DNA of 36,031 nucleotides from a virus (IMGVR_UViG_3300025120_014594:1-36031), one strand, 5' to 3'. Counted from the first letter of the stretch, positions 1 to 36,031 are shown. Notes: generated by a model from the letters alone, not told the origin. Translations and numbers: made by a program.

Positions 1-147
1 TTTATAAACATAAGAATATCCTCCATGGATCTCACTAGTAAAATTATCCGGAGCAGTCTCTCTACATAGGTCACAATCAATACATCCTTCATCTACGTAA
101 AACTTACCTTCGACATTTTCTGCCCATTTATCTTCTTTATCAGCCAT
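1..147 (-). CDS. Ferredoxin, [4Fe-4S] type (partial, runs off the left edge)
   Basis: The 49 visible codons start at ATG 147 and stay open to base 1. They encode an acidic N-terminus followed by CIDCDLCRETAPDNF, the cluster-binding Cys-x2-Cys-x2-Cys pattern of small ferredoxins; the distal cysteine would lie beyond the edge. The gene follows nrdA with an 11-base gap, so it is probably co-transcribed. By family knowledge it carries electrons. Its position beside nrdA suggests, by inference, a role in redox supply for nucleotide synthesis or another host reductase, but the partner cannot be read here. Confidence 0.75.
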   Translation of the reverse strand, partial: MADKEDKWAENVEGKFYVDEGCIDCDLCRETAPDNFTSEIHGGYSYVYK

Positions 148-158
148 TGTTAATATAT

Positions 159-2426
159 TTAAAGAGCACAAGCACCAGATTCACAACCTTCTTCGACATT
201 TTCACTATTTTCTCCATCTGCCATACTTTGCTTATCACCATCATCAGTATTGAGGTAATATCCCGTACGCCAACCTAGTTTATATGATAATAACAACTCT
301 TTAATAACCTTCGAATCTGGTAAAGCACCATTTTCATAATGGTCATAATTATAATAAACGTTTGCTGATATACTCATATCGACCCATTTTTGTAAAGCTG
401 CTACAATTTTAATCAACCCCTCATTATCCTCCATTTCGTATGCTAACGTATATTTGCTCTTATATGAAGAGTAGTTCGGTACAATAACCGGCAACGTACG
501 AGCTTTAGATTTCTTATAGGTAATATAAGATCTAATAGGTTCTATGCCATTAGTAGAGCACTGAATTATCGAAGAGCTCTCGCACGGCATTATAGCTGAT
601 ACAGTACTGTGCCTCAGGCCAAACTCTTTTATTCTTGCTCGTAGGCCTTCCCAGTCCATAGAATTTGTTCTGGTTACAAATTCATCAATTTCTTTTTTGT
701 AATTATCAATAGGTAACCAACCTTTACTATATTTCGTATCGCTAAATTTAGGACACGCACCTTTTTCTTCTGCTATAGAACAGGATGAGCTTAGAAGAAA
801 ATATTGTACCTTTTCCATTAACTCATCAGCCACATTAGGAGCTTCATCATCAGTATACTTAACCCCAGCTTTTGCAAGATATGCTGCAAAGTTTGTAATA
901 CCAATACCTAAAGATCTTCTATTCTTAGTAAAGTTTTCTGCAGCAGGTAGGAAGTAGTCTTGATAATCGATTAGCTGATCTAAAATACGAACAACAATAT
1001 CACATACCTTTTCCATTTCTGCATCTGATTGAATCTCTAGAACATTAACAGCTGATAATATGCATATACCTATCTCGGCATCTTTATCATCTGTATGCTG
1101 CAATGGTTTAGTTGGGTGTAATACTTCGACACATAAATTAGTCATTTTAACATCTACATCCCAGGCAGATCTTTGATTGCAGTGGTCGATGTTCATGAAG
1201 TATATTCTACCAGTCTCAACCCTTTCTTTAACGAATAGCGACATTAACTTTCTTGCAGATATTGTCTTTTTAAACCTCAGGCTAGTTTTACGCTCGTACT
1301 GCTCATACAACTCATCGAAATTTTCATGACCGAAAGCATCATATAATTCCTTAGCTTCATGAGGAGAAAAAAGAGTTATATCTTCGTTCTTTAAAAATCT
1401 CTTATAAAATAACTCACTGAACTGAATACAATAATCTAGCTTACGAACTCGATTATCATCGGTACCAGAATTATTTTTTAACACTAGCATATCTTCTGCT
1501 TCATAATGCCAGAAAGGAAAGTTAACGGTAGCAGACCCACCACGAATACCATTCTGATGACACGACTTAACCGTAGATTCCATTAACTTGAGAAACGGTA
1601 TAACACCGGTATGCATTACTTCACCCTTTCTTATAGGTGAGTTAATTGGGCGTATACGGCCTATATTTAATCCGATACCGTAACGCGAACCAGTCGCGTA
1701 ACCGGCAGCCGTAGACGACGAAAAGATAGAAGGTAGGGTATCGTCTATATCAATTAAGCAACACGAAGCATATTGTCTAATTTTACTTCGTACCCCAGCC
1801 ATTAAAGGTGTTGGTAGATTAATCTTAAACTTTGAAAAATAATCATAAGCTTTCTTAACGTACGAGATACGCTGAGCCCCTTCATACTGACCAAAGCATA
1901 CCATAGCTATAATCATATACGCAAACTGAGGGGTTTCGTAAATCTTAGTTTCAGATCTATCTTGAATTAGGTACTTATCGCATAGTTGACGCATACCAGC
2001 ATATGTAAAAAGATTATCCCGCTCATGGTCTATATATTCATCTAACTTATTAATCTCACTACTGTTATATAGCATTAGAATATCTTCATCGTATACATCG
2101 CACTCATGTACATTCTTATTAATAAAATCTAATAGCTTTGGCGGGTTCTTACCGCCCCATACATCTTTACGTAACTGGTATGATAATAAGCGTGAAGCAA
2201 CATATTGATAGTTAGGGTTATTTAAGCTTATTAAATTTACCGCAGAATCAATTAGAACGTTATGTATCTCGCCCGTAGACATACCCTCTTTTTTTTGCAA
2301 ATTTGCATTTATCTCAATATCCGAAGCTGTCACTCCTTTAATATCATTGACTGCCCAATTTACCACTCTATGTATTTTATCCACATCATAAGGGACAGAT
2401 TCACCGGTTCTCTTCTTAATATTCAT
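159..2426 (-). CDS. nrdA: Ribonucleoside-diphosphate reductase, class Ia alpha subunit
   Basis: This 755-residue protein is collinear with E. coli and T4 NrdA. An ATP-cone lies at about residues 1-90 and the ten-stranded barrel follows. The active site is visible: Cys222, the Asn430-Leu-Cys432-Val-Glu434 loop, Cys455, the radical-transfer pair Tyr723-Tyr724, and the C-terminal thioredoxin-reactive pair Cys748/Cys753 in EGCESGACAL. It reduces ribonucleoside diphosphates to deoxy forms for phage DNA synthesis and needs the NrdB beta subunit, which is not in this window and may lie to the left. A ferredoxin gene follows directly. No Shine-Dalgarno sequence is evident before ATG 2426, which lies 18 bases after the upstream gene. 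Confidence 0.97.
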   Translation of the reverse strand: MNIKKRTGESVPYDVDKIHRVVNWAVNDIKGVTASDIEINANLQKKEGMSTGEIHNVLIDSAVNLISLNNPNYQYVASRLLSYQLRKDVWGGKNPPKLLDFINKNVHECDVYDEDILMLYNSSEINKLDEYIDHERDNLFTYAGMRQLCDKYLIQDRSETKIYETPQFAYMIIAMVCFGQYEGAQRISYVKKAYDYFSKFKINLPTPLMAGVRSKIRQYASCCLIDIDDTLPSIFSSSTAAGYATGSRYGIGLNIGRIRPINSPIRKGEVMHTGVIPFLKLMESTVKSCHQNGIRGGSATVNFPFWHYEAEDMLVLKNNSGTDDNRVRKLDYCIQFSELFYKRFLKNEDITLFSPHEAKELYDAFGHENFDELYEQYERKTSLRFKKTISARKLMSLFVKERVETGRIYFMNIDHCNQRSAWDVDVKMTNLCVEVLHPTKPLQHTDDKDAEIGICILSAVNVLEIQSDAEMEKVCDIVVRILDQLIDYQDYFLPAAENFTKNRRSLGIGITNFAAYLAKAGVKYTDDEAPNVADELMEKVQYFLLSSSCSIAEEKGACPKFSDTKYSKGWLPIDNYKKEIDEFVTRTNSMDWEGLRARIKEFGLRHSTVSAIMPCESSSIIQCSTNGIEPIRSYITYKKSKARTLPVIVPNYSSYKSKYTLAYEMEDNEGLIKIVAALQKWVDMSISANVYYNYDHYENGALPDSKVIKELLLSYKLGWRTGYYLNTDDGDKQSMADGENSENVEEGCESGACAL

Positions 2427-2444
2427 ACTAATTTATTTACAATT

Positions 2445-2963
2445 TTATCCGAGTATTAATAGCTTAAAAGCACCAAATTTTTGAAAATCAAATTTATTTT
2501 CATCAATAGCTAACATATGCTGTAATATTTTTTTGTCTTTAGCTATTTTATCGTTAGTTAATTTTGTAAAATGCTCAAAATCAAACGGATATATACCTTT
2601 GTTTAGATATGAATAAGAATCTGTACAAGAAAAATTATATTCATTTAAAATGTCTTCATATAAGTTTAAGTGCATTTGTTGTTTATCCTGAGCAACCAAT
2701 GTGCGTGCAATATTTTTGCCCGGCTCATTTAGGTCTAAAAATAAACCATATAATGGTAACATATCATATAATACTTTACCGTCTGCTTCGCGTTTAAAGG
2801 CAAACAGCTGCTTTTTTGGTTTATACTCTTCGGAAATACGTAAGCGCTGATTATCATACTCATTCTTAACAGCAAACCCTAAGAACAGGCATGGGCGCGC
2901 GTCGTTGAACATAGTAAACGAGCTCGTATCAACTGGTTGTTCTACTAAAGATATATCTATCAT
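2445..2963 (-). CDS. Conserved-type phage protein of unknown function
   Basis: I do not recognise this 172-residue protein. It is soluble, mixed in charge, and has no signal peptide or membrane segment. The middle is rich in aromatic residues and the C-terminus ends in a hydrophobic LLILG. Its start codon overlaps the stop of the 72-residue gene before it (ATG at 2963), so the two are translationally coupled. It sits in the operon that begins at 3546 and runs into nrdA and ferredoxin, so it is probably an early or middle gene with a replication or host-takeover role; that is inference from position only. Confidence 0.7.
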   Translation of the reverse strand: MIDISLVEQPVDTSSFTMFNDARPCLFLGFAVKNEYDNQRLRISEEYKPKKQLFAFKREADGKVLYDMLPLYGLFLDLNEPGKNIARTLVAQDKQQMHLNLYEDILNEYNFSCTDSYSYLNKGIYPFDFEHFTKLTNDKIAKDKKILQHMLAIDENKFDFQKFGAFKLLILG

Positions 2964-3181
2964 TACATGTTTAGCTCACTTACAATACTACCAGTTTTCA
3001 TATTAATAGTTCTAATTTTATCACTACCATACTGCGTCTTAATAGTAACAGAAACATTATCGCCAACCACTACTATACCCGAATAACTCCCCGGCGGTAA
3101 TATATGTGTCCGTTGTATGCCGCCAGTTTGTACATCGAATATCTCGACTGCGTTATTTTTAATTCTTGCTGTTAAACTCAT
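2963..3181 (-). CDS. Small beta-rich protein of unknown function
   Basis: This is a 72-residue protein with alternating hydrophobic residues and many Gly, Val and Thr, suggesting a small all-beta fold. No motif was recognised. It overlaps the stop of the upstream gene by 4 bases (ATGA) and its own stop overlaps the next start, giving a tightly coupled three-gene string. The overlapping design on both sides is the main reason to believe it is real. Confidence 0.6.
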   Translation of the reverse strand: MSLTARIKNNAVEIFDVQTGGIQRTHILPPGSYSGIVVVGDNVSVTIKTQYGSDKIRTINMKTGSIVSELNM

Positions 3182-3546
3182 GATATAATTATATAGTCTT
3201 TTATGAACTTTTCAACGTCGGGATCTGATTTATTATAAGTAAACGACGTTAATGCTTCGTTAAATGTTGGGTGTTCTTTTAAAATACTCTCCTTACGAAA
3301 CGTATCTTCAATTTCTTTTAAGGTCGTTTCATCTGGCAGGGGTAGATTATCATCAACATTTAAAATTTTTCTTATGTCTTGAACACCATATCCCTTTTTG
3401 AAGAAGCTTTTTACCTCGCGGCATATATAAAGCTTATTAAGTTTTTCTTCGGACCCATATTCTTGTATTTTTTTCTGTAAGAAGTCGCCAGAATAGACTG
3501 TCTGCTTACCCGTTATAATACATTTAATTTTTTTTGTGCTCGGCAT
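3178..3546 (-). CDS. Small early protein of unknown function, operon leader
   Basis: This 122-residue protein begins MPSTKKIKCIITGK. An in-frame ATG lies two codons upstream at 3552, but I chose 3546 because a TATAAT box at 3554-3559 ends seven bases before it, the same spacing seen at other early genes here. The N-terminal half is basic, with Lys-rich helices around ICREVKSFFKKGYG; the C-terminal half is acidic and helical. There is one CxxxG-type motif and no zinc-finger pair, so a nucleic-acid or polymerase-binding accessory role is possible but unproven. It leads the operon through nrdA to ferredoxin. Confidence 0.65.
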   Translation of the reverse strand: MPSTKKIKCIITGKQTVYSGDFLQKKIQEYGSEEKLNKLYICREVKSFFKKGYGVQDIRKILNVDDNLPLPDETTLKEIEDTFRKESILKEHPTFNEALTSFTYNKSDPDVEKFIKDYIIIS

Positions 3547-3553
3547 CAACATG

Positions 3554-3582
3554 ATTATAATAAATATTTATATGGATTTCAA
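3554..3582 (-). promoter_or_regulatory. Early-type promoter of the 3546 to nrdA operon
   Basis: On the minus strand TTGAAA (3577-3582), a 17-base spacer and TATAAT (3554-3559) end seven bases before ATG 3546. The spacer contains the opposite-strand late box of the plus-strand gene at 3572, so early and late signals are interleaved here. Confidence 0.6.
3559..3566 (+). promoter_or_regulatory. T4-type late promoter, AATAAATA
   Basis: AATAAATA is followed by five bases and then ATG 3572. It overlaps the early promoter that reads the other way. Confidence 0.6.
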
Positions 3583-3802
3583 CGGCTTAGTTAAAAATAT
3601 ACTAGAAGACTTTAGAGCGCCTACCGATACCAAAAAACGAGTTAAAAGAACTTCCGGCAAGTATGGGTCGGCTAGCCCTATATTAAACGAGCCGCATGAT
3701 ACAAAGGCTATATCGGGATTCAAGGGGCAATCAAGTGGTAAAATTAAAGTTTTAAAATTTGCTTTACCTAAGCGTAAGAAGAAGACTAAAAGGCCATCTT
3801 AA
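3572..3802 (+). CDS. Small basic late protein
   Basis: This 76-residue protein starts at ATG 3572, chosen over an in-frame start at 3536 because a late box lies five bases before it. It begins MDFNGLVKNILEDFRAP and ends in a strongly basic tail with PKRKKKTKRPS, suggesting binding to DNA or to an acidic partner. The late promoter suggests a virion or packaging-related product. Its last 17 bases overlap the 3' end of the convergent lysozyme-like gene. I know no named family for it. Confidence 0.65.
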   Translation: MDFNGLVKNILEDFRAPTDTKKRVKRTSGKYGSASPILNEPHDTKAISGFKGQSSGKIKVLKFALPKRKKKTKRPS

Positions 3803-4304
3803 CGCCTTTTTGAATATCAGCGTCAGAAATCTTAGCAGCTTCTTTTTGACCATTTTCAAATTGAAAAATCGGTCTCATTAATTTCATTAAAACCTCTGGA
3901 TCGTTTAGATCAATTTTTTCGTCAACATCAAATCCAGATCCGTTTGAAACGTGTCTTGCGTAGTTAGCATTATTTGGATTATTATCTTCTGGAGGGGCAT
4001 ATCTATCAATAATTTTGTTAATAGTATCTATACCATATTTTTTACCGTATGTTCTTAAAATCCTAGCTGAAGCTCTAACTCCCATATGCATATCGCTAAA
4101 TCTCTCAAATTCTTCACCAGGCTCAGTTACCTCACCGTTCCAATTTGTAGGTGATGTTCGTATATTACCAGGGTTATTGTTGAAGATTGATGCAGATGCA
4201 GAACTTGCTGCTAGACCAGCAGCTAGAGCTCCTGCTGCTAATGCGTTACGAAATTTACCTTCTTCTATCATTTGTTGTTTGTAGTATTCTTCAAAGCTTT
4301 GCAT
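3786..4304 (-). CDS. Lysozyme-like (NPGNIR) virion protein with capsid-targeting-like N-terminus
   Basis: The core after residue 40 has the FNNNPGNIR opening, the F-x-D-x2-x-G-x-RA segment and the APPEDNNPNNANYARHVS segment of the phage P5-like/transglycosylase-type structural proteins, so it may cut peptidoglycan. Residues 1-15 resemble a T4 capsid-targeting peptide, and Ile-Glu-Glu15 followed by Gly16 fits the prohead protease rule (L/I-x-E). Residues 16-38 then look like a Sec signal: a short basic start (GKFR), an Ala/Leu/Gly run and an Ala-Ser-Ala end. The gene has its own late promoter overlapping the helicase stop. Packaging in the head, then exposure of an export signal, is my inference. 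Confidence 0.75.
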   Translation of the reverse strand: MQSFEEYYKQQMIEEGKFRNALAAGALAAGLAASSASASIFNNNPGNIRTSPTNWNGEVTEPGEEFERFSDMHMGVRASARILRTYGKKYGIDTINKIIDRYAPPEDNNPNNANYARHVSNGSGFDVDEKIDLNDPEVLMKLMRPIFQFENGQKEAAKISDADIQKGVKMAF

Positions 4305-4309
4305 TATAA

Positions 4310-4317
4310 TATTTATA
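4310..4317 (-). promoter_or_regulatory. T4-type late promoter, TATAAATA
   Basis: A perfect TATAAATA ends five bases before ATG 4304 and overlaps the stop codon of the upstream helicase gene, letting the lysozyme-like gene be expressed late from inside an early operon. Confidence 0.75.
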
Positions 4318-5932
4318 CAAATCTATCGAGAAAGTACTTGGGTAGCATACTCTTACTACGTATAACAGCGTTAAATATAGTAGCATCTAATACATACGTA
4401 ATACAGTGATCGTCTTTACTTCTGATACCGCGGCCGCATTGTTGGATAAAATTAGATAGCATTTTATTCTGATACCACTGTTTATCCTGCTCAAACATCT
4501 TTTTAATTCTATTATCGCCTAACGGTAAATAAGCTGCTTTAACAATTATTTGAAACCTAGCTAAATCACCTTTAAGATCTATACCGAGGCCTAAAGAGGG
4601 GCTAACTAAAATAGTAGGCTCTTTAGTATTTTCATGAGCTTCAAGTATATCCTCATTCGTCGATAACTCATCTCTAAATAGAAAGCGATTACTCTCAATA
4701 TTATTTTTAATATAACTAGTTATAAAGTTAGTATGGGTATGTATTATACCCTTTTCATCTTTATGCTTCTTACATATAGCATCTATTTGATCAGCTACTA
4801 GCGGTAACGCTTTTTGTAAATTAGCGTGATTTAATTTATTAGTTTTTGATATATATATCGGAGCTTTAGCAGGGTCAAATGTACTACCTGACTCTACATA
4901 TTTATAATCCTTTATACCTAAATTCTTAGCCAGGTTTTTATGGTCAATAATAGTAGCGGACATAAGTAAAACTTTCTCAGCATATTTAAATATGTATTTT
5001 GTTAGCATATCTACTTTAAGCGGGGTAACTTTAATATTGAATTTATCTTCAACCTGTACAATATATTCGCACTTAGCCCAAGTTTCGGATATTAGAGATA
5101 GCGTTCGATGTGTATTTTTTAAATATCTTAACTTAGTAGTTTCACTCTGCGTTAACCCTGCACGTGACTTATCATGTATATCACCAATATGTTCAGATAT
5201 TGTAGAAAGTATTTCATCAACCCACTTCCTTACCGTTTCAGGTTTTGTAGAGTTTAGAGGGAATATTTTAACGTTAAACTTTCTCAATTTCTTTATATCA
5301 ATAAGAATTGAAAATTGACGAATTATTTCATCTTCAAGTTCGGATGCCTCATCGCAGATAATATAGTTTTTATGCTTTATATGCCCCGGTAACGATAAAA
5401 ACATCTTATAATTAAGGGCAGAGAACCTACTAACTAACGCTTCGTTCCTATCATTATGGTAAGGGCATAAATTATTATGTCTGTGATCTTCTAAAACCTT
5501 CCTAGGTATAATTATAGATTCAAGCTCTACATCTATACTAGAATCTATAGTACTTCGATAGTTACTCTTACCCTTTACTAGCTTCGTATCATCAAATAAA
5601 TCTTTATATTGATCTTGAAGGGTTTTTGTTATTGTTAAAGCAAAAGCCCCGGCCGGTGCTTCATCGCTGCACTCTTGCTCGTATACAAATCCCCCGGATT
5701 GATCCATTTTAAATGCGTCGTAATTTTCGACCATCCCTCTAAAGCTGCTAGTACAATCTTTTGAGACATTTGAAAGGGTTTTTGATATAAAGCTCTTACC
5801 ACTGCCTGTAGGTGCGCAGCATATTACAAACTTACTATCCTCAAATGCTGCTTCTATCTGCTTTAATAGCTTTGTTTGCTGCTTACTAGGCTCATAACCG
5901 GTAGGGAAGTTTGAAAGAAAGGTATTCGACAT
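4313..5932 (-). CDS. DinG/XPD-like superfamily 2 helicase
   Basis: This 539-residue protein has Walker A APTGSGKS (about residues 40-47), a DEAS Walker B in YIICDEASE, motif III-like MSATII, SPSLGLGIDL and motif VI QQCGRGIRS. These place it among DinG/XPD/Rad3-like DNA helicases found in many marine T4-like phages, likely acting in replication, repair or recombination. The family usually holds an iron-sulphur cluster on four cysteines between motifs Ia and II. Here KGKSNY is followed by Arg where Cys is expected, and only the LCPYHNDR cysteine is clearly kept, so the cluster is probably lost. An early-type promoter precedes it, and AGAGG sits just before ATG. Confidence 0.85.
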   Translation of the reverse strand: MSNTFLSNFPTGYEPSKQQTKLLKQIEAAFEDSKFVICCAPTGSGKSFISKTLSNVSKDCTSSFRGMVENYDAFKMDQSGGFVYEQECSDEAPAGAFALTITKTLQDQYKDLFDDTKLVKGKSNYRSTIDSSIDVELESIIIPRKVLEDHRHNNLCPYHNDRNEALVSRFSALNYKMFLSLPGHIKHKNYIICDEASELEDEIIRQFSILIDIKKLRKFNVKIFPLNSTKPETVRKWVDEILSTISEHIGDIHDKSRAGLTQSETTKLRYLKNTHRTLSLISETWAKCEYIVQVEDKFNIKVTPLKVDMLTKYIFKYAEKVLLMSATIIDHKNLAKNLGIKDYKYVESGSTFDPAKAPIYISKTNKLNHANLQKALPLVADQIDAICKKHKDEKGIIHTHTNFITSYIKNNIESNRFLFRDELSTNEDILEAHENTKEPTILVSPSLGLGIDLKGDLARFQIIVKAAYLPLGDNRIKKMFEQDKQWYQNKMLSNFIQQCGRGIRSKDDHCITYVLDATIFNAVIRSKSMLPKYFLDRFV

Positions 5933-5940
5933 ATACCTCT

Positions 5941-5968
5941 ATTATATATTATACAGCAGATAAAACAA
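5941..5968 (-). promoter_or_regulatory. Early-type promoter of the helicase gene
   Basis: TTGTTT (5963-5968), a 16-base spacer and TATAAT (5941-5946), then eight bases to ATG 5932. A second TATAAT-like box lies eight bases further upstream. Confidence 0.5.
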
Positions 5969-6293
5969 GCTTCGCTCCATGTAATTTACTCGCTGTAGAT
6001 ATGTTCATAGCTTTAGCTGTATAATACAAACTACTATCCTTTAAAGTAAAATCGTCTAAATTATATGAAAACTTTAAATGGCCATGACCAGGTTCGTACG
6101 CGTACGGGTAAGGTATTTCGTAAATTTTATGCTCATCTTTTTCATTTTTTAATGTAAAATTAAAGTGAAATTCTTTAAATCTAAACAATATTAATTTACC
6201 TTTTTTGACAGTTTTACCGCCTTCTATAAAAAAAATTATATTTCTTAGCAGAAAATTATTAATCTCGTTTTCTATTTTTTCTACTCGATTCAT
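5949..6293 (-). CDS. Phage protein of unknown function, beta-rich
   Basis: This is a 114-residue protein. An N-terminal helix (RVEKIENEINNFLLRN) precedes strands with GKTVKKGKLILFRFKEFHFNF and a YPYAYEP loop. No membrane segment or catalytic motif is visible. Its start overlaps the stop of the 121-residue gene upstream by 4 bases. It is part of the minus-strand string from 8059 to 5949 that holds gp62-like and GroES-like genes, so a replication-period role is likely but unspecified. Confidence 0.65.
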   Translation of the reverse strand: MNRVEKIENEINNFLLRNIIFFIEGGKTVKKGKLILFRFKEFHFNFTLKNEKDEHKIYEIPYPYAYEPGHGHLKFSYNLDDFTLKDSSLYYTAKAMNISTASKLHGAKLVLSAV

Positions 6294-6655
6294 CTTCCCA
6301 TAAATTGATTTTTCTCATCAACGGTCATACCGTAGATAGTATTGTTAAAGTATTCCCAAAACTGATCACGGGGGATAGTTTTTATAAGATCACAATTATC
6401 CATGCTAATCATTCTCCAGTCTTGCATAAAAATATCCCAAGCTAACAATAGGTTTTTAGATTCTGGGTTGTATTTCGGAGGACCTGACGGCGGCTTATAA
6501 TTTAAAGTTGTTCTGCCGTTAACGGAATTTAGTATATCTAGATCTAATGTACATAGCATATTTCTAAAAGATGCTTCTCTTCGCTTAGCAAATCTTATTT
6601 CACATACATTGGCTTGAAGAGTTTGTTTCAAGCCTGATAGACCGATCTTAGGCAT
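6290..6655 (-). CDS. WYL_2-like (SH3/Sm barrel) phage protein
   Basis: This 121-residue protein has a basic N-terminus, then a FRNMLCTLDLD strand and the core WDIFMQDWRMISMDNC followed by a helix (PRDQFWEYFNN). The pattern of an aromatic-rich core running into a short modelled barrel resembles phage WYL_2 (DUF2693) proteins, thought to bind nucleic acid or nucleotides. I assign it from the W-D-x5-W-R pattern and length only. It starts one base before the stop boundary of the GroES-like gene, so it is tightly packed in the operon. Confidence 0.55.
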   Translation of the reverse strand: MPKIGLSGLKQTLQANVCEIRFAKRREASFRNMLCTLDLDILNSVNGRTTLNYKPPSGPPKYNPESKNLLLAWDIFMQDWRMISMDNCDLIKTIPRDQFWEYFNNTIYGMTVDEKNQFMGR

Positions 6656-7081
6656 TTACTTTTTAGCTTTCTTTACTTTCTTAGGCTTACATATACCGAA
6701 CAATCTTTGTTCGTTTAGAAACATACCCTTCCCGATCTTACCGACGCCATCAATTTCCATATTCGCTACTGGCGCTCCTTTATCGTTAGGGAACATTACA
6801 ATATCGCCTTTTTTCGCATATTTAACTTCAGGACCGGCTAATATAACTTTAGCCTTTCTCCATGCTTTACTCAGTGTATTAGTAGGTACAAAAATACCAC
6901 CTCTTTGAATTAAATCCCCAGCACCGTCAGAGTCTTCGTCAATAAATTCGACTAATAAAATATCGTCAAACACAAACGATAAACTATATTCGTCCCCGAG
7001 GCCAAAATCACCATCGCTATGGCCATCGAGGTCAATTAAACTTCTCTTTGTCTTTAAAATATCAACGCTTGCTTCTGGCAT
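6656..7081 (-). CDS. GroES-like cochaperonin (T4 gp31 role)
   Basis: This 141-residue protein has the Cpn10 order: a DDILLVEF strand, a mobile-loop region followed by GGIFVPTN, then KAKVILAGPEV, KKGDIVMFPND and a closing LFGIC strand. The basic tail KPKKVKKAKK is extra. By family knowledge it caps host GroEL and helps fold phage proteins, as T4 gp31 does for the major capsid protein gp23. The N-terminal 35 residues are an acidic extension absent from GroES. It lies between the WYL_2-like gene and the gp62-like gene, all on the minus strand. Confidence 0.75.
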   Translation of the reverse strand: MPEASVDILKTKRSLIDLDGHSDGDFGLGDEYSLSFVFDDILLVEFIDEDSDGAGDLIQRGGIFVPTNTLSKAWRKAKVILAGPEVKYAKKGDIVMFPNDKGAPVANMEIDGVGKIGKGMFLNEQRLFGICKPKKVKKAKK

Positions 7082-7086
7082 ATAAA

Positions 7087-7449
7087 CTATTTACAAGCAT
7101 ATTTCTCTAATTCAACAAGTTGTTTATATTCTCGTTCACTATAAAATTCTGGAATAATAGGTATATCCTCTTTAACCTTCTTCTCCTTTTTAATCTTCTT
7201 AAGATAAGTTATACGTTTGTATTTTAATTTTGGTATTAACGAATAGAGGTAATTATATTGCTCTAGCTTTTGGTCTGATAAATTCCAATACTTATTTGAT
7301 GTCTCATTTATATATTCATTAAGCTCTTTTGAATACATACTAGACCATCTATTAAGCATAAAAAGATTAAACTGCGACTCATCATCACTATTAATATCTA
7401 TTTTCTTTTTACTAAATAGAAGGCTGTTTATATATTGAAATATATTCAT
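7087..7449 (-). CDS. Clamp-loader small subunit (T4 gp62-like)
   Basis: This 120-residue protein opens MNIFQYINSLLFSKKK, then has FNLFMLNRWSSMYSKELNEYIN, and later LEQYNYLYSLIPKLKYKRITYLKK. That order (an N-terminal helix, an F-L-x-NR-x-S motif, an E-x-N-like segment, then a Y-x-Y-L-x-S-I-x-K-x-KR segment) matches the short gp62 subunits of marine T4-like phages. With gp44 it loads the sliding clamp at replication and at late promoters. The Lys-rich part near residue 90 and the short tail vary in the family. gp44 is not in this window. Confidence 0.6.
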   Translation of the reverse strand: MNIFQYINSLLFSKKKIDINSDDESQFNLFMLNRWSSMYSKELNEYINETSNKYWNLSDQKLEQYNYLYSLIPKLKYKRITYLKKIKKEKKVKEDIPIIPEFYSEREYKQLVELEKYACK

Positions 7450-7468
7450 CCAAAGTTTTTACACTTTA

Positions 7469-8059
7469 TTACAGATTAATCTTAGTAGTTGCGATAAACA
7501 TATCATCTACCATCGCATAAAATAAATCAATAATATCTTTCATAAACTGCTCAGCATCTTCATCGCTAAGCTTAGTACTATAAGCAAAGTTAGGAGCTAC
7601 CCTGCCCGCATTAACGTTAAGACCGGTATGACCAATAGCTACATTATCTTTTGAGTATGTAATACTTACACTACACTTACCTACCTTTTGAAGCGTGCCG
7701 TCACTGCCTTCAAATTCATCATGTACCATTAAATCATCACCATCTACTTCAATAGGCTTCTTAATATATTTAGAAGAAAGAACGTTAGCAATTTGAGTGT
7801 TGAGTAATCGCTGAAACGCAACAGCACCTAGCTTATCTAGGTTAGGAATTTCCCAGCAAAAGTTAATTGCATCATCACTAGCAATATAATCACCTTGAAG
7901 AACGTCTTCTTGGTCGATCATACCACTAACATTTACATCCATCGGACATCTAAATGCAATAATATTACCTATAGGTAATGTCTTGTTTCTAAAATAATCA
8001 TAAGCAAATCTCTTATGAATTAACGGGCCATCGTAAACCTTAATATCTTTAACTATCAT
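7469..8059 (-). CDS. DUF366 family protein
   Basis: This 196-residue protein follows DUF366 closely: YDGPLIHKRFAYDYF near the start, an IIAFRCPMDV strand, MIDQEDVLQGDYIASDDA, a FCWEIPN strand, and a C-terminal half with SITYSKDNVAIGHTGLNVN. The family is known mostly from archaea and bacteria and I know of no settled function. Its own early promoter gives the ATG at 8059. Since the window also holds FolE2, QueD and QueE, a link to 7-deazaguanine chemistry is worth testing, but nothing in the sequence shows it. Confidence 0.75.
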   Translation of the reverse strand: MIVKDIKVYDGPLIHKRFAYDYFRNKTLPIGNIIAFRCPMDVNVSGMIDQEDVLQGDYIASDDAINFCWEIPNLDKLGAVAFQRLLNTQIANVLSSKYIKKPIEVDGDDLMVHDEFEGSDGTLQKVGKCSVSITYSKDNVAIGHTGLNVNAGRVAPNFAYSTKLSDEDAEQFMKDIIDLFYAMVDDMFIATTKINL

Positions 8060-8065
8060 ACACCT

Positions 8066-8093
8066 ATTATATGATAGTTCACCTATTATTCAA
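8066..8093 (-). promoter_or_regulatory. Early-type promoter of the DUF366 gene
   Basis: TTGAAT (8088-8093), a 16-base spacer, TATAAT (8066-8071), then six bases to ATG 8059. The predicted +1 is the A of the start codon. It probably also serves gp62-like, GroES-like and downstream genes. Confidence 0.7.
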
Positions 8094-8099
8094 CTCTTA

Positions 8100-8954
8100 T
8101 TATAACACTTTTTTAAGTAAGTGTTTTATACGGTTTCTGTAGGTGTGATTTTTACTCAGCGTGTAGCCGTTATTAGCGATTTTATCTAGAAGTGGTTTGT
8201 TGTTCATATAATGCTCAACCTTTTCGAGTAATTGATCTTTGCTATTATAAAATATACAATTAACTTCATCCTTAAAACCTAAATCTTTATATTGATAATT
8301 ATTATTTGTAATAAGCGGAATTTTACACCCTATAGTTTCAAAATTTCTATAATTAATATCATCCATTACGTTAAAGTTAAAATGCATTTCATATGAATTA
8401 ATAGCATCTACCATCTCATCGCCTATAATAAAATCGTCAAAAATAAAATCACCCGTAAACTTATTAGAGAGATTATTAATTAATTCTTCTCGTTGCGGGC
8501 CACCACCGGTACCGCAAAATCCTAAGAATGATCTCTTATCTACACGACCTGGTCGTATCAATAAATCATCATAAGCATTAGGGAAGTATATATCACCTAC
8601 ACCAACATGGTGTAATATAGAGCATAAGATATGATCATATTTACCTAATGTTTTAACCTGTCGGAATGATTCTATTCCCTTACTATGAGAATCAACAGCC
8701 CATAATAATTTTTTTGCTTTTGTTCTGCCTATTTCCTCATGCGGTACCCAATTTATCCTATCATATTGTTCGAGGCATACTATTACATCAAATGCATTAA
8801 AGTCTAGCTTCTCGCTATAATTAGCATGTCCTAGACCCCAGACTGTTGTAGTAATATTAGTATATGTTTGCAGAGCTCTTTGCCATGAAAAGCATTCCCG
8901 GTAAAGTCTGTTACCGTCATGATGACCGTTCTCTTGTATTAATAATATTTTCAT
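8100..8954 (-). CDS. Glycosyltransferase, GT-B type, group 1-like
   Basis: This 284-residue protein begins with a Rossmann strand MKILLIQENG. It has a central CGTGGGPQREELINNL segment and a C-terminal Glu-bearing motif, NFNVMDDINYRNFETIGCKIPLI, equivalent to the E-x7-E nucleotide-sugar site of group 1 glycosyltransferases (F-E-T-I-G-C). It closes with a helix-rich NNGYTLSKNHTYRNR, as in the PF13524-type proteins that modify surface glycans. It is the last gene of four glycosyltransferase-type genes reading left from 11287, with a one-base overlap to its neighbour. The target could be the virion, phage DNA or host surface. Confidence 0.75.
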   Translation of the reverse strand: MKILLIQENGHHDGNRLYRECFSWQRALQTYTNITTTVWGLGHANYSEKLDFNAFDVIVCLEQYDRINWVPHEEIGRTKAKKLLWAVDSHSKGIESFRQVKTLGKYDHILCSILHHVGVGDIYFPNAYDDLLIRPGRVDKRSFLGFCGTGGGPQREELINNLSNKFTGDFIFDDFIIGDEMVDAINSYEMHFNFNVMDDINYRNFETIGCKIPLITNNNYQYKDLGFKDEVNCIFYNSKDQLLEKVEHYMNNKPLLDKIANNGYTLSKNHTYRNRIKHLLKKVL

Positions 8955-9595
8955 TAATCGTTTTGTGGTTTACCGTTTTTAAAAGTTTGCCCAACAAACG
9001 TACCCTTATTGTATATAGGTTTATGTTTTGGAAAAGGCTTTTTTTCTATAAATGGATCATGTACAATTATATTATCTTTAATTTTAGGGTATATAATCTG
9101 CTGTAAAAAATGTTCATCACATGAATAGTAATCATATTTACCCCATTGCTCAACTAATGGCCATATTTTAAACTCGTTCGCCTTTCCTCCCCACATACCT
9201 GCTTGTATGGCATATCTGTGATTAGGATGATCTCTCATTACATGATATGATTTATCTGATTTAACCCACTCATTAACTGCGGCTTGCTCTCTAAAGTTTA
9301 AACGCGAGTCAATATCTCTAATTATATATCTACCTACAGTGGGGTCATCATTAACTAAAAATCTCCAGTAGGCTCCATGAAAAGGTCCTTTAGAATCTTT
9401 AACTAATCTTATATCTGCTCCTGCATCATATACCTTTTTGAGTTCTTCTTTATCTACTGAGTTGTCAACGTAAATTCTAACAGACCAATCAGGATATATC
9501 TCTTTAGCTAAATTAACATTCTCTAAAGCGCCATCGACATATCTACTATCTGTGCCCCATAGGCTAAACGATATTATATTTTTTCCTAAACTCAT
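8954..9595 (-). CDS. GT-A type glycosyltransferase-like protein
   Basis: This 213-residue protein starts with IISFSLWGTDSRYVDGALENV, the opening of a marine phage and bacterial family of nucleotide-diphospho-sugar transferase-like proteins. Asp-Ile-Asp in RYIIRDIDSRL is the expected D-x-D metal and sugar-nucleotide site. HVMRDHPNH and AGMWGGKA follow, probably lining the acceptor pocket. It shares one base with the downstream GT-B gene. The donor and acceptor cannot be read from sequence. Confidence 0.7.
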   Translation of the reverse strand: MSLGKNIISFSLWGTDSRYVDGALENVNLAKEIYPDWSVRIYVDNSVDKEELKKVYDAGADIRLVKDSKGPFHGAYWRFLVNDDPTVGRYIIRDIDSRLNFREQAAVNEWVKSDKSYHVMRDHPNHRYAIQAGMWGGKANEFKIWPLVEQWGKYDYYSCDEHFLQQIIYPKIKDNIIVHDPFIEKKPFPKHKPIYNKGTFVGQTFKNGKPQND

Positions 9596-9596
9596 G

Positions 9597-10418
9597 TTAA
9601 TGCAGTATATTAAAAATACCGTATTCTAGCTCCTTTTCCTGCGGTATCGTATTAAAAAATTTACCAGCTGGTTGGCGTCTATTAATGTAATTTAAATGCC
9701 AATTGTCGATAATCCCCATAAACAACCGATCTAGTTTGTTGGAATCGAGTAACGAGTGGTTGTAAGCGCGTTCTGGATTATCATTATCCATCTGCCATGT
9801 AGGTGCATGAGTTACATGAAAACAAAATGGCGGAGCTGTATTGCCAATATCATAATTACCTCCAAACAACTTGATAATACATGCAAAAATGTTATCCCAT
9901 ACTGGCATGCCTAAGAGATAGTCATTAAAATATTTACTGTATTCTGACCACCAACCGGCGCGAAAGACGAACGTATCGTAGCCCCATATTTCGATTTTAT
10001 CAGGTACAACATTTTTATTTAAAATATCATTAAATGAATTAATAGGTTGTATATTCATTCTACTACAAACAACTGCATCCGGATTATTTTTATTAACATA
10101 TTTTATTAAATTTTTGTTTATTATAATATCATTATTAGTAAAAATAATATAATCATCTGCATTACATCTTTCTACAACTGACTGTATTATATCACATACA
10201 ATCGGCAGTTTCTTCTTACCACTATTGCATAAATCTAAACTGCTGCGCTCTAATGAATGTATAGTGTTTATATCATGGTGGTTTATTTTAGGGTCATCAG
10301 CAAACTGAACATCATATATATCTTTAATCAACTCTGCATCCTGTAAATATTTCCAGCTATCAAGTGCAATCTGTTGATTTAAATCTGGAACAAAAGAATT
10401 AAACGCAAGGTGGATCAT
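9597..10418 (-). CDS. Glycosyltransferase-like protein with an NND motif
   Basis: This 273-residue protein has a Rossmann-like first half and DYIIFTNNDIIINKNLI, where Asn-Asn-Asp stands in the place of D-x-D. It then has a GYDTFVFRAGWW segment and a FGGNYDIG / FCFHVTHAPTW segment typical of GT-A transferases acting on glycans. The start overlaps the stop of the GT2 gene by 4 bases, so the two are coupled. Function beyond sugar transfer is unknown. The variant metal motif makes a non-catalytic role possible. Confidence 0.6.
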   Translation of the reverse strand: MIHLAFNSFVPDLNQQIALDSWKYLQDAELIKDIYDVQFADDPKINHHDINTIHSLERSSLDLCNSGKKKLPIVCDIIQSVVERCNADDYIIFTNNDIIINKNLIKYVNKNNPDAVVCSRMNIQPINSFNDILNKNVVPDKIEIWGYDTFVFRAGWWSEYSKYFNDYLLGMPVWDNIFACIIKLFGGNYDIGNTAPPFCFHVTHAPTWQMDNDNPERAYNHSLLDSNKLDRLFMGIIDNWHLNYINRRQPAGKFFNTIPQEKELEYGIFNILH

Positions 10419-11287
10419 GTCTTTAGCTCTTTAAGAATATTAATGACCTCTTCTTTAGTATATAGCGGCGGTTGGTTTGGTAGATGCCCGTGCTTACGTC
10501 TATACATTTCACCAGCAGCTTGGACTTTATGGTTCCATTCTTGATCTTCCCAAGGTACGTCTTTTTCTGTAGCTATACTACTCTCATCTATAGCTCCTTT
10601 TTGAGAACGTATTAAATGCTCACTATCTGCTACATCAGCAAACCACCAAAACGGGGGATGTAAACCTGCTTTTATAATCCTGTATGTATGTTCGACGTGC
10701 TCCCATGCATTTTGATTAAAATCTTCGTCAAATAACCCTACGTCGCGAATACAGTCGTGGTGGTAATATACAAATGCTGCTACAGTATGTTGATACAAGG
10801 CTATCTTTACATTGTTCTTATATTCAATAACTAAGCGAGGTGAGGGCTTTGAATCTTGTTTACATAGATGCCTGTTATGTAAGTCATATTGAACGGACGT
10901 GTCTTGTTCTCTATTAAATGGGCTGCCTGGTCCGTAGTTTAGATGCTTTATACCGCTAGCATTACTCGCATTGATATATTTGCTAAAAACATCGACATCC
11001 TGAATTACAGTATCATCCTCAATAATAAAAATATGTTCGCATTGTTGCTTAAACAAATAGTCGATAGCATCGTTTTTTGTCTTCGACAGCTTCATATTTT
11101 TTTCATGCTGAATCCATTCAGTTTTATCGTTCAGTTTAATTTCTTCTTTATCGAAATCATATGCTGGTCCGTCATTTACTACTACAGCTGCGTCAACTTT
11201 ATCCCATGGAATACTTTCATAACACGGCTTAAAAAAGTGTGGGCGCTTATAGGTTATTATACCTATACCTATTTTACCTTGTATCAT
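10415..11287 (-). CDS. Family 2-type glycosyltransferase
   Basis: This 290-residue protein opens GIGIITYKRPHFFKPCYESI, the classic GT2 start, and has the metal and sugar-nucleotide motif Glu-Asp-Asp in FIIEDDTVI. VGLFDEDFNQNAWEHVEHTYRI is the acceptor-loop and E-D-x-D-like region. It is the first gene of the four-gene glycan operon (11287 down to 8100), following an early-type promoter. A long aromatic C-terminus (PPFWWFADVADSEH) is also seen in the family. It probably builds or decorates a glycan on the virion or host. Confidence 0.8.
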   Translation of the reverse strand: MIQGKIGIGIITYKRPHFFKPCYESIPWDKVDAAVVVNDGPAYDFDKEEIKLNDKTEWIQHEKNMKLSKTKNDAIDYLFKQQCEHIFIIEDDTVIQDVDVFSKYINASNASGIKHLNYGPGSPFNREQDTSVQYDLHNRHLCKQDSKPSPRLVIEYKNNVKIALYQHTVAAFVYYHHDCIRDVGLFDEDFNQNAWEHVEHTYRIIKAGLHPPFWWFADVADSEHLIRSQKGAIDESSIATEKDVPWEDQEWNHKVQAAGEMYRRKHGHLPNQPPLYTKEEVINILKELKT

Positions 11288-11293
11288 ATATAT

Positions 11294-11320
11294 ATTGTAT
11301 AATATAACTGGTTAAAAATC
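11294..11320 (-). promoter_or_regulatory. Early-type promoter of the glycosyltransferase operon
   Basis: TTGATT (11315-11320), a 15-base spacer and TATACA (11294-11299), then six bases to ATG 11287. The -10 box is weaker than in the other early promoters and a shifted reading is possible. Confidence 0.4.
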
Positions 11321-11349
11321 AATATGTATTCTTATCTTTAACGTACTAT

Positions 11350-11357
11350 ATTAAATA
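11350..11357 (+). promoter_or_regulatory. Late-type promoter, ATTAAATA
   Basis: ATTAAATA ends six bases before ATG 11364. One base differs from the common late box. Confidence 0.45.
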
Positions 11358-11363
11358 ATTAAT

Positions 11364-11648
11364 ATGGCTAGCACAGAAATAAGTATTAAACAACTTCCAA
11401 CTATTAGTAGTATAGAGACTGGTAACTCTCTTATTGTACAAACTGATAACGCTACTAATAAATTAGACTTTAAAGATTTTGTAATAGGTTTAGAAAATAC
11501 TACATTTGCAAATACTATCAATACATTAACAACCAGGGTAAATGCTGTCTATGCAGCACCTTCTTCAACAGCTGATTTAGCTGCGACCCATTACGTTAGC
11601 ATCACTAGTGATGATGGTACTGTATATAAAGTTTTATTAAACGGTTAA
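11364..11648 (+). CDS. Small late protein, fibre-type N-terminal motif
   Basis: This 94-residue protein begins with the pattern ISIKQLPTISSIETGNSLIVQ, frequent at the N-terminus of phage fibre and baseplate-attached proteins (I-x-x-L-P ... G-x-x-L-I-V). A central LTTRVNAVYAAPSS stretch follows, with a short beta C-terminus. It is Thr/Ser/Ala-rich with no signal. A late box precedes it, and its end almost touches the convergent P-loop gene. I take it to be a small virion or fibre-adaptor protein; the exact location is unknown. Confidence 0.6.
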   Translation: MASTEISIKQLPTISSIETGNSLIVQTDNATNKLDFKDFVIGLENTTFANTINTLTTRVNAVYAAPSSTADLAATHYVSITSDDGTVYKVLLNG

Positions 11649-11654
11649 TATTAA

Positions 11655-12479
11655 CTACCGCTTAGTTTTATTATACTCTTCGGTTAGCTCGTCAATATCT
11701 TTATCTCCGAGCATTTGTTTAATCTGATCTTTTTGATGCGCTAGTTCTTTTTCGAAATCCATCGTCTGTCTTTGTTCGTCAATAAGGTCCTGCATAGTTT
11801 GTGTATCCTTATTGAGAAATTGACCGTCGTGCGGGTTTACAAGCTCATTCATACTCTCTTCAGTACCGCCGATTAAATCACCATCTACATCAAGATACTG
11901 TTTAATCATAGCAATACGTACTTGAGGTTGACCAAAAATCTCAATCCAACCAGGAGCATCATCTTTTGGAAAGAAAGGATTCTTACCGTTATTTTCATGG
12001 TGCTGTGCGCCGATCATTTTAAAAATATTATCAATCTCCTTAATGTACATAGGATCTGTCTCTCTCATTTTATCATCAACGATTTTAACAAGAGCAGCCT
12101 TAGTAATCGGCAAAAAGAATATAATATCTAGATGTCTCATACTTTCACAGACAAGAGGTATACACTTATCAATAAACTCCTTATCAATATCTCCTATACC
12201 CTTTTCAAAGGCCCATAACGAATAAACTAAATTATCAATCGGGCATCTATCCATAATAATATTATCACCTGTCTTAAACGTTTGCACCTCGTCGATCATA
12301 TGATTAAGGATTTTCCATTGTGTATCTTTAGTGGTCTCCATACTATGGGGAAGATCCTCAGATGTAATTTTGTCTCTATATGTTTGACTCTCAGTCTCAA
12401 ACTGAGGCCACTCTGCTAAAAAGTCTTTTATTAGAGTCGATTTACCTTGGTTACCTGATCCGCTTATTGCAATTCTCAT
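11655..12479 (-). CDS. P-loop kinase-like ATPase (AAA_28/NadR type)
   Basis: This 274-residue protein has a clear Walker A, GSGNQGKST, at residues 7-15, and MDRCPIDNLVYS at about residue 90 as the DRxPxD lid-type motif of NadR- and thymidylate kinase-like enzymes. FFLPITKAAL then leads into a C-terminal acidic helical extension with TMQDLIDEQRQTMDFEKELAH. It may phosphorylate a nucleoside or other small substrate, or act as a regulatory ATPase. The gene faces the plus-strand nuclease gene across divergent early promoters. Confidence 0.7.
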   Translation of the reverse strand: MRIAISGSGNQGKSTLIKDFLAEWPQFETESQTYRDKITSEDLPHSMETTKDTQWKILNHMIDEVQTFKTGDNIIMDRCPIDNLVYSLWAFEKGIGDIDKEFIDKCIPLVCESMRHLDIIFFLPITKAALVKIVDDKMRETDPMYIKEIDNIFKMIGAQHHENNGKNPFFPKDDAPGWIEIFGQPQVRIAMIKQYLDVDGDLIGGTEESMNELVNPHDGQFLNKDTQTMQDLIDEQRQTMDFEKELAHQKDQIKQMLGDKDIDELTEEYNKTKR

Positions 12480-12486
12480 ATATATT

Positions 12487-12514
12487 ATTTTATACTAAAG
12501 ACTTGAATTTTCAA
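12487..12514 (-). promoter_or_regulatory. Early-type promoter of the P-loop kinase-like gene
   Basis: TTGAAA (12509-12514), a 16-base spacer and TAAAAT (12487-12492), seven bases before ATG 12479. Its -35 hexamer abuts that of the divergent promoter at 12503. Confidence 0.6.
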
Positions 12515-12530
12515 GGGTATATATTATAAT
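12503..12530 (+). promoter_or_regulatory. Early-type promoter of the RecB-type nuclease gene
   Basis: TTGAAT (12503-12508), a 16-base spacer and TATAAT (12525-12530), then seven bases to ATG 12538. The two divergent -35 hexamers touch at 12508/12509 within the palindromic CTTGAATTTTCAAG. Confidence 0.65.
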
Positions 12531-12537
12531 AAGGTAT

Positions 12538-13227
12538 ATGATTAATTTCGACGAGAAAAAACATAAGTACGTCAATACAGAAACTGGTAAGGAGCTCATA
12601 TCGGTAACTACCTTAATAGGTAAGTATAAGCCAGTATTTGATAAGATGGGCAATGCTACTCGTGTAGCTAAGAGGGAAGGGGTGTCAGTTGATTTTATTC
12701 TCGAAGAATGGGAAAGAGAAAAAAACCGTGCTTGTGACTACGGTACAGATATTCATAAGGTTATGGAAGACTTCTTAGCTGAGGGCAAGGTTGATGAGCA
12801 GTTTCGATCTCTCTACGATTCATATAGAAAGTGGGAGCATATATTTGAAAAATTTCCAAAGCTTAAGTGCGAAGAGCAGCTTAATAATGTGGATATTAAT
12901 GTCGCGGGGACCGCTGACCTTTTATATGAAAATAAAACTCATTTCTATGTAGGAGATTTTAAGACTAATAAAGCCTTTAGATTCGTCAGCGATTATAATG
13001 AGTTTTTTAAATTCCCTCTAGATCATTTAGGTGTCTGCGAATTTAATACATACGCATTACAGTTATCTATATATGCAATGCTATATGAAAATATGAGCGG
13101 TAAAAAGTGCAGCGGGTTAGTTATCTTCTATAAGAACAAAGTTAACGATACGTGGTACCCAATAAGATTAAACTATATGAAGAGTGAAGTTATTGCGTTA
13201 ATTGAAGATTACAATAATCCCAGTTAA
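12538..13227 (+). CDS. PD-(D/E)XK nuclease, RecB/Cas4-like
   Basis: This 229-residue protein has the RecB-family order: YGTDIHKVMEDFL near residue 63, the catalytic Asp in AGTADLLYE, Asp-x-Lys in VGDFKTNKAF, and the QxxxY-type YALQLSIYAMLYE. These residues bind metal and cut DNA in Cas4, RecB and phage exonuclease proteins. It is probably a DNA end-processing or degradation enzyme. The early promoter implies action soon after infection. Its last 38 bases overlap the 3' end of the convergent superoxide dismutase gene. Confidence 0.8.
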   Translation: MINFDEKKHKYVNTETGKELISVTTLIGKYKPVFDKMGNATRVAKREGVSVDFILEEWEREKNRACDYGTDIHKVMEDFLAEGKVDEQFRSLYDSYRKWEHIFEKFPKLKCEEQLNNVDINVAGTADLLYENKTHFYVGDFKTNKAFRFVSDYNEFFKFPLDHLGVCEFNTYALQLSIYAMLYENMSGKKCSGLVIFYKNKVNDTWYPIRLNYMKSEVIALIEDYNNPS

Positions 13228-13813
13228 CAATCTTTAAAAATTGCTTAATATACTTTTCCCTATTAGGCCCGTACTTTTTATAGTAAGCATGCTCCCATAC
13301 ATCTATACCAAGTAGTATAGTTACGTCTGAATCCATTAAAGGGTTATCTTGGTTGTTGGTAGGTATTAATTCTAATTTATTACCCTTCTTAACTAACCAC
13401 AACCAACCTGAACCGAAATGAGCTAAAGCTTCTTCAACAAATTTAGCTTTGAAGCCTTCAACGCTCTTATATTGTGTTTCAATTAAGTCTTTTACTTCGC
13501 CAGATATTGCTTTTCTATCTGGAGTCATCATATTCCAGAATAACTGATGATTATAAGCTCCGCCAGCATTATTACGAATAGCATCTTTTTTAGATTTAGC
13601 TTTTTTGACAATAGATAATAAATCTTGTTTATTGGTAGCTGGTAAAGCAGCATTTAATTTTTTAACATAACCTTTATAGTGTTTATTAAAATGTAAATTC
13701 ATTGTTTCAGCATCGATATAAGGCTCTAAAGCATCTAAAGCGTAAGGAAGCTTTATAGGCTTAATACCCTCAACGCTCTCTAAAATAACATCTGCTAATT
13801 CATCATAATTCAT
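13190..13813 (-). CDS. Superoxide dismutase, Fe/Mn family (Mn-like) with an N-terminal extension
   Basis: This 207-residue protein has all four metal ligands: His41, His89 (in AYNHQLFW), Asp171 and His175 (in GIDVWEHAYY). Gly-Gly before His89 and Gln155 in NNQDNPLM are marks of Mn-type rather than Fe-type enzymes. The enzyme turns superoxide into peroxide and oxygen. About 17 residues (NYDELADVILESVEG) precede the usual LPYALDAL start and include an L/I-x-E site. It is the third gene of the late Nudix operon; its start overlaps the small basic gene's stop. Late timing and the extension hint at packaging, by inference. Confidence 0.9.
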   Translation of the reverse strand: MNYDELADVILESVEGIKPIKLPYALDALEPYIDAETMNLHFNKHYKGYVKKLNAALPATNKQDLLSIVKKAKSKKDAIRNNAGGAYNHQLFWNMMTPDRKAISGEVKDLIETQYKSVEGFKAKFVEEALAHFGSGWLWLVKKGNKLELIPTNNQDNPLMDSDVTILLGIDVWEHAYYKKYGPNREKYIKQFLKIVNWDYCNLQLTQ

Positions 13814-14007
13814 TTTTTACCGCCTTTCATATTTGCGCACCAATGATACATCTTACCCTTTTCACCGCCATATTTTTTTGCCTTTTTTCTAAGCTCAGTA
13901 ACAGAACCTTTACAGCTAGCCCCAGATTTTTTAACTCTACCCGGTTTACTCTTCCCCTTTAGCTTGCCATCAGCATAATTTTCATGAAATGTCTTGAATG
14001 TCATCAT
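13810..14007 (-). CDS. Small basic protein with capsid-targeting-like N-terminus
   Basis: This 65-residue protein begins MMTFKTFHENYADGK, close to the T4 internal-protein leader (short, aromatic, ending in Glu). A highly basic body follows (KGKSKPGRVKK), with SVTELRKKAKKYGGEKGKMYHWC. Similar small Cys/Lys-rich proteins with an MYHWCANMK ending occur, as I recall, in marine phages, with no known function. It overlaps the Nudix gene by 26 bases and runs into the SOD gene. If cleaved at Phe-His-Glu, the basic body would sit with the DNA in the head. Confidence 0.7.
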   Translation of the reverse strand: MMTFKTFHENYADGKLKGKSKPGRVKKSGASCKGSVTELRKKAKKYGGEKGKMYHWCANMKGGKK

Positions 14008-14410
14008 CTTCTTTCCGTTTTTTTGGTGTCTTTAAAAATAGTAAGTCTTTGTAAGCTTTCTTACTCAGCTTAGTTTTATATAGATTATTTATACTAACGA
14101 ACTTAAAGCCAATATGTTCATCACTAATTTTAACATTTCGTGAAATTAACTTACCATAATAAATGACTCGCTTAGGCTGCCGTTTAATTGTTCTTACTAA
14201 ATTAACTGTTAATCCGGTTTCTTCATAAAATTCTCTAGCAGCGCCTACCATCAATGGTTCGCCTATTTTAATATGACCACCAGGTAGTTCCATTGACCGG
14301 TCGGGATTCTGGAGGAGTAAAATTTTATTTTGATACATAGCTATCGTTTTTGCAGATATATCAGAATCTGTAGATGGACGTTGTTTAAAAAGTTTTCGTA
14401 ACATAGACAT
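13982..14410 (-). CDS. Nudix hydrolase
   Basis: This 142-residue protein has a complete Nudix box from Gly45 to Leu68: G-x5-E, seven residues, then REFYEETGL. By family knowledge it hydrolyses a nucleoside diphosphate linked to another moiety, such as an oxidised nucleotide, a sugar nucleotide or an RNA cap; the specific substrate is not readable. It is the first gene of a late operon that continues with a small basic protein and superoxide dismutase, so both oxidative-damage functions are expressed together. The start is ATG 14410, 11 bases from a palindromic late box. Confidence 0.9.
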   Translation of the reverse strand: MSMLRKLFKQRPSTDSDISAKTIAMYQNKILLLQNPDRSMELPGGHIKIGEPLMVGAAREFYEETGLTVNLVRTIKRQPKRVIYYGKLISRNVKISDEHIGFKFVSINNLYKTKLSKKAYKDLLFLKTPKKRKEDDDIQDIS

Positions 14411-14414
14411 CTTG

Positions 14415-14430
14415 GTATAAATATTTATAC
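14415..14430. promoter_or_regulatory. Palindromic, bidirectional late promoter
   Basis: GTATAAATATTTATAC is a perfect 16-base palindrome, so each strand carries a TATAAATA. One side serves the Nudix operon (11 bases to ATG 14410) and the other the holin-like gene (about 25 bases to ATG 14449). Confidence 0.75.
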
Positions 14431-14443
14431 GTAAAAAAATAAA

Positions 14444-14896
14444 ATGACATGTTTGGACTTATTACAATGCTACTTACAACACTCGGCGCAACAGGTATGG
14501 GCTCTATGCTCAAAATCGTCGGCGGCGTTTTCTCAGGTATTTCAGACGCCAAAGATATGGCGGCACGAAGAGAGCTTATTAGAGATATGCAGCTCGGTAA
14601 AGCAGATATCGAATTCCAAAAAGCTGTCTTCGGGGAAACAAACGCAGATACGTCTGCCTTTACTCGCGGTACTCGCAGGCTCATTGCTCTTATCGGGATG
14701 TGCAACTTCGCAGTCATTTCAATTCTCTGCACCCTCTTCCCTGGAGTCGAGCTCGTCACATTCACCCCACCAGAAAATAAAGAAGCAATCTCAATCCTCT
14801 TCGGGCTCATCAAATTCCCCTCTGGGGCAGACATTACCACGTCGATTACAACGGGACACATTTCTCTTGTATCAATCGCCACTCTGGGCGCGATAG
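14444..14896 (+). CDS. Candidate overlapping frame with a lipobox (possible o-spanin-like)
   Basis: This 150-codon frame lies wholly inside the holin-like gene's span, two frames over. It contains a run of Leu/Ala ending LLLSGC at about residues 80-85, a textbook lipoprotein signal cleavage site, followed by a Ser/Pro-rich stretch as in Rz1-type outer-membrane spanins. The weakness is the start: no ATG, GTG or TTG lies just before the signal, and 14444 gives about 68 extra residues. The hydrophobic run could also be a shadow of the holin-like gene's membrane helix. I list it as a candidate only. Confidence 0.22.
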   Translation: MTCLDLLQCYLQHSAQQVWALCSKSSAAFSQVFQTPKIWRHEESLLEICSSVKQISNSKKLSSGKQTQIRLPLLAVLAGSLLLSGCATSQSFQFSAPSSLESSSSHSPHQKIKKQSQSSSGSSNSPLGQTLPRRLQRDTFLLYQSPLWAR

Positions 14897-14931
14897 TTGG
14901 ATTTTACTTTACCCCGGGAGGTAAGAGATGA
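14449..14931 (+). CDS. Holin-like membrane protein (GTA-type, 3TM-like)
   Basis: This 160-residue protein has an N-terminal hydrophobic segment (GLITMLLTTLGATGMGS), a soluble linker with DAARREL-like residues, a TRGTRRLIALIGMCNFAVIS membrane helix, and a C-terminal helix before TPGGKR. This order resembles gene-transfer-agent holins (PF11351). Holins make inner-membrane holes for lysis. The codon use is visibly GC-richer than that of its neighbours (many CTC, ATC, TTC, GGC), which could mean recent transfer or double coding. It shares the late palindrome with the Nudix operon and overlaps the 40-residue membrane gene (ATGA). Confidence 0.55.
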   Translation: MFGLITMLLTTLGATGMGSMLKIVGGVFSGISDAKDMAARRELIRDMQLGKADIEFQKAVFGETNADTSAFTRGTRRLIALIGMCNFAVISILCTLFPGVELVTFTPPENKEAISILFGLIKFPSGADITTSITTGHISLVSIATLGAIVGFYFTPGGKR

Positions 14932-15050
14932 TAGCAGAATATATATTTGATAGTTTGTTTCAAATTTTAGGCTCAGTTATGTGTGTAGGTATATTATACC
15001 TTATTTTTAAGGACGTTTATCTAGAATTAAAGAATGTAAGAAAGAAGTAA
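14928..15050 (+). CDS. 40-residue single-span membrane protein
   Basis: ATG 14928 overlaps the TGA of the holin-like gene (ATGA), with GGAGGTAAGAG just upstream, a strong ribosome-binding site. The 40 residues comprise a short acidic start, a hydrophobic stretch FQILGSVMCVGILYLIF, and a basic end (ELKNVRKK) that fits a cytoplasmic tail. It ends exactly one base before the convergent cyclase gene's stop. Given its partner it may be a small lysis accessory (antiholin or inner spanin-like), which is inference. Confidence 0.6.
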   Translation: MIAEYIFDSLFQILGSVMCVGILYLIFKDVYLELKNVRKK

Positions 15051-17099
15051 TTACTTACTGATAGCTCTATAAACTTTATCCCAATCTTCCCCTGGATCAT
15101 TACCCTTTAAATCAGCTACCCGGTCTTTCATCATATTATAATAATATTCTAACTCTGTATTTTCTTTTATTGATTTATTAAGAGTATTTTCTGCTTTCAC
15201 CCAATCTCTATTCTTATAATGCTTTAAGAATGTATCATGTAGTATATAATTGAATTGGTCATTTAATACCGTATAAACTGTTATACCTTCTTTCTTACCT
15301 TTAACGGCAATTTTATCTAATTCTATAAATTTAAACTTATTACGTATAAGATTAACAGTTTCTTGGCCTAATAAGATACCGACACCGTATGCTTTTGTTT
15401 GGCCTTCAAGTCTTGCAGCTAAATTGACTCCATCGCCTAAACATGTATAATCGAATCTTTGATCTGAACCCATATTACCGACAACAACTCTACCGGTATT
15501 AATACCGATACCGATTGCTAATGGTTTCTTACCTTCTTCAATTAACTGTATATTGAGATTAGAAAGTTCTAATTGCATTTTTATTGCAACTTCGATCGCT
15601 CTTACCCGGTGAGATAATTGATCTTCGGGCAGAGGTGCATTCCAAAACGCCATTAATGCATCACCGATATATTTGTCTATAGTGCCACCTGATTCCATTA
15701 CTATACGAGTCATTGGAGTTAGATAACGGTTAATAAGATAAGTTAAACCTTGGGGGTTATCTTTAAACTGTTCACTGATTGTAGTAAACCCTCTTATATC
15801 AGAAAACAATATAGTTAAGTCTTGCGTATCACCGCCAAGTTTCAGCATATTAGGGTTCTTTTGTAGCTTCTTAACTATTTCAGGAGCTAGATAATGCTCA
15901 AATTGTTTCTTAATTAACATCTTACCCTTATATTCATGTATAAATCTAAGAAATATTGCTATAGTAAATATAATAAAGGAACTATAAACAGGAAAAGTAA
16001 AATCTATTAAAAGATTATGCTTACTAAATAACCAAAACCCGTATATCGGTAAAGTAATAGTTACAGCACTTATTAGTATTGCGTTAATAACCCATAGAAA
16101 ATTAAGAGCACATAGCGTCAACACTAAGCTCAGTGCTAATGTAAAGGCTATTTCATATAGAGTTGCTTCAACGGGTCTACTAAGTATATTATCATTAGCA
16201 AGAGTTTCGATAACCTGCATGTTAAGCTCATGACCGTTACTAACTTTAATTGGGGTAGCTACTGAATTAGATAGACCTTCGGCTGTTAGCGCTATAACTG
16301 TTATTCTATCTCGAACCTTTGACCAATCTTCGTCAACGACCGATATTTTATCAAACTCTGTATCGTAGTTTATCCAAACCCTCGCATTTTCATCTGTTTC
16401 GAATGTACCTACGTTTTTTAATCTAATAGCTTCAACCCCTGCTTGGTCTGTCTTTACTTGATAGGATGTATCTCCGACTAGAACTCTTAATACCTCAAGC
16501 GGTAATGTCGGGTATACCTCTCCTTTAACTTGTATCATTAAAGGCATACGACGTACAACACCATCGAGCTCCGGAGCGGTAACGGTCATACCTATACCTC
16601 GTGCGTTAAGACCAACGCTATCGATCGGCCCTATACCATTTGGGTAGTCATACAACCAATCTGTTAGCTCAACTGAACCTATAGCAGTTATTTTTTGAGA
16701 TAAGAGCTCACCTTTACCCTGTATAGCTGCTGATTGAGCTGTAACTACTGGGTAGTTGTATAATGTATCTGCAAATATATTGTCTCCACCTAGCCTGTCT
16801 TCTTCTGCAAATAATATAGGTACTACAACGAGAGCAGCTCCATTCATATAAGCCTTTTCTATATAATGGGAAAGTATTCCTCTGTGCCATGGCCATTGAC
16901 CGTGCTTCTCTAGGCTAGCCTCATCTAACTCTACTATTGTAAAGAGCTCAGACTGTCTAATATTCTGTGTTTTTTGATAATAGTCTAGACCTTTTAGTCT
17001 TAAAATTTCAACAGGGTACGGGTCGTATATTCTTAGCGCAGAAAATAAGATTGCCGCTACTGCACAGTATAGGAATGGTTTAAATTTGTTTAGTTTCAT
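15051..17099 (-). CDS. CHASE2-class III adenylate cyclase
   Basis: This 682-residue protein has a membrane segment at about 8-24, a CHASE2 sensor domain in the periplasm at about 30-310, three membrane segments near 318-336, 338-358 and 366-386, and a class III cyclase domain at 425-600. The two metal aspartates are Asp434 (FSDIRGF) and Asp480 (KYIGDAL). Lys476 and Thr552 (DYTCLGD) match adenylate rather than guanylate specificity, and Asn559 and Arg563 are the transition-state pair. It should make cAMP in response to an envelope signal. It overlaps the FecR gene by four bases (ATGA) and has a late box 10 bases before its start. Confidence 0.9.
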   Translation of the reverse strand: MKLNKFKPFLYCAVAAILFSALRIYDPYPVEILRLKGLDYYQKTQNIRQSELFTIVELDEASLEKHGQWPWHRGILSHYIEKAYMNGAALVVVPILFAEEDRLGGDNIFADTLYNYPVVTAQSAAIQGKGELLSQKITAIGSVELTDWLYDYPNGIGPIDSVGLNARGIGMTVTAPELDGVVRRMPLMIQVKGEVYPTLPLEVLRVLVGDTSYQVKTDQAGVEAIRLKNVGTFETDENARVWINYDTEFDKISVVDEDWSKVRDRITVIALTAEGLSNSVATPIKVSNGHELNMQVIETLANDNILSRPVEATLYEIAFTLALSLVLTLCALNFLWVINAILISAVTITLPIYGFWLFSKHNLLIDFTFPVYSSFIIFTIAIFLRFIHEYKGKMLIKKQFEHYLAPEIVKKLQKNPNMLKLGGDTQDLTILFSDIRGFTTISEQFKDNPQGLTYLINRYLTPMTRIVMESGGTIDKYIGDALMAFWNAPLPEDQLSHRVRAIEVAIKMQLELSNLNIQLIEEGKKPLAIGIGINTGRVVVGNMGSDQRFDYTCLGDGVNLAARLEGQTKAYGVGILLGQETVNLIRNKFKFIELDKIAVKGKKEGITVYTVLNDQFNYILHDTFLKHYKNRDWVKAENTLNKSIKENTELEYYYNMMKDRVADLKGNDPGEDWDKVYRAISK

Positions 17100-18097
17100 T
17101 GTTGATTAATATTTATAATTACTTGTCCACCGCTGTTATGGCTACCTGATATAATATTGCCTTGATTTTCGTAGTTTACAGTTACGGACGCGGATGAATC
17201 GAAAGATACGCTAACTTTATTTTGATTTTCGTCAGCTATAAAATATATTTTATTATCTATCTCGGTGAAGATTGAACCAGCATCTTCTCTAGTTACTATA
17301 ATTTCGTCGATCTTAATTATCTCTTCCTCTCTCTCTACAAGCTCTTCTTCATTAATATTTTCTTCTATATCCGACTGCCCATCTGCTTCTGGCTCAGGCT
17401 CTGCATCCGGCTCATCATTATCTTCGCCTTCATCTTTCCCCTCATCCTCACCGTCATCTTCATTCTGCTTATCCTTTTTCTCTTGCTTTTCTATCCTGCT
17501 TATAGTTGTTCGAGATAGAACTACTGGCGGGGTGGGAGGCGATACCATGCTCGCAACAACAGTATTTTCAAAAGGTATAGTTAGGAGAACGCTTCCGGAT
17601 ATATTACTAACCTCGATCTGCCCAGTATAGGAATTACCGGTTAAATCAGTCGACGGTAGAAGAGTAAAAGAGCTTTTACCTGACTCTGCAACTGTTACAT
17701 TGAAATCGGTACCTCTAACTGAAACTGAAGCAGTGGGGGTATTAATTTTTATATTTTCCTTATTAGCTATTAAACCAGATGTATATCTAATATTACCTAG
17801 AGAGGCTTTTAAACTAAGCTTACCCTTTTTAGTTTTAGGTTCATAAACAAAATCATCTATAACTAGTTCACTATACTCTTTAATCTTTACCTTAGTATTG
17901 TCATCAAACACTAAATGAACGACGCCATTGAGTGTCTCAACAACGTCGTTCATTTCTATTAAAGTACCTTTTTCAGTTAATATCTTTTCACTACTTCTTG
18001 TAATCTGCGCTGGCTGTGACTGGTAACTTACCTTACCAATTGAACCGAAACATAAATTAACTAATAATAAATTAAGGAGTAATAATTGTACCGCCAT
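17096..18097 (-). CDS. FecR-domain secreted protein with acidic linker
   Basis: I start it at ATG 18097, giving 333 residues that begin MAVQLLLLNLLLVNLCFGS, a signal peptide. An upstream in-frame start would put 29 unrelated residues before it. A FecR-type domain follows (about residues 20-150), with the G-x-L-x-x-x-D-x-V-x-T ... F-D-D-N-T-K-V-K-I pattern. Then come a Pro-rich hinge, a long Glu/Asp low-complexity linker (EDDGEDEGKDEGED) and a beta-rich C-terminus with N/S/G repeats. FecR proteins usually relay an envelope signal. Its end overlaps the cyclase start, and its start overlaps the curlin gene's end by 26 bases. I infer it may be the periplasmic partner of the CHASE2 cyclase. Confidence 0.75.
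   Translation of the reverse strand: MAVQLLLLNLLLVNLCFGSIGKVSYQSQPAQITRSSEKILTEKGTLIEMNDVVETLNGVVHLVFDDNTKVKIKEYSELVIDDFVYEPKTKKGKLSLKASLGNIRYTSGLIANKENIKINTPTASVSVRGTDFNVTVAESGKSSFTLLPSTDLTGNSYTGQIEVSNISGSVLLTIPFENTVVASMVSPPTPPVVLSRTTISRIEKQEKKDKQNEDDGEDEGKDEGEDNDEPDAEPEPEADGQSDIEENINEEELVEREEEIIKIDEIIVTREDAGSIFTEIDNKIYFIADENQNKVSVSFDSSASVTVNYENQGNIISGSHNSGGQVIININQQ
17110..17117 (-). promoter_or_regulatory. T4-type late promoter, TATAAATA
   Basis: TATAAATA inside the last codons of the FecR gene, 10 bases before the cyclase ATG 17099. It would allow the cyclase to be expressed separately. Confidence 0.6.
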
Positions 18098-18809
18098 TAC
18101 CCATTGGGTTAATAGGCGCTGTAATATCTGCTGTGTTATAATAACCATCTGATTGGATAACTGTAAATGTTGCATCGCTACCAATATGAGTTAATTCAAA
18201 TACCTGTGAATTAAGACCTGATTGGTGTATATCTATTGAGTTATTACCACCGGCAATATCAACTATTTGTATATGCCCGATACCACCTGGGTTACCTTCT
18301 TGAATTGATGTTACAGTATTAAATCCACCCATTACATTATAATCAACCTTCGAGAATGTGGTGTCGTTGAGGCTGAAATCAAACGCGTTACCAGCTCCAT
18401 AAACATTAAGATCAAAGTCTTGGTTTGAAATTAAGGCTGCGTTGCCATCGATATAACCTTCAATCATAAGCGAGTTACTGTCACCTAGAAGATTAATATC
18501 TAAGTCGTTCTTATCACCATTGATATATACGTCGAGTAAGTTGTAATCGCCTTCAGTATAAATATCTACTAATGTCTCGTCTCCTGCTGTATCCCAGATA
18601 ATAGCATTTGAATTACCTAGCTGAGTAATTGCAAAAATATTATTATCACCATTAATATAGGCAATATCATCACTTGAACCGATTTGATTACCGTCACCAA
18701 TTTGTGTTAACGTATAATTACCAGTACTGCCGATCTGATCAATGTAAATTTCATTATCAGCGTGCAATAATGAAGCGAATAAGAGTGTAAGTAGTGTTAT
18801 TTGTTTCAT
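18072..18809 (-). CDS. Curlin-repeat (amyloid) secreted protein
   Basis: This 245-residue protein starts with a Sec signal (MKQITLLTLLFASLLHA, then DNEIY). The mature part has repeats of the curlin kind: IYIDQIGSTGNYTLTQIG, then NIFAITQLGNSN, then several with DxNxLDV-like strands and N-G-D turns. The curlin consensus S-x5-Q-x4-N-x5-Q is clear in the first repeats and looser later, where Gln is often replaced by Asp or Asn. Curlins are exported through CsgG and polymerise outside the cell. The gene follows csgG with a 4-base gap and has its own late box. It may be the CsgA-like subunit. No CsgB-like partner was seen. Confidence 0.82.
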   Translation of the reverse strand: MKQITLLTLLFASLLHADNEIYIDQIGSTGNYTLTQIGDGNQIGSSDDIAYINGDNNIFAITQLGNSNAIIWDTAGDETLVDIYTEGDYNLLDVYINGDKNDLDINLLGDSNSLMIEGYIDGNAALISNQDFDLNVYGAGNAFDFSLNDTTFSKVDYNVMGGFNTVTSIQEGNPGGIGHIQIVDIAGGNNSIDIHQSGLNSQVFELTHIGSDATFTVIQSDGYYNTADITAPINPMGNGGTIITP

Positions 18810-18813
18810 ATAA

Positions 18814-19686
18814 TTATTTATCTACTTTTATAAGATAATTATCATTATCCAACAGATTCACATTACTGCTAACCTTGTGATCATCAGTTATGTCTAACTC
18901 CCATAATCCTTTTTCATGACCTTGATTAATTAAATCTACTATTGCAGCGGCAATTGCACATCTAACAGCTATTGAACTTCTTTCGTTATTTGATACACCA
19001 AACTCTGCTTCGATTAACTGAGGGTCGGTATCCAGGTCGATATAATGAAAATATGTTGAATGTGCTCCTATACTTAGTATAGTTTTAGAAACCGTCGTTG
19101 ACATTAATACTTGACCAGTCTGCGAATTAATCATGCGAAGGGATACGGTAACAACGTCTTTTCTATATTGCTTCCCTATACCTATACCTTTATGAAATAG
19201 ACCTGCACCTCCTGTAACGAAATTACTTTCGAACGATATAATCCCGCCTTCAATAATTAGACCCGCATAAAGCATGGGCTTAACATCTGGCAGTTTTTCA
19301 TCTGAGAAGCTTTGTCTTGTGCTTTTAATTAGATTTCTTTCAGTCAATACATTTTGTATATTTTCTCTCTCTAATACACTAAACCATTGACCGTTACCAG
19401 CGTTAATTAACTCTTCAACTAGCCAAGCGTACCCGCCTTGAGTTACTGCGGAAGAGAAGCTTGCAAAGGCGTCTCCTTCCTTCCGCTGACCTGTATGATC
19501 TGCAAAAGAATAAGGCGCAACAAAAACAGGGCCCTTTACTAATTTAGGATATTCATGGTTTTGCCAAATAAAATTACCGTTTTCAATTGAATATCTTCGT
19601 ATATCCTCAACTTGCGGCACGTTTCTAACCGGCATAGTAGCGCAGCCAGAAGCAAATAAAACTGATAAAACTAATAAAACTTTCAT
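18814..19686 (-). CDS. csgG: Curli secretion pore lipoprotein CsgG
   Basis: This 290-residue protein starts at ATG 19686, giving MKVLLVLSVLFASGC, a lipoprotein signal with Cys15. A TTG ten codons upstream would spoil the signal. The body matches E. coli CsgG throughout: VFVAPYSFADHTGQ, QWFSVLERENIQNVLTERNL, the IIEGGIISFESN strand, VTVSLRMINSQTGQVL, and a closing KGLWEL. The pore's constriction segment reads KEGDAFASFSSAV: the Phe equivalent to E. coli Phe56 is kept, but the Asn55 and Tyr51 positions look changed. In bacteria nine copies form the outer-membrane channel for curlin. It starts one base after the csgF stop. Confidence 0.92.
   Translation of the reverse strand: MKVLLVLSVLFASGCATMPVRNVPQVEDIRRYSIENGNFIWQNHEYPKLVKGPVFVAPYSFADHTGQRKEGDAFASFSSAVTQGGYAWLVEELINAGNGQWFSVLERENIQNVLTERNLIKSTRQSFSDEKLPDVKPMLYAGLIIEGGIISFESNFVTGGAGLFHKGIGIGKQYRKDVVTVSLRMINSQTGQVLMSTTVSKTILSIGAHSTYFHYIDLDTDPQLIEAEFGVSNNERSSIAVRCAIAAAIVDLINQGHEKGLWELDITDDHKVSSNVNLLDNDNYLIKVDK
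18815..18822 (-). promoter_or_regulatory. T4-type late promoter, GATAAATA
   Basis: GATAAATA overlaps the csgG stop codon and ends five bases before the curlin ATG 18809. Confidence 0.65.
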
Positions 19687-19687
19687 A

Positions 19688-20131
19688 TTATGGAGTTGGT
19701 ATATATAGCGAACCAACCGGTATTAAAATTGTTGTCGTACTGCCTGTTAAAATATCAAAAACTTCTAGTGAGATATTATCTGAATCTTGCGACCAGGTTA
19801 TAGTACTATCCTCTAATGTAAATGTACCGGTTGCTCCTGATTCGGAGAATAATTGTTCTGTAATTTGTTTTGTCAGTTCAGAATAAATTCGTGACTGTAA
19901 ATTAGTCATAAAGACATTTTCAGGTTTTCGTGATTCTGATAATGATAATCTTAGAGCTAGCGCTTCAGCTTCTTCAGTAATATTTGTTTTTCTTGTGAAG
20001 GAGATATTTTCTATATTCAAAATATGGCTTGAATATCCAATACCGGTAAATGTCGGAGACTTAAATTGAAATTTGAGCTCATTCCCGAGTAAAGTTATCG
20101 GTAAAATAACAAAGAGCAGTACTTTTTTCAT
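19688..20131 (-). CDS. csgF: Curli accessory protein CsgF
   Basis: This 147-residue protein begins with a Sec signal (MKKVLLFVILPITLLG, then NELKF). The start of the mature part, LKFQFKSPTFTGIG, equals the CsgF segment that plugs into CsgG's pore (E. coli F-Q-F-R-N-P-N-F-G-G). It continues with NLQSRIYSELTKQITEQLF and a beta C-terminus with SLEVFDILTGSTTTILIP, matching CsgF order. CsgF sits on CsgG's outer side and helps curlin nucleate at the surface. It has its own late box (GATAAGTA) and precedes csgG. This gene makes the CsgG assignment secure. Confidence 0.88.
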   Translation of the reverse strand: MKKVLLFVILPITLLGNELKFQFKSPTFTGIGYSSHILNIENISFTRKTNITEEAEALALRLSLSESRKPENVFMTNLQSRIYSELTKQITEQLFSESGATGTFTLEDSTITWSQDSDNISLEVFDILTGSTTTILIPVGSLYIPTP

Positions 20132-20137
20132 ACAAAC

Positions 20138-20145
20138 TACTTATC
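20138..20145 (-). promoter_or_regulatory. Late-type promoter, GATAAGTA
   Basis: GATAAGTA ends six bases before the csgF ATG 20131. One base differs from GATAAATA at the curlin gene, which is otherwise preceded by the same GTAGATAA context. Confidence 0.5.
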
Positions 20146-20456
20146 TACTTTTTAATTTTTTTCAACAGCGCGTCTTCTTTTCTTTTATACTCGTCTTCGA
20201 GTATTTGCCTTCTCTCTTTTTCTTGAAGAATCATCTTAAGCTTTATATTCAAACGAATCATATCGTTATCTAACATTCTAACTTTATCTATTAATCCAAT
20301 TAAAGTTTTCTTGGATTCGCCAATTGTTGGCGATATATCCTTCGTAACCCATTGCCAGATATAATATACAAAATAGCCCAGTCCGATGGCTGCAATTATA
20401 GGGAAGCCAAAATCTTGTACGAGCTTTGAAAAGTGATCTATTGTTTGGTCATTCAT
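20145..20456 (-). CDS. Single-span membrane protein, BhlA-like holin candidate
   Basis: This 103-residue protein has a short N-terminus, one membrane segment (DFGFPIIAAIGLGYFVYYIWQ), and a long charged coiled coil ending in Lys. This layout, with the Phe-Gly-Phe-Pro-Ile start of the helix, resembles BhlA/UviB-type holins. The gene overlaps the end of a similar gene upstream (TAATG) and its stop lies just before csgF. It is probably a paralogue of its neighbour. A role in envelope disruption or as an anchor for the curli machinery is inferred. Confidence 0.6.
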   Translation of the reverse strand: MNDQTIDHFSKLVQDFGFPIIAAIGLGYFVYYIWQWVTKDISPTIGESKKTLIGLIDKVRMLDNDMIRLNIKLKMILQEKERRQILEDEYKRKEDALLKKIKK

Positions 20457-20737
20457 TAATCTTTCCTCGCATCTTCTTTACCCTCGGAAGCTGCTATCCT
20501 ATCTAAGTTTGGCTCTACGTTAAATGCATGAGATATAAGAGTATCAATCTTAACAATTTCATTTGTCATTACATCTACCCTATTTTGTAGACTACTTATC
20601 ATGCCACCGAGACCAGCCACAGAGCCTTTAACTCCGTTGAGTATAAATTTAAGAATAATAAAAACAAATACCCCCGATGCTAAGGCACCTGCAATAGGAA
20701 ACCCAACTTCAGTTAAAAATCTTATAAACCCGCTCAT
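20456..20737 (-). CDS. Single-span membrane protein, paralogue of its neighbour
   Basis: The start is ATG 20737 (93 residues), chosen because a late box lies five bases before it; a longer in-frame start at 20815 is unlikely. It has one membrane segment, EVGFPIAGALASGVFVFIILK, then a basic-and-acidic coiled coil. The G-F-P-I helix start and the arrangement match the next gene, suggesting tandem duplication, perhaps a holin/antiholin pair. Transcription from its late promoter could run on through csgF, csgG, curlin, FecR and cyclase. Confidence 0.6.
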   Translation of the reverse strand: MSGFIRFLTEVGFPIAGALASGVFVFIILKFILNGVKGSVAGLGGMISSLQNRVDVMTNEIVKIDTLISHAFNVEPNLDRIAASEGKEDARKD

Positions 20738-20742
20738 ATAAA

Positions 20743-20750
20743 TATTTATG
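20743..20750 (-). promoter_or_regulatory. T4-type late promoter, CATAAATA
   Basis: CATAAATA ends five bases before ATG 20737 and heads the minus-strand string into the curli genes. Confidence 0.7.
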
Positions 20751-20795
20751 TTTGAACATAGTTGATTACGGATTTTAGGTAAGTAAATATTAGAG

Positions 20796-20803
20796 CATAA
20801 ATA
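20796..20803 (+). promoter_or_regulatory. T4-type late promoter, CATAAATA
   Basis: CATAAATA lies 10 bases before ATG 20814 of the DUF3307 gene and is divergent from the late promoter at 20743-20750. Confidence 0.5.
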
Positions 20804-20813
20804 GTAACTCAGC

Positions 20814-21194
20814 ATGGAACAATTAATATTACATTTAACAGGCGACTACTTGTTACAGAGCGATTGGATGGCTCTCCATAAAATTAAAAACAATAGAGCT
20901 GCAGCAACTCATGCATTAGTATACAGTTTACCCTTTCTACTATTGCAACCCTCTTTTGCTGCCTGGTTTACAATATTTTTTACTCACTTTTTAATCGATA
21001 GATTTGGAGTAGCAAAATATGTAGCTTTTGCAAAGACTAAAATAGCTCCTTGCAAATACTGGCCTTCGTGGAAGGATTGCGAAACTAACGGTTACCATAA
21101 AGATGTCCCGGTTTGGCTATCGACGTGGTTATTGATCATATCAGATAATACTTTACATCTGATGATCAACTATATCGCTTTAAAGTATCTATAA
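20814..21194 (+). CDS. DUF3307 membrane protein
   Basis: This 126-residue protein has the DUF3307 pattern: HLTGDYLLQSDWMALHK, ATHALVYSLPFLLL, THFLIDRFGVAKY and a C-terminal LLIISDNTLHLMINYIAL. There are about three membrane segments. The family occurs in many bacteria and phages; I know no function for it. It is divergent from the holin-like/curli string, has its own late box, and is followed by a terminator hairpin. Confidence 0.8.
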   Translation: MEQLILHLTGDYLLQSDWMALHKIKNNRAAATHALVYSLPFLLLQPSFAAWFTIFFTHFLIDRFGVAKYVAFAKTKIAPCKYWPSWKDCETNGYHKDVPVWLSTWLLIISDNTLHLMINYIALKYL

Positions 21195-21197
21195 AAA

Positions 21198-21219
21198 AAG
21201 GCTCTTAAAAAAGAGCCTT
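21198..21219. terminator. Bidirectional hairpin terminator
   Basis: AAGGCTCTT, a four-A loop, then AAGAGCCTT form a 9-bp stem between the convergent DUF3307 gene and the 21242-21439 gene, with an A-run before it. The A-run favours termination of minus-strand transcripts, and the placement suits both strands. Confidence 0.75.
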
Positions 21220-21241
21220 GATAATAAAGATAAAACAGAAC

Positions 21242-21439
21242 CTACTTCTTAGTTGTAGGCTTCTTAGTTTTACGAACTGGCTTCTTTTGTTTAGCTTTAA
21301 GTTCTTTTAGTTCGGCTTCTGCCTTTGCTGCAAGCTCTTTTGCTTCTTCTACTACTTTATTAACTTCATCTTGATTGTTTCTCGCTACGAGCGCACCGAC
21401 GATGAATCCGGCGACGAATATAATTATATTAATGATCAT
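21242..21439 (-). CDS. Single-span membrane protein with Lys-rich coiled coil
   Basis: This 65-residue protein has an N-terminal hydrophobic segment (IINIIIFVAGFIVGALVA), a helix rich in Glu/Ala/Lys, and a very basic end (KKPVRKTKKPTTKK). It resembles the many small YtxH-like membrane proteins, without closer assignment. A late box stands eight bases before its ATG and the shared terminator follows its end. It may anchor something to the inner membrane late in infection. Confidence 0.65.
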   Translation of the reverse strand: MIINIIIFVAGFIVGALVARNNQDEVNKVVEEAKELAAKAEAELKELKAKQKKPVRKTKKPTTKK

Positions 21440-21446
21440 AAGAATA

Positions 21447-22097
21447 TTATTTAGTTACACCTTCTTTGGTTTTCCAGAAGTATTCATCCGTATCCCCTAA
21501 CCGGTATTCGTACCCGCTTTCTACTTGATAATATTTTGTACTAACTTTAAAATCTGGCATCTTAGGTTTTTGTGGAGTTAAAGAATTATCATAAACTCTC
21601 ATTCTGTTATTTGGGTATAACGCATATTGACCATTTTCCAATTCTATACAGTTAAATGATTTATGTTCATCTGGTACCTCCGCTGTAGAATAGTCAACGC
21701 GGTCTGGGTCTGGGTGATAATTGTCTAGAGTAAACATATACGTACCCTTAACAACCTGATGGCTTCTTGTAAAAACTTCAAAATCCATCGAACCTATAAA
21801 CTGCTTATATATTGCAACGACACCATAATCCATGCAATTCCAAAATTGTAAATCTTGTAAAGGTAAATCTGGATCAGGCGTTTCTGGTGAGGAAACAAAT
21901 GCTGATATTGGTAGTTTATCAAAAAGAGCTCCATACTCCGGTAAGTACGTTTCAAAATAGAATGCTCTACCAGGTAGTGATTTAGCACTAACCCAATGAC
22001 CTTCTACAAATTCACCATGACCTTCCTCACCGTCATGTAAATATTCTTTCCTTACATAAACTTTCGCGTTAGGTAAATTACAAATTAGTTCGCTCAT
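21447..22097 (-). CDS. Conserved phage protein of unknown function
   Basis: This 216-residue protein is acidic and rich in aromatic residues and Pro. The blocks HGEFVEGHWVSAKSLPGRAFYFETYLPEYGA, LQFWNCMDYG, TLDNYHPDPDR and ELENGQYALYPNNRMR are, as I recall, shared with proteins of marine T4-like phages, but no function is known to me. It has no signal or membrane segment. A late box stands seven bases before its ATG. A virion or late assembly role is possible. Confidence 0.7.
   Translation of the reverse strand: MSELICNLPNAKVYVRKEYLHDGEEGHGEFVEGHWVSAKSLPGRAFYFETYLPEYGALFDKLPISAFVSSPETPDPDLPLQDLQFWNCMDYGVVAIYKQFIGSMDFEVFTRSHQVVKGTYMFTLDNYHPDPDRVDYSTAEVPDEHKSFNCIELENGQYALYPNNRMRVYDNSLTPQKPKMPDFKVSTKYYQVESGYEYRLGDTDEYFWKTKEGVTK
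21448..21455 (-). promoter_or_regulatory. Late-type promoter, ACTAAATA
   Basis: ACTAAATA ends eight bases before ATG 21439 and covers the stop of the upstream gene. Confidence 0.45.
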
Positions 22098-22104
22098 ATA
22101 AAAA

Positions 22105-22112
22105 TATTTAGC
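22105..22112 (-). promoter_or_regulatory. Late-type promoter, GCTAAATA
   Basis: GCTAAATA ends seven bases before ATG 22097. The same box, with nearly the same spacing, stands before PhoH on the other strand. Confidence 0.55.
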
Positions 22113-22120
22113 GCATTAAC

Positions 22121-22861
22121 TTAAACCTTCAAGGCCATATCCCATATAACTAACTGCAATCTTGGGCTAAATTTAAAGTTATGTTTCTTACACAACTCAG
22201 CTACCATGGCTGACTTAGCTGTATGCTCTTCTCTACTACCAGCGCAAGGCATTAACCATACATTATCTGGATTAACTAGACCGTTATCAATATATTTTTC
22301 AAATAGTTCCTTTTCATCCGCCTCATTATTAATAACAAACTTAAAGCATTCATTATGACTATTATGATGAGCTATAACATCAGGTTTATATCTACGCTTT
22401 TCAGGGTCACCATTATTACTCATCTTAGGAGATAAAGTAAAATCAGCATTAAAATCATCATACCATCTATCCATGGGTTTGAGAGTACTATTAGATTCAA
22501 AATCTATTTTAGGTATAAATCCAAATCTTTCAACAAACGTATCCATCCATAATAATAATCTTTTTTGCTGCAATAAAGGTTCACCTCCAGTAATTTTCAA
22601 TAATGCCCCCCTCTTTAACTCTTTATCAAAGCCATTTTCTTCATAGAAATCATTAAGCTGATCATATGTATATCGATTTTTAATAGACCATGATACGAAT
22701 GAATCACAACCATGAGGTGAATCTGGAGACGCAAATCCCTGACAAGTTAAATTACACATTGCAAGTCTCATAAAGACTGAAGGCCAACCAATATATTTTC
22801 CCTCACCTTCTACGGTATAAAATACATGATCATCACTTAAAGATAAAATATCGCTACTCAT
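22121..22861 (-). CDS. queE: 7-carboxy-7-deazaguanine synthase QueE
   Basis: This 246-residue radical SAM enzyme has FYTVEGEGKYIGWPSVFMRL followed by the cluster cysteines, then ITGGEPLLQ, the SAM-binding motif, and a TLSPKMS segment. It converts the QueD product carboxy-tetrahydropterin into 7-carboxy-7-deazaguanine, on the path to preQ0. The cluster loop is unusual: after CNLTC there are 11 residues before the next Cys, in place of the common two. The start follows an early promoter six bases away. With FolE2 and QueD here, three of the four preQ0 steps are present; QueC is not seen. Confidence 0.92.
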   Translation of the reverse strand: MSSDILSLSDDHVFYTVEGEGKYIGWPSVFMRLAMCNLTCQGFASPDSPHGCDSFVSWSIKNRYTYDQLNDFYEENGFDKELKRGALLKITGGEPLLQQKRLLLWMDTFVERFGFIPKIDFESNSTLKPMDRWYDDFNADFTLSPKMSNNGDPEKRRYKPDVIAHHNSHNECFKFVINNEADEKELFEKYIDNGLVNPDNVWLMPCAGSREEHTAKSAMVAELCKKHNFKFSPRLQLVIWDMALKV

Positions 22862-22867
22862 ATAACA

Positions 22868-22896
22868 ATTATAATATAGTTCCGTATTATTATCAA
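22868..22896 (-). promoter_or_regulatory. Early-type promoter of queE
   Basis: TTGATA (22891-22896), a 17-base spacer and TATAAT (22868-22873), then six bases to ATG 22861. Confidence 0.65.
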
Positions 22897-22961
22897 CACA
22901 TAGTACTATATTTAATCATTTTTATGATACTTTCTGACTATATTAGCACCCACTAATAATT

Positions 22962-22969
22962 GCTAAATA
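22962..22969 (+). promoter_or_regulatory. Late-type promoter, GCTAAATA
   Basis: GCTAAATA ends seven bases before ATG 22977 of PhoH. Confidence 0.55.
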
Positions 22970-22976
22970 TTTGTAT

Positions 22977-23744
22977 ATGTCGAAAAGAACTACTACTCGT
23001 AAAAGAGTTAAGGCGGTTCGGAGGCAGGCTCCCATAGAGGATATTGCTTTCGAAAAAACGGTTGATAATCCAGCTGATTGGGATTTAGACTTCAAGATAA
23101 AAGAAAACTATCAATTAACACCTACACAGGTAGGTTTAATGAAAAAAATGCTGCAGCAAGATACGCGAATGTGTATGGTTGACGGGCCCGCGGGAACGGC
23201 CAAAACATATATAGCTGTCTTAGCTGCCCTAAAATTATTACAACGCAGGCAAGTTGATAGTATAATTTATATAAGATCTATTGTTGAGAGTGCTTCAAGA
23301 AGTATGGGTGCTTTGCCCGGGGAGTTGGAAGAAAAGTTCGCCCCTTGGTCAATGCCACTTATTGATAAGTTAGAAGAGGTACTCTCAGGCGGTGTTGGTA
23401 ATAATTTAATGTCAAAAGGTTATATTAAGTGTATACCTGTTAATTTTACAAGAGGGTTAACGTTTAAGAATTCCTGTGTTATTATTGACGAAGCGCAAAA
23501 TATGACTACCTCGGAACTAACGACAATTTTAACACGCTTTGGTGTCGATAGTAAATATGTTGTTGTCGGGGATACTTATCAAGCTGATATTGGCGTTAAG
23601 AGTGGGTTTAAAAGAATATGTAAAGCTTTCAGCACACCGGGTTCAGATGAATGGGGGATAGAGACATTTAATTTTACTAGTGATGATATAGTACGTAGTG
23701 AAGTTTTAAGATTTATTGTCGATCGACTCAGTACTATCAAGTAA
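22977..23744 (+). CDS. phoH: PhoH-like P-loop ATPase
   Basis: This protein of about 255 residues is taken from ATG 22977, placed seven bases after a late box; a TTG two codons earlier is less likely. A basic N-terminus (KRTTTRKRVKAVRRQ) precedes Walker A GPAGTAKT, a YIRSIVESASRSMG block, and Walker B VIIDEAQN. These define the PhoH family, widespread in marine phages. It probably acts on RNA or nucleotides under stress, but its precise role in phages is unsettled. Its end overlaps the convergent 89-residue gene by 39 bases. Confidence 0.93.
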   Translation: MSKRTTTRKRVKAVRRQAPIEDIAFEKTVDNPADWDLDFKIKENYQLTPTQVGLMKKMLQQDTRMCMVDGPAGTAKTYIAVLAALKLLQRRQVDSIIYIRSIVESASRSMGALPGELEEKFAPWSMPLIDKLEEVLSGGVGNNLMSKGYIKCIPVNFTRGLTFKNSCVIIDEAQNMTTSELTTILTRFGVDSKYVVVGDTYQADIGVKSGFKRICKAFSTPGSDEWGIETFNFTSDDIVRSEVLRFIVDRLSTIK

Positions 23745-23975
23745 CTCTCTCATAGCCTGTTCAATGTTAACAGGTTGTATGTCGTTATTGGTAGGTGGTC
23801 TAATCTGCGGGGTTGCTTCCTTAGGTAATGCATCTTGCATTTTTGCAAATACATCTTGCTCGAGCTTTACCTGACTTGGATCTCTTTCACGAGAAGAGGG
23901 CATGCCACCTGACATACCCCCGTTTCCAATTGAACCTTTATTAATATTATTCTGGTATATATCCCCTAAATCCAT
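23706..23975 (-). CDS. Small protein of unknown function downstream of QueD
   Basis: This 89-residue protein is Gly/Met/Ser-rich in the middle (GSIGNGGMSGGMPSSRERD) and acidic at the end (MRELLDSTES). It looks partly disordered. The ATG overlaps the stop of QueD (TAATG), so it is coupled to it, and its last 39 bases overlap PhoH from the other strand. The coupling is the main support. I recognise no family. Confidence 0.55.
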   Translation of the reverse strand: MDLGDIYQNNINKGSIGNGGMSGGMPSSRERDPSQVKLEQDVFAKMQDALPKEATPQIRPPTNNDIQPVNIEQAMRELLDSTESIDNKS

Positions 23976-24637
23976 TATGAGTTACCCCAAGAGGTACCAG
24001 CGAATGGGTCTGAAAAAGAATTACTAGTTTTCTTCGCGTATAGCGGAGTAGGTATTTGACCCATATCATTTACCACCGTCTCATTCTTTACTTCATCATT
24101 TTCGATAGCGGATGCCTCAATTTCTTCTTCTTTTAAATCAAATAAACTTTGTTGGGAATCGTCAACTGGTATATGTCCTTCGTCTTTAATAGTATTTACT
24201 AATTCTTCATATATAGCACTATTACCTTCATGCTCCCATACTTCTACCTTAATAACTCTTACACGATTATTAGTTTGTTCCAGAACAAGCTTATTTGCAT
24301 TTTCGTATACCCATTCAGCTGTTCTTTCAATACCAACACCTTTATCAGCAATACGTAAATCAACCATACCCTTATCAGACATTAACTTAAATGTATCTAA
24401 CTCTGGATCATCAGCAGCTACTACAGTCGTATGATCATATTGCTTCTCGAGAAGATTTTTAATCTCTTTACAGCCTCCAAAATCATAGATCCAATTCTTA
24501 TGATCTAATTCATCTGCTGTAAACCATAACTTACATTGTAAACGATAACCATGAATTAACTTGCAATGACTATCTGCTCTCCACTGACGAAAGGCTGTAC
24601 TACCCATCGGTATAATTTTTGTTGATACATATCTCAT
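23975..24637 (-). CDS. queD: QueD-like 6-carboxytetrahydropterin synthase with altered zinc site
   Basis: This 220-residue protein has the QueD fold signature SHCKLIHGYRLQCKLWF, YDHTTVVAADDPELDTF and KVEVWEHEGNSAIYEE. It would turn dihydroneopterin triphosphate into carboxy-tetrahydropterin. The zinc triad is not standard: the catalytic Cys is kept (SHC), the first His of the HGH pair is kept, but the second is Tyr (HGY), and the earlier N-terminal His is absent (FRQWR in its place). A C-terminal extension of about 70 residues, acidic and then Pro/Ser-rich, has no match I know. An early promoter stands six bases before ATG 24637. Confidence 0.85.
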   Translation of the reverse strand: MRYVSTKIIPMGSTAFRQWRADSHCKLIHGYRLQCKLWFTADELDHKNWIYDFGGCKEIKNLLEKQYDHTTVVAADDPELDTFKLMSDKGMVDLRIADKGVGIERTAEWVYENANKLVLEQTNNRVRVIKVEVWEHEGNSAIYEELVNTIKDEGHIPVDDSQQSLFDLKEEEIEASAIENDEVKNETVVNDMGQIPTPLYAKKTSNSFSDPFAGTSWGNS

Positions 24638-24643
24638 ACTATT

Positions 24644-24671
24644 ATTATAACATATAGTTAACTATTTTCAA
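24644..24671 (-). promoter_or_regulatory. Early-type promoter of queD
   Basis: TTGAAA (24666-24671), a 16-base spacer and TATAAT (24644-24649), then six bases to ATG 24637. An inverted repeat covers its -35 region. Confidence 0.7.
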
Positions 24672-24681
24672 CTTAATAGTT
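24660..24681. repeat. Inverted repeat over the queD -35 region
   Basis: AACTATT (24660-24666) and AATAGTT (24675-24681) are perfect inverted arms with eight bases between them, covering the -35 hexamer. This is a possible operator; alternatively it is chance in AT-rich sequence. Confidence 0.35.
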
Positions 24682-24757
24682 GATTTTTATTTTCACTATA
24701 TTAAAATATCTTTAGATAGAAGGGAAGAGGTAATCATCAACGCGTTTTTTGTTCCGG

Positions 24758-26230
24758 TTATGCTTTTTGTACCGGTGATGGATCTGCGAATGCATCAGCT
24801 TCTTTAATTTCTTCCGGTGTTGCTGCAGTACCCTTTTTATAATTAATCAAAAACTGTTTTGTGGTTGGTAAGTCCTGCAGTATTTCAAATTTCATATAGC
24901 CAGACTTTTCATCAGGTCTCATAAGAATATTCTTACCGTCAGATAACGGCTTGACATCCGATTTGTTAATAGGGTATTGACCTTCGCTATATTTAACACC
25001 CATTAATTGTTTGTTATCACTGCTTAATGTGTATAACTTCTCTTGACCGGTCCATTGAAAATTAACCCCTTCAGTTGTTATTTCGTTTATAGGCTGATTA
25101 CTTTCATCATACGCATATATTATACCACTATTACCTTCAGCAGTTTTAAACTCATTATCTTTAGATTGCAACAAGTATGTAAGGTATTTTATGTCACGAT
25201 CCTTAAGGATATCAATAATATCCGTACTAATAGGTTTAAGAGTAAATTGTACACCCTTTTCACCGAAACTAGTCCTACCAGCTAATTCAAAAATAGCATT
25301 TTCAACAGTTAATTGCGCAACAGGGCCAGTTGGTTTTTCATCTTCAGTACCTGCCGGTTCATCATTATCAGTATCACCCGGCTCATCAAACTTAATACGG
25401 TCCCCTGGGTATATATCAACCAACCCCCTAACAATTTCTTCTGCCTGCTCTTCGCTTAAGCTTGCAATCCATTCCGGCTTAGTAGTATCTTCGAAGTTAA
25501 ATTCTTCTTCTTGTTCTTTTGCGGTATCAACAGCAGATAAACCTTCTTCTGTATCATGGCCTTCGTATGTAAAGGGTATATCTGGATATAATTCTTTAAT
25601 TGCCTTTAAAAAAGCAGGTACACCTTTACTAATCCATACAACCCGTCGATCGACTTGAGATTTGCCTGTTTCTGGATCCTTGAGCTTAAATTCTGTTTGT
25701 ATATCTAAAGCGCTCTTTAAAACTTCCCATACTTGGGCATTTTTTGAAGCTTTACCAATTGATTTAAACTTACCCTTTTCATCTGTATTTGTATGCATTG
25801 CTGCCATAGCTTCATTTATTGTAGATAAAAATACCTTATTAAATGATTCATTAGATTCTACTGCCGGTGTCTCTTCTACATCCTGCCCATATGCATTTAT
25901 TTTTTTAACAATATCATCACCTAGTTTTATTTTATTAAAGTTAGACTTACCGAACGAACCAACCTTACTAGTACTGCTATCCAACTGCTTATCTAATATA
26001 CCCTGTAAGACGCTATTAATATCCCACTTACCTCTTGCAACCTCAGCACCTTTTTGAATAAAGTTGGCAGATTTTTGTGCAACGCTAGCGACCTTGTTTA
26101 AAAAACCGCCCTTCTTAACTGCACCTGCAGGTTGACTAGCTGTTAAACCTTTGCCAGTTTCAATTTTACCTGCTGCAGGACCTTGCCCCGTGGGTATAGC
26201 TTCATTGATGGTTTTAAGAAAATTTCCCAT
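24758..26230 (-). CDS. Large late head-type protein with repeated TINEA cleavage-like sites
   Basis: This 490-residue protein begins MGNFLKTINEAIPTGQGP. The block FLKTINEA (residues 4-11) recurs as FLSTINEA (residues 134-141). Ile-Asn-Glu followed by Ala fits the T4 prohead protease rule, so two cuts are possible, after Glu10 and Glu140. The middle has Lys/Gln-rich stretches, then an acidic Pro/Glu linker (GDTDNDEPAGTEDE), then a beta-rich C-terminal half. It is probably an internal or scaffold-associated head protein. A late box stands 10 bases before its ATG. I know no family name. Confidence 0.7.
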   Translation of the reverse strand: MGNFLKTINEAIPTGQGPAAGKIETGKGLTASQPAGAVKKGGFLNKVASVAQKSANFIQKGAEVARGKWDINSVLQGILDKQLDSSTSKVGSFGKSNFNKIKLGDDIVKKINAYGQDVEETPAVESNESFNKVFLSTINEAMAAMHTNTDEKGKFKSIGKASKNAQVWEVLKSALDIQTEFKLKDPETGKSQVDRRVVWISKGVPAFLKAIKELYPDIPFTYEGHDTEEGLSAVDTAKEQEEEFNFEDTTKPEWIASLSEEQAEEIVRGLVDIYPGDRIKFDEPGDTDNDEPAGTEDEKPTGPVAQLTVENAIFELAGRTSFGEKGVQFTLKPISTDIIDILKDRDIKYLTYLLQSKDNEFKTAEGNSGIIYAYDESNQPINEITTEGVNFQWTGQEKLYTLSSDNKQLMGVKYSEGQYPINKSDVKPLSDGKNILMRPDEKSGYMKFEILQDLPTTKQFLINYKKGTAATPEEIKEADAFADPSPVQKA

Positions 26231-26240
26231 ATTATACTAT

Positions 26241-26248
26241 TATTTATT
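26241..26248 (-). promoter_or_regulatory. T4-type late promoter, AATAAATA
   Basis: AATAAATA ends ten bases before ATG 26230 of the large head-type gene. It overlaps the -35 of the divergent folE2 promoter. Confidence 0.55.
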
Positions 26249-26274
26249 GATTAATGTAGAGTATACTATATAAT
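26247..26274 (+). promoter_or_regulatory. Early-type promoter of folE2
   Basis: TTGATT (26247-26252), a 16-base spacer and TATAAT (26269-26274), then six bases to ATG 26281. Confidence 0.65.
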
Positions 26275-26280
26275 AAGTGT

Positions 26281-27333
26281 ATGTCAGATAAAGATAATAA
26301 TTATGAATGGTTAGGTGATGATATAAGTGAAAGTGAGCTTACCGGTGAGAAAGATCTTATTGCAAAAGAGATAATGGGTGAAGAGTATAGTAAGAGCTAT
26401 TTTCCTCCTATTAGAGTATATGATGAAAAGGTTAAAGCTGATAGAAAGTATATTTCATCATTACCTGATTTACAGAACGGGCCATCTAGTTTAATTCAAG
26501 GTGCCGCAGTACCTATTCAACAAGTAGGTATACATAATTTTAAGTTACCTCTTACATATAAGAAGAGAGATGGTAAAACTATTAATCTCGAAACTAGTGT
26601 AACCGGTAGTGTTAGCCTAGAGGCCCATAAGAAGGGTATTAATATGTCTCGTATTATGAGAAGTTTTTATGATCATAAGGATGATCTATTTAGTATTGAT
26701 AATATTAAAGATGTACTAGAATCATATAGAGAAAATCTAAAGGTATTTGACTCGAGAATTATGCTTAAGATTTCATACCCTATTAAGCAAACTAGCTTAC
26801 GTAGTGGTTTAGAAGGCTATCAATATTATGATGTAGTATTTGAAGGCGATCTTACTAAAGATGGTGAATTTAAGAAGTATATTCACTTTGATTTTGTATA
26901 CTCATCTGCATGTCCTTGTAGTTTTGAATTAAGTGAGCATGCTGAAAAGTATCGTAATCGTGCTACTGTACCTCATAGTCAACGTAGTGTTGCAAGAGTT
27001 AGTGTTAAGTTTGATGATATGCTTTGGGTAGAAGATATACAAGAATTATGTTTATCTGCTTTACAAACTGAGACTCAAGTTATGGTTAAGAGAGAAGATG
27101 AGCAAGCGTTTGCTGAACTTAACGGTTCTAATCTAAAGTTTGTTGAAGATGCGGTACGTTTAATGTATGAAAAGCTTAGTAGTGAGTCTCGTATTAAGGA
27201 CTTTAAGATTGTAGCTTCTCATAATGAGAGTCTTCATAGTCATAATGCCATATCAGTTATAGTTAAAGGAGTTGAAGGAGGCTTCTCCGCTGGAGTAGCG
27301 AGAGACGTATTCGAGTCAACTGGATTACGGTAA
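26281..27333 (+). CDS. folE2: GTP cyclohydrolase FolE2 (type IB)
   Basis: This 350-residue protein has the COG1469 order: QVGIHNFKLPLTYKKRDGK, KGINMSRIM, SACPCSFEL, VPHSQRSVARV, MVKREDEQAF and a late ESLHSHNAISV. The active-site Cys-Pro-Cys, the His of HSQRS, the Glu of REDE and the last His are all present. It converts GTP to dihydroneopterin triphosphate, the first step to preQ0. It lies near queD and queE and has the same kind of early promoter. An N-terminal acidic extension of about 75 residues precedes the conserved part. Confidence 0.9.
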   Translation: MSDKDNNYEWLGDDISESELTGEKDLIAKEIMGEEYSKSYFPPIRVYDEKVKADRKYISSLPDLQNGPSSLIQGAAVPIQQVGIHNFKLPLTYKKRDGKTINLETSVTGSVSLEAHKKGINMSRIMRSFYDHKDDLFSIDNIKDVLESYRENLKVFDSRIMLKISYPIKQTSLRSGLEGYQYYDVVFEGDLTKDGEFKKYIHFDFVYSSACPCSFELSEHAEKYRNRATVPHSQRSVARVSVKFDDMLWVEDIQELCLSALQTETQVMVKREDEQAFAELNGSNLKFVEDAVRLMYEKLSSESRIKDFKIVASHNESLHSHNAISVIVKGVEGGFSAGVARDVFESTGLR

Positions 27334-27336
27334 CGT

Positions 27337-27573
27337 ATGAAAATTGTACTTTATTCTTATATACAATTGCTTTTATTAAGCATGAATACATACAATATTG
27401 CTACCGGTAGAATATTGAGTAGTATAATATTTTCTTTCCTCATCGGTATTGTTTGGTGCTACAGCGTTACAGGGGTTGCAAACGGTACGCTTAAAGAAAA
27501 ACTTCAGTACAGTATTGGCTGCAGCTTAGGATGCGGTACCGGTGTGATTATATCCAGTACATTCTTTGGGTGA
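27337..27573 (+). CDS. Small two-span membrane protein after FolE2
   Basis: This 78-residue protein has two hydrophobic segments (about residues 3-18 and 27-45) and a Gly/Cys-rich C-terminal run (GCSLGCGTGVIISS). It starts three bases after the folE2 stop, so it is co-transcribed. No function was recognised; the arrangement resembles small phage membrane proteins of unknown role. It does not look like a transporter by size. Confidence 0.6.
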   Translation: MKIVLYSYIQLLLLSMNTYNIATGRILSSIIFSFLIGIVWCYSVTGVANGTLKEKLQYSIGCSLGCGTGVIISSTFFG

Positions 27574-27583
27574 ACTAGATATA

Positions 27584-28024
27584 TTAATCTAAGTTACCCT
27601 CAGCGCTGACGTCAATTATACCGCCGAGTTGTTCGATAAAATCTTTGCCTACCAATATCTTATAATCGTTATCTTCTCTATCTCCGATTGAGAATTTAGT
27701 TTTAGGGTAAGTTTCGTCACCGATTTCAATATCAAATTCTACAACCGGTCTCTCTTCGATGTTACCTGAGCCGATATTAATATCTATAAACTCGACTACC
27801 TGCATACTTAAACTCTTATTATCTATAGTTTCAAAAGTTACATGAGACTTACCTTCGTGATCACCAGGTTCACCACTATATTGTAAATTTATACCATGTA
27901 AGACATTATAAGCCCCATTGCCGCTATCAACTTTAGCTTCAATGGGACCTAATTCTTTAAACGTTATAGTTTCTATTAAACCGAGAGGTTTATTAGACTC
28001 AAAGAATTTTTTAAAGGTAATCAC
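27584..28024 (-). CDS. Retropepsin-like (RimB/Zn_protease family) protein with capsid-targeting-like N-terminus
   Basis: This 146-residue protein starts at GTG 28024, since the ATG two bases earlier is out of frame. Residues 1-9, MITFKKFFE, resemble a capsid-targeting leader. The core has AKVDSGNGAYNVLHG, the D-S/T-G active-site loop of the retropepsin-like family (PF05618), and IEERPVVEFDIEIG, SIGDREDNDYKILVG as in that family. It may be an aspartyl protease acting on a packaged protein. It overlaps the Hc1-like gene's late region and has its own late box five bases away. Confidence 0.75.
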   Translation of the reverse strand: MITFKKFFESNKPLGLIETITFKELGPIEAKVDSGNGAYNVLHGINLQYSGEPGDHEGKSHVTFETIDNKSLSMQVVEFIDINIGSGNIEERPVVEFDIEIGDETYPKTKFSIGDREDNDYKILVGKDFIEQLGGIIDVSAEGNLD

Positions 28025-28029
28025 ATTAT

Positions 28030-28037
28030 TATTTATG
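28030..28037 (-). promoter_or_regulatory. T4-type late promoter, CATAAATA
   Basis: CATAAATA ends five bases before the GTG start at 28024 and overlaps the Hc1-like gene's stop. Confidence 0.6.
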
Positions 28038-28227
28038 CTCCCCCACTGTTCTTAATCTCTTGAATTTGCTTTCTTATATCTTTACAGAGTTTAGAGATTT
28101 CCAACAATGCTTTCCGTGCACGAGTGGCAGCGGACTTATTACCCTTTTCGAGGAAATTTTCCACGTCGGTAGAAAAATGTCCATGATTTTCAGCTAGTTT
28201 TTCAATGTTTAATTTAATATCTTCCAT
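28033..28227 (-). CDS. Histone H1-like Hc1-type DNA-binding protein
   Basis: This 64-residue protein starts at ATG 28227, placed eight bases after a late box; a longer in-frame start is poor. The stretch GNKSAATRARKALLEISKL matches the Hc1 (PF07432) signature of small bacterial and chlamydial H1-like proteins, with the basic K/R positions kept, followed by KDIRKQIQEIK. Hc1 proteins bind and condense DNA. Late timing suggests DNA condensation in or for the capsid. It precedes the retropepsin-like gene. Confidence 0.75.
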   Translation of the reverse strand: MEDIKLNIEKLAENHGHFSTDVENFLEKGNKSAATRARKALLEISKLCKDIRKQIQEIKNSGGA

Positions 28228-28235
28228 AAGAATTA

Positions 28236-28243
28236 TATTTATA
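28236..28243 (-). promoter_or_regulatory. T4-type late promoter, TATAAATA
   Basis: A perfect TATAAATA, eight bases before ATG 28227. Confidence 0.65.
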
Positions 28244-28269
28244 AGCCCTATATTCGATAGCAAGTTACC

Positions 28270-28297
28270 TTGAAAATCAAATATAATATATTAAAAT
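28270..28297 (+). promoter_or_regulatory. Early-type promoter of the first radical SAM gene
   Basis: TTGAAA (28270-28275), a 16-base spacer and TAAAAT (28292-28297). The ATG at 28302 is four bases away and the in-frame ATG at 28305 seven bases, so 28305 may be the true start. Confidence 0.45.
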
Positions 28298-28301
28298 ATA
28301 T

Positions 28302-29192
28302 ATGATGGATAATAAACCAACTAACGAGTTTATTGAGTTTCGTAAAAATATTTTTGATACCTTTGTAATAGAGGAAGATAATATTATGTCTGCGTTACAG
28401 ATTATTGATGTTAATGTAACTGAAATATGTACACGTAAGTGTGTTTTTTGTCCTAGAGTTGATAAGAACATATATCCTAATAGGAACCTGCATATGTCGT
28501 TAGAAACGTGTGAAAAACTAGCTAATGATCTAGCTGAATTTGAATATAAGAACCAAGTCGTATTTGCAGGGTTTAGTGAACCACTAGCGAATAAAAAAAT
28601 ATTCGATATTGTAAAGACTTTTAGAGATAAGCTACAATATAATAATAATATTTCTATTACTACTAATGGTGACTTATTAAAAGATGATACTCTCAAGAAA
28701 TTATTTGATAACGGTCTTAATCTGCTTAAGATGAGCTTGTATGACGGCCCGGAGCAGGAAGAAAGATTCTTAGAACAATTTGAGCGATGCAATGTAACCC
28801 CTGATCAATATGTTATTAAGAGATTCTGGTACGGTCCAGAAGAAGAGTATGGTATGTCGGGTATTAGTAACCGGGTCGGAATGATGAAATTGAACGATAG
28901 AGAGGTGCCAATCAGACCTTGTTATATGTCTTTTAATTCATCTTTTATAGACTGGAACGGAGACGTTCTATTATGTACACATAACTGGAGAAAGGATATA
29001 AAGTTCGGGAATATACATAAAAATAGTCTCAAAGATATATGGCTATCAGAAGCAGCTAAAACAATGAGACAACACCATATACTAAACGGTAGAAAAGGTA
29101 AATCTCCCTGTACTGATTGTGAAGTACACGGTCAAGTATACGGTGCAGATTCATTTAAACTATTTAAAGATTATTATGGAAAAGAAGATTAA
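28302..29192 (+). CDS. Radical SAM-SPASM protein A
   Basis: This 296-residue protein has the cluster motif CTRKCVFC at about residues 45-52 and a C-terminal SPASM-like region with CYMSFNSSFIDWNGDVLLC and CTDCEVHG, likely binding extra iron-sulphur clusters. Such enzymes modify peptides, sugars or lipids by radical chemistry. It is a paralogue of the minus-strand protein at 30812 (the same blocks in the same order). Its neighbours are a GT8-like enzyme overlapping its end and other glycan genes. The substrate is unknown. Confidence 0.85.
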   Translation: MMDNKPTNEFIEFRKNIFDTFVIEEDNIMSALQIIDVNVTEICTRKCVFCPRVDKNIYPNRNLHMSLETCEKLANDLAEFEYKNQVVFAGFSEPLANKKIFDIVKTFRDKLQYNNNISITTNGDLLKDDTLKKLFDNGLNLLKMSLYDGPEQEERFLEQFERCNVTPDQYVIKRFWYGPEEEYGMSGISNRVGMMKLNDREVPIRPCYMSFNSSFIDWNGDVLLCTHNWRKDIKFGNIHKNSLKDIWLSEAAKTMRQHHILNGRKGKSPCTDCEVHGQVYGADSFKLFKDYYGKED

Positions 29193-29838
29193 AATATTTG
29201 TAGGTCTAGACGATCCTCATAAAATTGCGTATGACAAGTGTATAAAGAGCATACTGGATAAAAATAATAGGTATGAGCTTGATATTCAACCTATAAACTA
29301 CAATACAGTTGAAGGTTATGGTAGAAAAAAAGACCCATATGAATCTACGCAGTTTGCATTTGCTAGATTTTTTGTACCTTATCAAAGCGATTATAAGGGT
29401 ATAAGTGTATTCCTCGACGGAGATTTTCTTTTTCTTGAATCTATAGATAGGTTATTAGATTTATATAACCCGAAGTATGCTATACAATGCTGTAAGCATG
29501 AATATAATCCAACTAATTTGCAAAAAATGGACGGTAAGCCTCAAACATCTTGGCCTCGTAAGAACTGGAGTAGTTTAATGATTTTTAATAATGAACACCC
29601 AAAGAATAAGACTTTAAACCCGCTTACAATCAATAATCAATCAGGTGCATTCTTGCATAGATTTAAATGGTTAGAAGATGCAGAGATTGGGTCTATACCG
29701 CTACAATGGAACTGGTTGGTTGATTGGTACAAAGAGCCTCAGGACGGGGAGCCAATGGCTCTGCACTATACTGAAGGGGGCCCTTGGTTGCCGGAGTATA
29801 AAGATTGCGATTACGCTAATACGTGGTTAAATTATTAA
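29176..29838 (+). CDS. GT8-like glycosyltransferase
   Basis: This 220-residue protein starts at ATG 29176, giving MEKKIKIFVGLDDPHKIAYD. A longer in-frame start lies in the radical SAM gene. FLDGDFLFLESI supplies the D-x-D metal site, and the C-terminal HYTEGGPWLPEY is the GT8 acceptor motif. It overlaps the radical SAM gene by 17 bases, so the two are coupled. It would transfer a sugar from a nucleotide donor. Its 3' end overlaps the convergent unknown gene by 4 bases. Confidence 0.75.
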   Translation: MEKKIKIFVGLDDPHKIAYDKCIKSILDKNNRYELDIQPINYNTVEGYGRKKDPYESTQFAFARFFVPYQSDYKGISVFLDGDFLFLESIDRLLDLYNPKYAIQCCKHEYNPTNLQKMDGKPQTSWPRKNWSSLMIFNNEHPKNKTLNPLTINNQSGAFLHRFKWLEDAEIGSIPLQWNWLVDWYKEPQDGEPMALHYTEGGPWLPEYKDCDYANTWLNY

Positions 29839-30815
29839 TAAAAAACTGTATTTTGTTTTAACTCTCGGCCTATAATATCGATAGCTTGACTTTTATTTCT
29901 TGTTATAAAAGTATCATAGTAAGAATGGCTAAACTTATCCATGCCGTATTTAAATAATTCATCTCTATAGGTATTATATACCTGCATAAAATCTATATAA
30001 CCCGCAGGTGAATTCTGTATATACCTACAATCTGTTAATAAGCTAGCTAGCGAACCTTTATCTTTACTAGTAAAGCCCGCTTCGGTCTTTCTAAATCCTA
30101 ACTTCTCGCTACTAAAACCATCATCATATAAATGAGTGGTTTCTATATCAAACTTATTACAGAAATGCTCTTTATAAGTATTACTACCGCTAATTAATAT
30201 TAATTTTTTATATTGCGTCTCATTTATTAAGAAACTACAAAATATATCTAACATTTTTATATCTTCGTCATTCTTAATTCTAAAAGTAGGTAAATTAATA
30301 AAATACTTATCTGCAGTAAACTTATCTAATGTATTACCTGTATTCTGGGTATCTACATTCACTAAGCCGATGCTATTTTCGTTCTTCGACTTATTAGTAT
30401 TATCTTCGTAGTGTAACTTTCCGGCATTATGCTTCTGTAAGTAATAGAACTTAACAGTGTTATCTAGTAAAAAATTTTTACCTCCAACGAGCCCGTTCAT
30501 GTACATATCATTAATACCTGTATCCTTTGATATTCTCTCAATAAATAATTTTTTAAGATAAGTATCGTCGCGATGCATTGGATCTTCTCGTATACCCTTA
30601 ACTGCTTTTAGTCTTAAATCTCTGAGAAGTTTATACGAATTATTATCTTCAATATTATGAAACACACACTCTTTATTTTTAAAGACGTTTGATATATCAG
30701 GTTTTATATAAAAGGTCTTTTTATGCTGACTGTAATACTGAGTAAGCATTATTAACCCGATCATAAAATCTGTATATGTTCTTCTTTCCCTAATAGCTTG
30801 CGCGAAATATATCAT
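29835..30815 (-). CDS. Unknown protein of the glycan island
   Basis: I do not recognise this 326-residue protein. It is rich in Lys, Asn, Tyr and Asp, has no signal or membrane segment, and has a central LILISGSNTYKEHFCNKF block that could be a nucleotide-binding (Rossmann) edge, followed by GFSSEKLGFRKTEAGFTSKDKGSLASLLTDCRYI, like the second half of a GT-B fold. The start is ATG 30815, overlapping the stop of the radical SAM gene by 4 bases. By context it could be a divergent glycosyltransferase. Confidence 0.6.
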   Translation of the reverse strand: MIYFAQAIRERRTYTDFMIGLIMLTQYYSQHKKTFYIKPDISNVFKNKECVFHNIEDNNSYKLLRDLRLKAVKGIREDPMHRDDTYLKKLFIERISKDTGINDMYMNGLVGGKNFLLDNTVKFYYLQKHNAGKLHYEDNTNKSKNENSIGLVNVDTQNTGNTLDKFTADKYFINLPTFRIKNDEDIKMLDIFCSFLINETQYKKLILISGSNTYKEHFCNKFDIETTHLYDDGFSSEKLGFRKTEAGFTSKDKGSLASLLTDCRYIQNSPAGYIDFMQVYNTYRDELFKYGMDKFSHSYYDTFITRNKSQAIDIIGRELKQNTVFY

Positions 30816-31669
30816 AGTTTATAATATTTTGTATATTGTTCCCCAACCTTTTCGCCATGTATATTACACTTATTGCACACCGCTAAATCTCTTTTACCTT
30901 TTTCTAAATGAGATCTATAATTATTTAGAAATGCTGATTCCCATATCTCTTTCAGCGAATGAGTGTTTATGTTTAGTTTATTTTTAGATAATTTAAACCA
31001 ATCCTCGCAGCATAAAATTTGATCTCCATTCCAGTCGATAAAAAGCTTATAGAATGGTAAAAAGCATTTATTTTTAATATTATCTTTTAATAAATCTGTG
31101 TTTACCTTTACTGCACCAGCTCTGTTAGTAAATCCAGAAAAGTTATCAGAGTGGTAATAGCTCTTCCGCAGAGTAAAGCTGTCTGAATCGTACCCTTCAA
31201 ACATTTTGCTGAATTTCTCTAACTGTTCATCCCCGTCATACAGGCTAACAACTATATGGTTAATACCGGCGTCATATATTTTTTCAATTATACCCTCCTT
31301 TATTTTATCACCATTAGTATTGATCTCATGCACCCTTAGTTGGGGATTCTCGCTGCTCAATATTTTAACTAATTTATAGAAATTCTTCGTTAATAAAGGC
31401 TCGCCATTACCCGACCATCCAACTCGGTTTGAGTAATTATTCAACTTAAGCTCTGAACTTAATTTTCGAATAGTATCTTCTGTAATATGTAGATTTTGAT
31501 TAGGATAAACCTTTGGGTCGCTTCGCGGGCAAAAGTGACATGTCCTATTGCAAAGCTCAGTAGGGTTAATTGTAATACTCTGCAACGCTTTCATTGGCGT
31601 CTTTTCGATATCTTCCGCGATTTGACGCTTTCTCAAATCAATAATATCTTGCTTATCATCTGCTATCAC
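30812..31669 (-). CDS. Radical SAM-SPASM protein B (paralogue)
   Basis: This 285-residue protein starts with GTG at 31669. CNRTCHFC is the SAM-cluster motif, and CFLPFYKLFIDWNGDQILCC with CNKCNIHG forms the SPASM end. Blocks shared with the 28302 gene include PNQNLHI, VSLYDGDEQ, FIDWNGD and the final HG. It is in opposite orientation and its neighbour differs (unknown 326-residue gene in place of GT8). This suggests duplication and divergence to different substrates. Confidence 0.82.
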   Translation of the reverse strand: MIADDKQDIIDLRKRQIAEDIEKTPMKALQSITINPTELCNRTCHFCPRSDPKVYPNQNLHITEDTIRKLSSELKLNNYSNRVGWSGNGEPLLTKNFYKLVKILSSENPQLRVHEINTNGDKIKEGIIEKIYDAGINHIVVSLYDGDEQLEKFSKMFEGYDSDSFTLRKSYYHSDNFSGFTNRAGAVKVNTDLLKDNIKNKCFLPFYKLFIDWNGDQILCCEDWFKLSKNKLNINTHSLKEIWESAFLNNYRSHLEKGKRDLAVCNKCNIHGEKVGEQYTKYYKL

Positions 31670-31702
31670 CTAAGTAATTATTAATAATATCACATTTATC
31701 AA

Positions 31703-32236
31703 ATGAAAAAAATTTTTAATAATCTATATATAGATACATTTGAAAGCCTCGATTCAAGTATTGAGGCAGAACTTAGCGATTTTTATAACAATAATATAAA
31801 ATATGTTGTAAATTTAACAGAGTGTAATCAGCTAACACCCATGCATAGACTTTCATTCGTGTGCAATAAAATTAAAGCCTTAGATCTTTTTGATAATTAT
31901 GAACTTCGTAGAATAAAAAAAATTGCACCGGTAGATAGAACAGAGAGAGAAGTCAAATCTAGATTTATATTAAGAGACAATATTGTTTTGCAAAATAGAG
32001 AATTCTTATTAGAGTTAAGTAAGTCTACTGATAATATTTTGTTCACCTGTAACCGTAATAACGTATTATCGCCGTTATTTGTTTTTATAATAATGAAATT
32101 ACAGGGATATGAAAATTATATTGAAAATATGATGAGAGATAAAACTATAGTCACATCGCATCAGAATAAATGCGATATAGAAAAATATCTTGATAAGTAT
32201 ATAAGTATAATCTATAATAATAATAATGAAGTTTAG
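31703..32236 (+). CDS. Degenerate dual-specificity phosphatase-like protein
   Basis: This 177-residue protein opens NLYIDTFESLDSSIEAELSDFYNNNIKYVVNLTEC, the pattern of dual-specificity phosphatases (I-x-x-G ... Y-V-V-N-L-T). The active-site loop, normally HC-x2-G-x2-R-S, reads TCNRNNVLSPL: the Cys is kept, but His, Gly and Arg are replaced by Thr, Asn and Leu. It is therefore probably a pseudophosphatase. It is followed by the 2OG oxygenase gene with an 11-base overlap. Weak fold assignment. Confidence 0.45.
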   Translation: MKKIFNNLYIDTFESLDSSIEAELSDFYNNNIKYVVNLTECNQLTPMHRLSFVCNKIKALDLFDNYELRRIKKIAPVDRTEREVKSRFILRDNIVLQNREFLLELSKSTDNILFTCNRNNVLSPLFVFIIMKLQGYENYIENMMRDKTIVTSHQNKCDIEKYLDKYISIIYNNNNEV

Positions 32237-32816
32237 AAACAAGCAACTCAGCAGTGACCCCTTTGAACATTATACGTTTACTGAGTTTTTCTGCGAAAAG
32301 GAGTTAGCTGATATTGATAGAATTAAGCTGAGCAAAAATACAGCTTCTCTCGATGGCGCGCGCACTACAAATAATAATAGATTTTTTGTCGATAAAAAAA
32401 ATATGTGGAGTAGCTCTGTTTTAAATAGAACAGTAGACTTCTTCTTAAGAGACGAGGTAATAAATATGTTTGAAGAAGAATCTAACGTTAAGATACGAGG
32501 TAACTATTTACGTATCGAACTTATAGAAGATAGTGAAAAGTCTTGGCTCGAGCCTCACGTCGACATAAGCGAAAAGATAATGAGCTTTATAGTTTACCTT
32601 AATAATACTGAAGAGTCTGAAAGTATTGGTACAGCTCTATATGATAAGAATAAACAGTATGTTAAGACCGTGCCTTATATTAATAATCAAGGGTTTTACT
32701 TTTACCCTAGTAATGATACGTGGCATGGGCTAGAATCAGTTGATATAAAGGCACGAAGACGCGCTGTAATGGTAAACTACTGCACGTTTAAAACTGAGTT
32801 TAAGGTACCTGAATAG
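32226..32816 (+). CDS. 2OG-Fe(II) oxygenase
   Basis: This 196-residue protein has HVD (iron pair) in SWLEPHVDISEKIMSFIVYL, and the distal His and 2OG-binding Arg in SNDTWHGLESVDIKARRRAVMVNY. These are the conserved elements of the jelly-roll family. It would hydroxylate or otherwise oxidise a peptide, sugar or base using Fe(II), oxygen and 2-oxoglutarate. The ATG overlaps the previous gene's end by 11 bases. Its end overlaps the convergent gene at 32800. Similar enzymes are common in marine phages. Confidence 0.85.
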   Translation: MKFRNKQLSSDPFEHYTFTEFFCEKELADIDRIKLSKNTASLDGARTTNNNRFFVDKKNMWSSSVLNRTVDFFLRDEVINMFEEESNVKIRGNYLRIELIEDSEKSWLEPHVDISEKIMSFIVYLNNTEESESIGTALYDKNKQYVKTVPYINNQGFYFYPSNDTWHGLESVDIKARRRAVMVNYCTFKTEFKVPE

Positions 32817-33690
32817 AGAAGCGATTACGCATATATTCAACCAGTATATCAAACTTTTCTTCTTTTTGAAAAACAAAGTTTAAATCGCTATAACGTTGTA
32901 AAATATTAATATAATTTTCTCTTAGGTTTGTAAAAGATATAAAATGTGTATGTGCGCATGTTATTAAATCACCGTAAATTGTATCTGCTTTTCCTCTAAC
33001 AATATCATTACCTCTAACGTTGGAGAAGTTAGTCTCGGTATCTAGATTTTCGAAAATACAATTGTACTTTTCACCGAGATACTGCTTTATATCATTATTT
33101 CCTGAAATTAGTAAAATATCCTTCTTATAATCTTCCTGTAATTTGGGAATTATTTCGTCCCATAAATTATAAATTCTAGTATTACTGGGATCGTTTATTT
33201 TAATGTTAATAGTTAACATATCACTCGGATATTTTATTAAATTCTTATCAATTTTAATATACGGTATATCGATAGAGTTTATAATCTTACTATCAAACTG
33301 CCCGTCATTATAATCTACGATAATATGCTTATTCGGTATATCGGTTATATCATGCATACACCCATTAATGTATGTAAATTTACTAATATTTAAATCACCT
33401 AAAATTTTATTTAAATAATTGGATTTTAAAAATCGCATATATTTTAAATCGTATACAATATGTATGTTTTTATTTCTAGTAAAGTTATTAAACTGATCCG
33501 TGTGGCCTTCAATATACGGTATAAAGTTACACTCACTATTAAATTTTTTTAAAATAGGTATATGATCTGGTTTGGTTAAAAATATTAATTTGCGGCCAAA
33601 ATCATTAGCTAATTTTGTTAAAATAATAAGCCTCATAATATTAAAGCAAAGTCCGGAACTTTTTACAGATATTATATAGCTAGATTTCAT
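32800..33690 (-). CDS. GT-B-like protein of unknown specificity
   Basis: This 296-residue protein has a first half with SSGLCFNIMRLIILTKLANDFGRKLIF, resembling the N-terminal edge of fucosyltransferase-like folds (Arg and Phe-Gly-Arg motifs). A second half has LLISGNNDIKQYLGEKYNCI and a final GDLITCAHTHFISFTNLRENYINIL, which could be a donor site. This resembles O-fucosyltransferase-type proteins only loosely. It overlaps the sialyltransferase-like gene by 11 bases, so it is a member of that operon. Substrate unknown. Confidence 0.5.
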   Translation of the reverse strand: MKSSYIISVKSSGLCFNIMRLIILTKLANDFGRKLIFLTKPDHIPILKKFNSECNFIPYIEGHTDQFNNFTRNKNIHIVYDLKYMRFLKSNYLNKILGDLNISKFTYINGCMHDITDIPNKHIIVDYNDGQFDSKIINSIDIPYIKIDKNLIKYPSDMLTINIKINDPSNTRIYNLWDEIIPKLQEDYKKDILLISGNNDIKQYLGEKYNCIFENLDTETNFSNVRGNDIVRGKADTIYGDLITCAHTHFISFTNLRENYINILQRYSDLNFVFQKEEKFDILVEYMRNRFSIQVP

Positions 33691-34267
33691 TTATATTACC
33701 CAAGCTCTTCATTCTTGCATACCAAAGTCTTTCCCATGTATACGGGTGCATATTATTATCATCTCTATTATGACTTGGATCCCAGTACCAACCAGTTTTA
33801 AAAAAATCAAACCCGGTTGTATATATCTTTTTATCTGGAAAGAGCTTTTTTATAAAATAAAAGGTTTTAAATCCTAAAGAAAAATTTATATCATCAATAC
33901 CGTTAAACGGCGGCATAATTTCAGTATACATATCTACAATACCCTTTACATCATCTTCTTTATTCAAATATAAAATATTATGCTTGTACTTACTATATTC
34001 TTTACTAATAAACTCTTCACTCTTTGTGAAGTTTTCCTGGTAGTGAATAGGTACATTTAAAATAACCTTTGTAGTCTTGAGCCTGTCAATATTTAACTTC
34101 CAGTAGATAGTAGATATAATATCGGTTTTACTACCTACACATTCCTCGTACCCCTTAGTTACATAACTGCCTAAGCGCACAACAGTATTAAAACTATCTA
34201 TTAAGGAGCCGTTTTTTTTCTTTAGTACATCCTCGCCGTTACCGACAACTATAAGATCATGATCCAT
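33680..34267 (-). CDS. Sialyltransferase-like protein, GT29 type
   Basis: This 195-residue protein begins LIVVGNGEDVLKKKNGSLID, then TVVRLGSYV and VGSKTDI, corresponding to motif L of GT29 sialyltransferases (V-G-N-G-x-S-x6-G-x-x-I-D ... V-R). The block SLGFKTFYFIKKLFPDKKIYTTGFDFF corresponds to motif S, with a DPSHNRDDNNMHPY region as motif III. Enzymes of this kind add nonulosonic or other sugars. It is shorter than animal enzymes but close to bacterial and phage short versions. Likely part of the glycan island; overlaps the structural gene at 34257. Confidence 0.72.
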   Translation of the reverse strand: MDHDLIVVGNGEDVLKKKNGSLIDSFNTVVRLGSYVTKGYEECVGSKTDIISTIYWKLNIDRLKTTKVILNVPIHYQENFTKSEEFISKEYSKYKHNILYLNKEDDVKGIVDMYTEIMPPFNGIDDINFSLGFKTFYFIKKLFPDKKIYTTGFDFFKTGWYWDPSHNRDDNNMHPYTWERLWYARMKSLGNINEI

Positions 34268-34976
34268 TTCCAGGAAACGGAGACGGGTTCAGTAGAGTTG
34301 GCCATTGGTTGAACAGCTTATCAAAAGTGACACCCTTCATATGTACCCAGTAATCGTTTACATTCTGTATTAAGTCTTCCTTTATAACTTCAGCGTCAGC
34401 TTTAAATTGCTCATCATCGACACCTTTCATACTTTGATCAATTTCTAACAGAGCCTTACCTAAACGATCGTCAATTAAATCTTGAAATAGCGTTCTTATA
34501 TACGTCCTATCAGGACTAGTTGAATGACTAAAAGAAACAACGCGCGTAGCTCCTAAAATTTTTAACTTATCTAGTTCATCGGTAAAATTTTCAAGTACAC
34601 ATTCTTTAATTCGCATTGATCCATCGACTCCAAACTGAGCTGTATATTCGCTTATTTTAGCAAGCTTATCATCAAAAGCTTTATTTGTTATATCATGATC
34701 CTCTTTATTAGTTTCAAAAAAACTATTATCACCATCTTTAATTGCATTGATATCAGGGAGGGTCGGTATAGTATTTGCTCCGAACGTTAGAATTGTCAAT
34801 TGTTTCACAACCTCCGCGTCTAAAGATACTGTTGTATTATCAACCACATCAGTAAATTTAATATCACCCGAACTATTTACATGAACACTACTACTGATGA
34901 AGTAAAATTCTTTATCCGGTGTAGTTAAACAAAATTTTACCTTTCCGCTAATAGCTTCAATTATATCCCCTATCAT
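34257..34976 (-). CDS. Late structural-type protein of unknown function
   Basis: This 239-residue protein is soluble and acidic, with a beta-rich first half (KVKFCLTTPDKEFYFISSSV) and a helical second half ending in LNPSPFPGNGS. A perfect late promoter stands five bases before ATG 34976 (TATAAATA). No motif was recognised. It lies between the fibre-like protein at 34994 and the glycan island. A virion or baseplate-associated role is the likeliest reading. Confidence 0.65.
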   Translation of the reverse strand: MIGDIIEAISGKVKFCLTTPDKEFYFISSSVHVNSSGDIKFTDVVDNTTVSLDAEVVKQLTILTFGANTIPTLPDINAIKDGDNSFFETNKEDHDITNKAFDDKLAKISEYTAQFGVDGSMRIKECVLENFTDELDKLKILGATRVVSFSHSTSPDRTYIRTLFQDLIDDRLGKALLEIDQSMKGVDDEQFKADAEVIKEDLIQNVNDYWVHMKGVTFDKLFNQWPTLLNPSPFPGNGS

Positions 34977-34981
34977 AATAT

Positions 34982-34989
34982 TATTTATA
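34982..34989 (-). promoter_or_regulatory. T4-type late promoter, TATAAATA
   Basis: A perfect TATAAATA, five bases before ATG 34976. Confidence 0.7.
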
Positions 34990-34993
34990 TAGA

Positions 34994-35980
34994 TTAAATC
35001 GTGAAAGCTAGCATTCGCGATTCACCGTTAAACGAAAAGGTACTATGCGTTAGACTGCCGCCATAACCAGTACTGCCAATTGAATATGTTTGTGGAACCT
35101 CGTTACCTGTTATTTCGTCTTTAATATATATAGTATAGCTCTTACCCCCGTGGAGCTCATTAAATTTAAATACTCTTGAACCTGTGCTTATAGTTCTTGT
35201 AATAGCTTTTACATTTGGCAGAGTAATAGTTACAGGCCCGTCACTAAAAAAATCCGGATCTAGGTATACGTGAATATATCCTTGATGCCTCTCCGCACCA
35301 TACCTTCCTTTACTCGAAGATCTTGTAACCGCGGTACCGTGAATAACCTGAGCACCTCTCCATGAGCTTAATTTTGAAGGCGACTCGGTTACCGTACTGG
35401 GTATTTGTACTCCCTGCTTCCTGTCGTAATTTGAAGTGATATCTACAGTACCATCTTCCTCGTCCTCTTGTATACTAATTTTCTCTAAAGGATATGATTG
35501 AAACAACGCAGCTGCATGCTCATACCGGTAATGACTACCGGAAGATCCTATATTAATATCCTCAATAATATTTGTTCTCTCTAATGTACCGCTTGTCTCT
35601 TTAATGGTCAAATCGTAGTTAAAGTTACTCGTGTAGCTCGCCGCCGGCCCGTTAACAATATGCCTCTTAGTATAACCCCCTTGCTTACCATCTAGACTCG
35701 AAAATGTGACTGTGGCCTTCGCCCCGGGGCTTATAGTTCTGGTATTGGCAGCTATACCACTAAGAGCAACACCATTTACTGTTAAATAAATATTCAATGT
35801 AACATCAGCAGTACTTATATTTTTTAACCGGGCGGTGATCTCTCCAGTATCTTTATCTTCACCGTATCTGTCATACGTTGTACCGCGATGCCTCACCTGC
35901 CCTAAAACTATCGCTTTCTGGTTTATAACCTTGCGTATAGTCTTCATACTGACATCTCTAGTTAACGGAACAATAGCCAT
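34994..35980 (-). CDS. Beta-rich virion protein (fibre or baseplate type)
   Basis: This 328-residue protein is nearly all beta, with many Thr, Ser, Gly and Tyr. Two domains are suggested: Ig-like segments at about 40-110 (LKNISTADVTLNIYLTVNG) and another near 240-320 (VTITLPNVKAITRTISTGS). Each contains a phrase with TRTIS followed by a turn (residues about 80 and 265), an internal repeat of the kind seen in fibre or decoration proteins. There is no signal peptide. A late box precedes it by five bases. I know no exact family. Confidence 0.65.
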   Translation of the reverse strand: MAIVPLTRDVSMKTIRKVINQKAIVLGQVRHRGTTYDRYGEDKDTGEITARLKNISTADVTLNIYLTVNGVALSGIAANTRTISPGAKATVTFSSLDGKQGGYTKRHIVNGPAASYTSNFNYDLTIKETSGTLERTNIIEDINIGSSGSHYRYEHAAALFQSYPLEKISIQEDEEDGTVDITSNYDRKQGVQIPSTVTESPSKLSSWRGAQVIHGTAVTRSSSKGRYGAERHQGYIHVYLDPDFFSDGPVTITLPNVKAITRTISTGSRVFKFNELHGGKSYTIYIKDEITGNEVPQTYSIGSTGYGGSLTHSTFSFNGESRMLAFTI

Positions 35981-35985
35981 GTCAA

Positions 35986-35993
35986 TATTTATT
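35986..35993 (-). promoter_or_regulatory. T4-type late promoter, AATAAATA
   Basis: AATAAATA ends five bases before ATG 35980 and overlaps the stop codon of the gene entering from the right edge. Confidence 0.6.
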
Positions 35994-36031
35994 ATTTCTT
36001 AGTTTGTTTCCAATTAACTCTCTTAGAACTC
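35992..36031 (-). CDS. C-terminal end of a gene running off the right edge
   Basis: Reading leftwards, the frame gives SSKRVNWKQTKK and then TAA at 35992-35994. Only about 12 codons are visible, basic in nature, with no assignable function. It is supported by its tidy stop overlapping the next gene's late promoter, as seen for other gene pairs here. Confidence 0.4.
   Translation of the reverse strand, partial: SSKRVNWKQTKK

Follow-up and report, generated by a model that had tools for sequence, protein, structure and literature searches.

The DNA analysed here, hereafter the window, is a 36,031-nt contig from an IMG/VR virus record that carries T4-type genes (NrdA, helicase). Positions 15051-20737 hold a module encoded entirely on the minus strand, its genes arranged head to tail in the order small protein A, small protein B, CsgF, CsgG, a curlin-like protein, a FecR-domain protein and a CHASE2-class III cyclase, with the CsgF, CsgG and curlin repeat genes directly adjacent to one another. 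Pfam matches for CsgF, CsgG, FecR, CHASE2 and Guanylate_cyc place four of the five genes named in the original prediction, all but the curlin gene, where it had put them and on the same strand. However, that prediction made no mention of the two small paralogues within the same coordinates, and the gene starts of CsgG and FecR were amended from the sequence to 19686 and 18097, respectively.

CsgG (18814..19686, minus strand, as are all features below; 290 aa) is an outer-membrane export pore protein that carries the lipobox SGC and matches both the Pfam family CsgG (6.6e-45) and solved CsgG structures in the PDB (2.6e-40). CsgF (19688..20131, 147 aa; Pfam CsgF 3.8e-15) has a signal peptide followed by the N-terminal plug segment, and alignment with its counterparts in phages HTVC008M and Melnitz shows that the FxxPxFxG motif is kept therein, while a search of the CsgF profile against PDB chains gave no match. 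The proposal that these are exporter-type proteins is supported. Neither CsgE nor a dedicated nucleator was identified in the module, and the absence of CsgE and CsgD, already remarked upon earlier, agrees with the literature.

The predicted export cargo is a curlin-like repeat protein of 245 aa (18072..18809). Its identity as a curlin is weak from the window protein alone, which matches Curlin_rpt with an E-value of 0.038, under the gathering score of Pfam, but it is secure for the family. Curlin_rpt is matched by 24 of 39 aligned phage orthologues, the best at 3.4e-7, and a profile built from the phage curlin set recovers curlins next to most of the csgG genes of bacteria, with scores of up to 124 bits, and has no match in 20 control loci, these being bacterial CHASE2-cyclase neighbourhoods. 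Tandem curlin repeats with a Q/G/N pattern and a period of about 22 residues are thus present at the family level, the window protein alone staying below threshold. Its AlphaFold2 model (pLDDT 78) is beta-arch/solenoid-like with a 22-residue period, and a Foldseek search of this model against the PDB returned no significant match. Together, the family-level matches, the recovery of bacterial curlins and the repeat model uphold the curlin-like cargo that had been predicted.

The FecR gene (17096..18097) starts about 26 nt within the end of the curlin gene and encodes a secreted protein of 333 aa, consisting of a signal peptide, a FecR domain (Pfam FecR 3.3e-10), an acidic linker and C-terminal curlin-like strands that end in IININQQ. 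AlphaFold2 modelling and Foldseek show that the FecR domain resembles the periplasmic domains of PupR and other anti-sigma proteins. The domain is periplasmic, as in the FecR anti-sigma regulators, but what further defines those regulators is missing: a signal peptide takes the place of the cytoplasmic N-terminal anti-sigma domain and transmembrane segment, and neither a FecI-type sigma gene nor a TonB receptor was recognised next to it. At the other end of the protein, residues 283-332 are modelled as five strands with a strand-2-strand-4-strand rhythm and a period of about 22 residues, matching the curlin model (pLDDT about 70-80 in this region). The shuffle statistics for this tail ignore relatedness, and it was therefore also compared with other phage proteins and with bacterial FecRs, using a terminal motif defined as hydrophobic-x-hydrophobic-x-Q plus 0-2 residues at the C-terminus. 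This motif occurs in all 50 complete, distinct phage FecRs, in 46/54 first and 22/32 second phage curlins, and in one of 346 other phage proteins, with none in CsgG, CsgF, the cyclase or the small proteins; the curlin of the window itself ends in an extension that lacks it. Among bacterial proteins it is found in 16 of 35 curlins, versus none of ten FecRs, which, unlike the phage FecRs, are mostly longer and have no curlin-type C-terminus. Since profile-profile comparison (hhalign) of the FecR C-terminus with curlins was not significant, we do not claim homology; the comparisons point strongly to a shared, statistically unusual terminal pattern.

The last gene of the module (15051..17099) encodes the 682-aa CHASE2-class III nucleotide cyclase (Pfam CHASE2 1.1e-33, Guanylate_cyc 1.9e-24). 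In a residue alignment that includes CyaB, it keeps all class III catalytic residues, namely the metal-binding D434 and D480, the adenine pair K476/T552 and the transition-state N559 and R563. Both metal aspartates, the lysine and the arginine are kept in all phage cyclases checked, and the adenine and transition-state positions vary: the window branch has K/T/N, a pattern that we take to be typical of class IIIb adenylate cyclases, HTVC008M-like cyclases have K/S/N, and 13 Melnitz-like cyclases have K/D with the transition-state Asn replaced by Ser. Judging from these residues, the window cyclase should be active, whereas the Melnitz type may be altered in activity. The suggestion that the cyclase raises cAMP is therefore plausible for the window, where the catalytic set is complete, and less well founded for the Melnitz type with its Asn to Ser change.

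At the head of the module are two paralogous small membrane/coiled-coil proteins, A (20456..20737, 93 aa) and B (20145..20456, 103 aa), both matching phrog_18771. Each has one N-terminal membrane segment, the remainder being coiled-coil-like, and their PDB matches are weak and to coiled coils only. They sit where the published description of the type VIII secretion system (T8SS) of pelagiphages puts one or two 'histidine kinase' genes, the correspondence being one of position. A Pfam search of six members of the pair detected no HisKA or HATPase domain up to E = 1, and these proteins may have been mislabelled as kinases in the literature. Within the annotated phage collection, small protein A is found only in HTVC008M and Melnitz, and in nearly all phage loci surveyed the small proteins adjoin the module. 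In some loci, they are found downstream and inverted (L007, L008, L078) or downstream (L038), and their staying with the module even when moved or inverted suggests that they are dedicated partners and not chance neighbours.

Late boxes NATAAATA precede the first small gene, the curlin gene and the cyclase gene. In the box before small A (CATAAATA, 20743..20750), as well as in that before the curlin gene (GATAAATA, 18815..18822), ATAAATA begins 12 nt ahead of the ATG, and for the cyclase (TATAAATA, 17110..17117) this distance is 17 nt. Of the boxes originally proposed before CsgF, curlin and cyclase, the latter two were confirmed, but none stands directly before CsgF, the remaining box being that of the first small gene. 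Across the window, TATAAATA is not enriched (11 occurrences versus 12.8 expected), and only its position before gene starts stands out. Upstream of module starts, ATAAATA boxes were found for 64/162 small genes, 24/82 CsgF genes and 10/42 cyclase genes, where about 0.035 would be expected per 180 bp. Furthermore, of 88 gene-near boxes in unique viral sequences, 33 are spaced exactly 12 nt from the ATG that follows, the next commonest spacing accounting for five. In HTVC008M this 12-nt class includes the tape measure, DNA end protector and baseplate genes as well as CsgF, so that the module boxes share their architecture with tail genes, in line with the late expression that had been predicted. 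In T4 late promoters TATAAATA occupies positions -13 to -6, and this geometry, together with the 12-nt spacing, would place the start of late transcription on the A of the ATG, so that the late mRNAs may be leaderless.

The phage location of the module is supported. An overlapping 61-kb contig carries the same module together with a DnaB-type helicase, UvsX, a T4-type DNA polymerase and SbcCD-like genes, and a 78-kb relative carries it with a CsgG and a cyclase that are 78% and 82% identical to those of the window. As the same module recurs on these and on dozens of other phage contigs, a chimeric assembly was rejected as unlikely. The DNA polymerase on the 61-kb contig shares no more than about 33% identity with those of sequenced phages, which indicates a divergent lineage, while the NrdA of the window shares 56% identity with that of Pelagibacter phage Mosig, a likeness that is our sole lead to a host.

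A scan of viral contigs with a single CsgG matched only the window's own sequence, whereas an alignment of three phage CsgGs retrieved 80 IMG/VR loci. The resulting survey set of 82 viral records, some truncated and some near-copies, comprises 79 IMG/VR loci other than the window's contig, the window itself, HTVC008M and Melnitz. With few exceptions, the order small-small-CsgF-CsgG-curlin-FecR-(second curlin)-cyclase recurs throughout these records. The second curlin is absent from the window and from loci L006, L007, L008, L022, L023, L028 and L078. In trees whose bacterial sampling is one phylum-level draw, and in which long branches are flagged, all phages form one clade for CsgG (support 100/99) as well as for the cyclase (100/100), and both trees recover the same window branch, consisting of the window, L006, L022 and L028.

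So how much of this was known? CsgF and CsgG were reported in pelagimyophages by Zaragoza-Solas (2020, PMC7029224), and the CsgGF of Melnitz was discussed by Buchholz (2022, PMC9004378). Wittmers et al. (2022, PMC9599517) described the whole set, HK(s)-CsgF-CsgG-CsgA/B-FecR-(CsgA/B)-adenylate cyclase, in pelagiphages of both myo- and podo-type, argued for an alphaproteobacterial origin, and showed that viral curli genes are expressed in ocean metatranscriptomes. Moreover, the GenBank records of Melnitz label the FecR, curlins and cyclase, and the HTVC008M record does so for CsgF, CsgG, a curlin and the cyclase. The coupling of FecR and cyclase, originally thought to be undescribed, is therefore already on record, as is the module as a system, and it is as a deep, divergent and previously undescribed branch that the window adds to it. 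Compared to the pelagiphage T8SS, the window belongs to another T4-like branch, lacks the second curlin, and has no kinase domain at the 'HK' position. Melnitz (MZ577098, a Methylophilales phage) and HTVC008M (KC465899, a Pelagibacter phage) share the gene order, with proteins about 30-60% identical to those of the window, but have another curlin gene between those for FecR and the cyclase, and the Melnitz cyclase has T to D and N to S changes at two active-site positions that are intact in the window.

Bacterial curli operons have the pore, the plug, the repeat cargo and the curlin C-terminal strand in common with the phage module, and csgF and curlins are usual in the 20 bacterial csgG neighbourhoods that we inspected. 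In contrast, none of these 20 contains a FecR gene, a CHASE2-cyclase gene or the small pair, which agrees with and extends the statement that FecR and cyclase genes do not occur in bacterial curli operons (PMC9599517). Conversely, among 20 bacterial CHASE2-cyclase loci a FecR-domain gene lies directly upstream (at most 90 nt) in seven, as it does in the phages, and within about 3 kb in three more, with no csgG, csgF or curlin alongside in any of the 20. From these two separate sets of loci it follows that FecR and CHASE2 cyclase form a bacterial gene pair independent of curli, and that two bacterial systems have been brought together in the phage module.

Domain content, gene order, co-inheritance, catalytic residues, late boxes and the shared C-terminal strand can all be read directly from the sequence, and we favour, with moderate confidence, the reading that this T4-like marine phage directs a late curli (type VIII) exporter, along with an envelope sensor that is linked to curlin. 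The infected host would then furnish its outer membrane with pores of the CsgG lipoprotein, plugged by CsgF, and the curlin-like repeat protein would be secreted and polymerise at the cell surface; for secretion and amyloid formation our confidence is good. The secreted FecR protein could dock on, cap or seed curlin via its curlin-type strands, in the periplasm or at the pore, for which we estimate the chance at slightly below even. Its FecR domain would face the CHASE2 domain that the inner-membrane cyclase exposes to the periplasm, and the activity of this cyclase would report (or gate) the state of export or of the fibre; such FecR-CHASE2 signalling we consider nearly as likely as the secretion itself. 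Against the overall reading stand the lack of clumping in Melnitz cultures by cytometry or TEM (PMC9004378), the non-significant comparison of the FecR C-terminus with curlins, the curlin model without a significant PDB match, the absence of CsgE and of a dedicated nucleator, and the end of the window's curlin, which lacks the terminal motif. The two small membrane proteins would be dedicated partners of the module, and candidate benefits to the phage are aggregation or trapping of new hosts, superinfection exclusion and the timing of lysis. A bolder version, tentative and rather doubtful, is that the phage FecR combines a periplasmic sensor with a curlin end unit, and that this chimera plugs into or nucleates curlin and relays export or fibre status to the CHASE2 cyclase, making up an amyloid-sensing second-messenger circuit from two unrelated bacterial systems. 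The curlin-tailed FecR, the fusion of two systems, the non-kinase small pair and the fixed late-box spacing raise the interest of the window over that of a routine member, and, should these details hold, they offer testable handles on what ocean phages do with curli and would add a case of a virus coupling amyloid export to second-messenger signalling.

An opening of the envelope, also raised in the original prediction, is published speculation (PMC9004378) to which the module lends no particular support. In its full form, CsgG and CsgF would be a repurposed outer-membrane pore, akin to a gated secretin or pinholin, that times lysis, with curlin, FecR and cyclase as accessories. Such a pore was proposed for Melnitz (PMC9004378), and it would suit both the late boxes and the small membrane protein pair that heads the module. 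However, a bare pore needs neither a curlin-type cargo nor a curlin-ended FecR, both of which persist in virtually all complete loci, and the module lies far from the lysozyme-like gene of the window (3786-4304), which makes this an unlikely account.

Could the pore, instead of exporting, import macromolecules or siderophores, with FecR as an iron-responsive regulator? An uptake or iron role was suggested previously (PMC7029224, PMC9599517), and the identity of the FecR domain, with its Foldseek match to periplasmic domains of the PupR/FecR type, is in its favour. The domain alone does not imply iron, though, and a FecR that has a signal peptide, lacks the anti-sigma domain, has no recognised sigma gene or receptor beside it, and is partnered in bacteria and phages by a CHASE2 cyclase makes such a role very improbable. 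Finally, the cyclase may act on host physiology apart from curli, for instance through a cAMP-driven change in transcription, in which case the clustering would reflect joint late transcription only. The intact class IIIb-type site in the window and the occurrence of bacterial CHASE2 cyclases apart from curli are compatible with this. We nevertheless think it improbable, as curli genes accompany FecR and cyclase in almost all of the phage loci, which were sampled with a CsgG query, and as the Melnitz branch changed its transition-state Asn yet kept the gene.

The spacing between late promoters and start codons proved regular. In 33 of the 88 gene-near ATAAATA boxes of the pooled unique loci, the box lies exactly 12 nt before the ATG of an ORF, and the same spacing recurs in HTVC008M (positions 1-50000). 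Within the window, such boxes occur at 4316, 18821, 20749, 34988 and 35992 on the minus strand, and at 3560 on the plus strand. Since this spacing, combined with the late start geometry of T4, implies transcripts without a leader, late mRNAs of these phages may be leaderless. Literature searches returned no report of leaderless late mRNAs or of a 12-nt late-box spacing in T4-like phages.

The curli module is headed by two paralogous small membrane/coiled-coil proteins (20145-20737, minus strand), which accompany it in nearly all phages, including loci where the pair is inverted or relocated. Genes at this position have apparently been labeled 'histidine kinase' (PMC9599517); a Pfam search of six members, up to E = 1, found no kinase domain. 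Throughout one branch of the phage cyclases, the transition-state Asn is replaced by Ser and the adenine-site Thr by Asp (n = 13; loci L003, L014, L017, L018, L021, L030, L031, L041, L044, L045, L058, L062 and L064), and judging from these residues, it is possible that the product has changed or that activity was lost. For the FecR-domain protein (17096-18097, minus strand), Foldseek aligned the predicted model with a cell-surface anchoring domain (PDB 5ix9; 62 columns, rmsd 1.3, 22% identity, E 0.05), so FecR domains may be connected with the anchors of surface adhesins.

Elsewhere in the window, a ferredoxin-type gene (phrog_3704) with QueE-like and QueD-like genes (21447-24637, minus strand) suggests preQ0-type DNA base modification. 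The phage also carries an iron/manganese superoxide dismutase gene (13190-13813, minus strand; Pfam C-terminal domain, 1.4e-33), for which no PHROG match was found, and two radical SAM domain proteins are encoded on opposite strands at 28302-31669.
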